Assembly: GCA_017405965.1 (NCBI GenBank)
Contig: JAFQZK010000003.1
Coordinates: 202,925 to 266,924 of the forward strand
Length of the DNA stretch: 64,000 bases
Reading direction: 5' to 3'
DNA from: Muribaculaceae bacterium
Lineage (GTDB): Bacteria > Bacteroidota > Bacteroidia > Bacteroidales > Muribaculaceae
In this document: positions 1 to 64,000 of the stretch, piece after piece
Layout: every line of letters starts with the position of its first letter
Numbering within the stretch: the stretch's first letter is position 1
Position numbers and translations under genes: made by a program
The notes under the pieces: generated by a model
What the model saw: the letters and a program-made list of their open reading frames with translations, nothing else
Database searches by the model: none
What the model was told of the DNA's origin: nothing

Positions 1-2
1 AC

Positions 3-2462
3 CTCAGCCTGGATGATTCAGGCGAGTATAATAATCAGTACGATTATTATCACACGATAGAGAAGCCTACTGTTTTTGATTTCTCAACGGTGTCGCAGTT
101 AACCATCGGTAACGAGGTGGAGCAATTGCCCAACTATTTCGCCTATCAATCCAATGTGAGGACTGTGGAGATTCCGAATTCGGTCACTGCTATCGGTGAT
201 TATGCCTTTGCCGAATGCGACTTGTTGACCGATGTCACGCTGCCGGCAGGCCTCATCACTATCGGTGAAAGTGCATTCGAGAGCTGTGAGAATTTGGCGC
301 ATGCCGACTTGCCTGCCTCGTTGACAACGCTAGGTGCCCGCGCTTTTTATGGCTGTGATGACCTCACCAGCCTTGTCGTGCCGGCTTCACTCACCTCGTT
401 CGGCAAGCGGGCATTCAACCAGTGTTTGGGCTTGGAAACCATCGTTGTCGATAGCGAGAACCCCGTGTATGATAGCCGCGAGAACTGCAATATCATGTTC
501 AAGACCGCCAACGACAGCATCATGTTGATGGGTAAGAATGCAGTGCTGCCCAGCTCGCTGACGGCCATCCCCGACTCGGCCTTCTATGGCCATACCGAGA
601 TTACCCACATGGAGATTCCTGCATCGGTTAAAAGGATCGGCAAAGATGCATTCAACGGATGTTCTAACCTGACTTTTGTCACGCTTCCCTATGGGTTGAC
701 ACAGATGGGTGATCGTGTATTCTACGGTTGCAGAAAACTGACTTCGGTCACGCTGCCGCCTGCACTGACTCAGATCGGTGAATGTGCATTCATGCTGTGC
801 ACTCAACTGAATTCTGTCACAATTCCTGCTTCGTTGACTCAAATCGGCAATCGTGCATTCTCCAATTGTAGTGCTCTGCAGTCGATCACTGTCGAGAACG
901 GTAATCCGGTTTATGATTCACGTGGCAACTGCAACGCCATTATCGAAACTGCCAGCAACACCTTGACCGAAGGCTGCCTTTCGACGGTGATCCCGTCCTC
1001 GGTGAAGACCATCGGTCAGTATGCTTTCCAAGGCCGCTCGCCGTCCAATGTCACGATACCTGCAGGTGTTGAGACCATAGCCAGTTATGCATTTTACCAG
1101 TGTGACGTTGAGAATGTCTCTTTTGGTGAAACACTCAAGTCTGTCGGTTATTATGCTTTTGGCGGCTGTGACAATTTGATGACGCTTTCCCTCGGCAATT
1201 CGGTTGAGACCATTGGTGATTATGCTTTCAGCGGTTGCGAGAAATTGATGAATATCGATTTTGGTCATTCGCTGGTATCAATCGGCAATTATGCTTTCAG
1301 GAACTCTATCAGTACTGTTTATAGTGACAATCCTTCAATCTTCGTCGATGTTAACGGTGAAATGTTCATGCTTGTTCAATATGAAGGATACGATGACTAT
1401 TACTATACACCCATCTATAACAATTATGACGGTTGGTATTGGTACCATAACTGGTACGGAGAGGAAATTTGGATCTCTGAAGAAGAACTGAATGAATTGA
1501 TGAATGTCTCAGGAACGGTTACGATTACCTTACCTGAGTCATTGAAGACCATCGGCAGGTACGCTTTCTATGAATGCGAGGGACTGAGAAGCGTTGTGAT
1601 GGCTCCGAACTCAGTGACATCTATTGGTGAAAGCGCATTCAGTCAGTGCCGAGGTATCGAGAGCATTGTCATTCCCGAGTCCCTCAAGACCGTGGACTAT
1701 GGTGCCTTCACCGGTTGCAACATTGATACGGTTTGCATCAGTGACCTTGGGGCATGGTGTGACATCAACTTCTGGAATTCTAATAGTAATCCCGTTAACG
1801 GAAGTGAAGGTCTGTATCTGAACGGCGAAAAGATTGTCGATCTTGTGATCCCCGTTGGTGTGAGCGCCGTCAAGAAAGAAGCATTTGCCGGCTACAAGGG
1901 ATTGAATAGCGCAACGATCGCCAACTCGGTCAAGAGCATCGGATACAATGCATTTAATGGTTGCCAGAATTTGAAGCGTGTGGACATCGGTGACTCAGTG
2001 GATTCGATTGCCAGCTATTCGTTCCCGTATTGCACTAGTCTGGATACTGTCAGCCTGGGTCGCTCAATGAGGTTCATTGGCTACATGTCGTTCTATAACG
2101 CTCCCATCGAGAGCCTGACTTCCTTGGCAACAACGCCCCCTGTCGTTGAGAGCTACAATCCTTTCACTTGCTATACGACTGCCACCTTGCGTGTGCCGAT
2201 GGCTTCGGTCGAGGCTTATAGGGCCGCCGATATCTGGAAGAAGTTCACTTACGTCGAGGGTATTCCCGGTGGTGGTCCCGGTGACATGAACGGTGACGGC
2301 GAGTTCAGCGTCAGTGACATCACGATGCTCATCAATCTCATCATGGGTGCCGGTGAGGAAGGAATCGATGATAATGTCATGGCCGATGTGAACGGTGATG
2401 GCACCGTCAACATCAGCGACATCGTTATGCTCATCGAAATGGTTCTCAAATCGACCAGATAG
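3..2462 (+). CDS. BspA-type leucine-rich-repeat surface protein with C-terminal dockerin (5' end outside window)
   Basis: The frame is open from base 3, so the gene starts before the window; the GTG at 90 is internal, not a start. The visible 819 residues are mostly ~23-residue BspA/LRR_5 repeats of the form IGDYAFxxCxxLxxVxLP, at least fifteen copies, broken near the middle by a Tyr/Trp-rich insert (nt 1360-1480). The last ~58 residues (nt 2275-2455) are a type I dockerin: two Ca-binding loops, GDMNGDGEFSVSDI and ADVNGDGTVNISDI, each followed by a helix. BspA-type repeats are usually extracellular adhesion or binding modules; the dockerin should bind a cohesin or act as an attachment module. 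No T9SS tail follows it. The signal peptide cannot be seen. Function beyond a surface or extracellular location is inference. Confidence 0.85.
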   Translation, partial: LSLDDSGEYNNQYDYYHTIEKPTVFDFSTVSQLTIGNEVEQLPNYFAYQSNVRTVEIPNSVTAIGDYAFAECDLLTDVTLPAGLITIGESAFESCENLAHADLPASLTTLGARAFYGCDDLTSLVVPASLTSFGKRAFNQCLGLETIVVDSENPVYDSRENCNIMFKTANDSIMLMGKNAVLPSSLTAIPDSAFYGHTEITHMEIPASVKRIGKDAFNGCSNLTFVTLPYGLTQMGDRVFYGCRKLTSVTLPPALTQIGECAFMLCTQLNSVTIPASLTQIGNRAFSNCSALQSITVENGNPVYDSRGNCNAIIETASNTLTEGCLSTVIPSSVKTIGQYAFQGRSPSNVTIPAGVETIASYAFYQCDVENVSFGETLKSVGYYAFGGCDNLMTLSLGNSVETIGDYAFSGCEKLMNIDFGHSLVSIGNYAFRNSISTVYSDNPSIFVDVNGEMFMLVQYEGYDDYYYTPIYNNYDGWYWYHNWYGEEIWISEEELNELMNVSGTVTITLPESLKTIGRYAFYECEGLRSVVMAPNSVTSIGESAFSQCRGIESIVIPESLKTVDYGAFTGCNIDTVCISDLGAWCDINFWNSNSNPVNGSEGLYLNGEKIVDLVIPVGVSAVKKEAFAGYKGLNSATIANSVKSIGYNAFNGCQNLKRVDIGDSVDSIASYSFPYCTSLDTVSLGRSMRFIGYMSFYNAPIESLTSLATTPPVVESYNPFTCYTTATLRVPMASVEAYRAADIWKKFTYVEGIPGGGPGDMNGDGEFSVSDITMLINLIMGAGEEGIDDNVMADVNGDGTVNISDIVMLIEMVLKSTR

Positions 2463-2495
2463 AGATAAGGCCTATCCGAGATCCAATGCAAGAAT

Positions 2496-2536
2496 GAAGG
2501 TGCGTCGACCATGACGCGCGACGCACCTTCGTTTCC
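2496..2536 (+). terminator. Hairpin terminator after BspA-like gene
   Basis: A perfect 12-bp stem, GAAGGTGCGTCG (2496-2507) with CGACGCACCTTC (2519-2530), follows the stop by about 30 bases. The T-run after it is short and interrupted. Confidence 0.6.
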
Positions 2537-2591
2537 TTGACCTGAAAGGGTGAATAAAGCACTTGAGCGAATGATATTCTGGATGATGGTA

Positions 2592-2622
2592 TTGCTCAAG
2601 TGAAACAAAAACGCTAATTTTG
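2592..2622 (+). promoter_or_regulatory. Bacteroidetes-type promoter
   Basis: TTG at 2592-2594 and TAATTTTG at 2615-2622, 20 bp apart, fit the Bacteroidota -33/-7 consensus. It lies 36 bp before the start of the next gene. Confidence 0.6.
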
Positions 2623-2658
2623 CATTTTATTAATGACCAACTGTAAAATTCTGAAACA

Positions 2659-3576
2659 ATGATGAGAATAAGACTTTTTTTCGTGGCCGCCCTGCTCCTG
2701 GCTATGCTGCAGGGTTGGGCTGCTCCCGCAGTGATAAACGTGAATGTCGGGGAATTGGACTTCGGCAATCTTGAGGTGGGCTACCCGGTGACCAAGTCGT
2801 TTATGGTATCGGGCACCAATCTCCAGGGCGACATCAATCTGGCAATCGAGTCACGGCACGACTTTTACTATGAAGTCACCCCCGAGACCATCACGCCCGA
2901 GGAGGCTGCTGGCGGTGCCGTCGTGAGGTTGAAATGCCTTCCCATTTCAGATTACCTGCATGGTGCAACCCTCCGGTTGACCAGTCAGGATGCCGAGGAT
3001 GTCCTCATCCCGATTACAGCCACGGCCTACTATCCCGATATGTTCGTGAACAATCGTGCCGAGAACTTCACGGCTTTTGCCGGGGGATTCAGTAGGCGCA
3101 CCGGCGTTGTCCGTTTTGCCGATGCCGAGATTCCGCCCACTCCTGGTACCGACCCCGTGTTGAGAGCTGTACACGTTGATTATATCGTGCCCGACTACTA
3201 TTCGATCAGTGTCGAGGGTGCTGATGCCTCCCAATTTGGGGCCCGAATCGTGAGAGGCAGCTTCCTCACCAACATCTGTACTGTCGAGATTACTTATGTT
3301 CCTCGCTGTATCGGCACCCATTCGGCGACGCTCAAGCTCTATTGCAGCCGTGCAGGAGTCCCCCAGGTCACCATTCCGCTCAGGGGCGAGGCTGCCGAGG
3401 TGCTGGGTGACTTGAACGGTGACGGTGTTCTGGGTGTAGGTGACGTGACTGGCTTTATCAACCTGATGCTCAGCAATGGCGAGATTCCCTCGCGCGTCGA
3501 CCTTGACAGCAACGGTTCGATTGACATCAGCGACATCACCATCCTGGTCAACCGCTTGCTTAACGCTGCCGAGTGA
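2659..3576 (+). CDS. Secreted Ig-like domain protein with C-terminal dockerin
   Basis: A 305-residue protein. Residues 1-21 are a clear signal peptide (basic start, long hydrophobic core, ending near WAA). Residues ~25-125 and ~130-245 look like two beta-sandwich domains of the ASH/choice-of-anchor type: both have the pattern in which a value is described as LDFGNLEVGYPV or where a GTHSATLKLY strand precedes a VTIPLRGEA end. The C-terminal ~55 residues are a type I dockerin with loops GDLNGDGVLGVGDV and VDLDSNGSIDISDI. The gene has its own promoter and a strong terminator, so it is probably monocistronic. I do not recognise a specific function; a non-enzymatic, dockerin-borne surface module is the best reading. 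Confidence 0.8.
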   Translation: MMRIRLFFVAALLLAMLQGWAAPAVINVNVGELDFGNLEVGYPVTKSFMVSGTNLQGDINLAIESRHDFYYEVTPETITPEEAAGGAVVRLKCLPISDYLHGATLRLTSQDAEDVLIPITATAYYPDMFVNNRAENFTAFAGGFSRRTGVVRFADAEIPPTPGTDPVLRAVHVDYIVPDYYSISVEGADASQFGARIVRGSFLTNICTVEITYVPRCIGTHSATLKLYCSRAGVPQVTIPLRGEAAEVLGDLNGDGVLGVGDVTGFINLMLSNGEIPSRVDLDSNGSIDISDITILVNRLLNAAE

Positions 3577-3608
3577 CCGATTAAGCACTTTTTGACAGCA
3601 ACCACCAC

Positions 3609-3646
3609 AAGGGGTGCGGCAAATTTTTCTGCCGCCCCCTTTTTCT
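3609..3646 (+). terminator. Rho-independent terminator
   Basis: Stem AAGGGGTGCGGCA (3609-3621) pairs with TGCCGCCCCCTT (from 3630, one bulge) and runs into a T-tract, 33 bases after the stop of the Ig-like/dockerin gene. Confidence 0.8.
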
Positions 3647-3777
3647 TAATACGAATTTCGCTAATTAGACGAACTAAACGAAAATAATTATTAGCTGTCC
3701 AGTAAAAGCTCAGTAAGGAGCGGCCAGGGCATAGGCAGGGGTGTAACGAGGCGAAGCCGAGTGCAACCCCTGTAATA

Positions 3778-3842
3778 GTTTAGCCCCATCGGGGCGGCAG
3801 TAAAATTGACATACAGCGTGTCGCCCCTGATGGGGCTATTAT
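3778..3842. repeat. Intergenic inverted repeat (TAGCCCCATCGGGGC)
   Basis: TAGCCCCATCGGGGCG at the left and its near-complement ending GATGGGGCTA at the right form a hairpin with ~25 bases between. It lies in a gene-free stretch (3647-4045). That stretch also holds AT-rich sequence with weak 9-base ACGAA-containing repeats (3650-3690), and no open frame that looks coding. Confidence 0.5.
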
Positions 3843-4045
3843 TCGTGTTTGGTTGTCATTTACAAGAGTGTAGCGAAGCGGAACTCCTGCCTATAACCTG
3901 ACAGCCTTACGGGCTTAAATGTAACCCCGCTGGGGAGATGCCCCAACAGCTATATCATTGCCTTTCAGTACCTCCAACAGGACTCCATATTGCGCTCCTT
4001 AACACCCCATTTTGAATTAAAAAACTAAAAATGAGGCCAAATCTG

Positions 4046-4076
4046 TTGCACGGTTCAAAAAATGGTTCTATCTTTG
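4046..4076 (+). promoter_or_regulatory. Promoter for rpmB-rpmG-DUF4295
   Basis: TTG at 4046-4048 and TATCTTTG at 4069-4076 are 20 bp apart, a good Bacteroidota promoter. Transcription would start near 4083 and give a ~335-base leader before rpmB. Confidence 0.7.
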
Positions 4077-4082
4077 CAGCCG

Positions 4083-4417
4083 ATTTCGCGGCACATGTCT
4101 TGCTGGCGATGATGCTCATGCGTTAGTCAAGTCAAGAGTGTGACACTTGATCGTTGAAACTTCGATGTCAAGGCTATGATGCTAAGTGCCTGGCAGTCAA
4201 GCGTAGGACGATATAAAACGAGCGAGATAACCCTTGCCAGATGAACCCGTAAGGTCGGTGGGCTTCTCACACCGACAGGGTGATGTGGCCTCTGGTTATC
4301 CACACCCGGAATATTGTGCTGCGCCTGTGTTTTTCTGTGCACAGGCAGGCATGTAGCGCGCGAGTCGACTCAAGAGAGCATGTAAAACAAGAACAATAAC
4401 TAAACGAAACAAGAACT
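4083..4417 (+). ncRNA. Long structured leader of rpmB (candidate cis-regulatory RNA)
   Basis: About 335 transcribed, apparently non-coding bases precede rpmB. Visible hairpins are GTCGGTG/CACCGAC (~4255-4278) and GCCTGTG/CACAGGC (~4322-4346); a CTTGA...TCAAG stem lies near 4146-4172. Near the 5' end (4088-4113) there is a block, CGGCACATG then GCTGGCGATG, that recurs in the leader of rpsU at 20398-20420. Long leaders of ribosomal protein genes are often autoregulatory. That this one is regulatory is inference; I do not recognise the RNA family. Confidence 0.5.
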
Positions 4418-4675
4418 ATGTCTAAAGTTTGTCAAATCACCGGAAAGAAGGCGATCACGGGCAACAACGTATCGCACTCCAAGCGCAGGACGAAACGTAA
4501 ATTCAACGTTAACGTCTTCAACCGCAAGTTCTATTGGCCCGAGCAGGGTCAGTGGGTACGCCTGACCGTTTCGGCCGCAGGCTTGCGCAACATCAACAAG
4601 ATGGGCCTTGACGCCGCCCTGAAAAAGGCTGCCGCTGATGGCCATCTGACTGAAATCATGGTTATTAACAAGTAA
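4418..4675 (+). CDS. rpmB: Large ribosomal subunit protein bL28
   Basis: 85 residues, starting [11 protein letters not shown] with the [17 protein letters not shown] segment and the [14 protein letters not shown] strand typical of bL28. It is a structural protein of the 50S subunit. It is the first gene of a tight cluster with rpmG (18 bp downstream) and the DUF4295 gene, an arrangement usual in Bacteroidota. Expression probably depends on the promoter at 4046-4076 and the long leader. Confidence 0.97.
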
Positions 4676-4693
4676 GAAAGGAGCAACTGTATT

Positions 4694-4882
4694 ATGGCAA
4701 AGAAAGCAAAAGGCGACCGCGTGCAAGTCATTCTGGAGTGCACCGAGCAGAAGGGTACTGGCGTTCCCGGCATCAGCCGTTACATCACGACCAAGAACCG
4801 CAAGAACACCACCGAGCGTTTGGAGCTCAAGAAATACAACCCCTATCTGAAACGCATGACCGTTCACAAGGAGATCAAGTAA
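4694..4882 (+). CDS. rpmG: Large ribosomal subunit protein bL33
   Basis: 62 residues, [21 protein letters not shown] with the [21 protein letters not shown] core of bL33. Only one cysteine is present, so this is the zinc-free (C-minus) type. It lies between rpmB and the DUF4295 gene in the same operon and is part of the 50S subunit. Confidence 0.96.
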
Positions 4883-4916
4883 TCGCAGTACAACCATTTA
4901 ACGACGATATTAAGTT

Positions 4917-5066
4917 ATGGCAAAGAAAGTAGTTGCAACCCTTCAGACTGGTGAAGGACGCTCATGGAGCAAGGTGATCAAGATGGTCCGCTCCGAGAAG
5001 ACTGGCGCTTACGTGTTTGAGGAGCGCATGGTCCCCAACGACAAGGTACAGGACTGGCTGAAGTAA
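4917..5066 (+). CDS. DUF4295 small basic protein, ribosomal-cluster associated
   Basis: A 49-residue protein read from ATG 4917 to TAA 5064-5066; it begins MAKKVVATLQTGEGRSWSKV and ends NDKVQDWLK. This matches the DUF4295 family, which in Bacteroidota sits directly after rpmG. It has many basic residues and no membrane segment. The position suggests a ribosome-linked role, but the function is not known to me. It is followed by a strong terminator. Confidence 0.88.
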   Translation: MAKKVVATLQTGEGRSWSKVIKMVRSEKTGAYVFEERMVPNDKVQDWLK

Positions 5067-5095
5067 TTTCACAGTCAACCACAATACACAAGACT

Positions 5096-5132
5096 GCCCG
5101 ACGCTGACATTCAGCCGTCGGGCGGTTTTTTT
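5096..5132 (+). terminator. Terminator of the rpmB-rpmG-DUF4295 operon
   Basis: GCCCGACG (5096-5103) pairs with CGTCGGGC (5116-5123), followed directly by GG and a run of seven T. Confidence 0.9.
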
Positions 5133-5219
5133 ATACTGGCGGCACCCTGGACAAGCAAGGCAATATCACCACCCGTTCCTCGTTATAAATGTGAATGAAC
5201 CGTGCATGAGCCATACGGC

Positions 5220-6833
5220 ATGAAGAAAATCGCGATACATACTATTGTGGCGCTTATCACAATACTGTGGGGCATGAATATGAGTGCTCAGGACGGGCTG
5301 CGGCCCCGCGGCGACGTGAACGGCGACTGTGAAGTGACCATCGCCGACGTGAACATGCTGGTTGACGGTGTGTCGCGTGGGATTGAGTATCATCCGTTCT
5401 ATACCTATGCCTGCGACATCAATGGTGACCGCGAGATCAACATCGCCGACATCAATCTACTCATCGATGCTCTGTTGGGTACTGAACTGCGGCCCATGCC
5501 CTCTTACTCGGGAACATTGCCCGTTCTCTATATCAATACCGAGGGCGGCCGTGACATCGTCGGCAAACAGAAGGAGGACTACCTGCATGCTGACTGGTGG
5601 CTGGATGCGATGGGCATCGAGGGATATGAGTCCATCGGGTCGCACGACGCTCCTCTGGGCCTGCTCATCAAGGGGCGGGGCAACTATACTTGGGAGAATT
5701 ACAACAAGAAGCCGTTCACGATCAAACTCGACCAGAAATGCAGCATGCTGGGTATGCCCTCCAATAGGCATTGGGTGTTATTGTGCAATATGGAATACTG
5801 GATGGGCGATTTGAACGATGCAATACCCTTTGAAATCGGGCGGCGCCTGGGCATGGAATGGGCACCACGACAGGAACCTGTCGAGGTGGTGCTCAACGGC
5901 CAGTACATCGGTCTGTATTTCCTCACCGAGAAGATAAGGATTAACAAGCACCGCATTAATGTCACCGAGCAGGAGAACAACGAAACCAACCCCGATCTCA
6001 TCACTGGGGGATGGCTTTTGGAAATCGATAATTACTACGCGTCTAACCAGATAAACTTGGTCGAGGGCAACGGCTCGGCGCTATGGATCACGCCCCATTC
6101 TCCCGACACGCTGAGTGCCGTCCAGCGGGAATATATCACCGCTTTGCTCACCGATGCCGATGCCGCCATCTACAATCCCGACAAGGAAAGCGAGGAATGG
6201 GAACGATACATCGACTTGAACTCGCTGGCTGTCTATTATGTCGTCGAGGAGATTGTCGATAACCCCGAATCTTTCTCGGGGAGTTGCTATATGCACAAGG
6301 AACGTGGCGAGGACACAAAGCTGGTTTTCGGGCCGCATTGGGACGGGGGCAGTTGCTATGTGCGCCATGCGGCCAATTTCCACGGTGATCATTTCATCTA
6401 CGATGAAGTGCCCAGTGGCCTTCACCAGCACTGGATTGGGGAGATTGCCAAGTATCCCAGGTTTCAGGCACGGGTTCGCGAATTATGGGCGACATTTTAT
6501 CGTGAGATTTATCCGTCAATGGACGACTATGCCTACTCATTAACGTCCCGCATCGAACAGGCCGGTGTGTATGACAACCTGCGCTGGCGTCACTACTCGG
6601 GTGACTACGTCAGCATCACGTTCCGTTATAACCGGTATTTCAGGAGATATTTTCACATGAAGGTGGACTGGCTTAACACACAGTGGGGTGTTGATACGAT
6701 TGAAATTCCAGAGTCGCAAGAGCCAGTTCCAGATCCAAATTCGTATCAACAGAATGATGATGGGTGTTCAAACCGCAATACACAAGAATCATCAAGAGGC
6801 CACGGTGCACATCCCAGAGGAAAACAACGATGA
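5220..6833 (+). CDS. CotH-kinase-family secreted protein with N-terminal dockerin
   Basis: I place the start at ATG 5220 (MKKIAIHTIVALITILW), which gives a good signal peptide ending near MSAQ; a longer start at 5202 adds six residues. Right after the signal peptide (residues ~28-85) comes a type I dockerin with loops GDVNGDCEVTIADV and CDINGDREINIADI. Residues ~95-480 match the CotH family: an LYINTEGG strand, LLIKGRGNYTW, NKKPFTIKL, the EVVLNGQYIGLYFLTEKI segment and the GPHWDGG motif. CotH proteins have an atypical kinase fold and occur in spore coats and in bacterial surface or cellulosome proteins. The last ~45 residues are hydrophilic, without a T9SS tail. A dockerin at the N-terminus is unusual here, since every other dockerin in the window is C-terminal. 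Confidence 0.85.
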   Translation: MKKIAIHTIVALITILWGMNMSAQDGLRPRGDVNGDCEVTIADVNMLVDGVSRGIEYHPFYTYACDINGDREINIADINLLIDALLGTELRPMPSYSGTLPVLYINTEGGRDIVGKQKEDYLHADWWLDAMGIEGYESIGSHDAPLGLLIKGRGNYTWENYNKKPFTIKLDQKCSMLGMPSNRHWVLLCNMEYWMGDLNDAIPFEIGRRLGMEWAPRQEPVEVVLNGQYIGLYFLTEKIRINKHRINVTEQENNETNPDLITGGWLLEIDNYYASNQINLVEGNGSALWITPHSPDTLSAVQREYITALLTDADAAIYNPDKESEEWERYIDLNSLAVYYVVEEIVDNPESFSGSCYMHKERGEDTKLVFGPHWDGGSCYVRHAANFHGDHFIYDEVPSGLHQHWIGEIAKYPRFQARVRELWATFYREIYPSMDDYAYSLTSRIEQAGVYDNLRWRHYSGDYVSITFRYNRYFRRYFHMKVDWLNTQWGVDTIEIPESQEPVPDPNSYQQNDDGCSNRNTQESSRGHGAHPRGKQR

Positions 6834-6890
6834 CCCGGGAACCCTAATGTCCGTTTGATTACTGTTACCTATGATCTGAAAAAAGTAAAG

Positions 6891-7477
6891 CTACAAGGTG
6901 AGGTCGCGCTGCTGGTCTAGGTGCTTGATGACGCGGGCGGGTACGCCAGCCACTACAGTGTTTGACGGCACATCCTTCACTACAAGCGCTCCGGCGCCGA
7001 TAAGCACGTTGTCGCCCACGGTGACACCGCCCAACACCTTGGCACCACAGCACACCTCCACGTTGTTGCCGATGACTGGTGCCTGCAGGTCGTGATCATA
7101 ACCTAGCGTCACATGGTGATAAATCTTGCAGTTCTCGCCGATGGATTTGGCTGAGATGATGCTACTAAAGCCGTGTTGGAAGATTAAGCCCCCCCAATTT
7201 CAGTAGTGGTAATATACAAGTGCTGCATGGGGCGCAGCCAACAACTGAACAAAAGTCGCTTGATGCCTATGCGGCGATACAACAGTGAACGGTACTCAGG
7301 AAAGTTGGCGGCGAGGTATGCCATTCCGCTGATTCCATCAGCGATGTGTTGCCATCGACACCACTGAGTCAGGTCGGCAGCGACCAGTTCTTTTTGTGTA
7401 GGGCTCATCATGAGCCACATTAGCCAAGCTACAGGCCACATCATTAGTCCTCGCAGTATACATAACCTTTTTCGCAT
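6891..7477 (-). pseudogene. Serine acetyltransferase-like hexapeptide protein, frameshifted at a G7 tract
   Basis: Two adjacent minus-strand frames make one gene. 7477-7184 encodes the helical N-terminus (MRKRLCILRGLMMWPVAWLM ... YITTTEIGG). The C-terminal part continues in another frame as [52 protein letters not shown] and [20 protein letters not shown], typical left-handed beta-helix repeats of the CysE-like serine acetyltransferase family used in exopolysaccharide clusters. The break is at the run of seven G (minus strand; C at 7189-7195). Eight G would restore EIGGGLIFQH and a ~196-residue protein. So this is a pseudogene, a phase-variable gene or a base-calling error. It ends a minus-strand glycan cluster, 6 bp after the GT4 gene. 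Confidence 0.8.
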
Positions 7478-7483
7478 AGTGTT

Positions 7484-8566
7484 CTATCTTCTTACGTTAT
7501 AATCAGGAAAAAGAATCCGACGGGTGGCGGCGGCAATGGTGTTCCAGTCGTATTTTTCAAGGTCGTAATGTTGAGTCTCGACTGGGGTTTCGAGCAGTCG
7601 GGTGATGGAGGAGCACAGGGCATCGACGTCTTTTACGGCGAAATAGTTCTGCTCGGGCAGATCGACCTGACGGGTGCCGGGGATGTCGCTGCACAGGATG
7701 GGCAACCCATAGGCCATCGCCTCGAGCAATACCATCGGGAAGCCCTCGTTGACCGACGGCAGGACGAAGCATCTGGCATGACTGTAGAGCTGGCGCAAGT
7801 CCTCACCGGTGGTGAATCCGGTGAAAATCACTTTATTTTCCGTATCGAGCTTTTCCAGCAGTTGGCGATAGGTGCTGTCGTGGTCGCTGGCGCCGGCAAT
7901 GACCACTTGAGTCACTTGGGGCAGACGGTTGGCCGCTTCGACAAGGTACTCAAGGCCTTTCTCGGGCGTGAGACGTCCCACGGCGAGCAGGTATTGACCC
8001 GGCGAGATGCCGTGCTTCTCAAGAAACGAGGTAGACTCGCTGCGCGTGACGGGGTCGATGCCGTTTGGGATAAAGACGCTCTTGTCCAGGGCGCCGCATT
8101 TCTCCATCTGATGCTTGTTGACGAAAATGACTCGGTTGCTATAGCGCAGCGACAGCAGTTCGCACTGGCGTAGCAGCCAGCGGGCGGGAGCGCTCCACTT
8201 GCTGTGCTCGTAGTTGGGACTGTGGTAGGTGAGCACCACGGGCAAGCCCATCAATCGCACCAGGGGAGCGAACATGCCGGGCCCGATGTTGTGGATATGC
8301 ACCACGTCGGGGCGGTGCGTCAGGATGTGCAGCACGCTCAGCAGCGTGTGCCACACGGCCTCAAAACCCTTGACACGCGTCGAGGGCAGGTCGATATACT
8401 CGATGTTGGGAAAGGTCTGGGACGATTGTTCGGTCAAATAGGCGCGACGACGATAGAGGCGCACCTTCACGTCCTGCATGTGGGTGTAAAGATGATAGCT
8501 ATGAGCCTCGACACCCCCCTGGATGCCAGGGAAACCACGCGTGCCGATCACCGCTATCGTTTTCAT
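7484..8566 (-). CDS. GT4-type glycosyltransferase (DUF1972-like N-terminus)
   Basis: 360 residues with a GT-B fold. The N-terminus IGTRGFPGIQGGVEAHSYHL is the glycine-rich donor-side loop seen in DUF1972/GT4 rhamnosyl- or related transferases. The C-terminal half has AVGRLTPEKGLEYLVEA and the EGFPMVLLEAMAYGLPIL motif (EX7E) that binds the nucleotide sugar. It is a cytoplasmic enzyme expected to add a sugar to a lipid-linked glycan. It lies in a minus-strand group with the acetyltransferase remnant, a radical SAM gene and another GT4. A heptamer repeat island abuts its start codon. The sugar specificity cannot be read. Confidence 0.9.
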   Translation of the reverse strand: MKTIAVIGTRGFPGIQGGVEAHSYHLYTHMQDVKVRLYRRRAYLTEQSSQTFPNIEYIDLPSTRVKGFEAVWHTLLSVLHILTHRPDVVHIHNIGPGMFAPLVRLMGLPVVLTYHSPNYEHSKWSAPARWLLRQCELLSLRYSNRVIFVNKHQMEKCGALDKSVFIPNGIDPVTRSESTSFLEKHGISPGQYLLAVGRLTPEKGLEYLVEAANRLPQVTQVVIAGASDHDSTYRQLLEKLDTENKVIFTGFTTGEDLRQLYSHARCFVLPSVNEGFPMVLLEAMAYGLPILCSDIPGTRQVDLPEQNYFAVKDVDALCSSITRLLETPVETQHYDLEKYDWNTIAAATRRILFPDYNVRR

Positions 8567-8666
8567 AGTGAACAGTTAATAGTTAATAGTGAACAGTGAA
8601 CAGTGAACAGTGAATAGTTAACTGTTAACTCAAAGGTCCTAACTGTTAACTGTTCTCTGTTAACTG
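8567..8666. repeat. Heptamer repeat island (AGTKAAY / TTAACTG units)
   Basis: Nine consecutive 7-base units fill 8567-8629 in perfect register: AGTGAAC, AGTTAAT twice, AGTGAAC three times, AGTGAAT, AGTTAAC, TGTTAAC. Four more fill 8639-8666 (CTAACTG, TTAACTG, TTCTCTG, TTAACTG). It separates the GT4 and the radical SAM gene. Confidence 0.85.
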
Positions 8667-8669
8667 AAT

Positions 8670-9677
8670 TTAGTCCCAGCAGATGTCTTGACCCTTGCGG
8701 ATGCGCCACTTGTTCTTAAGGATCCACAGGATGGGTACCCAGGGACGGCGCACCATGTCGTGGCGCTCGGTGACGATGAAGGTGCAGTTGCGCTTGCACT
8801 GGCGCACCTTTTCCATCGCTTCCTTGGCCTTGTCGCTGTTCATGATGTTCTCGAAGGAGTCTTCCTTGATGTTGCCCATCTTCCACTCTTCACAGCTGCC
8901 GTTGCAAGGGGTCACGTTGCCCCACGGGTCGATGAAGAAGAAATCGCTCAGCGCGCCGCAGGGCGGACGATACTCGTCGGTGTCACCGCGCAGGCGGCGG
9001 TGAATCGAACGGTTGAAGTAGGCACGGCCGTAATCCTTCAGGCGGTCCTTGAAGTGGCGGCGCTTGCTGGTGAGCAATGCCTTGACAAAGAGCTCATGCT
9101 GTCGCAGGGCCTCCTCGCTCTCGATTTGGTTGTCCTCCTTGTGGAAGTACCATGAATTGTGTACTGCCGAGTTGCCCAACTCCACGTCCAGTGCCACGCA
9201 CAGGTCGTAGAGGTGGAGCAGGTCCATGTAGTTGTCGGGCGAAATGACCACCGAGAAGCCGATGTTCTTGCACTTGGTCTTCTTCAACTCCAGCATCGTG
9301 CGCAGGGCATGGTCAAAGCCATCCTTGATGCCGCGCTTGGCGTCGTTGATCTTGGGCAGACCCTCGACACTCACGCGGATGAGGATGTTGGGATATTTAT
9401 TGGCGAGCTCCACGATTTTAGCTGTGTTGTAACCGTTGGTGCTCAGCTCCAGCAGACGAGATTTGGGATAGAGAATTTCGAAGATGCGGTCGATATCTTT
9501 ACGCAACGTCGGCTCACCACCCGTGATGTTGATGCGCAACCCCGCGGGCAGTTTCTCATAGTAGGAGGCGTCTATTTCCTCGTTCGGGCTGGTCTGGAAC
9601 TTCCAGATGTTGCACATGTTGCACTGGGCATTGCACCTGAAAGTGGTGATCAGACTTCCCTGAATCACATTCTTCAT
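8670..9677 (-). CDS. Radical SAM protein with SPASM-like C-terminal cysteines
   Basis: 335 residues. The N-terminus has the CX3CX2C cluster motif, CNAQCNMC (residues ~15-22), then NITGGEPTLRKD (the GGE motif that binds SAM) and LELSTNGYN. The C-terminal part has PCGALSDFFFIDPWGNVTPC, a second Cys GSCEEWKMGNI and CKRNC, like a SPASM or twitch auxiliary cluster. SPASM proteins modify peptides, proteins or sugars. Its place between two glycosyltransferases hints at a sugar or glycoprotein modification, but this is inference from context. A promoter-like TACTTTTG (minus strand, 9744-9737) lies upstream. Confidence 0.85.
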   Translation of the reverse strand: MKNVIQGSLITTFRCNAQCNMCNIWKFQTSPNEEIDASYYEKLPAGLRINITGGEPTLRKDIDRIFEILYPKSRLLELSTNGYNTAKIVELANKYPNILIRVSVEGLPKINDAKRGIKDGFDHALRTMLELKKTKCKNIGFSVVISPDNYMDLLHLYDLCVALDVELGNSAVHNSWYFHKEDNQIESEEALRQHELFVKALLTSKRRHFKDRLKDYGRAYFNRSIHRRLRGDTDEYRPPCGALSDFFFIDPWGNVTPCNGSCEEWKMGNIKEDSFENIMNSDKAKEAMEKVRQCKRNCTFIVTERHDMVRRPWVPILWILKNKWRIRKGQDICWD

Positions 9678-9767
9678 TTGCTATCGTCAATAAGCCTTAT
9701 ACACTAATTTAACTTGTGAAAAAGCGAAATATTGTGCAAAAGTAATAAAAAAATGTGAAGTGGAGTA

Positions 9768-10973
9768 TCAAATGTGGTAGATGTCTTTCATCAGCACGTT
9801 CATGTGGGTGGCGGGGGCAAAGCGTTCAAGGGCTTGGCGGGCGATGGCAGCATGGTCCCATTGGCGGGTCATCGACATCGTGATGGCGGTCGAAAGTGTC
9901 TCTTTATCAAATGGTTGGAAGATGATGCCGTTGGTGGTGTTGATGAGTTCGGGGATGCCACCCATGTTGGATCCGGCCACAGGGGTGCCGGCGCACAACG
10001 ACTCGACGACACTCAGGGGGTTGTTCTCATACCACTGCGACGGCACTATGCAGAAGCGTGCACCGGCCAGCAGCCGTGCCACGTCGGGGGCGTCGAGCAT
10101 ACCCAGGAACTCGATGTTCTCTTTGTCGGCATACTTGATGCGCATGGCTGGCTCCAGCGTGCCGCTGCCGGCGATCTTCAGCCGGTAGGGCAGGTGAGAG
10201 GCCACCTCCAGCAGGTCCTCGATGCCCTTCTCGGCCGACAGACGTCCCACAAAGCAGTAATAGTCCTCTCGTGGTGCACTGGTGTCGATGGATTGATATT
10301 GCTTGAGCTTGACGGGGTCAAGGAAATTGTTCAGCACCTTGATTTTGTCGCGGTCGAAACCGCCGGCGATCATCTTGTCGGCCATGAACTGGCTGGGGCA
10401 GATGAACACGTCGGTGTTCTGCTGCAGTGTGCGGCGATTCCACTTCCTCGCCTCGAGCCATGCCACGCCGCTGGCCGGCAAGGACCCTTTCATGCAACGA
10501 TGCATGAGCACGTTCAACTTTGAGCAGTTGAAGCATTTCTCACACGGCTTGCCGTTCAGCAGGCAATCATAGCGCGGGCACAGCAGTTTATAGTCATGCA
10601 GGGTCCACACCACGCGCACGCCATGCTTGTGGGCCAGTTCACCCACTACGGGCGACAAGTAACTGTGGATGTTGTGAAGGTGGACAACGTCGGGCTTGAA
10701 GTCGTTGAGCACGGCCTCGAAACGCTGGCCTACATCGCCGCGTCCCAGGGTGCGTTGCAGGGCACGCCACTGGTTGCCCATGCCGCCGCCGAAGCTCACC
10801 TGGCTGGCAAACCGGTCTTGATAATGGGCCTTAAGGTTCTGGGGGTACTCCATCGCAAACACCTGAGCCTCCGCGCCGTTCTCACGGAGCAGAGCCTCGG
10901 TGTTGAGGACAACGACACAGTCGCCGCCTCGGGGATAATAAAACTTATTGACCAAGAGTACGCGTTTAGCCAT
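9768..10973 (-). CDS. GT4-type glycosyltransferase
   Basis: 401 residues from ATG 10973 (MAKRVLLVNKFYYPRGGD); a TTG six bases upstream is a less likely start. The GT-B signature is clear: KFYYPRGGD, VVHLHNIHSYLSPVV and HDYKLLCPRYDCL in the N-domain, then CFVGRLSAEKGIEDLLEVAS and the ENNPLSVVESLCAGTPV EX7E motif in the C-domain. A cysteine-rich patch (CLLNGKPCEKCFNCSK), common in this GT4 subgroup, follows the acceptor loop. It is the first gene of the minus-strand glycan cluster. The donor sugar is unknown. Confidence 0.9.
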   Translation of the reverse strand: MAKRVLLVNKFYYPRGGDCVVVLNTEALLRENGAEAQVFAMEYPQNLKAHYQDRFASQVSFGGGMGNQWRALQRTLGRGDVGQRFEAVLNDFKPDVVHLHNIHSYLSPVVGELAHKHGVRVVWTLHDYKLLCPRYDCLLNGKPCEKCFNCSKLNVLMHRCMKGSLPASGVAWLEARKWNRRTLQQNTDVFICPSQFMADKMIAGGFDRDKIKVLNNFLDPVKLKQYQSIDTSAPREDYYCFVGRLSAEKGIEDLLEVASHLPYRLKIAGSGTLEPAMRIKYADKENIEFLGMLDAPDVARLLAGARFCIVPSQWYENNPLSVVESLCAGTPVAGSNMGGIPELINTTNGIIFQPFDKETLSTAITMSMTRQWDHAAIARQALERFAPATHMNVLMKDIYHI

Positions 10974-11081
10974 AGGCAATCATTACTTGTTGTCGTCACT
11001 ATTATAACGCATCAACAAGTCTTTTATTTTTCAAGAACAAGTTTTTTATCTTTTCCGCCTCTCCTCAAAAGAACCTAAGGT

Positions 11082-11117
11082 CCTTAAAGACCTTAATGCC
11101 CTTAAAGACCTTAGAAC
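11082..11117. repeat. 9-bp degenerate tandem repeat
   Basis: Four 9-base units in register: CCTTAAAGA, CCTTAATGC, CCTTAAAGA, CCTTAGAAC. It lies between the convergent-side end of ychF and the GT4 start. Confidence 0.75.
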
Positions 11118-11132
11118 CTTCTCAAGCAGGAA

Positions 11133-12236
11133 TCAGACATTGAAGCGGAACACGACGATGTCGCCGTCCTGCATCACATATTCTTTACCCTCGATGTGCA
11201 GCTTGCCAGCCTCCTTGACGGCGGCCTCGCTGCCATAGTGGATGTAGTCCTCGTACTTGATGATTTCGGCACGGATGAAACCGCGTTCAAAGTCGGTGTG
11301 GATGACTCCGGCGCACTGCGGTGCCTTGCTGCCGCGACGATAGGTCCAGGCGCGCACCTCCTTGGGACCGGCCGTGAGGAAGGTCTCGAGGTTCAGCAGG
11401 GCGTAGGCCGACTTGATGATACGGTTCACGCCGCTCTCTTCCAGCCCGATCTCGGCCAGGAACATCTGGCGCTCCTCGTAGTCCTCGAGTTCAGCAATCT
11501 CGCTCTCGGTCTGGGCGGCAACGACCAGAATCTGGGCGTCCTCGTCCTTGACGGCCTCGCGCACGGCATCGACATAGGCATTGCCGTTCACCACGCTCTT
11601 GTCATCGACGTTGCACACATACATCACCGGCTTGTTGGTCAACAGGAACAGCTCGTGGGCGATTTTCTCCTCGTCCTTGTTGAGCAGTTCAACGGTGCGG
11701 GCGCTGCGGCCTTGTTCCAGGGCCTCCTTGTAGCGTTTCAATACCTCATACTGCACCTTGGCCTCGCGGTCGCCACCGGTTTGAGCCTGCTTCTGCACCT
11801 TGCTGATGCGGCTCTCGATGGTCTCCAGGTCTCGCAGCTGCAACTCCAGGTCGATGACCTCCTTGTCGCGCACGGGGTCCACGGTACCGTCCACGTGAGT
11901 CACGTTGTCGTCGTCGAAGCAACGCAGCACGTGGATGATGGCATCGGTCTCGCGGATGTTGCCCAGGAACTTGTTGCCCAGGCCCTCGCCGCGGCTGGCA
12001 CCTTTCACCAGGCCGGCGATGTCAACGATCTCGACCGTGGTGGGGACGATGCGTGCCGGATTCACCAGCTTGGCGAGCTCGTTAAGACGCTCGTCGGGCA
12101 CCGTGATCACACCCACATTGGGCTCGATGGTACAGAAAGGGAAGTTTGCCGACTGCGCTTTGGCGTTCGACAAGCAGTTGAACAGAGTGGACTTGCCCAC
12201 ATTGGGCAGTCCCACGATTCCACATTGTAATGACAT
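11133..12236 (-). CDS. ychF: Redox-regulated ATPase YchF (OBG family)
   Basis: 367 residues from ATG 12236 (MSLQCGIVGLPNVGKSTLFN); the frame is open for another ~100 codons upstream, but that part has no family similarity and crosses the promoter. The P-loop GLPNVGKST, the DIAGLVKGASRGEGLGNKFL switch region, and the C-terminal TGS-like domain ending KEYVMQDGDIVVFRFNV identify YchF. Family members bind ATP rather than GTP and associate with ribosomes in stress responses. It is monocistronic, divergent from porT. Confidence 0.95.
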   Translation of the reverse strand: MSLQCGIVGLPNVGKSTLFNCLSNAKAQSANFPFCTIEPNVGVITVPDERLNELAKLVNPARIVPTTVEIVDIAGLVKGASRGEGLGNKFLGNIRETDAIIHVLRCFDDDNVTHVDGTVDPVRDKEVIDLELQLRDLETIESRISKVQKQAQTGGDREAKVQYEVLKRYKEALEQGRSARTVELLNKDEEKIAHELFLLTNKPVMYVCNVDDKSVVNGNAYVDAVREAVKDEDAQILVVAAQTESEIAELEDYEERQMFLAEIGLEESGVNRIIKSAYALLNLETFLTAGPKEVRAWTYRRGSKAPQCAGVIHTDFERGFIRAEIIKYEDYIHYGSEAAVKEAGKLHIEGKEYVMQDGDIVVFRFNV

Positions 12237-12270
12237 AGTTTTATCTCGTTTTTTTATGTTTTCTGGATGG

Positions 12271-12302
12271 CAAAGGTACACAATTCCCTCCACACCACCA
12301 AA
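12271..12302 (-). promoter_or_regulatory. Promoter of ychF
   Basis: On the minus strand, TTTG (12302-12299) and TACCTTTG (12278-12271) are 20 bp apart, 34 bp upstream of the ychF ATG. This supports the shorter ychF start. Confidence 0.65.
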
Positions 12303-12416
12303 TGCCGCCTTCCCTGTAGCGTTTTCGAGGCTTAAAAAAGCAAGAAAAGCTCGTTTTGGCAGTACTTTTTTGCACTTTAAGCAATAACCGACAAAAAATT
12401 GCGTTAATATGAGTAA

Positions 12417-13175
12417 ATGGACCTGACTAAGCTCCGACATATTGCGATTATGCTGCTGTTGATGGTGTGCGCCGTAGCGCATGCCCAGGATAATGACATG
12501 ATTCTGAATCGCCCCTATGCCGACACCAAGAAGGTGCACTTCGGCTTCTCGGTGGGCATGAATTTCCAGAATCTCGCCATTACCAATAACGGCCGTGTCA
12601 CCGCTGGCGGCATCTCAGATAACGGTGAGGAGTGGTACGCCGACGTATCGGCTCACTCGCCGGGCTTCAGTGTAAACGTGCTGGCCGATTACCGCATCGC
12701 CGAACACTTCAACCTGAGGATCTCGCCGGGACTGTACTTCGGTAACAAGGTGGTGCGTTTCCTGAACCATCGCGGCGATTCGCAATGGGCCGAGCAGAGC
12801 CACTACAAGCAGAGCCAGAACATCAAGTCGACCTATATTGTCGTGCCCGTTGACCTGAAGATGAGCGCCAAGCGTTATCACAACATCCGCCCTTATTTCA
12901 CAGCGGGTGCGATGTACGCGGGCGACCTGGCCAGGGATCGCGGTGAACAATACAAGCTCAAGAACAGCGACGTGATGCTCACGGTGGGCATGGGTTGTGA
13001 CTTCTATATGCCCTACTTCAAGCTGTGTCCCGAAATCAAGTTCTGCTTCGGCTTGAAGAACCTGTTGGATAAGAACCGTCCCGACCTGGAGGACCGTCCC
13101 GAGGATTATCGCTTTACCGAGAGTGTGAACAAGATCAAGAGCGATATGGTGGTGGTCACGTTCTATTTTGAATAA
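12417..13175 (+). CDS. porT: T9SS outer-membrane beta-barrel protein PorT
   Basis: 252 residues. Signal peptide MDLTKLRHIAIMLLLMVCAV ending AHAQ. The rest alternates in beta-barrel fashion and carries PorT-family features: KKVHFGFSVGMNFQN near the start, FNLRISPGLYFGNKVVRF and STYIVVPVDLKMSAKRYHNIRPYF. PorT is needed for type IX secretion in Porphyromonas and relatives. It is 7 bp upstream of porP and starts the T9SS operon; in Porphyromonas porT is elsewhere, so here it is joined to the core operon. Confidence 0.88.
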   Translation: MDLTKLRHIAIMLLLMVCAVAHAQDNDMILNRPYADTKKVHFGFSVGMNFQNLAITNNGRVTAGGISDNGEEWYADVSAHSPGFSVNVLADYRIAEHFNLRISPGLYFGNKVVRFLNHRGDSQWAEQSHYKQSQNIKSTYIVVPVDLKMSAKRYHNIRPYFTAGAMYAGDLARDRGEQYKLKNSDVMLTVGMGCDFYMPYFKLCPEIKFCFGLKNLLDKNRPDLEDRPEDYRFTESVNKIKSDMVVVTFYFE

Positions 13176-13182
13176 TGAAGTA

Positions 13183-14172
13183 ATGTCGATTAAGTTACTT
13201 GACATAAAACGCTTGCTGGCTGCGATGACAATGGCTGTCGTCGTGGCGTTTGGCGCTTTGGCACAGTCCGATGCCGCTTTCTCTCACTTCTGGTTGGGCA
13301 AGAGCTACTACAATCCTGCAGCCGCCGGTGAGTATAACGGCATCCACATGAACGTGGGCAGCCGCATGCAGTGGGTGGACTTCAGGCATGCGCCCATGAA
13401 CTTCTATGTCACCGTCGATGCACCTTACAAGTTCATGGGACAACTGTTTGCGGGCGGTGTGAAAGCCGAGTATGAACGCATCGGTTTGTACACCAACACC
13501 CGAATCGGTGCCCAGGTCGCCTACAAGCGCAGGTTTGGACGCCTCCTGACGGTCAGTGTGGGCATTCAGCCCGGCGTGTTTTCCCAGACTTTCCGTGGCA
13601 CTGAGACCATCACTCCCGCGGCCGATGAGGAGAATCCCAGTAACTCCGATATTATCCCTAATACCGATATTTCGGGTACGTCATTCGACGCCAATGTGGG
13701 CGCTTTTGTGTCCCATCCCAAGTTTTGGGCCGGCTTTGCTGTGACACACGTGACGTCGCCCGGCATCGAGCTCAAGCAGTCCCGCGAGTCGCTCGAAGTT
13801 TATGAATTCAAGGTGAGCCGTGGCTATAATTTTATGGCTGGTGGCAATATTCCTATTAATAATACGTTATTTGAAATACAGCCCTCGGGAATGTTCTTTG
13901 CCACGGATAAGGTCTGGACAGCCCAGGTGGCCACTATGGTGCGTTATAACCGCATGCTCAACATCGGTGCCGGTTACCGGTGGAAAGATGCAGTGACGGC
14001 CTTTATCGGCGTCAATCTCAAGAACGCTTACATCGGATATGCCTACGACTATCCGGTATCGGCCATCAGCAAGGCAACCTTCGGCAGCCACGAGGTGTTT
14101 GTAACCTATAATGTGAAGCTCGATAAGCGAGAGAAGAACAAGAACAAACAAAAAAGCGTACGCTTAATGTGA
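13183..14172 (+). CDS. porP: PorP/SprF-family T9SS outer-membrane protein
   Basis: 329 residues from ATG 13183 (MSIKLLDIKRLLAAMTM); a TTG at 13168 would overlap porT. Signal peptide ends near ALAQ. The family core is visible: FSHFWLGKSYYNPAAAGEYNG, the RMQWVDFRHAPMNFYVTVDAP segment and later barrel strands (GAGYRWKDAVTAFIGVNLKN). PorP/SprF proteins are outer-membrane beta-barrels linked to the T9SS trans-envelope complex or to attachment of secreted proteins. gldK starts four bases after its stop, so the genes are co-translated. The C-terminus is strongly basic (KREKNKNKQKS). Confidence 0.93.
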   Translation: MSIKLLDIKRLLAAMTMAVVVAFGALAQSDAAFSHFWLGKSYYNPAAAGEYNGIHMNVGSRMQWVDFRHAPMNFYVTVDAPYKFMGQLFAGGVKAEYERIGLYTNTRIGAQVAYKRRFGRLLTVSVGIQPGVFSQTFRGTETITPAADEENPSNSDIIPNTDISGTSFDANVGAFVSHPKFWAGFAVTHVTSPGIELKQSRESLEVYEFKVSRGYNFMAGGNIPINNTLFEIQPSGMFFATDKVWTAQVATMVRYNRMLNIGAGYRWKDAVTAFIGVNLKNAYIGYAYDYPVSAISKATFGSHEVFVTYNVKLDKREKNKNKQKSVRLM

Positions 14173-14176
14173 GAAT

Positions 14177-15619
14177 ATGAAGAAACTAATTTTGATACTG
14201 TTGGTCGCTGTGGCGACCGTGTCCTGCGGATCGGTGCGCAAGGGTGGTACCGGCGGCGGTGAAGTCACCGGTGTCGGAGCCGCTGTGTTTAACGAGACCA
14301 CGCCCTATGGCATGGTGCTTGTTGATGTGGGCTCGATGCGCGAGGGACCAGGGGAGCGTGACTCGATTTGGGGTATCGATTCCACGGCACACGGCATCTC
14401 GGTCGACGCCTTCTGGATGGACGAGATGGAAGTGAGCAATTCCAAGTATAAGCAGTTTGTATATTGGGTGCGTGACTCCATTATCCGTGAGCGCCTTGCC
14501 GACCCCAACTACGGCGGCAACGAGGAGTTCAAGATCGAGGAGGACAAGGAGGGTAATCCCGTCACTCCGCATCTCGACTGGAGCAAGTCCATCCCCTGGA
14601 AGAACCCCAGCGAGGACGAGGAGCGCGCTATCAACAGCGTCTATCGCATCAATCCCATCACTGGGGTCAGGGAACTTGACGCTTCCCAGATGAATTACCG
14701 TTATGATGTCTATAACCTGACCGAGGCCGCCAAGCGTCGTCACCGCTTCGATCCCGAGCGCCGTGACTACAACACCGACCACGAGGTGGACATGACGCCT
14801 CCCACCATCAGCAAGGATACCGCCTTTGTCGATGACGACGGCCGCATCATCCGCCAGACCATCACCAGGCCCTTGCAGAGCGACTTCGACTTCCTGAACA
14901 CCTACATTGTCAATATTTACCCCGACACCACGTGCTGGGTGAATGACTTTGAGAACGCTTACATGGAGCCTTACGTGCGCATGTACTTTGCCAACGGCAA
15001 CTACAACAGCTACCCCGTCGTGGGTGTGAGCTGGGAGCAGGCCAATGCCTTCTGCCACTGGCGCACCGAGTTCCTCAAGAAGTCGCTGGGCAATCAGGGC
15101 ATCTACGTGGAGCCCTTCCGCCTGCCCACCGAGGCCGAGTGGGAGTTTGCTGCCCGTGCCGGCCAGAACAAGAACAAGTATCCGTGGGACGGCGACCTGC
15201 CCCTGACGGTTGACGAGGGCTGCTTCTATGCCAACTTCAAGCCCGACGAGGGTAACTACGTCAAGGACGGTTACATCATCTCGGCTCCCGTGGGCACCTA
15301 TGAGCCCAACGACTACGGCCTGTATGACATGGCCGGTAACGTGAGCGAGTGGACCTCGACCGCCTACACCGAGAGCATCGACCGCATGACCGACGACATC
15401 AACCCCGAGTACCGCTACTATGTGGCTAAGGAGGATCCTTACAAGATGTCGCGCAAGATCGTGCGTGGCGGTTCCTGGAAGGATGTGGTGCACAACATCC
15501 GTGCCGACTTGCGCATGTGGGAATACCAGAACGAGCAGCGCAGCTACATCGGTTTCCGTTGCGTGCGCTCCAAGGTGGGTCTCGTCAAGGGCAAGCGCAA
15601 AAACTGCTGCAAGGACTAA
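14177..15619 (+). CDS. gldK: T9SS ring lipoprotein GldK/PorK
   Basis: 480 residues. N-terminal lipoprotein signal with Cys17 (MKKLILILLVAVATVSC). The body is an FGE-sulfatase/SUMF1-like fold: TPYGMVLVDVGSMREG, FWMDEMEVSNSKYKQF, YPVVGVSWEQANAFCHWR, FRLPTEAEWEFAARAG and VRGGSWKD ... YIGFRCVR. GldK with GldN forms the large periplasmic ring of the T9SS at the outer membrane. It is longer than a single FGE domain because of an insert with many acidic residues (~115-260), usual for the family. Confidence 0.97.
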   Translation: MKKLILILLVAVATVSCGSVRKGGTGGGEVTGVGAAVFNETTPYGMVLVDVGSMREGPGERDSIWGIDSTAHGISVDAFWMDEMEVSNSKYKQFVYWVRDSIIRERLADPNYGGNEEFKIEEDKEGNPVTPHLDWSKSIPWKNPSEDEERAINSVYRINPITGVRELDASQMNYRYDVYNLTEAAKRRHRFDPERRDYNTDHEVDMTPPTISKDTAFVDDDGRIIRQTITRPLQSDFDFLNTYIVNIYPDTTCWVNDFENAYMEPYVRMYFANGNYNSYPVVGVSWEQANAFCHWRTEFLKKSLGNQGIYVEPFRLPTEAEWEFAARAGQNKNKYPWDGDLPLTVDEGCFYANFKPDEGNYVKDGYIISAPVGTYEPNDYGLYDMAGNVSEWTSTAYTESIDRMTDDINPEYRYYVAKEDPYKMSRKIVRGGSWKDVVHNIRADLRMWEYQNEQRSYIGFRCVRSKVGLVKGKRKNCCKD

Positions 15620-15686
15620 TCCACATTATTATAATAACTAAGAGAGAACAAATCATCACACTCATTTTTTCATAGTTCAAGCAACA

Positions 15687-16670
15687 ATGGGTAAAATCAA
15701 GAGATATAAAAAGAAAGCAGGCCGCTTCCTCAAGAGCGACAGCGGACAGCGTTTTTTCAACTTCGCCTACAGTATCGGTGCCGCAATCGTTATCTTGGGT
15801 GCCTTGTTCAAGATTCTGCACATGCCGGCTGGTAATGCTCTGCTCTCTATCGGTATGGGTACCGAGGTGCTCATGTTCGTGCTCACGGCATTCGACAAGC
15901 CTGAGAAAGAGTATCACTGGGAGGAGGTATTCCCCGTACTGGCCAGCCAGGATCCCGAGGACCGTCCCGATTTCAACTCGGGTGGCGGTATCTTCATTGG
16001 CGGCGGTGCAGGTGGTGACGGCGAAGGCTATGAAGGTGGCGGCGACGTCAACATCAGCGTGGCCGAGGCCAAGGGTGCCGTCGGTCTGCCCCAGGGCGTG
16101 AACCTGAGCGAGGAAGACACCCTGTCGCTGAGCGAGAGCATCGCCAAGATGGCTGCCGCCAGCGATCAGCTCTCACGCATGGCCGAGCTGACCGATGCCA
16201 CCCAGCAGTACCTGAGCCAGATGGCTGGCATCAGCGAGCAGATGCAGAAGCTCCAGGCCACCACGACAGCGCTCAACGAGGTGAGCGAGACGTTGCTCAA
16301 CAGCTACAAAGCCATTACCGACAACAGCCAGAACATCTCGAACAGCTCAACAGGTTATGTGGACCAGATGCAGGCCCTCAACCAGAACATCAGCGGCCTG
16401 AACACCATCTACGAGATCCAGCTCAAGAGCATCTCTTCACAGCTCGACAACATCGACCGCGTGAACCGTGGCTTGAAGGACATCCGCGACATGTACGAGA
16501 AGAGTGCCGCCGAGAGTGCCCACTACTGTGACGAGACCGAGAAGATGGCCCGCTACATGAAGCAGCTCAACAGCGTCTATGAAAAGATGGTCAAGGCCAT
16601 GACCATGAACATGTACCGCCCGATGCCCGGCATGCCCGGCATCGAGCCTGACAATGATCAGGACGCGTGA
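15687..16670 (+). CDS. gldL: T9SS inner-membrane motor protein GldL
   Basis: 327 residues. After a basic N-terminus, two membrane segments (~residues 25-70: FFNFAYSIGAAIVILGALF and the ALLSIGMGTEVLMFVLTAF helix) flank KILHMPAGN, the conserved loop. The cytoplasmic part starts KPEKEYHWEEVFPVL and includes a Gly-rich stretch (~105-125) and a long helical, coiled-coil-like region. With GldM it forms the proton-driven motor that powers T9SS secretion and, in gliding species, motility. It sits 67 bp after gldK. Confidence 0.97.
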   Translation: MGKIKRYKKKAGRFLKSDSGQRFFNFAYSIGAAIVILGALFKILHMPAGNALLSIGMGTEVLMFVLTAFDKPEKEYHWEEVFPVLASQDPEDRPDFNSGGGIFIGGGAGGDGEGYEGGGDVNISVAEAKGAVGLPQGVNLSEEDTLSLSESIAKMAAASDQLSRMAELTDATQQYLSQMAGISEQMQKLQATTTALNEVSETLLNSYKAITDNSQNISNSSTGYVDQMQALNQNISGLNTIYEIQLKSISSQLDNIDRVNRGLKDIRDMYEKSAAESAHYCDETEKMARYMKQLNSVYEKMVKAMTMNMYRPMPGMPGIEPDNDQDA

Positions 16671-16733
16671 CGCCACAACCAAAACCCGATATTTGACATC
16701 AATCCTATTTTAACCGATAGAGAGAAACAATAG

Positions 16734-18326
16734 ATGGCAACCTCAAAAAATAAGAGCGTCAACCGCATGTCGCCGCGAGAGAAGATGATTAACCTCATGT
16801 ATATCGTCTTGACGGCTATGCTTGCCCTGAACGTGTCGAGCGATGTGCTCAACGGTTTCAGTCAGGTGCAGGACGGCTTGACTCGCTCCAACCGCACCAT
16901 CATGGCGCGTAACCAGGCCCTCTATGCCCAATTGCAGGCCTTCAACGAGAAGAACCCCGAGAAAGGCAAGATATGGCTGGACAAAGCGACCCAGGTGGTG
17001 GGAGAAACCGATAAGCTCTACAACTACATAGACTCGCTGAAACTGTTGATCGTCAGGACTGCCGACGGCGAAGATGCCGATGTCAACAACATCCGCAGCC
17101 GTGACAACACCGAAGCCGCCAGCGTCGTCATGTTGCCTCCCAAGGAGACTGGACGACCCGGCAATGGCAAGATCCTGAGGTCGCGCATTGACCAGTATCG
17201 TCAGTTCGTGACATCCTATCTCGATGATCCCGAGAAACGTCAGAACCTGGAGGCGGCCCTCTCGACAGTGCCCCCCAAGGCCCGTGGTGAGGAAATGAGC
17301 AAGAAGAACTGGGAAGAGACCATGTTCGACAATATGCCCTGTATCGCAGCCGTCACGCTGTTGACCAAGTTGCAGAACGATGTGCGCTATGCCGAGGGTG
17401 AGGTCTTGAACCAGATGCTGACCAACGTCGACCTGGGTGACCTGCGTGTGAACCTGGTCAACGCCTTCGTCGTGCCCGACTCGCGTATCGTGATGCGCGG
17501 CACCAAGTACAGCGCCCACATCGTGCTCGCTGCCATCGATACCACCCAGCGACCCATCGTGTATGTCAATGGCTCCCACTTGAACAACAACACGGGTATC
17601 TATGAGGTGGCGACCAGCAAGGCGGGTAATTATGAATACTCGGGCTGGATCGAGGTGCTGGGCCGCGACGGCACGGTGACAAAACGCGACTTCAAGTCGA
17701 GCTACACCGTCATCGACCCCCTGGCCACCATCAGTGCCACGATGATGAACGTGCTGTATGCCGGTATCAACAACCCCATCAGCATCGCTGTGCCCGGTGT
17801 GCCCGAGGGCAGCATCAGCGCCACGATGACCAACGGAACGCTCACCAGGAGCGGTGATGGATGGGTGGCACATCCCAGCAAGGTGGGTGCCGAGTGTGTC
17901 ATCTCGGTGACCGCCGAGATGGACGGCCAGCGCACCAACGTGGGCAGCACCACCTTCAAGGTGCGCAAGCTGCCTGATCCCACACCCTTCATCACCTACA
18001 AGGACGACAAGGGACAGCCCAACCGTTACAAGGGTGGCAAGCCCTTCTCCAAGGCCCTGCTGATGGCCGCCGGAGGACTGGATGCCGCTATCGACGACGA
18101 AATCCTGAACATCGACTACAAGGTTGTGTCGTTCGAGACCGTATTCTTTGACTCGATGGGTAATGCAGTGCCCGAGCTGTCTAACGGCTCGCAGTTCTCC
18201 GAGCGACAGAAGGCCGCCATGCGCCGCCTGTCACACGGCAAGCGCTTCTACATCTCCCGCGTCAAGGCTACCGGCCCCGACGGCATCACCCGTGACATCT
18301 CGCCCATCGAGGTTATCGTGAACTAG
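16734..18326 (+). CDS. gldM: T9SS motor/shaft protein GldM
   Basis: 530 residues. One N-terminal membrane helix (MINLMYIVLTAMLALNVSSD) precedes a long periplasmic part. The helical D1 domain has NGFSQVQDGLTRSNRTI and the D2-D4 beta domains include GTKYSAHIVLAAIDTTQRP and VGSTTFKVRKLPDPTPFI. GldM dimers span the periplasm, linking the GldL motor to the GldK/GldN ring. It lies 63 bp after gldL and 37 bp before gldN. Confidence 0.97.
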   Translation: MATSKNKSVNRMSPREKMINLMYIVLTAMLALNVSSDVLNGFSQVQDGLTRSNRTIMARNQALYAQLQAFNEKNPEKGKIWLDKATQVVGETDKLYNYIDSLKLLIVRTADGEDADVNNIRSRDNTEAASVVMLPPKETGRPGNGKILRSRIDQYRQFVTSYLDDPEKRQNLEAALSTVPPKARGEEMSKKNWEETMFDNMPCIAAVTLLTKLQNDVRYAEGEVLNQMLTNVDLGDLRVNLVNAFVVPDSRIVMRGTKYSAHIVLAAIDTTQRPIVYVNGSHLNNNTGIYEVATSKAGNYEYSGWIEVLGRDGTVTKRDFKSSYTVIDPLATISATMMNVLYAGINNPISIAVPGVPEGSISATMTNGTLTRSGDGWVAHPSKVGAECVISVTAEMDGQRTNVGSTTFKVRKLPDPTPFITYKDDKGQPNRYKGGKPFSKALLMAAGGLDAAIDDEILNIDYKVVSFETVFFDSMGNAVPELSNGSQFSERQKAAMRRLSHGKRFYISRVKATGPDGITRDISPIEVIVN

Positions 18327-18363
18327 TCCCAATTGAAAAGATCATAAAGCAATAAACCAGAAT

Positions 18364-19551
18364 ATGAAGAATCTTAGATTGATAATCGCTCTGCTGCTCA
18401 TCGGCTTGGCTGTACAGGCCGGTGCCCAGGTGACCAAGCGCTCCGAAGGCGACTCCCGCAAGAAGGACAAGAAGGAGGGCGCTGCAGCAATCACCGACCG
18501 TCAGCAGTCATTCTACGAGGTCAGGGAACCCAGTGATGCCGACCTGCAGTGGATGAAGGTCATCTACCGTTCACTCGACCTAACCAAGGGCAAGAATCCG
18601 GCGCTTTACTATCCCGAGGTGCCCAACGAGGACGGTGAGAACCTCTACTTCATCATCATGCGCCTGCTGGCCACGAACCAGATCTCGGCCTACGAGTACC
18701 TGGTTGACGGACGCGAGATGTTCACCGAGGACTTCAAGGTCAAGGTGAATGAGCTGTTCGACCGCTTCTCGATTTACTACACCGAGGCCAAGGGCAGCAC
18801 AGCCAAGAATCCCATCTATGAATTTGAGGCCGCCGACATCCGTGGTGGCGAAGTGCTCAGTTACTACATCATCGAGAAGTGGGAGTTTGACACCCGCAGC
18901 AACCAGATGAAGGCGCGCGTCGAGGCCCTGTGCCCCGTGCTGCACCAGGCCGACGACTGGAGTGGTGAGGCCGTGCCTTATCCCATGTTCTGGGTCAAGC
19001 TCAACGACATTCGTCCCTATCTGGCACAGCAGTATGTCTTCACCGACGACGACAACAACCTGGCCCGCTACAGCATCGACGACTTCTTCAAGTTGAACAT
19101 GTACACGGGCGACATCATCAAGACCAAGAACCTGCGCAACCTGTCGCTCAAGCAGATGTTCCCCGAGGAAGAGGCCTACAAGCACGCTCAGGACAGCATC
19201 GAGCAGCGCCTGCGCAGCTTCAACAAGGACCTGTGGGTTCCGCCGTTGGAGGAACTGCAGGCTCGTGCCGAAGCCGAGGAGAAGGCCCGTGCCGAGGCCG
19301 AGGGTGAACTCGAAGAGGGTGAGGAAGGCGCCGAGCAAGTTGAAGGCGAAGCCGCCGACAAGGAAGAGAAGACTGTGACGCGCACCACCAAGCGCGGCAG
19401 CAAGTCCTCGAGCTCTAAGAAGTCGAGCTCTAAGAAGTCGAGCAAAGCCAAGGAAAAAGAAAAGAAGGCCAAGATCAAGGAGCGCAAGCCCAAGACCAGC
19501 ACCCAGACCGTCAATGCCGGCGTGCGTTCGGTGCGCAACCGCAAAAAATAA
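18364..19551 (+). CDS. gldN: T9SS ring protein GldN/PorN with Lys/Ser-rich tail
   Basis: 395 residues. Signal peptide MKNLRLIIALLLIGLAVQAG. The conserved core (~55-300) has YEVREPSDADLQWMKVIYRSLDLTKGKNPALYYPE, YEYLVDGREMFTEDFKVKV and DDFFKLNMYTGDIIKTKNLRNLSLKQMFPEEE, the GldN signature; I quote it in parts. GldN partners GldK in the periplasmic ring. After residue ~300 there is an acidic region (EGELEEGEEGAEQVEG) and then a repetitive Lys/Ser tail with SSSKKSSSKKSS and many Lys. Family members end near the core, so the ~100-residue charged tail is an extension. It is the last gene of the operon. Confidence 0.95.
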   Translation: MKNLRLIIALLLIGLAVQAGAQVTKRSEGDSRKKDKKEGAAAITDRQQSFYEVREPSDADLQWMKVIYRSLDLTKGKNPALYYPEVPNEDGENLYFIIMRLLATNQISAYEYLVDGREMFTEDFKVKVNELFDRFSIYYTEAKGSTAKNPIYEFEAADIRGGEVLSYYIIEKWEFDTRSNQMKARVEALCPVLHQADDWSGEAVPYPMFWVKLNDIRPYLAQQYVFTDDDNNLARYSIDDFFKLNMYTGDIIKTKNLRNLSLKQMFPEEEAYKHAQDSIEQRLRSFNKDLWVPPLEELQARAEAEEKARAEAEGELEEGEEGAEQVEGEAADKEEKTVTRTTKRGSKSSSSKKSSSKKSSKAKEKEKKAKIKERKPKTSTQTVNAGVRSVRNRKK

Positions 19552-19582
19552 TCTTGAAATAATAAAAGAGTTAAATCAGTAG

Positions 19583-19620
19583 CAATGCACGGGGCAGTAC
19601 ACTGTCTCGTGCATTGTATT
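19583..19620 (+). terminator. Hairpin after gldN
   Basis: CAATGCACG (19583-19591) pairs with CGTGCATTG (19608-19616), with an inner GCAGT/ACTGT extension, 32 bases after the gldN stop. No strong T-run follows, so termination may be Rho-assisted. Confidence 0.5.
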
Positions 19621-19737
19621 AGGCAACGATGTTGGCCCAAACCCTGCGGGTCTAATGCGAACCTTTAGCTCGGCGTAGCCAATTACACGAATTTATCAAA
19701 TATAACATGAGTTCGATGAATAACAGTGCTGATAATC

Positions 19738-19912
19738 AGTTCCCCCTCTTGGTCAAGAGGGGGTGCCCGATAGGGCGGGGGCGTTCGTGTTACTGCGACA
19801 GATTATCGTCATCGGTGGCATTAACGCCCTCTAATACCCTCTAATCGCTCCCCCTCCTCCGCCCTTCGGGCACCTCCCCCCAGGCGGGGGAGGAATCCCT
19901 TCTCCCCTAGGG
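19738..19912. repeat. GC-rich intergenic inverted repeats
   Basis: Two palindrome-rich blocks: CCCCCTCTTGGTCAAGAGGGGG near 19741-19763, described in parts as CCCCTCTTG and CAAGAGGGG, and CTCCCCC with GGGGGAG near 19870-19895 around CGCCCTTCGGGC. They occupy part of the 950-base gene-free region between gldN and rpsU. No coding frame is supported there. Confidence 0.55.
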
Positions 19913-19918
19913 GATGAG

Positions 19919-20129
19919 TTGATTATCACTACTTTATTTTCGTCGAACTCACGTTAATCTAATGTAAGTTCGACGATATTCTATTCTAGATCAACCAGTA
20001 GAGACGCAAAATATTGCGTCTCCAATCGTCAACCATTACCAATGGTGCCCTAGAGACGCAATATTTTGCGTCTCTACATAGCGGACGAATTGATTATCAT
20101 TGTTTTATTCTTGTCGAACCAACGTTAAT
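19919..20129. repeat. Repeat cassette: direct repeats flanking GAGACGC palindromes
   Basis: A ~40-base segment at 19919-19958 (TTGATTATCACTACTTTATT, then CGTCGAACTCACGTTAAT) recurs at 20090-20129 with a few changes. Between them, AGAGACGCAAAATATTGCGT near 20001 and AGAGACGCAATATTTTGCGT near 20052 are each palindromic and inverted to one another. This looks like a small mobile or recombinogenic repeat unit; no transposase is present. Confidence 0.6.
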
Positions 20130-20284
20130 TTGGTGAAATAATTAATTATTTTTCGTGTAATTCGACTGATTAGCGGAATCTGCATTGCAAAAAATCAATG
20201 GGCCGACTGCTGTTTCGTTCCCTTGTATGATGGTCATTCATCGCATGCGGGCTGTTTTTTGCAAAAAAATATTTCACAAAAACC

Positions 20285-20315
20285 TTTGCCGGTTTTGGAA
20301 AATTATCTACCTTTG
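20285..20315 (+). promoter_or_regulatory. Promoter of rpsU
   Basis: TTTG at 20285-20288 and TACCTTTG at 20308-20315 are 19 bp apart, an excellent Bacteroidota promoter. It implies a ~185-base leader. Confidence 0.75.
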
Positions 20316-20321
20316 CGACGC

Positions 20322-20505
20322 TAAAAAACGAAAGGGGGTTGGTTAACCTACTGTAAGAGATTGATAATCAATACATATTGACCTGAATGACATCGCTCGG
20401 CACGTGGCTCGCTGGCGATGCTCCATCTGATATAGGGCCACAACCCAATGAAGAAATTCATCAATTAACAAACAAATAAAACATTAAAAACAAAACAAAC
20501 TCATT
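20322..20505 (+). ncRNA. Leader of rpsU with motif shared with the rpmB leader
   Basis: The transcribed leader is non-coding and AT-rich at its 3' end. At 20391-20420 CATCGC pairs with GCGATG around a loop that carries CGGCACGTG and GCTGG. The block 20398-20420 matches 4088-4113 in the rpmB leader at 20 of 23 positions. Known ribosomal protein leaders bind their own product; that role here is inference. Confidence 0.5.
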
Positions 20506-20697
20506 ATGATTATTGTTCCCGTAAAGGAAGGCGACAACATCGAACGCGCCCTTAAGAAATTCAAACGTAAAACCGAGAAGACCGGTGTCATCAAAGAACT
20601 GCGTACCCGTCAGGCTTTCCAGAAGCCTTCGATCACCAACCGCAAGAAGATGATGAAGGCTGTCTATGTACAGCAGCTCCGCAACCGCGAAGAGTAA
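20506..20697 (+). CDS. rpsU: Small ribosomal subunit protein bS21
   Basis: 63 residues, MIIVPVKEGDNIERALKKFKR with the arginine/lysine-rich C-terminal half (RTRQAFQKPSITNRKKMMKA). bS21 sits on the 30S platform near the anti-Shine-Dalgarno region. In Bacteroidota the platform proteins help hide the anti-SD sequence, so bS21 level could affect the SD-independent translation seen in this genome. It is monocistronic with its own promoter, leader and terminator. Confidence 0.96.
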   Translation: MIIVPVKEGDNIERALKKFKRKTEKTGVIKELRTRQAFQKPSITNRKKMMKAVYVQQLRNREE

Positions 20698-20727
20698 TAC
20701 CCGATCAACTCACATCAATTATATCAT

Positions 20728-20766
20728 GACAGGAAGCGCCGTCAGGCGGTTCCTGTCTGTTTTTTT
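20728..20766 (+). terminator. Terminator of rpsU
   Basis: GACAGGAA (20728-20735) pairs with TTCCTGTC (20750-20757), with an inner CGCC/GGCG pairing, and is followed by seven T. Confidence 0.9.
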
Positions 20767-20826
20767 GTGTCATCTTGTCATGGCACGGTAGGGGTCGCTT
20801 CCAGCGACGGGGATAGTGTGGTTCTC

Positions 20827-20880
20827 CCGTGGGTAATGCAAACCACTTCGCTGCTGCTCAGAGGTTTGCATTGCCCACGG
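20827..20880. repeat. Long intergenic hairpin, 18-bp stem
   Basis: CCGTGGGTAATGCAAACC (20827-20844) pairs with GGTTTGCATTGCCCACGG (20863-20880) with a single G-U. The rest of the gene-free stretch 20767-21197 holds weak TTAGCG/TTTGCG repeats (20960-21030) and nothing coding. Confidence 0.7.
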
Positions 20881-21197
20881 TTACTCAAATGACCGCCCTT
20901 CGAGCGTCTTTACGCCTTCGCGTGGCAAGCGTCGCGGATGCCATATTGTTTAAGTTGTTTTAAAAATCTTAGCGTCTTAGCGCCTTTGCGTGGGGCCTAA
21001 ACGCGCGGATGCCAAGGCAGCGTCTTTGCCTGGGGTCAACGAGCGCCGATGGTGTGTGGTGTTAAAATGTGCCAAAAGGCTTAAAAGTTGAATTTTTGAC
21101 AAGATTTTTGGCCTAAAATTTGCAATTCATAAAAATAGTTGCTATTTTAGCGACGCAATAGCAGCACGTCCTCGGTCACCTGCCGTGACGGCTGCTG

Positions 21198-22118
21198 ATG
21201 CCACACAATTGTATGCCTATGAACGCTACTGTGGAACGCTTCCTGCAATACCTGCGCCTCGAGCGCAATCTGTCCTGGAGAACGGTGGACCTCTATCGCC
21301 GTGACCTTGAGCAGTGGGATGCGTTCGTCACGGGTGGCAACGGCAACCTCGATCTGGCTTCGGTCACCGCCAGCGACATACGCGCATGGCTCATGCAACG
21401 GTCGGCCCAAGGAGACTGTGCAGGCACCTTGCGACACAAGGTGCAGGCCATCAGGGCCCTTTACCGTTACCTGCTGCGGCGTGGCGATGTCGCTTCCAAT
21501 CCGGCAGCCCAGGTCGATCTGGCCAAGTTGGCCAAACCCTTACCCAAGTTTGTACGTCAACCCGCTGTCGATGCCGTGCTGGATGCCGACATCGATGAGG
21601 ATGATTTCACCCAAGTGCGTGACCGTCTCATCGTCATGCTGTTCTATGAGACGGGCATCCGTTTGAGCGAACTCATCGGCTTGCAGGACACGGCTGTCGA
21701 TACCGCCAGCCGTGAGCTCAAGGTGCGAGGCAAGCGGGACAAGGACCGCATTGTCCCCTTCGGCGACGAGCTTGTCAAGTGGATTGAGCATTACCGCACC
21801 TTGCGAGCCACCTTGCAGCCCGAGTGCAGCAACTTGCTGGTCACCGTCAAGGGCAAGCCGCTCTATCCCTCGCTGGTCTATCACGTCGTGCACGACTCGC
21901 TGGCAGCTGCCGGTGCTACCGGCAAGCTCAGCCCTCACGTGTTGAGGCACACCTTTGCCAGCGTGATGCTTAACGACGGGGCGCAGCTCAACAGTGTCAA
22001 GGAGTTGCTCGGCCACGAGAGTCTGGCTGCGACACAGGTGTACACTCATGTGACATTGAGTGAACTACAATACAATTACGAACTCGCCCATCCACGGGCA
22101 CTTAAAAAAGGAGGTTAA
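21198..22118 (+). CDS. xerC: Tyrosine recombinase, XerC/XerD type
   Basis: 306 residues from ATG 21198; ATGs at 21213 and 21219 (MNATVERFLQYLRLERNLS) are equally possible and closer to the usual family start. The N-terminal core-binding SAM-like domain (ERFLQYLRLERNLSWRTVDL) is followed by the catalytic domain with all residues in place: Arg in ETGIRLSELIGL, Lys near KRDKDRIVPF, HXXR in HVLRHTFAS, His in LLGHESLAATQ and the Tyr nucleophile in VYTHVT. XerC/D resolve chromosome dimers at dif. There are no phage or integron genes nearby, so a housekeeping role is likely. Its last codons contain the ribosome-binding site of hpf. Confidence 0.9.
   Translation: MPHNCMPMNATVERFLQYLRLERNLSWRTVDLYRRDLEQWDAFVTGGNGNLDLASVTASDIRAWLMQRSAQGDCAGTLRHKVQAIRALYRYLLRRGDVASNPAAQVDLAKLAKPLPKFVRQPAVDAVLDADIDEDDFTQVRDRLIVMLFYETGIRLSELIGLQDTAVDTASRELKVRGKRDKDRIVPFGDELVKWIEHYRTLRATLQPECSNLLVTVKGKPLYPSLVYHVVHDSLAAAGATGKLSPHVLRHTFASVMLNDGAQLNSVKELLGHESLAATQVYTHVTLSELQYNYELAHPRALKKGG
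22107..22115 (+). promoter_or_regulatory. Strong Shine-Dalgarno site for hpf inside the xerC end
   Basis: AAAGGAGGT lies seven to eight bases before the hpf ATG (22120), within the Lys-Gly-Gly codons that end xerC. Such a perfect SD is rare in Bacteroidota and decides the hpf start. Confidence 0.8.
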
Positions 22119-22119
22119 T

Positions 22120-22413
22120 ATGGAAATTAAAATCAATGCCATCCACTTTGATGCAACCGAGAAACTGAATGACTTCATCAACAAGAAAGTGGAAAAACTG
22201 GGAAAGTACAATGAGGAGATCTCTAATGCCGAGGTTGTCCTCAAGGTCGTTAAACCTGAGACTGCCATGAACAAGGAGGCGTCGGTGCGCTTGAACGTGC
22301 CCCGCAGCGAGGATCTGTTCGCTAACAAGGTAGCTGACACCTTCGAGGAAGCCATCGACAACTGCGTGGACGCCCTGAAACGTCAACTCGAGAAAGGTCG
22401 CCGCGACAGGTAG
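22120..22413 (+). CDS. hpf: Ribosome hibernation promoting factor (short HPF/RaiA)
   Basis: 97 residues from ATG 22120 (MEIKINAIHFDATEKLNDFI). The sequence shows the short-HPF beta-alpha-beta fold: FINKKVEKLGKYNEEI, AEVVLKVVKPE and the C-terminal helix DNCVDALKRQLEKGR. It binds the 30S decoding site and shuts ribosomes down in stationary phase. The start is one base after the xerC stop, and the SD sits in xerC, so the two are translationally coupled. Confidence 0.93.
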   Translation: MEIKINAIHFDATEKLNDFINKKVEKLGKYNEEISNAEVVLKVVKPETAMNKEASVRLNVPRSEDLFANKVADTFEEAIDNCVDALKRQLEKGRRDR

Positions 22414-22448
22414 TCCCAGCTCCACATATTGACTAAAGGAAATATCAC

Positions 22449-22488
22449 GCCCCCTGCCGTCACATTGTTGACGGCAGGGGGCGCCGTT
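22449..22488 (+). terminator. Terminator after hpf
   Basis: A 14-bp perfect stem, GCCCCCTGCCGTCA (22449-22462) with TGACGGCAGGGGGC (22469-22482). The T-run after it is short (GTTTC). Confidence 0.8.
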
Positions 22489-22708
22489 TCATGGATTGTG
22501 CCTGCATTTTTTTGAACAATTGTTGTGAATTACATTTTTTTGAGTTATCGTTGTAGCGTGAAGCAGAAGGCTATGCCACGCTGCTGAACAAGACATGCTA
22601 TTAACAAGACGAAAGCGTTTTGTTTTTGGCCTATAACTGAAATTTCGCCAATATTTCGCTCCGTTCAAAGGCAGTCAATAACGCTCCGTCGCTGGTTGAG
22701 TGGTTCGC

Positions 22709-22762
22709 CATCCCCCACAACCAAGGGAGAGGGCTTGACCATAAGGCCAAGCGTGGGGGATG
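22709..22762. repeat. Intergenic hairpin CATCCCCCAC
   Basis: CATCCCCCAC (22709-22718) pairs with GTGGGGGATG (22753-22762), with an inner GCTTG/CAAGC stem. The gene-free stretch 22489-22893 otherwise shows AT-rich sequence and no coding frame. Confidence 0.6.
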
Positions 22763-22893
22763 ACTGTTCGCGGAGCAAGGGCGTTTGGCGATGCCTCAGT
22801 TATAGTGAACAGGACAAACAAAGTCCCTACGCTTTTCATTTACCAAATAATTAAAGCCGAATTCGGGGGACTCAGGAGGCAACCATTAACGTC

Positions 22894-25000
22894 ATGAAAA
22901 AAACTACTTTTCTTTAAGGCCTTTATGCTGGCTACGCTGGCGGCACAGGCTGCCACCGACTATGGCTTCTCTGTGGCTGGAGTGACGGTTACCAGCGCCA
23001 ACTGTAACAACATCGTGAGCAACTATATCACCAGTGGCACGGTGTCTTACAACCCGAGTACCAACACGCTGTACATGAACAATGTTACCATTACCATGAC
23101 GGGTGACTACAACCGTGTTATCAACAACCTGGAGAATGATGGTCTGAAGGTCCAATTCAGTGGCACCTGCAACCTAACGGCTCAGGATGCCTCCGTTATC
23201 CGCGTCAGGAAGCATACTACCACGCTGTATGCTCCTTCTGCATCCACTGTTGTGAACATTACAGGCGTTAACGATTGTGCCATTTATATGGCAACGGATA
23301 ATTTTCCCAAGCTGTATTTTGAGGGACCTGGCAAATTCATTATCAAGTCCACCGCGAAACCTGCTCTCGAAGGTCAAGACAATGGCGATCTCCTGGGTGC
23401 TCCCTATTATGTTTTTTTCAAAAATGTGAATGCAACATTGTCTTCTACTCAGGATAATGTGGTCAGATTATATGGCTTTATCATATTTAACGAAGGCAGC
23501 AGCGTCAGGTTCAAGGCCACTAACAATTCTTCCAAATCCGTTATCACTAGAGCAAAATTCTGGTATAATGGAAACGAGACCATCTTGGAGCCTCTTGGAG
23601 CCTATAGCAGCGGCGATTGGGAAAGTGGTACCGTCTATGATGCCAACGGCAACAGGGTCATTTACGACGATGTTTACGTCAGCGATGACTACGTGCTCAT
23701 TAATGCTACTAACTTCCCCGATGCCAACTTCCGAAATGCTTTGCTGAGTATCTATCCCAAGGGCTACCTGTCGCAGAGTGACATCAACTCCCGCACTTCA
23801 TTGAGTGTATCAAATAAGAGCATTTCAAGCCTTACCGGAATATCTTACTTCACCGAATTACAGTATCTGTATTGCAGCAACAACAGCCTGACCACGCTGC
23901 AACTCAAGAATAACCCCAAGCTGAAATATGTTGATGCCAGTAACAATCAGTTGCTGTGGCTTGACGTGACTAACTGCACGCAATTGAATAAACTGATATG
24001 CAATAATAACAAGTTGGGTCAACATTCTACCTACACGTCAGGTCTTTATGGTTTAGGCAGTTGCTATCAGACCCTGAATTATTTGGACTGCTCCAACAAT
24101 TCGTTGCCAAGCCTATCGCTTTTCAACTATTCAAATTTGATGACCTTGAAGTGCAACAATAACACGACTCTGACGACACTTACTTGCTATAATAACGCCT
24201 TGACCATTCTCGATATCACAGGTAACACGGGATTGACAACACTCAGGTGTTACAATAATGCCAACCTGACTGCCATCACGGGTCTGGCTAGCTGCAAGGC
24301 CATCACCTATCTGGACTGTGAGGACTGCGCCATCACCAGCCTGCCTGGCGTGAACAACATGAGCAACATCGAGACGCTCTATGCCCGCAACAACAAGTTG
24401 ACTACGCTAAATGTTAGCCAATTGTCTAACCTGAAGACCTTGAGGGTCAGCGGCAACACGTTGTTGACCAGGCTGGATTGTTATTATTGTGATTTGACCT
24501 CTCTCTACGTGACGGGATGTTCTTCCATGACCTATCTCGATTGCTCGTTCAACCAACTGACGACCCTCGACTTGACAGGCTGCTCAGCCCTTAATCACCT
24601 CGAGATTTATTTCAACAAGATCAGTGGTTCAGGCATGACGACCCTGGTCAATAGTTTACCCACGCGCTCGGCAAGCAATATGGGTACTTTGCTTGCAGTC
24701 CATGTTAACGATAATAACTCGATGACTGATGCCCAGATCACTACGGCCCGCAACAAGTACTGGCTGCCCAAGAAGTACAATGGCAGCGCCTGGGTAGAGA
24801 TGACGGCTTCTACCTCGATGCGCGGCGACGTGAACAGCGACGGCAGCGTGAACATCAGCGACGCCACCATGCTCATCAGCTACATCCTGACTGGCAACGT
24901 GCCGGGTATCGACCTTAGTGCTGCCGACGTGAACGGCGACGGCAGCGTGAACATCAGCGACGCCACCATGCTCATCAACACCGTCATGACATCGAGGTAA
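22894..25000 (+). CDS. Secreted leucine-rich-repeat protein with dockerin; start out of frame at an A7 tract
   Basis: The long open frame begins at ATG 22925 (691 residues), but its natural start seems to be ATG 22894. From there the frame reads MKKTTFL and stops. Removing one A from the run of seven (22897-22903) gives MKKLLFFKAFMLATLAAQAA, a perfect signal peptide that runs into the long frame. So the gene carries a +1 homopolymer shift. Mature protein: ~20-250 beta-rich (repeated TNTLYMNNVTI, VVNITG strands); ~265-610 leucine-rich repeats of the CSNNSLTTLQLKNNPKL, CNNNKL and LDCSFNQLTTLDLTGC kind; then a C-terminal dockerin (GDVNSDGSVNISDA, ADVNGDGSVNISDA). If the shift is real the protein would lack export; a base-calling error or slippage switch is possible. 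Confidence 0.8.
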
Positions 25001-25035
25001 ACCATCCTTGTGGTTATAACCACGTTTTTCACATG

Positions 25036-25069
25036 ATTTAGGGCAGGGGCATCAACCCTTGCCCTAAAT
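25036..25069 (+). terminator. Hairpin terminator
   Basis: ATTTAGGGCA (25036-25045) pairs with TGCCCTAAAT (25060-25069), 36 bases after the stop of the LRR/dockerin gene. Between it and the tRNA promoter there is the 10-bp repeat at 25161-25200 and otherwise nothing recognisable. Confidence 0.65.
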
Positions 25070-25160
25070 ATATTATAATGTATTATAAGGATCGCCTCAA
25101 AGTTCCCTTTCCAGCCTTTTATCTCCCAATAGCGCCATAGCGTGAGATTGTAGTACCCCC

Positions 25161-25200
25161 GTCCGACTTAGTCTGACTTAGTCCGACCTTGTCCGACCCC
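25161..25200. repeat. 10-bp degenerate tandem repeat
   Basis: Four units in exact register: GTCCGACTTA, GTCTGACTTA, GTCCGACCTT, GTCCGACCCC. Confidence 0.8.
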
Positions 25201-25371
25201 GCCCCCATGGCTCGAAATTCCAGAGAGATTGGTCGTTTTCTTATTCCGTGGGGCAGGGTGGGGTGAAAAAGCGTTGTATTGTCGAACTGTGGTAATATAT
25301 TGTCAACCAGTTTGTTGTGGCGCATTGTGGCGGCCGGTTGAAAACTTTTTTGAAAAAAAAGTGCGAAAAAG

Positions 25372-25402
25372 TTTGCCAGTTTAAAAAATGGCAGTACCTT
25401 TG
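25372..25402 (+). promoter_or_regulatory. Promoter of the tRNA-tuf operon
   Basis: TTTG at 25372-25375 and TACCTTTG at 25395-25402, 19 bp apart. It would start transcription ~40 bases before the first tRNA. Confidence 0.75.
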
Positions 25403-25448
25403 CATCCGCAAACGAGATCACCCCGTATCTCCAAGCGCAACGATAGAT

Positions 25449-25522
25449 GCCTCTTTAGCTCAGTTGGCCAGAGCACGTGATTTGTAATCTCGGGGTCGTT
25501 GGTTCGAATCCGACAAGAGGCT
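25449..25522 (+). tRNA. tRNA-Thr (anticodon TGT)
   Basis: Acceptor GCCTCTT/AAGAGGC, anticodon loop TTTGTAA giving TGT, and GGTTCGAATCC T-arm. First of four tandem tRNAs. CCA is not encoded. Confidence 0.95.
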
Positions 25523-25539
25523 CAAGAACATAACACAAT

Positions 25540-25622
25540 GGGTAGATTCCAGAGTGGCCAAATGGGGCAGACTGTAAATCTGCTGCGTCATCGCTTCGGT
25601 GGTTCGAATCCATCTCTACCCA
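25540..25622 (+). tRNA. tRNA-Tyr (anticodon GTA)
   Basis: Acceptor GGGTAGA/TCTACCC, anticodon loop CTGTAAA giving GTA, and the long variable arm of a class II tRNA. 83 bases. Confidence 0.95.
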
Positions 25623-25630
25623 CATGTTTT

Positions 25631-25703
25631 GCGGAAGTAGCTCAGTTGATAGAGCATCAGCCTTCCAAGCTGAGGGCCGCGGGTTTGAGCCCCGTCTTCC
25701 GCT
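25631..25703 (+). tRNA. tRNA-Gly (anticodon TCC)
   Basis: Acceptor GCGGAAG/CTTCCGC, anticodon loop CTTCCAA giving TCC. 73 bases. Confidence 0.95.
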
Positions 25704-25720
25704 CAAGAACAAAAGAAATT

Positions 25721-25792
<72 letters not shown>

Positions 25793-25913
25793 CAAAATGT
25801 AGAACGCTTCGCCTCTCACTGATTGCGGGTTAAGTTATCAATAGGGGGTGGAGTGATTTACGCAATAAGGTAGACTAAATTTATCATTCAATTTTCAATA
25901 ACAACTATTCATT

Positions 25914-27113
25914 ATGGCAAAAGAGCATTTTGAAAGAACTAAACCGCATGTTAACATCGGTACTATTGGTCACGTTGACCACGGTAAAACTACCCTGACC
26001 GCTGCTATCACTACCGTGCTTGCTAAGGACGGTGATATCGCTGGTGATAGCGTTCGTTCGTTTGACTCGATCGACAACGCACCCGAGGAGAAGGAGCGCG
26101 GTATTACTATCAACACCGCTCACGTTGAGTATGAGACCAAGAATCGTCACTATGCTCACGTTGACTGCCCGGGCCACGCTGACTATGTAAAGAACATGGT
26201 TACTGGTGCCGCTCAGATGGACGGTGCTATCGTAGTTGTTGCTGCTACCGACGGCGTTATGCCGCAGACCCGCGAGCACATCCTGCTCGCCCGTCAGGTG
26301 AACGTTCCCCGTCTGGTTATCTTCCTGAACAAGTGCGACTCTCCCGATGTTGACGAGGAGATGATCGAGCTCGTTGAGATGGACGTTCGTGACCTGTTGA
26401 GCGAGTATGAGTTCGACGGTGACAACACCCCCATCATCAAGGGTTCGGCACTGGGTGCCCTCCAGGGTGAGCCCAAGTGGGAGGATACCGTACGCGAGCT
26501 GATGAACGCTGTTGACGAGTGGATTCCCCTGCCCCCGCGTGATCGTGACAAGCCTTTCCTGATGCCCATCGAGGACGTCTTCTCAATCACTGGCCGTGGC
26601 ACCGTTGCCACCGGTCGTATCGAGACTGGTGTCGTTAAGGTGAGCGACGAGGTTCAGATCATGGGTCTGGGTGCCGAGATGAAGTCGGTAGTTACTGGTG
26701 TTGAGATGTTCCGCAAGATCCTCGACGAAGGTGAGGCTGGTGATAACGTAGGTCTGCTGCTCCGCGGTATCGACTACAAGACCATCAAGCGCGGTATGGT
26801 AATCTGCCACCCGGGCGTTATCAAACCCCACGACCACTTCAAGGCTTCTATCTACGTCCTGAAGAAGGAAGAGGGCGGTCGCCACACTCCGTTCCACAAC
26901 CACTATCGTCCCCAGTTCTACATCCGCACCCTGGATGTTACCGGTGAGATCATGCTCCCCGCTGGTGTCGAGATGGTAATGCCTGGTGACAACGTCGAGA
27001 TCGACGTCAAGCTGATCACCCCGGTTGCTTGCAGCGAAGGTCTGCGTTTCGCTATCCGCGAGGGTGGCCGCACCGTAGGTTCGGGTCAGATCACTGGCAT
27101 CATTGAGGACTAA
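25914..27113 (+). CDS. tuf: Elongation factor Tu
   Basis: 399 residues. The GTPase motifs are intact: GHVDHGKTT (P-loop), DCPGHADY (G3) and NKCD (G4); the switch [14 protein letters not shown] and the two beta-barrel domains follow. It delivers aminoacyl-tRNA to the ribosome. It lies 121 bp after the fourth tRNA with no terminator or clear promoter between, so it is probably co-transcribed with the tRNAs. Codon use is strongly biased toward highly expressed patterns (GTT, GCT, GGT). Confidence 0.99.
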
Positions 27114-27169
27114 TCTGTAAGATTGTCTCAACCGTCAACCGCCCTTGTGGCGATTGACAAAAAAATAAG

Positions 27170-27200
27170 GGGTCTGGCTCTAGCCAGCCGGACCCTTTTT
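27170..27200 (+). terminator. Terminator between tuf and tRNA-Trp
   Basis: GGGTCTGGCT pairs with AGCCAGCCGGACCC (one bulge), 27170-27195, followed by five T. It separates tuf from the tRNA-Trp/secE unit, perhaps partially. Confidence 0.85.
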
Positions 27201-27203
27201 AAT

Positions 27204-27276
27204 ACGGGAATAGCTCAGTTGGTAGAGCGACGGTCTCCAAAACCGTAGGTCGTGAGTTCGAGCCTTACTTCCCGTG
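27204..27276 (+). tRNA. tRNA-Trp (anticodon CCA)
   Basis: Acceptor ACGGGAA/TTCCCGT, anticodon loop CTCCAAA giving CCA. It lies 23 bases before secE. Confidence 0.95.
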
Positions 27277-27299
27277 CAAGAAAAAAGAAGAATAAACAA

Positions 27300-27506
27300 A
27301 TGAAGAAGTTTTTTAATAACCGGCTTACGGATATCAAGGAATCTTATAATGAGCTCGTTCATAAGGTTTCTTGGCCTACTAAGAGTGAATTGGCCAATAG
27401 TACCATTGTCGTGATGGTTGCTTCCATCATCGCGTCTCTGGTGATTTGGGTAATCGACCTTTGCATCAACGAAGTGATGCACCTCGTTTACAAGGTAGCT
27501 GCCTGA
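27300..27506 (+). CDS. secE: Preprotein translocase subunit SecE
   Basis: 68 residues from ATG 27300 (MKKFFNNRLTDIKESYNELV). One C-terminal membrane helix (TIVVMVASIIASLVIWVIDL) after the conserved amphipathic HKVSWPTKSEL segment. It is the single-helix SecE of the SecYEG channel. The usual secE-nusG-rplKAJL-rpoBC order follows. Confidence 0.96.
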   Translation: MKKFFNNRLTDIKESYNELVHKVSWPTKSELANSTIVVMVASIIASLVIWVIDLCINEVMHLVYKVAA

Positions 27507-27603
27507 CGCGATCGTCAAGTTGAGACCTACCTGCGCTCTGACGCGCGGACGTTTCTGTTATCATTCACATTATTCACAAACTGTCACTGCACTAGTCACA
27601 ACT

Positions 27604-28158
27604 ATGTCTCAAGGTAAGCATCAATGGTACATCTTGCGCACCATTTCGGGCAAGGAGATGAAGGTCAAGGAGATGATCGAGGGTTACAGGAAGAATAATC
27701 CTGTGTTCGCCGAGAACATCTCTCAGATTCTCGTGCCTACCGAGAAGGTTTACACGACGCGTGCCGGGAAGAAGGTCCTCAAGGAGAAGGTCATGTTCTC
27801 GGGTTACGTGTTTGTAAAGCTCGAGCTCACCGGCGAGATCGAGGCTACGCTGCAGGACACCACCAACGTGGTGAACTTCGTGCGCAACCGCGAGGGTGAG
27901 CGTCGCCCCGAGCCCGTGCCCGAGCATCAGATCTTGACGATGCTGGGTAAGGCCGAGGAACGCGAGATGGAGGCCGCCGATGCCATCAGCGACTATGTCG
28001 TTGGTGAGTCGGTAAAGGTCAACTTCGGACCCTTCAGCGGCTTCATCGGTGAGATCAAAGAGATCAACCAGGAGAAGCGCGAGCTGACAGTTATGGTGAA
28101 GGTGTTTGGTCGCGAGACCCCGCTCAAGTTGGATAATTCGCAAGTCGAACGCGAGTAA
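27604..28158 (+). CDS. nusG: Transcription termination/antitermination protein NusG
   Basis: 184 residues from ATG 27604 (MSQGKHQWYILRTISGKE); the frame is open 28 codons further but without family similarity. It has the NGN domain (WYILRTISGKEMKVKEMIE, VMFSGYVFVKLEL) and the KOW domain (VGESVKVNFGPFSGFIGEIK). NusG binds RNA polymerase and links it to the leading ribosome. Confidence 0.97.
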   Translation: MSQGKHQWYILRTISGKEMKVKEMIEGYRKNNPVFAENISQILVPTEKVYTTRAGKKVLKEKVMFSGYVFVKLELTGEIEATLQDTTNVVNFVRNREGERRPEPVPEHQILTMLGKAEEREMEAADAISDYVVGESVKVNFGPFSGFIGEIKEINQEKRELTVMVKVFGRETPLKLDNSQVERE

Positions 28159-28232
28159 GGTCACGGTCGATGTTACGCAATCGTGACTTGCTTGCATTGT
28201 TTTTTAACAACAAATAATTAAGAATTTGTACA

Positions 28233-28676
28233 ATGGCTAAAGAAATTGCTGGACAGATCAAATTGCAGATTAAGGGTGGGGCAGCAAACCCCTCTCCTCC
28301 CGTAGGTCCCGCTCTGGGTTCTAAGGGTATCAATATCATGGATTTTTGCAAGCAATTCAACGCCCGTACCCAGGCTAAGGCCGGCAAGGTGTTGCCCGTA
28401 GTGATCTCTTACTACGCCGACAAGAGCTTTGACTTCATCGTTAAGACCTCGCCCGTGCCCGTACAGCTGCTCGAGGCCGCTAAGGTCAAGGGTGGTAGCG
28501 GTGAGCCCAACCGTAAGAAGGTGGCTTCCGTGACCTGGGATCAGGTGAAAGAAATTGCCGAAGACAAAATGCCTGATTTGAACTGTTTTACATTAGCCTC
28601 GGCTATGCGTATGGTGGCCGGAACAGCAAGAAGTATGGGTATCACTGTAAAGGGTCAATTCCCTGAGAACGTTTAA
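28233..28676 (+). CDS. rplK: Large ribosomal subunit protein uL11
   Basis: 147 residues. [20 protein letters not shown] with the [20 protein letters not shown] segment and the C-terminal [14 protein letters not shown] that binds 23S rRNA. Part of the L11 stalk base, contacted by translation GTPases. rplA starts 14 bp after its stop. Confidence 0.98.
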
Positions 28677-28690
28677 AAACTTTATTGATT

Positions 28691-29386
28691 ATGAGTAAGT
28701 TAACGAAAAATCAGAAGTTGTACAACGCGAAGGTAGACACGGGGAAAGCTTACACCCTTGAGGAAGCTGCAGCATTGGTTAAGGAAATCACTTTCACCAA
28801 GTTTGACGCTTCTGCAGATATAGACGTACGTCTTGGTGTGGATCCGCGTAAGGCCAACCAAATGGTCCGTGGCGTTGTATCGCTGCCTCACGGCACTGGC
28901 AAGCAGGTTCGCGTCCTGGTTCTCTGTGGACCGGAGGCCGAAGCTGCCGCTAAGGAAGCTGGAGCAGACTATGTCGGTCTTGACGAGTACATCGACAAGA
29001 TTAAAGGCGGTTGGACCGACATCGATGTGATCATCACTCAGCCCCAAATCATGGGAAAGGTAGGTCCTCTCGGACGCGTGCTGGGTCCTCGTGGCCTCAT
29101 GCCCAACCCCAAGAGCGGCACCGTTACTCCTGACGTGGCAAAGGCTGTGAAAGAAGTGAAACAAGGTAAGATCGACTTTAAGGTCGACAAGGGTGGTATT
29201 GTACACACCTCGATTGGTAAGGTATCGTTCAGCCCCGAGCAGATCCGCGACAACGCTGCCGCGTTCATCAACACGCTCATCAAGCTGAAACCCGCTGCTG
29301 CCAAGGGTACGTACATCAAGAGCATTTATCTTTCAAGCACCATGAGCAAGGGTATCAAGGTTGATCCCAAGTCGATTGAGGCTTAA
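28691..29386 (+). CDS. rplA: Large ribosomal subunit protein uL1
   Basis: 231 residues from ATG 28691 ([16 protein letters not shown]); a TTG at 28685 is not needed. Core motifs [20 protein letters not shown] and [16 protein letters not shown] are intact. uL1 forms the mobile stalk at the E site and in many bacteria represses its own operon. Confidence 0.98.
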
Positions 29387-29409
29387 ACATTTTAATGACT
29401 TAGAACGAA

Positions 29410-29934
29410 ATGAAGAAGGAAGATAAAACCTTAATGATCGACAAGATCAAGGAGACTCTTGACCAGTATAGTGTAATTTATCTGGCTAACACCACATCGC
29501 TGAATGCCGAGAAGACCGTGGACTTGCGCCGCGCTGCTTTCAAGGCTGGTATCAAGATGATGGTTGTCAAGAACACCCTGTTGAAGAAGGCCATGGATGC
29601 TTGTGACATCGATTACAGTGGCCTCTATGACTCCCTGGCTGGCCCCACCACCCTGTTGCTGAGCGACACGGGTAACGCGCCTGCTAAACTCATCAAGGAA
29701 TTCCGCGGTAAGAAAGAGACCATTCCCGCATTCAAGGCTGCTTATGTTGAGGAGACCGTCTATGTTGGCGAGCAGAACCTCGACGCCCTCGTGGCCATCA
29801 AGAGCAAGAACGAGCTCATCGCCGATGTTGTGGCATTGCTGCAGTCGCCGGCCAAGAGCGTCATCAGTGCTCTCCAGTCGGGTGGCAACAAGCTCCACGG
29901 AGTCCTGGAAACCTTATCCAAGAAAGAAAATTAA
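29410..29934 (+). CDS. rplJ: Large ribosomal subunit protein uL10
   Basis: 174 residues. KIKETLDQYSVIYLANTTSL at the start, KTVDLRRAAFKAGIKMMVVK, and a C-terminal helix that carries the bL12 dimers. It anchors the stalk to the ribosome. Spacing to rplA is 23 bp and to rplL 39 bp. Confidence 0.98.
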   Translation: MKKEDKTLMIDKIKETLDQYSVIYLANTTSLNAEKTVDLRRAAFKAGIKMMVVKNTLLKKAMDACDIDYSGLYDSLAGPTTLLLSDTGNAPAKLIKEFRGKKETIPAFKAAYVEETVYVGEQNLDALVAIKSKNELIADVVALLQSPAKSVISALQSGGNKLHGVLETLSKKEN

Positions 29935-29973
29935 CAAAAACAAAACAACAACCAATTTTAAATCCATACTATT

Positions 29974-30351
29974 ATGGCAGATTTGAAAGCTTTTGCAGAA
30001 CAGTTAGTGAACCTTACCGTAAAGGAAGTAAACGAACTCGCTCAGATTTTGAAAGACGAATATGGCATTGAGCCCGCCGCTGCAGCTGTTGCTGTTGCCG
30101 CTGGTCCCGCTGCCGGTGCAGCCGCCGAGGCCGAGGAGAAGACCTCCTTCGACGTTGTCCTCAAGGCCGCTGGTGCCCAGAAGCTCCAGGTGATCAAGAA
30201 GGTGAAGGAACTCCTGAGCCTTGGTCTGAAGGATGCTAAGGACATGGTCGACAAGGCTCCCGCTACCCTCAAGGAGGGTGCTTCCAAGGACGAGGCCGAC
30301 GCTCTCAAGGCAGAGCTCGAGGGCCTGGGTGCCGAGGTTGAGCTGAAATAA
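29974..30351 (+). CDS. rplL: Large ribosomal subunit protein bL12
   Basis: 125 residues. N-terminal dimer domain ([20 protein letters not shown]), Ala/Gly-rich hinge ([19 protein letters not shown]) and the C-terminal factor-binding domain with [20 protein letters not shown]. bL12 recruits translation GTPases. Confidence 0.98.
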
Positions 30352-30375
30352 TAGCACCTGTCTAATCAGGTGTGT

Positions 30376-30416
30376 AGGTTAAGAATCACCACCACGAGTC
30401 GATTCTTAACCTTTTT
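30376..30416 (+). terminator. Terminator/attenuator between rplL and rpoB
   Basis: AGGTTAAGAATC (30376-30387) pairs perfectly with GATTCTTAACCT (30401-30412) and runs into TTTTT. Partial termination would set the ratio of bL12 to RNA polymerase. Confidence 0.85.
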
Positions 30417-30444
30417 GTGTCAAATTTGACCTGCACACAAGATG

Positions 30445-30507
30445 ATTCATCGGAGTTGTCCGCGGCAGTGGGGCTCTCCACTGGCTGCGGCAACTCGTCC
30501 GATGAAT
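30445..30507 (+). repeat. Long hairpin upstream of rpoB
   Basis: ATTCATCGGA (30445-30454) pairs perfectly with TCCGATGAAT (30498-30507); inner segments GTTG...CAAC and AGTGG/CCACT extend it. It lies in the 284-base spacer before rpoB. It could be a leader element or an RNA-processing site. Confidence 0.6.
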
Positions 30508-30635
30508 GTACCGCTCCCCGACAACGCGCCGCGTTACCCCTCTCTCTCTTGACAAACCATGTACGATTGTGGTGCGTGAAGGCCTATTATTTCGCTTTTC
30601 AACAAATTAATTGAGTTCACAAAACTTCATTGTCA

Positions 30636-34439
<3,804 letters not shown>

Positions 34440-34453
34440 TAACGCTTTCTACT

Positions 34454-37400
34454 ATGGCTTTCAAGAAAGATTCTAAGATAAAGAACAATTTCACCAAGAT
34501 TTCTATCAGTCTGGCTTCGCCCGACGAAATCCTGGAGAATTCACATGGTGAGGTTCTCAAGCCCGAGACCATCAACTACCGTACCTATAAGCCCGAGCGC
34601 GACGGCCTCTTCTGCGAGCGCATCTTTGGTCCCGTCAAGGACTATGAGTGCCATTGCGGTAAGTACAAGCGCATCCGCTACAAGGGTATCGTGTGCGATC
34701 ATTGCGGTGTCGAGGTGACCGAGAAGAAGGTGCGCCGCGAGCGCAGCGGTCACATCGAGCTGGTGGTGCCGGTGGCTCACATCTGGTACTTCCGTTCGTT
34801 GCCCAACAAGATTGGTTATCTGCTGGGTATTCCCACCAAGAAGCTCGACATGATCATCTACTATGAGCGTTATGTCGTGATCAACCCTGCCGGTGTGAAG
34901 TATGACAACGGTACCGATAGCCGCGAGCTGCAGAAGTATGACCTGCTCACCGAGGACGAGTATGTAGCCATCATGGAGAAGCTTCCCAAGGACAACCAGT
35001 CCCTGGAGAATGACAACCCTGAGAAGTTCATCGCCAAGATGGGCGCCGAGGCCATCTATGACCTCCTCGCCGAGCTCGATTTGGACTCGTTGGCCAATAC
35101 CCTGCGCGACCGTGCCTACAAGGAGAACTCGCAGCAGCGCAAGACCGAGGCCCTGAAGCGTCTGCAGGTAGTGGAGTCGTTCCGCGCCAGCAAGAACGTG
35201 AACCGCCCCGAGTGGATGATCCTCAAGGTCATCCCCGTCATCCCGCCCGAGCTGCGTCCCCTCATCCCGCTGGATGGTGGCCGCTTTGCCACGAGCGACG
35301 TCAACGACCTGTATCGTCGCGTGATCATCCGCAACACCCGTCTGAAACGACTCATCGAGATCAAGGCCCCCGAGGTCATCATGCGCAACGAGAAGCGTAT
35401 GTTGCAGGAGGCAGTTGACTCGCTGCTTGACAACTCACGCAAGTCGAGCGCCGTCAAGAGCGACTCCAACCGTCCCCTCAAGTCGCTGAGCGACAGCCTC
35501 AAGGGTAAGCAGGGTCGCTTCCGTCAGAACCTGCTCGGTAAACGTGTGGACTATTCGGCCCGCTCGGTTATCGTTGTAGGTCCCGAGCTGAAGATGGGCG
35601 AGTGCGGTATCCCCAAGGATATGGCCGCTGAGCTGTACAAGCCCTTCGTTATCCGCAAGCTCATCGAGCGCGGCATCGTCAAGACGGTGAAGAGCGCCAA
35701 GAAGATTGTGGACCGCAAGGAGCCCGTCGTTTGGGACATCCTCGAGAATGTGATGAAGGGTCATCCCGTGTTGCTGAACCGTGCACCGACACTGCACCGT
35801 CTGGGTATCCAGGCGTTCCAGCCCAAGCTCATCGAGGGCAAGGCCATTCAGCTGCACCCGCTGGCATGTACCGCATTCAACGCCGACTTCGACGGTGACC
35901 AGATGGCAGTTCACCTGCCTCTGGGTAACGAGGCCGTTGTCGAGGCTCAGATGCTGATGCTCGAGCCCCACAACATCCTGAATCCCGCCAATGGCGACCC
36001 CGTGACCGTTCCTTCACAGGATATGGTACTCGGTCTGTATTATATCACCAAGCTGCGCAAGGGCGACAAGGGCGAGGGACTCAAGTTCTACGGTCCCGAG
36101 GAGGCTCTCGTGGCTTACAACGAGGGCAAGGTAGGCATGCACGCCATCATCAGCGTTGTCGCTGATGTCGTTAACGAGAACGGCGAGCATGAGTCGAAGC
36201 TGATCGAGGAGACCTCGGTGGGCCGCATCATCTTCAACGAGACGGTGCCCTACGAGATCGGTTATATCAATGAGCTTATCTCCAAGTCCTCGCTGCGCAA
36301 GATCATCACCCGTGTTATCCGCAACTGCGGTGTGCCCCGTTCGGCACAGTTCCTTGATGACGTCAAGAACATGGGTTACTACATGGCATTCAGGGGCGGT
36401 CTGTCCTTCAACCTGAACGACGTGCTCATCCCCGACAAGAAGGCCGATATCATCGCAGCCGGTGATGCCGAGGCCGAGCGCATCAAGGGCAGCTACGAGA
36501 TGGGTCTGATTGGCGACAACGAGCGCTACAACCAGATCATCGATATCTGGACCAACGTCAACAACGAGTTGACCAAGGAACTGATGAAGCAGATTACTGC
36601 CGACAAGCAGGGCTTCAACTCGGTATTCATGATGCTTGACTCGGGAGCTCGTGGTTCTAAGGACCAGATTCGTCAGCTCTCCGGTATGCGTGGTCTGATG
36701 GCCAAGCCGCAGAAGTCGGGTGTCGAGGGTGGTCACCAGATTATCGAGAACCCGATTCTCGCAAACTTCAAGGAAGGTCTGTCGGTGCTCGAGTACTTCA
36801 TCTCGACCCACGGTGCCCGCAAGGGTCTTGCCGATACCGCCTTGAAGACCGCCGATGCAGGTTACCTGACCCGTCGTCTTGTCGATGTTGCTCACGATGT
36901 GATCATCAACGAGGAAGACTGCGGTACGCTGCGCGGACTCGTTTGCCGCGAGGTGCGTCAGGGCGACCGTGTCGTTGCCACGCTGGGTGAGCGCATCCTG
37001 GGCCGCGTGTCGGTTCACGATGTGGTTGATCCCACCACTGGCGAGATCATCGTCAAGAGCGGTGAGGAAATCACCGATGCCATTGCAGCGCGCATCGACA
37101 ACTCGCCCATCGAGTCGGTGGAGATTCGTTCAGTCCTCACTTGTGAGGCTAAGCGCGGCGTCTGCGCCAAGTGCTACGGACGCAATCTGGCATCGCACCG
37201 CATGGTTCAGCGAGGTGAGGCTGTGGGCGTGATCGCCGCACAGTCCATCGGTGAGCCCGGTACACAGCTGACCCTGCGTACCTTCCACGCCGGTGGTGTG
37301 GCAAGCAACGCTTCGTCGGTTTCCAACATCACGTCCAAGTATAACGGTCGCATCGAGATCGAGGATCTCCGCACCGTTAAGGATAAGGACGGCATCGACA

Positions 37401-38752
37401 TCGTTGTAGGTCGTATGGCCGAGATGTCTATCCGCGACATTCACACCAATATGGTGCTGACCCACGCTCCCATCGAGTACGGTTCCAAGCTGTTCTTCAA
37501 TTCGGGCGACACTGTTGCTCCCGATGACAAGATCTGTGAGTGGGACGCTTTCAATGCCGTTATCGTCAGTGAGGTTGCAGGTACCCTGCGCTTCAAGAAC
37601 CTGATCAAGGATGTGACCTATCGCGAGGAGTATGATGAGATTTCGGGCAATGCCGAGATGTTCATCATCGAGACCAAGGACCACAACCGCATCCCCGAGG
37701 CCGAGATCATCGACACCGAGGGCAACGTGGTGAAGTCCTACTCGCTGCCCGTGCGTGCTCACCTGATGAAGCGTGACGGTGAGGAAATCACGGCTGGTGA
37801 GGTCTTCGTCAAGATTCCGCGTTCGTTCTCGGGTGGCGCTGGTGATATCACCGGTGGTCTGCCCCGCGTGACCGAGCTGTTCGAGGCCCGCAACCCGTCT
37901 AACCCCGCTATCGTCAGCGAGATCGACGGTGAGGTATCCTTCGGCCGCATCAAGCGCGGTAACCGTGAGATCACGGTCAAGAACCGCATTGGTGAGGAGA
38001 AGAAGTACCTGGTGCCCCTGTCCAAGCAGATCCTCGTGCAGGAGAACGACTTCGTGCGTGCCGGTACACCGTTGTCCGACGGTGCCGTCACTCCCGCCGA
38101 CATCCTCCGCATCAAGGGTCCCACGGCCGTTCAGGACTATATCGTTAACGAGGTTCAGGACGTTTACCGCACCCAGGGTGTGAAGATCAACGACAAGCAC
38201 TTCGAGGTAATCGTGCGCCAGATGATGCGCAAGGTTCGCATCATCGATCCGGGCGACACCCGATTCCTCGAGGAGCAGACCGTCGACAAGCGCGACTTCA
38301 TGGAAGAGAACGACCGCATCTGGGGCAAGAAGATTGTCACCAACAGCGGTGACAGTGATGAGGTCCAGAACGGACAGATCCTCACTGCTCGCAAGCTGCG
38401 CGACATCAACTCGTCGCTCAAGCGCCGTGACATGAAGCTCGTTGTCGTGCGTGACGCCGTTCCCGCAACCAGTGAGCAGATCCTGTTGGGTATCACGCGT
38501 GCCGCGCTGCAGACCAGCAGCTTCATGTCGGCCGCATCGTTCCAGGAGACCACCAAGGTCCTCAACGAGGCCGCCATCAACGGTCGCGTGGACACCCTCG
38601 AGGGTATGAAGGAGAACGTCATCTGCGGTCACCTTATCCCCGCCGGCACCGGTCTGCGTGAATACCAGACCCTCGTCGTGGGCGACAAGAACGAGATGGC
38701 GCTCGCCGAGCAGGCTCGCAAGGAACGTGAACTCGCCGAAATGGATGATTGA
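34454..38752 (+). CDS. rpoC: DNA-directed RNA polymerase subunit beta'
   Basis: 1432 residues. The N-terminal zinc finger ([20 protein letters not shown]), the catalytic [12 protein letters not shown] loop with its three Asp, the bridge helix and trigger-loop region around [20 protein letters not shown], and the C-terminal [20 protein letters not shown] are intact. A second Cys set ([16 protein letters not shown]) binds the other zinc. It starts 14 bp after rpoB. Confidence 0.99.
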
Positions 38753-38837
38753 CCCCGATTAGGCCAATTTGACATTGAATGATAATAACTAGAAATTGAC
38801 AATCGTATAATTTTCCATAGTTAATTTGTTTATTGAG

Positions 38838-38874
38838 ACTCCAGCCCGCAGAGATGCGCACTGGAGTTTTTTTT
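38838..38874 (+). terminator. Terminator of the rpoBC operon
   Basis: ACTCCAG (38838-38844) pairs with CTGGAGT (38861-38867) and is followed by eight T. Confidence 0.9.
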
Positions 38875-39002
38875 GTTGAAAAAAAATGCCGATTCGTGAT
38901 ATTGTAATGAAAATATTATATCATTTTCGGTAGTCATCGTCAAGCAATAGCTATTTTTGTGGGTCTCGTCTGGTAAGGCGAGACCTGTTGGCTATTGTAT
39001 CA

Positions 39003-39998
39003 ATGCATACTTGCGTGAGCAATGATGAAAAACATAAGCATGTCTCTATTGTGATGTGCACCTGTAACGGGGAAGCCTATCTGGCAGAGCAGATGGAGTC
39101 CCTGTTGGCACAAACCTATCCCATAGACGAAATTATTGTCCAGGACGATGGTTCGAAAGACGGTACTGTGGCTTTGCTGCAGAAGTATGCCGCAACACAT
39201 CCTGTCATCAAGTTGTATAGCAACGAGACCGAGCACGGCGTAAACAATAATTTCTTCACTGCCATGCGCCGCGCCCATAGTGATTACATCGCCATCTGTG
39301 ACCAGGACGACATTTGGGAGAAAGACAAGGTAGAGAAACAAATCATGGCCATCGGCGACAAGTTGCTGTGCACTTGTCGCAGCAAGCCTTTCTCAACCGA
39401 CGGCTCCCCCGTGAATTATGATCCTCGTAGGCCCAATTATGCCTTGCCCCGCATGCTCTACACTTCGATTGCTGGACACACCATGCTCATCAACCGGCAT
39501 TTGCTCGACATGATTCCCGAACAGGCGGTGGTGGGTAAACTGTATTACGACGTCTTCCTCTCGATGGCTGCAGCTACCAACGACAGCATCGTTCTTGTGG
39601 ACGAGGTTCTGGTTCATCAGCGCCGCTACACCGGTGCCGTCACTTTCTCGAATGCCGACAAGCATCGTTCTCCGTCGTTGGGTAACGGATTGTACACCCT
39701 GTTGTGGTCTTTGAGGCATTTTGGCGAGATTCGACCCTATCTGCATGATTATTTCCAGCGACGTTACCGCCTGCTGCGAGCAATAAATGGCCAGGGCGAG
39801 ACCTATGAGGACGTGACGACCATGGCGGCCCTCGAGGGACGTAATGGGCTGGTCAACCTGCTCCACTTGTGCCTCTATCACATCAAGTATCGCCATACCC
39901 TATTCTATACCGTAGGCCGTGGTCCTGTCAACTGTCTGCGATCAATTCTCTACTGCGTGATGCAGGTTTATTTCTACCGCCATCTCCTCCCCAAATAA
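39003..39998 (+). CDS. GT2-family glycosyltransferase
   Basis: 331 residues from ATG 39003 (MHTCVSNDEKHKHVSIVMCT); the frame is open to a TTG at 38988. GT-A signature: VSIVMCTCNGEAYLAEQMES, IIVQDDGSKDGT and the DXD-like ICDQDDIWEKDK. It resembles rhamnosyl- or galactosyltransferases of lipopolysaccharide and capsule pathways, with a long C-terminal extension. A promoter-like TATTTTTG lies at 38952-38959. It stands alone, away from the 7-11 kb glycan cluster. Confidence 0.9.
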   Translation: MHTCVSNDEKHKHVSIVMCTCNGEAYLAEQMESLLAQTYPIDEIIVQDDGSKDGTVALLQKYAATHPVIKLYSNETEHGVNNNFFTAMRRAHSDYIAICDQDDIWEKDKVEKQIMAIGDKLLCTCRSKPFSTDGSPVNYDPRRPNYALPRMLYTSIAGHTMLINRHLLDMIPEQAVVGKLYYDVFLSMAAATNDSIVLVDEVLVHQRRYTGAVTFSNADKHRSPSLGNGLYTLLWSLRHFGEIRPYLHDYFQRRYRLLRAINGQGETYEDVTTMAALEGRNGLVNLLHLCLYHIKYRHTLFYTVGRGPVNCLRSILYCVMQVYFYRHLLPK

Positions 39999-40059
39999 CC
40001 TTGAAAGACAAATATTTAAAAAACATGTTCACTTGATATTTGGGCATGATTTTTTATAG

Positions 40060-40067
40060 TATCTTTG
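40060..40067 (+). promoter_or_regulatory. -7 box upstream of the first cobalamin riboswitch
   Basis: TATCTTTG at 40060-40067; a TTTG lies 17 bp upstream, slightly short spacing. Confidence 0.55.
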
Positions 40068-40077
40068 CAGCGAGATT

Positions 40078-40270
40078 TGGTGCCTGAGGGTGTTTCCTCG
40101 GGTGAAAAGGGAACCGGGTGAGAATCCCGGACAGACGGTGCTGCTGTGTGCTCCCGTTACTGATACCCCGCACCAGGCCACTGCGCGATTTTCCCGACAG
40201 CAAGGGACAGCGTGGGAAGGGCTGGTTGCAAACAATTGGGGTAGGGGCGAGTCAGAAGACCTGCCAAGTC
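40078..40270 (+). promoter_or_regulatory. Cobalamin riboswitch controlling btuB
   Basis: The leader has GGTGAAAAGGGAA, GGGTGAGAATCCC with ACAG, and the B12 box GTCAGAAGACCTGCC at 40251-40265, in the expected order and spacing of the adenosyl/methylcobalamin class. btuB starts 28 bases after the box, so translation is probably repressed when cobalamin is bound. Confidence 0.93.
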
Positions 40271-40292
40271 GCAAACATAGAAACCCGTGACA

Positions 40293-42377
40293 ATGCGTAA
40301 GACGTTACTGACAGCATTATTGGCTATAGTGTCTTTCCTGTGCGCCCATGCCCAGGAAGGTGTGCTTGCGCATCAGGCCGACTCGGTCATGGCGGCCGTG
40401 GGACACGGGCGCTTGGACTCGATGCAGTATATCCAGAACGTCATCATCTATGGCCGTCGTCCCTACGAGGACGTGATACCGGCTCAGGAGTTGACTGGCA
40501 AGCAGCTTGAGGGCCTCAACAGCCACTCGGTGGCCGATGCCGTGCGCTACTTTGCCGGTGTACAGCTCAAGGACTATGGTGGCGTGGGTGGCCTCAAGAC
40601 GGTGGATATCCGTTCGATGGGCACCAATCACATGGGTGTCTTCTACGACGGCATCCAAATCGGCAATGCCCAGAACGGCCAAGTGGATTTGGGTAAATTC
40701 TCGCTCGACAACCTCGAGGCGATTTCTCTCTACAACGGCCAGCGCAGCAACATCTTCCAGAGTGCCAAGGACTACGGTTCGGCCGGAACCATCTACCTGC
40801 GCACGCGCCGCCCCAAGTTCAAGGACGGCAAGCGTGACAACCTCAATGTGTCGTTCAAGACGGGCTCCTTTGGCCTCGTGAATCCCAGCGTGCGCTGGGA
40901 GCACAAGTTGAGCCGTGCCGTGAGTTTGTCGTTCAACAGCGAGTTCACCTATGCCACGGGCAAGTACCGCTTTCGCTACATGCGTCACTACAGCGACGGT
41001 TCGGTGGCGTGGGACACTACGGCCGTGCGCCAGAACGGCGAGGTGCGCTCCTATCGTGTCGAGGGAGCCGTTTTCGGCGTGATGTCAAGCGGCAAGTGGC
41101 ACGCCAAGGCTTACTGGTACGACAGCAGCAAGGGCATACCCGGTGCCATCGTCAACAACGTGTGGAAACATGCCCAGAAGCAGTGGGACACCAACTTTTT
41201 CCTTCAGGGGGCTTACCAGCGCAAGTTCACCGACCGCTACGAGATGATGTTCAACGCCAAGTATTCGCGTGACCGTCTGCACTACCTCAACCCCGACACC
41301 ACGTTGATGTACATCGACAACAAGTTCTGGCAGGACGAGATTTACCTCTCTACCGCCAATAAATACACCATCCTTACCGACTGGGATGTGAACCTCTCGT
41401 TGGATTACCAGTGGAACAGCCTGGATGCCACCCTGACGGGCTTCGGCTATCCTATCCGCCACACGGTGCTCACGGCCCTGGCAACGGCCTATACCTGGCA
41501 CGGATTCAAGGCCCAGGGCAGCCTGCTCTACACGATGGTCAACGACCGCTCGTCGGCTCGATTCAATGGTGAGGTGGTGGGCAAGACAAGCAAATACATG
41601 AACAAGGTCACGCCAGCCGTCTTCTTCAGTTGGCAGCCGTGGCATGAGCGCGAGTTCAACCTGCGTGCGTTCTACAAGCGCATCTTCCGCATGCCCACGT
41701 TCAACGACCTCTACTACACCGACATGGGCAACATCACGCTTGATCCCGAGTATGCCACCCAGTACAACGTCGGCTTCCTGTACCGTCTGCTCACCGATCA
41801 CGGTCTGCTTGCCGGTGTCAAACTCAGTGCCGACGCCTACTATAACTACATCACCGACAAAATCATCGCAGTGCCCAAGGGCACGGGCCAGTATCGCTGG
41901 ATGATGATGAACGTGGGCATCGTGAAAATCCGAGGCATTGACGTGAGCGCCCGCACGACCTTGCGGCTGCCCGCCGATGTCATTCTGGACATCAACTTGA
42001 GTTACACATACCAGAAGGCTCAGGACTACACCAATCCCGCCGACAATGGCGACGGAGGTACTTATAAGGGCCAACTGGCCTATATCCCTTGGCACAGTGG
42101 CTCGGTAGTCGGTCATCTGGGCTGGCACGACTTGGACGTGAACTACAGCTTCATCTACGTGGGCGAACGCTATCACACCAGCGCCAACACCCGCGAGAAC
42201 CATGAGCAGCCCTGGTATACCCACGACCTGTCGGCAGGCTATCTGCTTCACTTGGGCAAGACGACGTTAAAAATCTCGGGCGAGGTCAACAACCTCTTCA
42301 ACCAGTACTATGATGTCATCCTCAATTATCCCATGCCCGGCCGCAATTACAAACTCATCCTCAAATTCGACATCTGA
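40293..42377 (+). CDS. btuB: TonB-dependent cobalamin receptor BtuB
   Basis: 694 residues from ATG 40293 (MRKTLLTALLAIVSFLCAHA); a GTG six bases upstream is less likely. Plug domain: VADAVRYFAGVQLKDYGGVG, LKTVDIRSMGTNHMGVFYDG and IQIGNAQNGQVDLGKF. The C-terminal beta-barrel ends with the aromatic strand NYKLILKFDI. It imports cobalamin across the outer membrane with TonB energy. Substrate assignment rests on the riboswitch and the BtuG-like neighbour. Its stop overlaps the start of the next gene by one base. Confidence 0.92.
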   Translation: MRKTLLTALLAIVSFLCAHAQEGVLAHQADSVMAAVGHGRLDSMQYIQNVIIYGRRPYEDVIPAQELTGKQLEGLNSHSVADAVRYFAGVQLKDYGGVGGLKTVDIRSMGTNHMGVFYDGIQIGNAQNGQVDLGKFSLDNLEAISLYNGQRSNIFQSAKDYGSAGTIYLRTRRPKFKDGKRDNLNVSFKTGSFGLVNPSVRWEHKLSRAVSLSFNSEFTYATGKYRFRYMRHYSDGSVAWDTTAVRQNGEVRSYRVEGAVFGVMSSGKWHAKAYWYDSSKGIPGAIVNNVWKHAQKQWDTNFFLQGAYQRKFTDRYEMMFNAKYSRDRLHYLNPDTTLMYIDNKFWQDEIYLSTANKYTILTDWDVNLSLDYQWNSLDATLTGFGYPIRHTVLTALATAYTWHGFKAQGSLLYTMVNDRSSARFNGEVVGKTSKYMNKVTPAVFFSWQPWHEREFNLRAFYKRIFRMPTFNDLYYTDMGNITLDPEYATQYNVGFLYRLLTDHGLLAGVKLSADAYYNYITDKIIAVPKGTGQYRWMMMNVGIVKIRGIDVSARTTLRLPADVILDINLSYTYQKAQDYTNPADNGDGGTYKGQLAYIPWHSGSVVGHLGWHDLDVNYSFIYVGERYHTSANTRENHEQPWYTHDLSAGYLLHLGKTTLKISGEVNNLFNQYYDVILNYPMPGRNYKLILKFDI

Positions 42378-43543
42378 TGAATAAAATAAGGAAAATAAGG
42401 ACGGCTCTATTGATGGCATTTTTCCTCACCGTGATCCTGACGGGATGCCGTGAGGAAGTGACGATTTTCCTGCCGGAGCACGTGTCGGTGGCGCAGCCCG
42501 AGTTTACCGAAATCGAGGGCTTCTACCTGCTGTGTGAGGGCAATATGGGCTGGAACAAGGCCACGCTGGACTATTATGACTACGCCTATGGCGAGTACGT
42601 CCGCAACATCTTTTCCTATGCCAATCCCACGGTGCCCAAGGAGATGGGCGACGTGGGCAACGACATCGGCATCTATGGCAGCAACTTGTACTGTGTCATC
42701 AACTGCTCCAACAAGGTGGATGTGCTCGACAAGTACACCTGCAAGAAGAAATATCAGGTTAACATCCCCAACTGCCGTTTCATACGCTTCTACGGCGGCT
42801 ATGCCTATGTGACCAGCTATGCCGGCCCGGTGCAGATCAACCCTAACTACGAGCAGCGCGGCTATGTCGCCAAGATCGATACCGTGACCATGCAGGTCGT
42901 GGACACCTGTCTTGTGGGCTTCCAGCCCGACGAGCTGGAGATTGTCGAGGGCAAGATCTATGTCGCCAACTCGGGCGGCTATATGGTGCCCAACTACGAG
43001 AACACGGTGTCGGTCATCGATGTGGCGACTTTCAAGGAGGAGCGCCGCTTTCCCGTGGCCATCAACCTGTCATGGGTAAAGGGCGACCGTCACGGCATGC
43101 TCTGGATTGCCTCACGCGGCGACTATTATACCCGCCCGAGCAAGATATATGCCTATGACACGCGCAAGCAGCAACTCGTGGACAGCATCGACTGCCCCGT
43201 GAGCAACATGTGGCTCGACGGTGATTCCCTCTACGTGGTGAGCACCCAGTGGAGCTATGTGTCGATGAGCAACACGTTTGCCTATGCCGTCATCAACACC
43301 CAGACGCGGCAGAAGGTGAGTGACAATTTCATCACCGACGGCACCGACAAGGAGATCGTCATCCCCTATGCCGTCGCAGTCAATCCCATCACCAAGGACA
43401 TCTATGTCACCGATGCCAAGGACTACGTGTCACCCGGACGCCTGTATTGTTTCGACCGCTACGGTGTCAAGAAGTGGGATGTGCGCACCGGCGATATCCC
43501 TGCTCATTTCGCCTTCCTGGGCAACAACATCAACGAGAGATAA
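42377..43543 (+). CDS. btuG: BtuG-like surface lipoprotein, beta-propeller (DUF5074/YncE type)
   Basis: 388 residues. Lipoprotein signal with Cys24 (LTVILTGCREEV); the acidic residues after Cys resemble the Bacteroidota surface-export signal. The rest is a beta-propeller with repeats such as VGNDIGIYGSNLYCVINCSN, NKVDVLDKYTCKKKYQV and YVANSGGYMVPN. In Bacteroides the partner of BtuB in this position is BtuG, which binds cobalamin very tightly and hands it to BtuB. The one-base overlap with btuB supports a fixed complex. The gene symbol is by analogy. Confidence 0.85.
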   Translation: MNKIRKIRTALLMAFFLTVILTGCREEVTIFLPEHVSVAQPEFTEIEGFYLLCEGNMGWNKATLDYYDYAYGEYVRNIFSYANPTVPKEMGDVGNDIGIYGSNLYCVINCSNKVDVLDKYTCKKKYQVNIPNCRFIRFYGGYAYVTSYAGPVQINPNYEQRGYVAKIDTVTMQVVDTCLVGFQPDELEIVEGKIYVANSGGYMVPNYENTVSVIDVATFKEERRFPVAINLSWVKGDRHGMLWIASRGDYYTRPSKIYAYDTRKQQLVDSIDCPVSNMWLDGDSLYVVSTQWSYVSMSNTFAYAVINTQTRQKVSDNFITDGTDKEIVIPYAVAVNPITKDIYVTDAKDYVSPGRLYCFDRYGVKKWDVRTGDIPAHFAFLGNNINER

Positions 43544-43559
43544 TTAACACAATAGGATT

Positions 43560-44771
43560 ATGAAAATAATAAGAAGTATTGCAACGATCGTGTTGCTCAT
43601 GACGACTGCACTGACTATGTGGGCCAATCATCCGTGGCTCACGCGTGTTTACCAGTATCGGCCTGCTCCGGGGCAATTCGTCAACACCTTGCCGGTGGCG
43701 AGGGTGGGCGAGCCTGTCGATAGTGTGCTGGCGCGATGCCAAGCCAGCATCTGCGGCCGCATCGACACCGTTTCCAGCACTTTCCACGGGCAGATCATCA
43801 CCCGCATCGATACCGTGTGGGCCGAGAGCATGATCACCCTCGGCGGCTATGGCGGCTATGTCGTTGTGGGATTTGATCACCCCGTGGTCAATATGCATAC
43901 CTGGGACTTTGAAATCATGGGCAACGCCTTCTACAGTGACCAGACGTCGGCGGGTGGCAGTTGCGAGCCCGGTATCGTCATGGTGGGTGTTGATGCCGAC
44001 GGCGACGGCGTGCCCAGCGACGGCGACAAGTGGTATGAACTTGCGGGAAGTGAATATAGTCATCCCACGACTCAACACGATTATGCCATCACCTACTACC
44101 GTCCCGACGAGGCCAAGCCGCGCACACCCAGCACGACCGACCCGAGCCTGATCGACACCACCTACATCCGCTGGACCAGCAACGACGTCAACCCTGACAG
44201 CACCAGTGGCTACATGAGCCGCAACAGTTTCCACATGCAGCCCTATTGGCCCTTGTGGCTGCAGGACGAGGAAACCTTGGAATTCAACGGTGCCAAACTG
44301 CGCTGCAATGCCGAGGATATCGGCGGCACCGACGGCAATGCCTACTTTGTGCTGTACAATCTGCCGTGGGGCTATGTCGATAACCTGCCCAATCATCCCG
44401 GACGACAGCCTGGCGTTGAGGGTTATAACCCGGGTTTCAAGATTGACTGGGCCGTTGACGAGCAGGGACGCCACGTCAACCTCACCCACATCGATTTCGT
44501 TAAGGTCTATAATGCTGTGAATCAGTATTGCGGTTGGATAGGCGAGACCTCGACCGAGGTGGCAGGCGGCATCGATTATCATCCCGATGCCCCGATGCCT
44601 GCCGTCAACCCCGCTGACGTGAACATTGATGGCGAGGTCAACATCAGCGACGTGAATGCGGTGATCGACCTCATCCTGTCGGACGTGGTGGGTGCGACAG
44701 GTGATGTGAACCGCGACGGCGAGGTCAACATCAGTGACGTGAATGCATTGATTGACCTGATACTGCAATAA
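43560..44771 (+). CDS. B12-locus secreted surface protein with C-terminal dockerin
   Basis: 403 residues; signal peptide MKIIRSIATIVLLMTTALTM ending near MWA. Residues ~25-335 hold a conserved domain: PAPGQFVN, GGYGGYVVVGFDHPVVNMH, MGNAFYSDQTSAGGSCEPGI, DGDKWYELAGSEY, SFHMQPYWPLWLQDEETLEF and FKIDWAVDEQGRHVNLTHID. The same domain starts the protein at 55109, also under a cobalamin riboswitch, so it is a B12-locus family; it may correspond to BtuH-type cobalamin-binding proteins, but I cannot confirm this. The C-terminus is a dockerin (ADVNIDGEVNISDV, GDVNRDGEVNISDV). Third gene of the btuB operon, 16 bp after btuG. Confidence 0.82.
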   Translation: MKIIRSIATIVLLMTTALTMWANHPWLTRVYQYRPAPGQFVNTLPVARVGEPVDSVLARCQASICGRIDTVSSTFHGQIITRIDTVWAESMITLGGYGGYVVVGFDHPVVNMHTWDFEIMGNAFYSDQTSAGGSCEPGIVMVGVDADGDGVPSDGDKWYELAGSEYSHPTTQHDYAITYYRPDEAKPRTPSTTDPSLIDTTYIRWTSNDVNPDSTSGYMSRNSFHMQPYWPLWLQDEETLEFNGAKLRCNAEDIGGTDGNAYFVLYNLPWGYVDNLPNHPGRQPGVEGYNPGFKIDWAVDEQGRHVNLTHIDFVKVYNAVNQYCGWIGETSTEVAGGIDYHPDAPMPAVNPADVNIDGEVNISDVNAVIDLILSDVVGATGDVNRDGEVNISDVNALIDLILQ

Positions 44772-44802
44772 CTCGACGCCCAAGAACGACTGAAAAGCAA
44801 AA

Positions 44803-44836
44803 CGGGAGGGAATGAGCCATGTGCCATTCCCTCCCG
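44803..44836. terminator. Bidirectional terminator between convergent genes
   Basis: CGGGAGGGAATG (44803-44814) pairs perfectly with CATTCCCTCCCG (44825-44836) between the stops at 44771 (+) and 44858 (-). Confidence 0.8.
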
Positions 44837-44857
44837 CTTGTGTTGCAGGCCGTGGGG

Positions 44858-46942
44858 TTACATATTCAGAATCATGTCGATGATGGCGTTGACATCGGCG
44901 ATGTTGACTTCGCCGTCACCGTTCACGTCGGCCTCGGAAATTGATGAGTCGGTCAGAATCATGTCGATGATGGCATTGACATCGGCGATGTTCACCTCGC
45001 CGTCGCCGTTCACGTCACCCGTCAACGGGGCAGCGGGAGTGAGGTCCTCGATCATCATGCTGTTCACCAGCAACATGCCCATGTCATACTGCGAGCAGCA
45101 GCACAGCGCGATAAAGCTGGCAAATTTCTTGTTGTCGGTGCCATAGCCGTCGTCCTCGACCTTGAACGTGATGCTGTAGTCGCGGAACTCGCCGGGGTGC
45201 TTCACCGAGAAGGCCTCGTTTCCAAGGGGTGTGGCGCCCACCATGTCATAGCCGCTGAAGGTGTAGAAGCGGAAGCGTTCCTCGCGATAGCCGGCAATGT
45301 CATCGTTGCTCACGTTGGCCGTGATCTTGTACTCGTGGCCTTCCTGGAATTCGATGGGCGGCGAGATGATGAAGTCGTTGGCCGAGAATACTTCATTCTT
45401 CTGGTAGATGAAGAAGCACTTGTCACCTCCCTGGCCGAACATGTTCATGAAGTCCTTGTACCACACGAAGGGGTAGCCGTCCTCGTTAGCGTCGAGCACG
45501 GTCCAGAACTGGCCACTTTCCTCCCACGAGTTGAACGGGGCGACATAGGGGCACTTGACGGGCATGCCGTTCACCAGATCGTTGGTGGTGGCACTCAGGC
45601 CGGTGCCATCGGCGTTCTTGACATTGATCTGATAGGAATAGCGGGTCAGCTCATCGATGAGTTTGGTGTCGTTGAAGGTTGTGGCGGTGAGGTCCTGGGC
45701 AATGACCCTGTTGTCGTTCAGGCGCACGATGTCATAGGTAAGCGAACTCTGGTCCAGATAACCGCCGTGGGCGCCGGTCGTTGGCGCTGTCCATGACAGG
45801 TTGTTGACCAGCAGGGCCATGCGGTCGAGTGTGGCACGAGCATCGGTGACGGCAGCGGGCACGTCATGTCCAATCCAAGCCTCCACAGGTTGTTCCAGAC
45901 TGGCTCCGGCAGCATTGACGGCCGTGATGGTGAATTCATACATGCCAGCCTCATTTACCGTGACTGCAAGTCTCATGGGCTCGCCGGGCAGGCAGTCCTC
46001 AAGGACGGTTTTCTCGCCGGTGACCGTGTTGGCGATTTCGATGTTGATGGTGCCCTCGAGCGGTGAGCCGCTGTAGTCGTTCACGGGGTTGCACCACGTC
46101 AGCTGGGCTTCCAGGGCACCCTCCTCGTCGGCCGTGATGGTGGCATCGGTCACGCGTTGAGGCGCACTGCCGCTGGTCGGCTCGTAGGGGATGCCCAGGG
46201 CGATGACGTGAGAGCCGTCGCCGATGACGCCCACCATTGTGGCCGTGCCAGTGGTGGTGTCGATGGTGTACAGTGCGCTTTTCTCATTGCTGCCCCATAA
46301 AGCCAGATACAAGGTTCCGCTCTTGCGGTCAAATTCCATGCTCTGGAAGTTCCACCACGATGCCGGTGTCACCCCTGTCGAGCCGATGACCTCGGTGTCT
46401 CCGGTGCTCTTGTTCACTTTGAGCAGGTGACCGTTGTTGGCAAGTGCATACATCTGGCCGCGGGCATCGATAGCGATGGCCTTGCAGTAGTAGGGGAGAT
46501 TGCTGGTGAAAGTCATCGCGCCGTTCTCCAGGTTCACGGTACCGATGGCCGACACGCCGTCGATGTCCTCACTGTTGGCAATGAAATACATTGTGCTGGT
46601 CGAGTAGTCGTAGGAGAGGTCACCCGGACAGGTCGCGTCGCCCAGTTTCTTGATGGTTTCGCTTTCACCGGTCGTGGTGCTCATCTTGTAGAACCACATG
46701 TAGAAGTCGCCGTCGATGCCCATCATGTACAGCGTGCTGCCCACAAGAGCACCCGAGCGGGGCTCGGCCTTGGTGTAACCGCCCATGCGGGTCACTGCCG
46801 ACGGCTCATCGGTTGTGAAACTGATCATCGTCTGTGTGTTCGACGGCAACATGGTATAGCCGAAAGCTGTCTGTTGCGCCGATGCGCACAAGGCAGTGGA
46901 CGTCAAGGCCACAGCCAGCGCAAATTGAAAGAGTCTTTTCAT
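44858..46942 (-). CDS. Secreted multidomain protein: WD-like repeats, FN3-like, choice-of-anchor J, dockerin
   Basis: 694 residues; signal peptide MKRLFQFALAVALTSTALCA. Residues ~25-255 look like a beta-propeller (repeats such as VGSTLYMMGIDGDFYMWF, STSTMYFIANSEDI, GQMYALANNGHLLKVN). Then two fibronectin-III-like domains (~265-460), a choice-of-anchor J domain (~470-635: APFNSWEESGQFWTV, FIYQKNEVFSANDFIISPPI, CCCSQYDMGMLLVN), and a C-terminal dockerin (GDVNGDGEVNIADV, ADVNGDGEVNIADV). Exported, non-enzymatic by appearance. It lies convergent to the B12 operon and is likely an independent unit. Confidence 0.82.
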   Translation of the reverse strand: MKRLFQFALAVALTSTALCASAQQTAFGYTMLPSNTQTMISFTTDEPSAVTRMGGYTKAEPRSGALVGSTLYMMGIDGDFYMWFYKMSTTTGESETIKKLGDATCPGDLSYDYSTSTMYFIANSEDIDGVSAIGTVNLENGAMTFTSNLPYYCKAIAIDARGQMYALANNGHLLKVNKSTGDTEVIGSTGVTPASWWNFQSMEFDRKSGTLYLALWGSNEKSALYTIDTTTGTATMVGVIGDGSHVIALGIPYEPTSGSAPQRVTDATITADEEGALEAQLTWCNPVNDYSGSPLEGTINIEIANTVTGEKTVLEDCLPGEPMRLAVTVNEAGMYEFTITAVNAAGASLEQPVEAWIGHDVPAAVTDARATLDRMALLVNNLSWTAPTTGAHGGYLDQSSLTYDIVRLNDNRVIAQDLTATTFNDTKLIDELTRYSYQINVKNADGTGLSATTNDLVNGMPVKCPYVAPFNSWEESGQFWTVLDANEDGYPFVWYKDFMNMFGQGGDKCFFIYQKNEVFSANDFIISPPIEFQEGHEYKITANVSNDDIAGYREERFRFYTFSGYDMVGATPLGNEAFSVKHPGEFRDYSITFKVEDDGYGTDNKKFASFIALCCCSQYDMGMLLVNSMMIEDLTPAAPLTGDVNGDGEVNIADVNAIIDMILTDSSISEADVNGDGEVNIADVNAIIDMILNM

Positions 46943-47039
46943 TCCTTTGATGGTTGTAATGTTGATGATGATTTATATCTTACTATCTTATCGAAAACGG
47001 GTGCAAATTTCGCTCTTTTTGGCTAATGCCACAAGTTTT

Positions 47040-47228
47040 TTATGCAAGATTTGGAACATGGCCAGTGACATTAACATTCATTAGTTTCAAATTGTCAGTT
47101 TCGGGAATATCGTGAAGATACTTTGTCATTGGCAACCCGCTTAGTTGCTGAAATCTGCCGTTGTCAGCATGATAATCTTCACGAAGTGGTTTATTCTCAG
47201 GTGTTTCACCGAAAATGATTATTGTCAC
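47040..47228 (-). other. Possible short gene or gene remnant
   Basis: A 62-codon minus-strand frame, MTIIIFGETPENKPLREDYH to the end HVPNLA, has a normal-looking composition but no partner or recognisable domain. It lies in the 429-base divergent spacer 46943-47371. It could be a fragment of a lost gene. Confidence 0.2.
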
Positions 47229-47246
47229 GAAATAACTTGTGTATTA

Positions 47247-47278
47247 TTTTGCAAAACCGAGATTTGTCCATATCTTTG
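47247..47278 (+). promoter_or_regulatory. Promoter of secreted paralogue 1
   Basis: TTTTG (47247-47251) and TATCTTTG (47271-47278) are 19 bp apart, giving a ~90-base leader. Confidence 0.7.
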
Positions 47279-47371
47279 CCGATAGAAAACAGAATTGCTG
47301 TTTTTTCCTTTTACCGAGGATTGTCTTATCACTATTGTTATTAACATTTATCTTAAATTCAATTTCATTTT

Positions 47372-48154
47372 ATGAAGAACAGCTTGAAACTCTTACTTGC
47401 TGCCTTGATGGGCTTTGCTATGTTTGTGCCTGCTCAGGCCGAGACCATGACGTTGACACTGTTTGACGTTGACACGATGCTGGTTGCAAATGAAAATGCT
47501 CCCATCACCTGCACCATGGTAGATACCGAGGGCTATACCTTGCAGACTATCTTCCCCGAGGCAGATCTTGCACCGATGCTGAATCAGGAGATTTACTCGA
47601 TGATGTTCTATCTGGATAGAGCAACGACGATCAACGGCGGTGAACTGGCCATTTCGGTCGGCACTACTGATGTGACGGCATTTCCCGGATGGAGTCCCCA
47701 GCCGATCACTGGTCTGACTCAAGTGTGCACTTACTCGTTTACTCCTGGTGATTCCGTAGTGCTGATCACTTTTGACACCCCCTTCGTCTATGAGGGTGGC
47801 AATCTCGTGTTTGAGTCCAAGGTCGTTACCGCAACTAATTGGGATGAAGGATGTTTCATTGGTATGATAGCTGATGTGAACAACGTGCTCATCAAGCGTG
47901 TTTATTCCTCAGCTGTTGACCGTTTCTATCCCATGACAACTTTCACCTATAGCGGTAATGCTCCTGTAGTGAATCCTGGTGATGTAGATGGCAACGGCTA
48001 TGTGAATGTAACCGACGTTACGATGCTCATCAATGCTGTGATGAGCAGCAACTATGGTGCTATTGTATTTGCTAATGCCGATATGGATGGTAACGGTGAT
48101 CTCACCGTGACCGATGTCACCATGCTGATCAATGCCGTTATTTCAGCACGATAA
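47372..48154 (+). CDS. Secreted protein, tandem-array paralogue 1, dockerin-ended
   Basis: 260 residues; signal peptide MKNSLKLLLAALMGFAMFVP ending AQAE. Residues ~25-190 are one copy of a ~170-residue domain: a DTEGYTLQTIFPEADLAPML start, a central GGELAISVGTTD, an ITFDTPFVYEGGNLVFES strand pair and a MTTFTY end. The C-terminus is a dockerin (GDVDGNGYVNVTDV, ADMDGNGDLTVTDV). It has its own promoter and terminator. The same domain recurs in the next two genes. Function unknown; a beta-rich extracellular module. Confidence 0.82.
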   Translation: MKNSLKLLLAALMGFAMFVPAQAETMTLTLFDVDTMLVANENAPITCTMVDTEGYTLQTIFPEADLAPMLNQEIYSMMFYLDRATTINGGELAISVGTTDVTAFPGWSPQPITGLTQVCTYSFTPGDSVVLITFDTPFVYEGGNLVFESKVVTATNWDEGCFIGMIADVNNVLIKRVYSSAVDRFYPMTTFTYSGNAPVVNPGDVDGNGYVNVTDVTMLINAVMSSNYGAIVFANADMDGNGDLTVTDVTMLINAVISAR

Positions 48155-48191
48155 GAGTTTTACTTGTCGGCTCGCAAGCCGATGACACATG

Positions 48192-48226
48192 ACAGGAATC
48201 GCAACCTTGTGGTTCCTGTTTTTTTT
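48192..48226 (+). terminator. Terminator after paralogue 1
   Basis: ACAGGAA (48192-48198) pairs with TTCCTGT (48213-48219), followed by eight T. Confidence 0.85.
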
Positions 48227-48245
48227 CAAGATGCTGTAGCTTTTT

Positions 48246-48278
48246 TTTTGTGTCATTGGATAATATATTGTATCTTTG
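48246..48278 (+). promoter_or_regulatory. Promoter of secreted paralogue 2
   Basis: TTTTG (48246-48250) and TATCTTTG (48271-48278), 20 bp apart; leader ~110 bases, AT-rich. Confidence 0.65.
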
Positions 48279-48391
48279 TACCCGATAAAGCAAGTGCTTG
48301 TTCATGGAGTTGAACAGTATTTGTTTGATAGTCAAAGGATTATATTGATTTTTATATATTTTTTATTAACCTTTTTATTCATTATTGTATT

Positions 48392-49456
48392 ATGAAGAAA
48401 TTCTTTACTTTAATTGCTGTGGCCGTTCTGGCATTTGCTTCTCAGGCCAACGAGTTGACCGTTGGTGAAGGTCTGTCTTATTCCAACGTGAACCCCATCT
48501 GTGGCCTTTATGCTGACACCGAGGGTTGCTTGACCCAGACTGTTTATCCTGCAACCATGCTCACCGACATGGCTGGCGGCAACATCACTGCTGTTACGTT
48601 CTACACCCTGAACTGGTATTACGAGACCTATGGCGGCTTCACCAGTGATGATGAGACTGATTTCATCAACTTTGAAGATGCCAAGTTCCAGCTGGCTCTC
48701 AAGGAGGTTGACGAGAACGGTTTCACTGAGGTTGTTGCTTTTGTTGATGCTACCGCTGTTGCTACCTGCGTTCCCGAGTACGGTGACACCGAGGTTACAT
48801 TCGTTTTGGACCAGCCCTTCGCTTACACTGGCAAGAGCCTGGTCGTTGAGGTAACCTGCATCGAGGCCGGTAGTTGGGGTCAGACCTACTTCTTCGGTTC
48901 TGCCGCCGACGACTATTGCAGCTACTTCTACATTCCCGGTGGTGGTGAGGATGGCGAAGATGCTATTAACCTCACCAAGCACATGCCCATGGCTACCTTC
49001 AACTATGAGGAGGGTACGACCGTTGTTGTAGGCGCTCCCGTCTTCAATGGCTACACCATCGACGGTGTTACCGGTTACGGTGTTGATATCACCCCGACCA
49101 CCGAGGGCAGCGAGATCATGTACCGCGTCCTGGTTTGGGATGCTGTTGCCGAGGAGTGGGTTCTGAGGACTGACTGGACCCTGTACGGTGACACCGAGGG
49201 TGAGATCTGGTTCGAGAACAACGGTGAGAAGGTTCGCATCGAGGCTTATGCATTCATCGGTCAGAACAGGAGCGAGGACGTAGCTTATGAGTTCACCGTA
49301 GCTACCGCTCTCGACGAGCTCATGGGCAGCAAGACCGTTGCTGGCGTTCGCTACTTCAACATGGCTGGCCAGGAGATGCAGCAGGCCGAGGGTCTGACCA
49401 TCGTGGTTACCACCTACACCGACGGCACCACCAGCGCTGTTAAGGTTGTGAAGTAA
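48392..49456 (+). CDS. Secreted protein, tandem-array paralogue 2, T9SS-tail-ended
   Basis: 354 residues; signal peptide MKKFFTLIAVAVLAFASQAN. Residues ~22-210 are the same domain as in paralogue 1 (DTEGCLTQTVYPATMLTDMA, VTFVLDQPFAYTGKSLVVEV). Residues ~214-310 are an Ig-like domain (GAPVFNGYTIDGVTGYGVDI, WFENNGEKVRIEAYAFIGQN). The end, GSKTVAGVRYFNMAGQEMQQ then the GLTIVVTTYTDGTTS and VKVVK strands, is a T9SS type A sorting tail. The last 141 residues are ~91% identical to those of the protein at 57733. Codon use is tuf-like, suggesting high expression. Confidence 0.88.
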   Translation: MKKFFTLIAVAVLAFASQANELTVGEGLSYSNVNPICGLYADTEGCLTQTVYPATMLTDMAGGNITAVTFYTLNWYYETYGGFTSDDETDFINFEDAKFQLALKEVDENGFTEVVAFVDATAVATCVPEYGDTEVTFVLDQPFAYTGKSLVVEVTCIEAGSWGQTYFFGSAADDYCSYFYIPGGGEDGEDAINLTKHMPMATFNYEEGTTVVVGAPVFNGYTIDGVTGYGVDITPTTEGSEIMYRVLVWDAVAEEWVLRTDWTLYGDTEGEIWFENNGEKVRIEAYAFIGQNRSEDVAYEFTVATALDELMGSKTVAGVRYFNMAGQEMQQAEGLTIVVTTYTDGTTSAVKVVK

Positions 49457-49482
49457 TTAGCTATCAGCTATTAGATGAAAAA

Positions 49483-49519
49483 AGAGGAGACGCCACAGTC
49501 TGCGTCTTCTCTTTTTTTT
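49483..49519 (+). terminator. Terminator after paralogue 2
   Basis: AGAGGAGACGC pairs with GCGTCTTCTCT (one G-U), 49483-49512, followed by eight T. Confidence 0.9.
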
Positions 49520-49605
49520 GTATATGGTTTATCCTGTATATTAAATCATTATTGTACCTTTGCACCGTTTAATTAAGATAATATTAACTACATCTATCAT
49601 CACAC

Positions 49606-51201
49606 ATGAACAAGATTTTCAAACTTATGTTTTCCGCGCTGCTGTTGGTATGCTGCGCGACTGTAGCTCATGCCGAGAACGCGATGACTGTCTTTGACGG
49701 CAACACGGTGTCGGTCTATGTTCCCCTGCCCACGGCCAGTTACAATGTGCAAGACACCAGGGGCCAGGTGATTTATCCGGCCGAAGCGCTTACTGCAATG
49801 GTTGGCCAGACGATCAACGGTTTTACCCTTTATGTCAACGATGAGGGCTGCAAGATGAACGGCGGTACCTTGCGCGTCTCGATGGGTGAAGTGGAGACCG
49901 CTACATTCTCCAGCAAGACATTTTTCAGCAATCTCGCTGTGGTCGCTCGGACCGAAATGCACGCTGGAGCATTCGAGGTGGATATCGACTTTGACACGCC
50001 CTACACCTACAATGGCGGTAATCTGGTCATCGATTTCTATGTCGAGCAGGCTGGCGAATCCGGTGCCTACAACTTTACCTATTTCTATGGTCTCTATCAG
50101 CAAGGTCACTCGGCCTTGACGACTGGCGACGAGGGTAACGAGTACCGTGAGTTCATCCCCAAGACCACATTCTACTATGGTGAGAAGGAGGCCGTTGCTG
50201 CACGCGTGAATCCCCGTGCTGTCAACTTCAACACGATCAGGGAAGGGGAAAGCGATGAGCAGACGGTTTATCTCAAGAATGCCGGCCTCACGGCTTTCAC
50301 ACCGGTTGTTACTGCTACGGCTCCGTTCAGTGCAGCTGTTCCCCAGACCGCTGTGGAACCTGGACAGACGGCCTTGGTTTCGGTAGTCTTTGAACCTGCT
50401 ACCGCCGGCTCGTTCGATGGCATGCTGCAGATTGATTGCGGTAATGGCGTTGTCCTCGAGATACCCATGACTGGTGAGGCTCTCGAGACCGGTGATGAAC
50501 TCACCGTGTGTGACGGTGGTGCCACCAACAATAAGCTGCCTTTCAACGGTGTTTATTTCAGTGATGCCGGTACCTATGGCCAGATGATTTATCCTGCCGC
50601 CATGCTCACCGAGATGGCAGGTCACAGGATTGTTGCCCTGTCGTTCTATACCAATAATCTCATCAACCTTAAGGACGGAACTGTGCAGCTTTCGCTCAAG
50701 ACCACCGACCAGACCGAGTTCACATCCACGGCTGCCATTACCGATATGACCGCTGTGGCCAGCATGCCGTTGGTCAAGGGTGTTGATGTGATCACCTTTG
50801 AGTTCGACACTCCGTTTGAGTACAATGGTGACAACCTCGTTGTTGAGGCTCGCATCATCGACAACAAGGGTAACTATGCCACGACAATGTTCCTGGGCGA
50901 GACGACCGAGAACTATGCCGGACTTTCGGTCACCCACTCGCAGTGGAGCGGTGACAATGCCGAGCGTGTGAAGTTCCTTCCCAAGGTGACATTCATCCAC
51001 CAGAAGGGTGCAGTGAATCACGGCGATGTTGACGGTAACGGCATCATTAACGTGACTGATGTCACCATGCTGATCACTGCATTGATGACCGAGAACTATT
51101 CGGCAATCAATGTTGCTAACGCCGATGTTGACGGCAACGGCTCGCTCAGCGTGACCGATGTCACCAACCTGATCGGTATCGTGATGGCAAGTTCAAAGTA
51201 A
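49606..51201 (+). CDS. Secreted protein, tandem-array paralogue 3 with two copies of the domain, dockerin-ended
   Basis: 531 residues; signal peptide MNKIFKLMFSALLLVCCATV ending AHAE. The ~170-residue array domain occurs twice: ~22-195 (DTRGQVIYPAEALTAMVGQ, YTYNGGNLVIDFYV) and ~310-475 (GQMIYPAAMLTEMAGHRIV, TPFEYNGDNLVVEA). Between them lies an ASH-like Ig domain (~205-300: VNPRAVNFNTIREGES to LEIPMTGEA). The C-terminus is a dockerin (GDVDGNGIINVTDV, ADVDGNGSLSVTDV). A TACCTTTG -7 box is at 49555-49562. Confidence 0.83.
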   Translation: MNKIFKLMFSALLLVCCATVAHAENAMTVFDGNTVSVYVPLPTASYNVQDTRGQVIYPAEALTAMVGQTINGFTLYVNDEGCKMNGGTLRVSMGEVETATFSSKTFFSNLAVVARTEMHAGAFEVDIDFDTPYTYNGGNLVIDFYVEQAGESGAYNFTYFYGLYQQGHSALTTGDEGNEYREFIPKTTFYYGEKEAVAARVNPRAVNFNTIREGESDEQTVYLKNAGLTAFTPVVTATAPFSAAVPQTAVEPGQTALVSVVFEPATAGSFDGMLQIDCGNGVVLEIPMTGEALETGDELTVCDGGATNNKLPFNGVYFSDAGTYGQMIYPAAMLTEMAGHRIVALSFYTNNLINLKDGTVQLSLKTTDQTEFTSTAAITDMTAVASMPLVKGVDVITFEFDTPFEYNGDNLVVEARIIDNKGNYATTMFLGETTENYAGLSVTHSQWSGDNAERVKFLPKVTFIHQKGAVNHGDVDGNGIINVTDVTMLITALMTENYSAINVANADVDGNGSLSVTDVTNLIGIVMASSK

Positions 51202-51261
51202 CAGAGAATATCATTCTTGACAGGGCTCAGTCCACGTGACAGGACCCGCAAGAATCAGTTT

Positions 51262-51305
51262 ACGGATGCCGGGTGCGCCTTCGGGCCGCCTCGGCATCCG
51301 TTTTT
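51262..51305 (+). terminator. Terminator after paralogue 3
   Basis: ACGGATGCCG (51262-51271) pairs with CGGCATCCGT (51292-51301), with an inner GCGCC/GGCCG part, followed by T5. Confidence 0.85.
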
Positions 51306-51385
51306 CATTGGCATGAGCTTGCACAATGAGCTGTAGGGCCTCGCCTTGGCGTGGCCGCAGAAGCAAGTTGTAGTAACCCACTTGC

Positions 51386-51441
51386 CATTAGCCATTAACT
51401 ATTCTCTGTTAACTGTTCCCTGTTAACTATTCCCTGTTAAC
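51386..51441. repeat. Heptamer repeat island (TGTTAAC units)
   Basis: Eight 7-base units in register: CATTAGC, CATTAAC, TATTCTC, TGTTAAC, TGTTCCC, TGTTAAC, TATTCCC, TGTTAAC. It lies upstream of nrdD; the rest of 51306-51597 is AT-rich and shows nothing else. Confidence 0.85.
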
Positions 51442-51597
51442 TGCTAGAATGTCTCTAAACTGCTAATTGATAATTTTTTAGAATCAATGCTATGAAAAAA
51501 GTTGTCAGAAATATTTTTTAATATGCTGTGAATCAGCGATATAAATTTTTACTGAGTCTAAAAAGTTTTCCAAAACAAAAATTTTGTGCTCAGATTA

Positions 51598-51628
51598 TTG
51601 GGTATTTGAAAACCCTGTAGTAAATTTG
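51598..51628 (+). promoter_or_regulatory. Promoter of nrdD
   Basis: TTG (51598-51600) and TAAATTTG (51621-51628) are 20 bp apart, 51 bases before the nrdD ATG. Confidence 0.6.
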
Positions 51629-51679
51629 CAGTCCAGAATACGATAGCAATACTTTTACACGAAAAACCTTTTACCAGAT

Positions 51680-53887
51680 ATGATTCAGACAGTACTGAAA
51701 CGTGATGGTCGTGTCGTCGGCTATAACGAGGAAAAGATTAAGGCCGCGATCCGCAAGGCCATGCTCGCCACCGAGGCTGGCGAGGACGAGTCCCTCATTC
51801 AACGCATCGCCGACCGCATCGGTCAGCGCGGCCGCAGCCAGATGAGCGTCGAGGACATTCAGGACCAGGTGGAGCTGGAACTGATGAAGAGTCCGCGCAA
51901 GGAGGTGGCCCGATGCTATATCAATTACCGTCAAAAACGCAGTGTGGCTCGTAAGGCCAAGACACGCGACTTGTTCCTGGAAATCATCAATGCCAAGAAT
52001 AACGATGTCACCCGCGAGAACGCCAACATGAATGCCGACACCCCTGCCGGCATGATGATGAAGTTCGCCAGCGAGTCGACTAAGCCCTTCGTCGATGACT
52101 ACCTGCTGAGTGAGGAGGCACGAGAGGCCGTCCGCGGCAACTACCTCCACATCCACGACAAGGACTACTATCCCACCAAGAGTCTCACCTGTGTGCAGCA
52201 CCCGCTGGACAAGGTGCTCGAGCAGGGCTATATGGCTGGCCACGGCGAGTCACGTCCCGCCAAGCGCATCGAGACGGCTGGCGTGATTGCCTGCATCACG
52301 ATGGAGACTGCCCAGAACGAGATGCACGGCGGCCAGGCCATTCCGGCTTTTGACTTCTATCTGGCGCCCTTCGTGCGCCGTGCCTTGATCGAGGAACTGA
52401 AGAACCTTGAGGAAATCATGGGTCAGGACTACAGCCGCCTCTATGACGCGAAACTGGACGATTATCTCGTGCGTGACCTGGACTTCCTGCAGGGCGACGA
52501 GCGCATCCTGCAGCACGCCGTCAACAAGACGGTGCGCCGTGTGCATCAGTCGATGGAGGCCTTTATCCACAACATGAACTCAATCCACTCGCGCGGTGGT
52601 AACCAGGTGGTGTTCAGCTCCATCAACTATGGTACCGACACCAGTGCCGAGGGCCGCTGCATCATCCGCGAGTTGCTGAATTCGACCTACGAGGGCGTGG
52701 GCAACGGCTCCACGGCTATCTTCCCCATCCAGATCTGGAAGAAGAAAACAGGCGTGAGCTACAAGCCCGAGGATCGCAACTATGACCTGTATCGGTTGGC
52801 CTGCAAAGTGACCGCTCGCCGTTTCTTCCCCAACTTCGTCAACCTGGATGCCACCTACAACCAGGACGACCAGTGGCGCCCCGACGACCCCAAGCGCTAC
52901 GTCCACGAGGTGGCCACGATGGGATGTCGCACACGCGTGTTCGAGAACCGCTTCGGCGAGAAGACCTCAATCGGTCGTGGCAACCTCTCATTCTCGACTA
53001 TCAACATTGTGCGCATGGCCATCGAGTGTATGGATATCAAGGACAAGCAGGAGCGCATCGACCGCTTCTTCGCTAAGCTCGACAATATGCTCGAAATCAC
53101 GGCACGCCAGCTCGATGCCCGCTTCCAGTACCAGAAGACGGCTATGGCCAAGCAGTTCCCCCTGCTTATGTCACAGCTGTGGAACGGCGCCGGCGAACTC
53201 AAGCCCAATGACAAGATAGAGAGTGTCATCAACCAGGGAACGCTGGCTATCGGCTTCATCGGCCTTGCCGAGTGCCTGATTGCCCTCACTGGCAAGCATC
53301 ACGGCGAGAGTGAAGAGGCACAACAGCTGGGCATCAAGATCATCACTTACATGCGTGACCGTACAAACGAGTTCAGCGAGCGCTACCGTCACAACTACAG
53401 TATTCTGGCTACGCCCGCCGAGGGTCTCTCGGGCAAGTTCACCCGCCGTGACCGTAAGGACTTCGGCGAAATCCCCGGTGTGACCGATAAGATTTACTAC
53501 ACCAACAGCAACCACGTGCCCGTCTATTACAAGTGCTCGCCCAAACACAAGGCCGAGGTCGAAGCTCCCTATCATGAGCTGACCCGTGCCGGTCATATCT
53601 TCTATGTCGAGATTGACGGCGACGCGACCCACAACCCCGAGGCCATTTCCAATGTCGTGGACCTCATGGACAAGTACAACATGGGCTACTGCTCGGTCAA
53701 CCACAACCGCAACCGCTGCATGGACTGCGGCTATGAGGATGCCACCGATGGCCTTGAGGAATGCCCCAGCTGCCATAGCCACAACATCGACCGCCTGCAG
53801 CGCATCACCGGCTACCTCGTCGGCACCACCGACCGCTGGAACAGCGGCAAGCTGGCCGAGCTCAAGGACCGCGTCGTCCATAAGTGA
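51680..53887 (+). CDS. nrdD: Anaerobic ribonucleoside-triphosphate reductase
   Basis: 735 residues. N-terminal ATP-cone (IQTVLKRDGRVVGYNEEKIK) for allosteric control, then the catalytic barrel with the active-site Cys in VIACITMETAQNEMHGGQA. The C-terminus has a CX2C...CX2C zinc site (CMDCGYEDATDGLEECPSC) and the glycyl-radical segment RITGYLVG, with the radical Gly near residue 711. It makes dNTPs from NTPs under anaerobic conditions and needs NrdG for activation. nrdG is 103 bp downstream, separated by repeat islands. Confidence 0.97.
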   Translation: MIQTVLKRDGRVVGYNEEKIKAAIRKAMLATEAGEDESLIQRIADRIGQRGRSQMSVEDIQDQVELELMKSPRKEVARCYINYRQKRSVARKAKTRDLFLEIINAKNNDVTRENANMNADTPAGMMMKFASESTKPFVDDYLLSEEAREAVRGNYLHIHDKDYYPTKSLTCVQHPLDKVLEQGYMAGHGESRPAKRIETAGVIACITMETAQNEMHGGQAIPAFDFYLAPFVRRALIEELKNLEEIMGQDYSRLYDAKLDDYLVRDLDFLQGDERILQHAVNKTVRRVHQSMEAFIHNMNSIHSRGGNQVVFSSINYGTDTSAEGRCIIRELLNSTYEGVGNGSTAIFPIQIWKKKTGVSYKPEDRNYDLYRLACKVTARRFFPNFVNLDATYNQDDQWRPDDPKRYVHEVATMGCRTRVFENRFGEKTSIGRGNLSFSTINIVRMAIECMDIKDKQERIDRFFAKLDNMLEITARQLDARFQYQKTAMAKQFPLLMSQLWNGAGELKPNDKIESVINQGTLAIGFIGLAECLIALTGKHHGESEEAQQLGIKIITYMRDRTNEFSERYRHNYSILATPAEGLSGKFTRRDRKDFGEIPGVTDKIYYTNSNHVPVYYKCSPKHKAEVEAPYHELTRAGHIFYVEIDGDATHNPEAISNVVDLMDKYNMGYCSVNHNRNRCMDCGYEDATDGLEECPSCHSHNIDRLQRITGYLVGTTDRWNSGKLAELKDRVVHK

Positions 53888-53890
53888 AAC

Positions 53891-53985
53891 AGTTAACAGA
53901 GTATAGAGTACAGAGTGTAGAGTGTAGATAGCGACCCTAATTCCTAATTCCTAATTCCTAACTTCTCACTCCTAACTTCTAACTG
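53891..53985. repeat. Two adjoining heptamer repeat blocks between nrdD and nrdG
   Basis: 53891-53932 holds six units (AGTTAAC, AGAGTAT, AGAGTAC, AGAGTGT twice, AGATAGC). 53937-53985 holds seven (CTAATTC three times, CTAACTT, CTCACTC, CTAACTT, CTAACTG). Both keep exact 7-base register. Confidence 0.9.
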
Positions 53986-53990
53986 AAAAA

Positions 53991-54485
53991 ATGCTCCGCA
54001 TTTTACACATCGTCGAGGGTACCAGCGTTGATGGACCCGGGCTGCGCACGTCAATCTACTTGGCGGGCTGCAACCACCATTGCCCGGGCTGCCACAATCC
54101 CGACTCGTGGGACTTCAAGGGTGGGGAAGAGCGCACCCTCGATGAACTGATGCAGGTCATCGCTTATAACGAGGCCCCTGTCACCCTGAGCGGCGGTGAT
54201 CCCTTGCTGCAGCCCGACGGCACCCGCGCCCTCATCCACCGCATCAAGTCGGAACTGGGCTATAACGTGTGGTGCTTCACCGGCTTCACTTGGGAGGAAA
54301 TCGAGAAAGACCCCGTCTTGCTCGACGTCGTGCGCGAACTCGATGTCCTCGTCGACGGCCCCTTCATCCAGGCCCAGCGCGACATCAGCCTGCACTTCCG
54401 CGGCAGTCACAACCAGCGCCTCATCGACGTCCAGCGCACCCTCGCCACCGGCCACCTCACCCTGTGGCAACCACCAACAATCTAA
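53991..54485 (+). CDS. nrdG: Anaerobic ribonucleotide reductase activating protein
   Basis: 164 residues. The radical SAM motif CNHHCPGC (CX3CX2C) is near residues 27-34, after VDGPGLRTSIYLAG; TLSGGDPLLQPDG carries the GGD/E-like SAM-binding motif. It makes the glycyl radical on NrdD. Size and order match the family. Confidence 0.96.
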   Translation: MLRILHIVEGTSVDGPGLRTSIYLAGCNHHCPGCHNPDSWDFKGGEERTLDELMQVIAYNEAPVTLSGGDPLLQPDGTRALIHRIKSELGYNVWCFTGFTWEEIEKDPVLLDVVRELDVLVDGPFIQAQRDISLHFRGSHNQRLIDVQRTLATGHLTLWQPPTI

Positions 54486-54551
54486 TCATCATTTCCGCAG
54501 ACAACTTTGCAGATGCTGTCGCAAACGCCCGAAGGGCGGTAATTTGAGTAG

Positions 54552-54607
54552 CCCCGTGTGATGTGATCAGCTGGTCGAAAGCCCACAGAATCACATCACG
54601 CGGGGCT
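54552..54607. repeat. Long intergenic hairpin after nrdG
   Basis: GCCCCGTGTGATGTGAT at the left pairs with ATCACATCACGCGGGGC at the right with one mismatch (17-bp stem, ~22-base loop). It may terminate nrdDG transcription, though no T-run follows. Confidence 0.65.
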
Positions 54608-54706
54608 GGGCTATCTATTGATAGTCGCTGGAAGCGACCCCATTTGCGCAATATCAAGGTATTTCTTGTTTTCATGTTCGTGGCAGTGACAAAAATTTGT
54701 TTTTTC

Positions 54707-54736
54707 TTGTCATCTCAAATAATTGTTGTATCTTTG
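54707..54736 (+). promoter_or_regulatory. Promoter of the second cobalamin-riboswitch operon
   Basis: TTG (54707-54709) and TATCTTTG (54729-54736) are 19 bp apart. Confidence 0.75.
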
Positions 54737-54754
54737 CAGTAACAAATTGAACGT

Positions 54755-54970
54755 GTTGAGGTTCCCTGCCTGTTTTCGGGTAAGGGATGAAAAGGGAATC
54801 AGGTGAGAATCCTGGACAGTACCCGCTGCTGTAACTCCCTGACGATACATCGCGCGGCATCGTGCCACTGGTTGCAAACTCATGGTCTGCATCATCACCG
54901 GGAAGGCGCCGACGACGATGGGGGAGAAGTCAGAAGACCTGCCTCCGCACTGCCAAGCATTCGTGGTTCA
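54755..54970 (+). promoter_or_regulatory. Second cobalamin riboswitch
   Basis: The conserved parts occur in order: GATGAAAAGGGAATC, AGGTGAGAATCCT with ACAG, CCGCTGCTGTAACTCCC, and the B12 box GTCAGAAGACCTGCC (54929-54943). It differs in detail from the switch at 40078, so it is not a recent copy. No TonB receptor follows; it controls the fusion protein downstream. Confidence 0.93.
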
Positions 54971-55108
54971 CGCGGCATTTGAACCCTGGCGAAGTAGATG
55001 ATGCAGAACAGCATCTGCCCATTCTCTTAAAGGCCTCAATGGCTCTTGTCGAGTCGCTCATGTCGCTTGAATTCACGCTGCAACGAGGATGTTGAACAAG
55101 TTATGTTA

Positions 55109-57688
55109 ATGGACATGAGAAAACTTTTAGCTCTAGCATTAGTCTCTTTGATGGCTGCCACGATGGCGCAGGCCGTCAATTCGCCCTATATTGCCCGCGT
55201 CTATGACTTCATGCCCGCGCCGGGGCAGTTCGTGAATCAGAATCCGGCTTACCAGCCCGGAGACACGCGCGAGAGCATCAATGCCAAGGTGGAGGCCTCG
55301 TTGTGCGGAACAGTGAACGGCGGCCCCATCAGCTTGGGCAGCTACGGTGGCTACATCACATTCGGTTTCGACCATCCTGTTGTCAACAAGCATGGCTATG
55401 ACGTGAAGATCTACGGCAACGCTTTCCAGAGTGCTGCCGTGTCCGACATGGCTGGCGGCAGCTGCGAGCCCGGCATCATCATGGTGGGCGTTGACATGGA
55501 CGGTGACGGGGTGCCCAGTGCGGGAGACAAATGGTATGAAATCAAGGGTGCCGACTATGACCGTTGCCAGCACAACTTCGAAGTCACTTACTACAAGCCC
55601 GACGAGAACAAGGTAAAGGTGCCCCATGAGAGATGGAGGTTCATCAGCGATATTGAGTATGTCTATTGGATGAGCGACGATGTCACGATACCTGACGGCT
55701 ACGTGTGGCGCAACACGTTCCACACCCAGCCTTATTGGCCCTTGTGGATCGAAGACACGGTGCTCACTTTCAAGGGAACACGATTGCCCAACTTGTCTGT
55801 TGACATGAGCGCGAACGGGGCTGGCACCTCCTGGTTCCAACCGTTTTTCGGCGAGGGCTATGTGGATAACCTGCCCAATGATCAGGAGCCTGGCTTCAAG
55901 ATTGACTGGGCGATTGACGAGAGCGGTAACCCCGCTGAACTTGACCACATTGACTTCATCAAGGTGTATTGCGGTCAGCTTGACTACTGTGGCTGGCTGG
56001 GCGAGGTTTCGACCGAGGTGTGCGGTGCCGAGGATCTGCATCCCGATGCCGAGCCCGATGAGCCTGGTCCCGGACCTGACGATTTCACGTTCACCAACGG
56101 CATCATCTTCGTCAACGAGGACCGCTATGGTCCCAACCAGGGCTCCATCAACTACTACAACTATGACTACGACGAGATGGAGTATAACGTCTTTGCGATG
56201 GTGAATCCTGGCGTGAAGTTGGGCGTGACCACGCAATTCGGTCAGTTGTTCGGCGACCGCCTGTTCCTTGTCAGCAAGCAGGCCAACAGTAGCGAGGCCT
56301 CAGGCAGCACTGTGGGCTCGCGCCTGGCGGTGCTCGACGCTGTCACGCTCAAGCAGCAGGGCAGTGTGTTGCGTTTCCATGAATCCCCCGACAGCGTGTA
56401 TGACGGTCGTGCCTATTGCGCTGTTAACAACGATAAGGGCTACATTTCAACCAGTGGCGGCATCTTCGTCTTTGACGTGCCCTCGATGACCGTTCAGGGA
56501 ATGATCGACGGCACGCAGTCCAGTGCGACTGGTGATTACAACAGCCTGTACCGTGGCCAGTGCGGCGACATGGTGCGATTCGGCCAGTATGTGTTCGCTG
56601 TGCAGCAGGGCAGGGGACTTCATGTGATTGACCCGGTGACCGATGCCATAGTGACCACCTTGTCGTTCCCCAATATCGTGACCGTGTTCGTCACGGCTGG
56701 CGGCAACCTGTATGTGGCCAATAACTCGCGCGAGATCTATGACTACAGCGGCGGACCTTACGAGGCCAACTTCACTAGCATCGACCCTGTGACCTTCAGC
56801 GTGAAGGAGGTGCATGAACTCGGTGGTGCCTATGGCGCTGTGAGCTCGTGGGGCGCTTGGCGTGCACGCATGATCTGTGTGGATCCCCATGCCGAGCGGG
56901 TTTACTATAGCTATGATGAGTACCAGAACTACATCAGCTGCTATGACTTCGCGACGCGCACCTTCACCGATGCCCTCATCACGTTGCCCGATGGCGTGGA
57001 AATCAACTGGGACGGCACGGTAGAGCGTCAGGGCCTTTATTCATCGGCCATCAGCTTTGATCCTCACACAGGCGACATGGTGGTGCAGACGACCGAGGCG
57101 GCCCCCTTGTCTTATCAGAACTTCAACCACAACTGGGTGCTGTTCTATGATGCCAACACGCTGGGACTCAAGCGTCAGATACGATTGCAGGACGCTTATT
57201 GGTTCCCGGCAATGGCGGTTTATCCCGACGTGGAGGCTCCCACCGTGAGCATTGAGGAACAGGTCATCGGCGCTGGCCGCGAACAGGTCATCAGCCTGCT
57301 GGATGCCGTGAGCGATGCCGACAATATGTCGTCGCTGGCTGTGACCACTGCCGTGAGCGGCGATGAGAATGTTGTGCGTGCCACCGTGAGCGGTCTGGAA
57401 CTGCATCTCGTTGGTTTGACGCCGGGCCGGACGACTGTCAATGTCACCACCGACAGCAATGGCCGATTGGCAAGCACGTCATTCACTGTGACGGTCACCA
57501 ATGTCTCGATTCCTGGCGACGTGAATATGGATGGTGAAGTGAACATCTCAGATGTTACCCGTCTGATTACCGTTATCATGGGCTCAGTTTTGTGTGACTA
57601 TGACCCGGCAGCAGCCGACTTCAATGGTGATCACACCATCAATATCACCGATGCCGTGATGCTGATAAATTGGATTATGAACAATTGA
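55109..57688 (+). CDS. Fusion of B12-locus surface domain, BtuG-like propeller, Ig-like domain and dockerin
   Basis: 859 residues from ATG 55109 (MDMRKLLALALVSLMAATMA); ATGs at 55103 and 55115 are alternatives, while the open frame extends to 55046. Residues ~20-310 repeat the domain of the protein at 43560 (PAPGQFVN, GSYGGYITFGFDHPVVNKHG, PYWPLWIEDTVLTFKG, GYVDNLPNDQEPGFKIDWAI). Residues ~325-715 are a DUF5074/YncE-type beta-propeller like BtuG (GSINYYNYDYDEMEYNVFAM, LYVANNSREIYDYSGG). An Ig-like domain (~720-800) and a dockerin (GDVNMDGEVNISDV, ADFNGDHTINITDA) follow. So two proteins of the first operon are joined here. There is a Sec signal but no lipobox. Cobalamin capture at the surface is a strong inference. 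Confidence 0.85.
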   Translation: MDMRKLLALALVSLMAATMAQAVNSPYIARVYDFMPAPGQFVNQNPAYQPGDTRESINAKVEASLCGTVNGGPISLGSYGGYITFGFDHPVVNKHGYDVKIYGNAFQSAAVSDMAGGSCEPGIIMVGVDMDGDGVPSAGDKWYEIKGADYDRCQHNFEVTYYKPDENKVKVPHERWRFISDIEYVYWMSDDVTIPDGYVWRNTFHTQPYWPLWIEDTVLTFKGTRLPNLSVDMSANGAGTSWFQPFFGEGYVDNLPNDQEPGFKIDWAIDESGNPAELDHIDFIKVYCGQLDYCGWLGEVSTEVCGAEDLHPDAEPDEPGPGPDDFTFTNGIIFVNEDRYGPNQGSINYYNYDYDEMEYNVFAMVNPGVKLGVTTQFGQLFGDRLFLVSKQANSSEASGSTVGSRLAVLDAVTLKQQGSVLRFHESPDSVYDGRAYCAVNNDKGYISTSGGIFVFDVPSMTVQGMIDGTQSSATGDYNSLYRGQCGDMVRFGQYVFAVQQGRGLHVIDPVTDAIVTTLSFPNIVTVFVTAGGNLYVANNSREIYDYSGGPYEANFTSIDPVTFSVKEVHELGGAYGAVSSWGAWRARMICVDPHAERVYYSYDEYQNYISCYDFATRTFTDALITLPDGVEINWDGTVERQGLYSSAISFDPHTGDMVVQTTEAAPLSYQNFNHNWVLFYDANTLGLKRQIRLQDAYWFPAMAVYPDVEAPTVSIEEQVIGAGREQVISLLDAVSDADNMSSLAVTTAVSGDENVVRATVSGLELHLVGLTPGRTTVNVTTDSNGRLASTSFTVTVTNVSIPGDVNMDGEVNISDVTRLITVIMGSVLCDYDPAAADFNGDHTINITDAVMLINWIMNN

Positions 57689-57732
57689 TATTCCATAAGT
57701 TTAACATTCATATTTAACCTAAACAAAACAAC

Positions 57733-59004
57733 ATGAAGAAATTATTTACTTTAGCAGCATGTGCCCTGATGGCTTCGGCCGCTTGGGCTGGCGTGGTTAC
57801 GCTTGACATGAACAATCCGTTGAATCCCACCACCATCGAGTACGGCGACAACGGTGTTTGGACCCAGTGCTACAACGATGTGGACTACACTTGGTTGGAA
57901 TTCGGCAACGACAAGGGTACCTTTATGCTCTCACACCTTATCGATGGTGAGGGTGCTTCGTGGGGCGGTTATTATTGGGACGGTTTCACCCCTGCCATCG
58001 GTGGTGACCAGAACGACTACGGCCAGGCTGGTAGCAGCGCTGGCTGGACCACTATGTTTGGCGGCTGTATGGCTGGTGGCGGTTGCGTCATCAATGCCGA
58101 CGGTAGCGTGTCTGCCGATCCCGCTGAGCCCTATTTCGTAGCATACTACAGCAGCTGGGCTTATGAGGGACCGAGTAATCAGGTGATGTTTGTTGACAAT
58201 GACGGCAACTCGACGTTCGAGCCTGCTGGCGTATATATCTGCAACCACCCCTGGCCCTATTATGGCTGTGAGCATGGTGATGGCTTCGGCACCGGCTTTG
58301 CCGAGGGTGACTACTTCGAGCTGATTGCCCATGGCGTTGCTGCCGATGGTAGCGAGAAGACCATCAGCATCAACCTGATTGAGTTTACCGATGGCCAACT
58401 CATCGCCCTCAACGATTGGACCTACTTTGACCTGTCAGAACTTGGCGAGGTTGAGTCTGTTTTCTTCACCATGAATTCTACCGATGTAGGCCCTTACGGA
58501 ATGAACACCGCTGCCTACTTCTGCATGGACAAGTTCCAGGTGAAGGTTGCTGATGATCCTGTTGAGCCCGTTACTGTTGGCGCTCCCGTATTCCAGGGTT
58601 ACACCATCGACGGTATCACCGGTTACGGTGTGGGCATCACCCCGACTACCGAGGGCAGCGAGATCATGTACCGCGTCCTGATCTGGGATCCCGTTGCCGA
58701 GGAGTGGGTTCTGAGGACCGACTGGACCCTGTATGAGGGCACCGAGGGTGAGATCTGGTTCGAGAACAACGGTGAGAAGGTTCGCATCGAGGCTTATGCC
58801 TTCATCGGTCAGAACGTGAGCATGGATGTAGCTTATGAGTTCACTGTAGCTACCGCTCTCGATGAGCTCATGAGTGGCAAGACCGTTGCCGGCGTTCGCT
58901 ACTTCAACATGGCTGGCCAGGAGATGCAGCAGGCCGAGGGTCTGACCATCGTGGTCACCACCTACACCGACGGCACCACCAGCGCTGCCAAGGTCATCAA
59001 GTGA
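57733..59004 (+). CDS. DUF4465-like secreted protein with T9SS tail
   Basis: 423 residues; signal peptide MKKLFTLAACALMASAAWAG. Residues ~20-275 fit DUF4465: YTWLEFGNDKGTFMLSHLID, GGYYWDGFTPAIGGDQNDYG, FVAYYSSWAYEGPSNQVMFV, YFELIAHGVAADGSEKTISI. From ~283 it shares the Ig-like plus sorting-tail block (141 residues, ~91% identical) with the protein at 48392, ending GKTVAGVRYFNMAGQEMQ, then the GLTIVVTTYTDG strand. It follows the fusion gene by 44 bp, so it is probably in the same riboswitch operon. DUF4465 proteins recur near B12 uptake genes, from memory. Codon use is tuf-like. Confidence 0.85.
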   Translation: MKKLFTLAACALMASAAWAGVVTLDMNNPLNPTTIEYGDNGVWTQCYNDVDYTWLEFGNDKGTFMLSHLIDGEGASWGGYYWDGFTPAIGGDQNDYGQAGSSAGWTTMFGGCMAGGGCVINADGSVSADPAEPYFVAYYSSWAYEGPSNQVMFVDNDGNSTFEPAGVYICNHPWPYYGCEHGDGFGTGFAEGDYFELIAHGVAADGSEKTISINLIEFTDGQLIALNDWTYFDLSELGEVESVFFTMNSTDVGPYGMNTAAYFCMDKFQVKVADDPVEPVTVGAPVFQGYTIDGITGYGVGITPTTEGSEIMYRVLIWDPVAEEWVLRTDWTLYEGTEGEIWFENNGEKVRIEAYAFIGQNVSMDVAYEFTVATALDELMSGKTVAGVRYFNMAGQEMQQAEGLTIVVTTYTDGTTSAAKVIK

Positions 59005-59040
59005 TGGAAAAAAGATAGTATATAGTAACCTGATGTGTGA

Positions 59041-59098
59041 GGGTGCGTCCCAGTGGCTCTGCCAGCCGCGAGGACGCACCCCTGTTTTTCCCCATATC
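59041..59098 (+). terminator. Terminator after DUF4465-like gene
   Basis: GGGTGCGTCC (59041-59050) pairs with GGACGCACCC (59082-59091), followed by TGTTTTT. The loop holds CTGGCTCTGCCAG-like inner pairing. Confidence 0.8.
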
Positions 59099-59165
59099 CT
59101 TTTTTCTGTCAAATCCGTTATCTCTGCCCTCTCCTTCCTCTCTGTTTCCCGTAGTATCCGTCCTC

Positions 59166-59201
59166 CTCCGTTGTCTCCGTTTACTCCGTTATCTCCGCCC
59201 C
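59166..59201. repeat. 9-bp degenerate tandem repeat (CTCCGTTNN)
   Basis: Four units: CTCCGTTGT, CTCCGTTTA, CTCCGTTAT, CTCCGCCCC, with more degenerate copies to the left (59113-59165). It fills most of the 349-base spacer before topA. Confidence 0.75.
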
Positions 59202-59353
59202 TTGCCACACTACCGAAAACAATAATTCTCAATTCACATTAATAATATATTATTAAAAGATGTGTAAGCTGAAAAAATCTTCTTTCCACCGGGCGGTTAT
59301 CTCGATTAATTGAATTACCTTTGCAGCCGATTTTCAAAAATAGTTCACAGAGT

Positions 59354-61720
59354 ATGGCAAAAAACCTAGTTATAGTCGAGTCTCCGGCCAAGGCCAAGAC
59401 CATTCAGAAGTTCCTTGGCAATGATTATAAAGTGATGTCAAGTTTCGGTCACATCCGTGACCTGCACAAGAAGGATTTCAGTATCGACGTGGAGGACGGT
59501 TTCAAACCGCTCTACGAGATTCCCGAGGATAAGGAAGAACAAGTCAAGAAGCTCAAGGAAGAGGCCGATAAGGCTGAACTTGTGTGGCTTGCAAGTGATG
59601 AAGACCGCGAGGGAGAAGCCATCGCGTGGCACCTGTTCGAGGTATTGGGACTCTCGGCCGACCATACGCGCCGCATCGTCTTTCACGAGATCACCGAGCC
59701 GGCTATTCTCGAGGCTATAAAGAATCCTCGCGACATCGACCTGAATCTGGTGGATGCTCAGCAGGCCAGGCGTGTGCTTGACCGCATCGTGGGTTTTGAA
59801 CTCTCGCCGGTACTGTGGCGCAAGATCATGCCCGGACTGTCGGCAGGACGCGTCCAGAGTGTCGCCGTGAGACTTGTTGCCGAGCGTGAGAAGGAAATCA
59901 AGGCTTTCAAGAGCGAACCCTACTACCGCGTGACGGCTCAGTTTGCGGCCGAAGAGGGTGCCGAGTTCTCGGCCGAGCTTAATCGTCATCTCAAGGATCA
60001 CGATGAGGCTATGAGCTTCCTCGAGGATTGCAAGCTGGCGAACTTCAAGGTGGCTGACGTGAATGTCAAGCCCATGAAGCGCTCACCGGCGCCTCCCTTC
60101 ACCACCAGCACCCTCCAGCAGGAGGCTGCTCGCAAGTTGGGCTTGTCGGTGAAGCAGACCATGAGACTGGCTCAGCGCCTCTACGAGGAAGGTTTGATCA
60201 CCTACATGCGTACCGACTCGGTGAACCTGAGCAAATTGGCCCTGGGTTCCATCAGCAAGGAGATCAAGGAGAACATCGGTGAGTCCTACCTCAAGGTGCG
60301 CCGTTACCGCACGACCAGCAAGGGTGCGCAGGAGGCTCACGAGGCCATCCGTCCCACCTATATCAGCAACCACACGATCACGGGTACTCCTCAGGAGAAG
60401 AAACTCTATGACCTGATCTGGAAGCGCACCATCGCTTCGCAGATGGCCGATGCCGAACTCGAGAAAACCACCGCCAACATCGTGGTTTCGGGCCGCAAGG
60501 AGATGTTTGTCGCCGAGGGCGAGGTTATCAAGTTCGACGGTTTCCTCAAGGTGTACTTCGAGAGTGCCGACGAGAATGATGCCAAGGCCGCTCCGTCCGA
60601 GGTGCACACGCTGCCCCAGTTGGCTAATGGCGATGTCCTGCAGGTCATCAACGTGAGCTCCATCCAGCGCTACACCCAGCAGCCCAACCGCTACACCGAG
60701 GCTTCCCTCGTGCGCCGTCTCGAGGAACTGGGCATCGGCCGTCCTTCGACCTATGCGCCCATCATCTCCACCATCCAGGATCGCAACTATGTCGAGAAGG
60801 GTGAGGATAAAGGCTCAAAGCGCAGCTATGAGGTGATCACGCTGAAGGATGGTGAGATCACTACCTCTAAGAAGAGCGAACTCTTCGGCGCCGAGAAGGG
60901 TAAACTCATCCCCACCGATGTGGGTATGGTGGTCAATGACTTCCTTGTGAAGTATTTCCCCTCGATCATGGATTACAACTTCACGGCTAAGGTCGAGAAT
61001 GAGTTTGATGAGGTGGCCAAGGGCAACGTGGTCTGGAACAAGGAAATCGCCGACTTCTACGAGGGCTTCCATCCCAGCATCAGCAAGGTGTCGTCCTTGA
61101 GGCTTGAGCACAAGGTGGGAGAGAGGCTCCTGGGCAACGATCCCAAGACCGGACTTCCTGTCATGGTCAAGATCGGTCGTTATGGTCCCCTGGTGCAGAT
61201 GGGCAGCTCTGACAACGAGAACAAACCGCGCTTCGCTTCGTTGCAACGCGGACAGAGCATCGAGACGTTGACGCTCGAAGAGGCCATCAAATTGTTTGAC
61301 TTGCCCCGTGAGCTGGGTGAGTTCGAGGGTGCACAGGTGTCCATAGGCGTGGGTCATTATGGCCCGTACGTCAAGCACAACGGCAAGTATGCCTCCATTC
61401 CCAAGGAGATGTCGCCCACGGCTATCACCCTCGACGAGGCCATCGAGATCATCAAGGCACAGCGCGATGCCGAGGCCAAGAAGGTGCTCAAGACCTTTGA
61501 CGAGGAACCCGACCTTAAGGTGATGAACGGCCGTTACGGTCCCTACATCGTTTACAAGAAGCAGAACGTCAAAATTCCTAAAGGAAAAGACGCCGAGAAC
61601 CTCACCCTCGAGGAGTGTCGTGAGATTGTTGCCGACGAGGCAAATCTCTCGAAGGGAGGCGCCCGAAAGCGTTCTGTCAAAGCTCGTTCAACGGCCAAGA
61701 AAACGCCAAAAAGTAAATAA
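59354..61720 (+). CDS. topA: DNA topoisomerase I
   Basis: 788 residues from ATG 59354 (MAKNLVIVESPAKAKTIQKF); the frame is open to a TTG at 59321. TOPRIM domain with the Glu in IVESPAKAK and the acidic ASDEDREGEAIAWHLF motif; the catalytic Tyr is in GLITYMRTDSVNLS. The C-terminal part has three TopA C-repeats (GRYGPLVQMG, GHYGPYVKHN, GRYGPYIVYK) without zinc-finger Cys, and ends in a Lys-rich tail. It relaxes negative supercoils. A TACCTTTG -7 box is at 59316-59323. Confidence 0.97.
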   Translation: MAKNLVIVESPAKAKTIQKFLGNDYKVMSSFGHIRDLHKKDFSIDVEDGFKPLYEIPEDKEEQVKKLKEEADKAELVWLASDEDREGEAIAWHLFEVLGLSADHTRRIVFHEITEPAILEAIKNPRDIDLNLVDAQQARRVLDRIVGFELSPVLWRKIMPGLSAGRVQSVAVRLVAEREKEIKAFKSEPYYRVTAQFAAEEGAEFSAELNRHLKDHDEAMSFLEDCKLANFKVADVNVKPMKRSPAPPFTTSTLQQEAARKLGLSVKQTMRLAQRLYEEGLITYMRTDSVNLSKLALGSISKEIKENIGESYLKVRRYRTTSKGAQEAHEAIRPTYISNHTITGTPQEKKLYDLIWKRTIASQMADAELEKTTANIVVSGRKEMFVAEGEVIKFDGFLKVYFESADENDAKAAPSEVHTLPQLANGDVLQVINVSSIQRYTQQPNRYTEASLVRRLEELGIGRPSTYAPIISTIQDRNYVEKGEDKGSKRSYEVITLKDGEITTSKKSELFGAEKGKLIPTDVGMVVNDFLVKYFPSIMDYNFTAKVENEFDEVAKGNVVWNKEIADFYEGFHPSISKVSSLRLEHKVGERLLGNDPKTGLPVMVKIGRYGPLVQMGSSDNENKPRFASLQRGQSIETLTLEEAIKLFDLPRELGEFEGAQVSIGVGHYGPYVKHNGKYASIPKEMSPTAITLDEAIEIIKAQRDAEAKKVLKTFDEEPDLKVMNGRYGPYIVYKKQNVKIPKGKDAENLTLEECREIVADEANLSKGGARKRSVKARSTAKKTPKSK

Positions 61721-61740
61721 TTACTTCGAGTAACACTAGA

Positions 61741-61776
61741 GGCTGCATGCGACAATGAGTTGACGTGCAGTCTTTT
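61741..61776 (+). terminator. Terminator of topA
   Basis: GGCTGCA (61741-61747) pairs with TGCAGTC (61766-61772, one G-U) and leads into TTTTGTTTT. The remaining spacer to 62066 is AT-rich and shows no gene or clear promoter. Confidence 0.7.
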
Positions 61777-62066
61777 GTTTTATGAGTTTGTTTTTGATGA
61801 TGAAAAGAACTCAATCCAAATAATGAAAAAAATCCTGTTTTTGTGTCGGTATTAGAAAAAATCGTCGTAATTTTACCGACTGGAGAGAGAAACGCCTTTC
61901 GGCTCTTCTGTTTCCAAAGTGAAAATGAATAGGTCAATAAGTTGAACTAAAGCGAACTAGAATATAAAGTCTAAAGCTGTACTGAAAACTTTTTCGGCGA
62001 CTTGACCTTCATGGCAACTGATTTTTTGAAACAACAAAACAAACCAACTATAAAAGATTAGAAATT

Positions 62067-63479
62067 ATGTCATTTTTCAAATCAATCAAGAACGCTTTTG
62101 GTGGTAACGATAACGAGGACTATGATGTTTTCGGCCAGCCCACCACTTTTGTAAACCCCTTTAGCAAGGACAAGAATGTGCCCGTGCACGATCAGCCTGT
62201 TCACGAAGACGTGAAAATCGATAAGGAGGAAGAGTATGCCATCGACGCCGAGTTCGCCGACAGGGCCGCCAGGCTGATGAATGAGCACACGCAGGCCGTC
62301 ACCGAGGCCATCAAGCAGACCTGGAAAAAGGAGCGCGAGGAAATGGAGGCCATGGTCGAGGAGGCCAAGAAGACGGTCCAGGAGTATAAGGAGAAGATGC
62401 AGGTCGATGAGGCATCCAAGAAGCAAGCCCAGACCAAGACCCAGGAACTTAACGATAAGATCGCCGACCTTGAGGCTGAGCGCGACAAGCTCAATGTCGA
62501 CAACAAGAGTCTTGAGAATCGCATCAAGGCCATGGAGGTGCGTGGCGAAGGCATCGAGGACCTCAACAAGCAGGTCGAGGAGAAGAATGAGATCATCGAG
62601 GATCTGAACCGCCAGCTGGCCGAGAAGAATGCCGAGATCGAGCGTCGCGACAAGTTGGCCGAGGAGGCTGCCGAGGGTCCTTCGGTTGAGCAGCTCCAGG
62701 AGCAGATTGCCGAGCGCGACACCACCATCGATGGCTTGCGTGCCAAGGTGGCCGAACTCGAGGAGAAACTCGAGGCTGCCGGTGTTGAACTCAAGGCTGC
62801 CGAGGAACTCCAGAGGACCATCGAGGAGGTCCAGGACTTCAAGGACAAGAAGAATGCCGAGATTGCTGCCCTGCGTGAGCAGGTGGCCGACAAGCAGACG
62901 CTTGAATCGGAGTTTGACCAGATGCGCAAAGCACATATCGTGCTGCAGGACGAGAACGAGAACCTGAAGAAGACCATCGAGCAGCTCGAGCAGACGGCGA
63001 AACAGAACGCCGACGTGCAGAACCGTCGCAGCATCGAGACTGGTAATCTCATCGACGGCCTCAAGCAGCAACTCGCTTCAGTCAGTGCGCTGGCCGAGGA
63101 CTACAAGCGCAAGTACAACTCCTTGAGCCTCGACGGCAACGAGAAGGCCGCTAATTTCGCCAAGATCACCGCCGAGCGTGATGACGCTAAGGCTGAGCTC
63201 AAGCGCACCCAGGTCACCCTCCAGAAGAAGCAGCACGAGGCTCAGGCCATGATGGATGCTATCGTCGAGAAGGACCACCGCATCGCTGCGCTCACCAAGC
63301 AGATCGAGGAACTCAACGCTGCCAAGGCCGCACAGCCCGCAGTGGTTCAAGAGCCGACCTTCGATGATCTGCCTCAGGACGATCCCGCGCTGAGGGCTAT
63401 CGACGACATCGACTGGGAAGACGACGGTTCCATGCCTCCCCATCCCGGTGAGGATCCGCGCCAGCTCTCGTTGTTCTGA
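62067..63479 (+). CDS. Long coiled-coil protein ending in a beta-clamp-binding motif
   Basis: 470 residues, no signal peptide or membrane segment, so cytoplasmic. Residues 1-50 are non-helical (SFFKSIKNAFGGNDNEDYDV, FGQPTTFVNPFSK). Residues ~60-415 are almost unbroken heptad coiled coil, rich in Glu, Lys, Ala and Leu (DLEAERDKLNVDNKSLENRI, KVAELEEKLEAAG). After an acidic linker (DDIDWEDDGSMPPHPGEDPR) the protein ends exactly in QLSLF, the consensus pentapeptide that binds the DnaN sliding clamp. I do not know a named family. A role at the replisome or in chromosome organisation is inference from this motif. It stands alone between topA and the stable-RNA leader. Confidence 0.75.
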   Translation: MSFFKSIKNAFGGNDNEDYDVFGQPTTFVNPFSKDKNVPVHDQPVHEDVKIDKEEEYAIDAEFADRAARLMNEHTQAVTEAIKQTWKKEREEMEAMVEEAKKTVQEYKEKMQVDEASKKQAQTKTQELNDKIADLEAERDKLNVDNKSLENRIKAMEVRGEGIEDLNKQVEEKNEIIEDLNRQLAEKNAEIERRDKLAEEAAEGPSVEQLQEQIAERDTTIDGLRAKVAELEEKLEAAGVELKAAEELQRTIEEVQDFKDKKNAEIAALREQVADKQTLESEFDQMRKAHIVLQDENENLKKTIEQLEQTAKQNADVQNRRSIETGNLIDGLKQQLASVSALAEDYKRKYNSLSLDGNEKAANFAKITAERDDAKAELKRTQVTLQKKQHEAQAMMDAIVEKDHRIAALTKQIEELNAAKAAQPAVVQEPTFDDLPQDDPALRAIDDIDWEDDGSMPPHPGEDPRQLSLF

Positions 63480-63507
63480 TTTTCATTGCAGGTTATACAT
63501 TATTATA

Positions 63508-63548
63508 AAATCAGGGACTGCTCGTTGCGAGTGGTCCCTGATTTGTAG
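63508..63548 (+). terminator. Terminator after coiled-coil gene
   Basis: AAATCAGGGAC (63508-63518) pairs with GTCCCTGATTT (63534-63544). Only a weak T-run follows. Confidence 0.7.
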
Positions 63549-63752
63549 ATACGCCACCTTGATGCAGGTGATAAAATGTAAGTGTCGCGAGTGTTGATTG
63601 TGGTCGTGCGATGTCGTGGTGGTTTTTATCCGGGATTTATTTTTCCAAAATGGAAAAATACTGCCCAAAAACGGTAGATTTATTGTTTACCGATAAAACA
63701 CCGCCATAAATTTGTTAACGGATGTTATTTATTGGATTTTCCTGCCGAAATG

Positions 63753-63784
63753 TTTTGCCGGTTTGCCCGGCGGCTGTAATTTTG
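63753..63784 (+). promoter_or_regulatory. Strong promoter at window end
   Basis: TTTTG (63753-63757) and TAATTTTG (63777-63784) are 19 bp apart. It directs transcription to the right, out of the window. Confidence 0.7.
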
Positions 63785-63789
63785 CAACG

Positions 63790-64000
63790 CTTTTCGGCTC
63801 ACGAGACTCATGCGATTGAGTGAGCGGTTTTTTTTGACGCCTTGTCTGAAGGGGCCGCAGTCGGGAAGCTCAGTTCTTTGAAATGTTTGCAATGAGGAAA
63901 ATTGACAGTGCAGAGACAAGGAAGGGAAACTCCCGAGTCCGCGTCAAGATTCCTAAAGACAGGTAGTGACAAAAACGAGCACAGCGAATCCTTGGCGCCC
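63790..64000 (+). other. Probable leader of a stable-RNA (rRNA?) operon, with early hairpin
   Basis: GCTCAC (63797-63802) pairs with GTGAGC (63820-63825), inner ACTCA/TGAGT, followed by eight T: a terminator 15-40 bases into the transcript. Further on, GTTCTTTGAAATGTTTGC (~63878-63891) resembles the boxA region of Bacteroidota pre-16S leaders. No start codon frame is coding here. The 16S gene would lie beyond the window, so this is a tentative call. Confidence 0.4.

Follow-up and report, generated by a model that had tools for sequence, protein, structure and literature searches.

Within the window analysed here (64,000 nucleotides of contig JAFQZK010000003.1 from a Muribaculaceae bacterium), a single gene encodes a predicted secreted protein in which a BtuH-type domain is joined through a short linker to a β-propeller, an all-β spacer and a type I dockerin (Table 1). 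The view taken in the initial annotation, that parts of two B12-locus proteins had been brought together in one gene, is thus borne out. Inspection of the translation by eye revealed no cysteine near the signal peptide, which is consistent with the earlier description of a secreted protein lacking a lipid anchor. The spacer, probably Ig-like, is common to the fused gene and to relatives in which btuH and btuK are split; in one split relative it gave a weak match to Big_2, below the cut-off. As is argued below, the gene is real, conserved and under a riboswitch, and it looks like an outlying arm of the B12 uptake system, its control, export and family membership being read from sequence.

Table 1. 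Features of the fusion locus and of the btuB operon (positions in the window)
Feature	Position	Strand	Basis or remark
Cobalamin riboswitch of btuB operon	40061..40282	+	84.9 bits
btuB, TonB-dependent B12 receptor	40287..42377	+	TIGR01779 E 7e-32 but below cut-off; Plug domain
btuG, lipoprotein propeller	42377..43543	+	8PTF, 8PTD E 9e-36; PF16819 38.9 bits (cut-off 27.2); lipobox LTGC
btuH with C-terminal dockerin, without lipobox	43560..44771	+	8BLW E 1e-54; PF00404 27.1 bits
Promoter-like element, Bacteroidota type	54707..54736	+	Sequence: TTG 54707-54709, 19 nt, TATCTTTG 54729-54736
Cobalamin riboswitch RF00174, full length	54742..54960	+	101.5 bits, model positions 1-189 of 189, above gathering score
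btuH-btuK-dockerin fusion gene	55109..57688	+	859 codons from 55109; alternative starts 55103 or 55115
Type I signal peptide, ending ...MAQA, without lipobox cysteine	55109..55174	+	Translation read by eye
Putative BtuH B12-binding domain, residues 25-311	55181..56041	+	Homology to 8BLW, 7BIZ
Short linker	56042..56077	+	Site of dockerin, stop codon and second signal peptide in split relatives
BtuK-type β-propeller (PF16819/DUF5074), residues 330-706	56096..57226	+	Fold and sequence comparison
All-β spacer domain, probably Ig-like	57242..57499	+	Strands in predicted model, pLDDT 94-98 per block
Type I dockerin, residues 802-855	57512..57673	+	PF00404 42.3 bits, E 8.5e-11 (cut-off 22.9); PDB dockerins also matched
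btuJ-type gene, DUF4465 family, C-terminal tag at 58804-59001	57733..59004	+	PF14717 E 3.7e-33, 115.8 bits (cut-off 25)

The fusion gene lies behind a full-length cobalamin riboswitch of its own, in keeping with the separate B12 control already proposed for it. A riboswitch precedes all ten fused loci tested (the present one included), all seven split loci, and six of six stand-alone BtuK-type loci of the genus, in one of which another frame intervenes. The motif TAnnTTTG, which in the case of the fusion we take to be the Bacteroidota promoter consensus, starts 10–13 nt 5' of the riboswitch in all 17 of the fused or split loci tested (chance expectation 0.005 per site, from its density in the window), and was not found before the single btuB-operon riboswitch tested. 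These riboswitch and promoter scans cover the fused/split set as it stood before 20 further loci were added to it. Pattern scans for sigma-70-type promoters and for terminators gave no excess over shuffled sequence. In them, one sigma-70-type promoter-like match (from a scan no better than shuffles) fell between the fusion and the btuJ-type gene, which starts 44 nt further on, and no terminator-like site was found in that interval. This neighbour, whose PDB matches include 9FCT, 9I2L and 9HMU, belongs to a family of which eight distantly related members have been reported as B12 binders (PMC13398666). A DUF4465 gene stands beside the locus in all 37 loci read, the present one among them, and so the fusion stands apart, as was first suggested, in forming its own unit without a receptor, but not in being unaccompanied.

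The receptor is indeed absent from this unit: btuB is found with btuG and a dockerin-bearing btuH in a separate operon (40061–44771) about 13 kb away. Between that operon and nrdD are genes for four secreted proteins of unknown role (44858–46942 on the minus strand, 47372–48154, 48392–49456 and 49606–51201), of which three have a terminal dockerin and the fourth ends in the tag that is also found on the btuJ-type product. Elsewhere in the genome, a third cobalamin riboswitch (contig C22, 8866–17366; L152) heads two TonB receptors, in a locus that also has genes for CbiK, CobJ/precorrin-8X methylmutase and CbiE-CbiT. Since the organism has some genes for making B12, it is not obvious that it needs to scavenge the vitamin. 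The corrinoid-intermediate genes might also be taken to mean that the fusion locus serves some other corrinoid or a tetrapyrrole precursor and not B12, but with a cobalamin riboswitch and homologues of B12-binding proteins in all three of the protein families involved, we consider this scarcely credible.

On sequence homology that spans the whole domain (E 1e-51 against 8BLW and 8e-39 against 7BIZ), the BtuH part of the fusion belongs to the BtuH family of B12-binding domains. Among the B12-contact residues compared (Q333, N399, F401, H476, Y510, W511, W577 and L578 in the numbering of BtuH2; PMC8941943), seven of eight are identical in the fusion, and Y510 is replaced by S. Across 17 loci of the genus, Q333, N399, W511, W577 and L578 are kept in every one and H476 in 16; F401 is kept in only four and Y510 in none, which counts against the explanation that we prefer. 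The BtuH and propeller domains are under purifying selection (dN/dS 0.05–0.12 in comparisons with five of nine fused relatives, with dS near saturation), and the part comprising the spacer and dockerin is less constrained (0.19–0.34 in four of five pairs and undefined in one, again with dS near saturation).

The propeller had been likened to BtuG, and here a correction is needed: both by fold and by sequence its nearest relative is BtuK1 (PDB 9S6C; 23% identity over the aligned part), with BtuG farther off. The fold was predicted for the propeller together with the spacer, and the comparison is good for model residues 1–389 only. A PF16819 label cannot by itself separate BtuK from BtuG, because the BtuG of the same genome also passes the cut-off of this model. 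BtuG proteins are lipoprotein propellers encoded beside btuB and capping the receptor, whereas the fusion has no lipobox and its unit no btuB; its surroundings (a riboswitch, btuH in fused form and an adjacent btuJ) are those of the BtuK family, although the lipoprotein anchor of the BtuK of Bacteroides thetaiotaomicron is absent from it. That the fusion is a second BtuG–BtuH protein resembling BtuGH, as the initial annotation held, is therefore disfavoured, and we think it very unlikely.

In B. thetaiotaomicron, BtuH, BtuG, BtuGH, BtuJ and BtuK1 bind cobalamin, yet BtuK2 does not, despite its resemblance to BtuK1 (PMC12751083). By this precedent, B12 might be bound by the BtuH part of the fusion only, with a propeller that had lost binding serving as a spacer or offering a surface for contact with BtuBG or BtuJ. 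The propeller does depart from a near-invariant loop (W339 replaced by R, and H342 by P), and its relatives share the departure, with R339 in 16 of 16 and P342 in 15 of 16 (A in the other). On the other hand, of the 26 columns that are conserved across 97 BtuK-type rows it keeps 18, close to the 19 kept by BtuK1 (itself one of those rows) and unlike the two genes in BtuK2 position, which keep ten in an alignment that is gapped in the conserved loop. Moreover, dN/dS for the propeller alone is 0.06–0.11 among fused relatives (dS near saturation). The loss of binding by the propeller seems to us an improbable reading, perhaps one chance in a few.

The association of such propellers with B12 genes extends well beyond this genus. 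The closest named relative of 9S6C, from Bacteroides faecis (L063; 79% identical), heads a gene row K-K-H-B-GH-J, an order also published for B. thetaiotaomicron (PMC12751083). Across Bacteroidota, btuB, btuG or btuH was present in the fetched stretch of 62 of the 80 loci kept by a BtuK pattern scan, and for seven of the remaining 18 a cobalamin riboswitch (weak in two cases) lies no more than 1 kb upstream. Nor is the lipid anchor general among BtuK-type propeller proteins, of which 41 of 99 show a crude lipobox pattern. Many of the others end, as judged by eye, in a tail resembling a sorting tag (Pfam DUF6383 in L146, unrecognised by Pfam in L112), and it is this place that the dockerin occupies in the fusion.

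Within the genus, the locus was found in 38 of 101 genomes, fused in 24 and as two adjacent genes in 14, with no match at E 1e-110 in the other 63 (in a better-quality subset it was present in 24 of 48). Because 14 of the 38 keep the genes separate, the proposal that the fusion fixes the ratio of its two parts is weakened as a requirement. In the 37 loci that we read individually (23 fused and 14 split; a truncated locus spanning the junction, G454, was counted as fused in the tally of 38 genomes and omitted from the tree), the propeller gene always carries the dockerin. Seven split loci were read by eye at the junction, and in each the btuH product ends in a dockerin of its own and the propeller gene starts with its own signal peptide; in place of these the fused form has a linker of 8–9 residues (nine of nine relatives). 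The two genes of split loci overlap or lie no more than about 15 nt apart.

A tree of 17 loci has one branch, with support of 87, that parts split from fused forms, and the 37 loci require three changes of state (shuffled labels needed a mean of 11.5 and a minimum of 7 in 2000 shuffles). Trees of the H and K parts conflict, and given this conflict and the three changes we reject the idea of a single fusion event. Trees of BtuJ, NrdD and TopA fail to part fused from split loci. As for the direction of change (fusion or fission), the genes are separate in the other genera opened, but in the 17-locus tree a long branch leads to the outgroup and support for the root is poor. One pair of loci, one fused and one split (L039 and L049), is 92–99% identical in nrdD, 81–85% in nrdG and the riboswitch, 71–81% over btuH and most of btuK, 84–88% at the end of btuK and 95–97% where btuJ starts, with lower identity beyond; the fused and split alleles are flanked by near-identical nrdD and btuJ sequence, which looks as though the intervening segment had been swapped. 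The fused/split pattern is most simply explained by alleles having been exchanged through recombination, the alternative being repeated fusion or fission. Three apparent fusions in other genera (G349, G202 and G218), each a single open frame in a scan of 393 genomes of the order in which at most two candidates were scored per listed row, all turned out to be two genes, as the frame scan reads through stops. No H–K fusion was present among the 80 loci of the Bacteroidota-wide pattern scan. A search of gene neighbourhoods for comparable fusions, as originally envisaged, has thus been rewarded within the genus (24 genomes) but not outside it in the loci opened, and all examples seen to date come from this genus.

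The dockerin noted at the outset is present, but it is not special to B12 proteins: the genome yields at least 153 dockerin matches (with 150 of 322 candidates scored), and the btuH of the btuB operon, its third gene, ends in a dockerin as well. With what might it pair? In the same genome no cohesin exceeds the Pfam cut-off (five matches fall below it), and 19 of 41 genomes of the genus do have one above it. A home-made profile for divergent cohesin-like domains gave 15 matches in the fusion's genome, which itself supplied eight of the profile's 17 rows, and the five PDB entries that the profile matches best (E 3e-5 to 0.17) are cohesins or scaffold proteins of cellulosomes. In view of the 19 genomes and 15 matches, the idea that no cohesin partner exists was dropped. 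Three of these cohesin-like proteins also have a dockerin and the C-terminal tag of the btuJ-type product, and four have a cohesin–dockerin frame nearby, which by sequence is the anatomy that we would expect of a surface scaffold. The four pairs (C31:105811–107757, C21:193478–195356, C4:21294–23097 and C37:38575–41378 in this genome, G000) each consist of a protein with an internal dockerin (and, in three of the four, a C-terminal tag) beside a second cohesin–dockerin frame, of 221, 225, 235 and 658 aa. A relative (G011:C1; L165:1744–4485) encodes a scaffoldin-like protein in which, as judged by eye, six cohesin-like domains follow one another in tandem, with a dockerin at the C-terminus.

The tag at the C-terminus of the btuJ-type product is read as a sorting tag because of its position, its 34 matches in the genome and the presence there of the type IX protein SprA. 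The Pfam type IX tag model (PF18962) has four matches in the genome, one of them over the cut-off, which counts against a type IX reading. At C35:28226–29599 in G000 there is a further, partial match to SprA that contains a single in-frame TGA.

These observations bear on where the fusion protein would act. It could be released and bind B12 at a distance, with BtuBG taking over later and the dockerin being a general tag for secretion or stability. The fusion has neither a lipobox nor a C-terminal sorting tag, dockerin matches in the genome outnumber cohesin-like ones (at least 153 against 15), and vesicles carrying BtuJ have been proposed to act in the manner of siderophores in B. thetaiotaomicron (PMC12751083). 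Such release is harder to reconcile with the cohesin-like domains of the same genome, including three proteins with a sorting tag, and with relatives in other genera that have either a sorting tag at the position of the dockerin or a lipobox-like pattern at the N-terminus; we see it as possible, but on balance doubtful.

The idea of a fused B12 catcher has a precedent in BtuGH, which has been described already (PMC12751083, PMC10404256). BtuGH of B. thetaiotaomicron (BT_1490, formerly BtuG1; PDB 8BLW), like the fusion, combines a B12 propeller with a BtuH domain on one chain encoded in a riboswitch-controlled B12 locus, and the halves of BtuGH bind cobalamin separately (PMC12751083). However, the propeller of BtuGH precedes the BtuH domain, whereas it follows in the fusion; it is of BtuG type and sits on BtuB1, whereas the fusion's is of BtuK type; and BtuGH is a lipoprotein for which no dockerin is described, whereas the fusion has a dockerin and no lipobox. 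BtuK1 (BT_1486; PDB 9S6C) is a stand-alone lipoprotein unfused to BtuH, and BtuH2 (BT_1956; PDB 7BIZ), with the same B12-binding domain as the fusion, is a lipoprotein with PKD domains in front and no propeller. BtuJ1 and BtuJ2 (DUF4465; PDB 9FCT and 9I2L) are of the same family as the fusion's neighbour, but in B. thetaiotaomicron BtuJ proteins are lipoproteins on vesicles, whereas the neighbour's product carries its C-terminal tag. In rumen Bacteroidetes, dockerins are also reported on enzymes outside fibre degradation (PMC6071333). The literature searched, which took in few subscription papers, yielded no dockerin on a B12-binding protein; the dockerins met in searches with BtuB and cobalamin belonged to adhesins, no paper named BtuHK, none related to 9S6C was found, and DUF5074 led to a study of outer-membrane vesicles. 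A 2026 paper noted PF16819 genes near DUF4465 genes, in passages that do not name them as BtuK (PMC13398666). As far as we have searched, the pairing of BtuH with BtuK, their order and the dockerin are new.

We therefore favour, with a probability of roughly 0.7, the reading that the fusion is a B12-repressed, secreted capture protein whose BtuH and BtuK modules hand cobamides to BtuBG, and whose dockerin is held by cohesin-like proteins of the cell surface. When cobalamin is scarce, the riboswitch would permit expression of the unit, and the protein would be exported by way of its type I signal peptide (we infer a route across the outer membrane), together with the BtuJ-type protein encoded just downstream. 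Outside the cell, its two modules would capture cobamides and deliver them to the BtuB–BtuG receptor of the separate operon, the dockerin most likely tethering the protein to cohesin-like surface proteins in a place where relatives elsewhere rely on a lipid anchor or on a sorting tag at the C-terminus. In the published model, which cites the BtuGH fusion in proposing hand-over from capture proteins to BtuBG, BtuJ and BtuG hold B12 with its lower ligand out and BtuH with the lower ligand in, and it is this opposite orientation that would allow BtuH to pass the vitamin on (PMC12751083); such hand-over would be compatible with BtuH and BtuK being joined in one chain. A more elaborate picture, which we offer as speculation and think less probable than not by a good measure, is that dockerin-tagged B12 catchers (the BtuH–BtuK protein and the BtuH of the btuB operon) plug into tag-held cohesin-like proteins at the surface as a cellulosome-like assembly for vitamin capture, the dockerin having taken over from the lipid anchor or sorting tag that relatives have, and that fused and split catchers have been swapped between species by recombination.

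From fold, sequence, riboswitches and gene context, the PF16819/DUF5074 propellers, an uncharacterised Pfam family, can be tied to BtuK and to B12 uptake across Bacteroidota. That a natural H–K fusion exists alongside split versions points to BtuH and BtuK working next to each other and, if attachment through the dockerin is true, cohesin–dockerin assembly would be extended to the capture of a vitamin.
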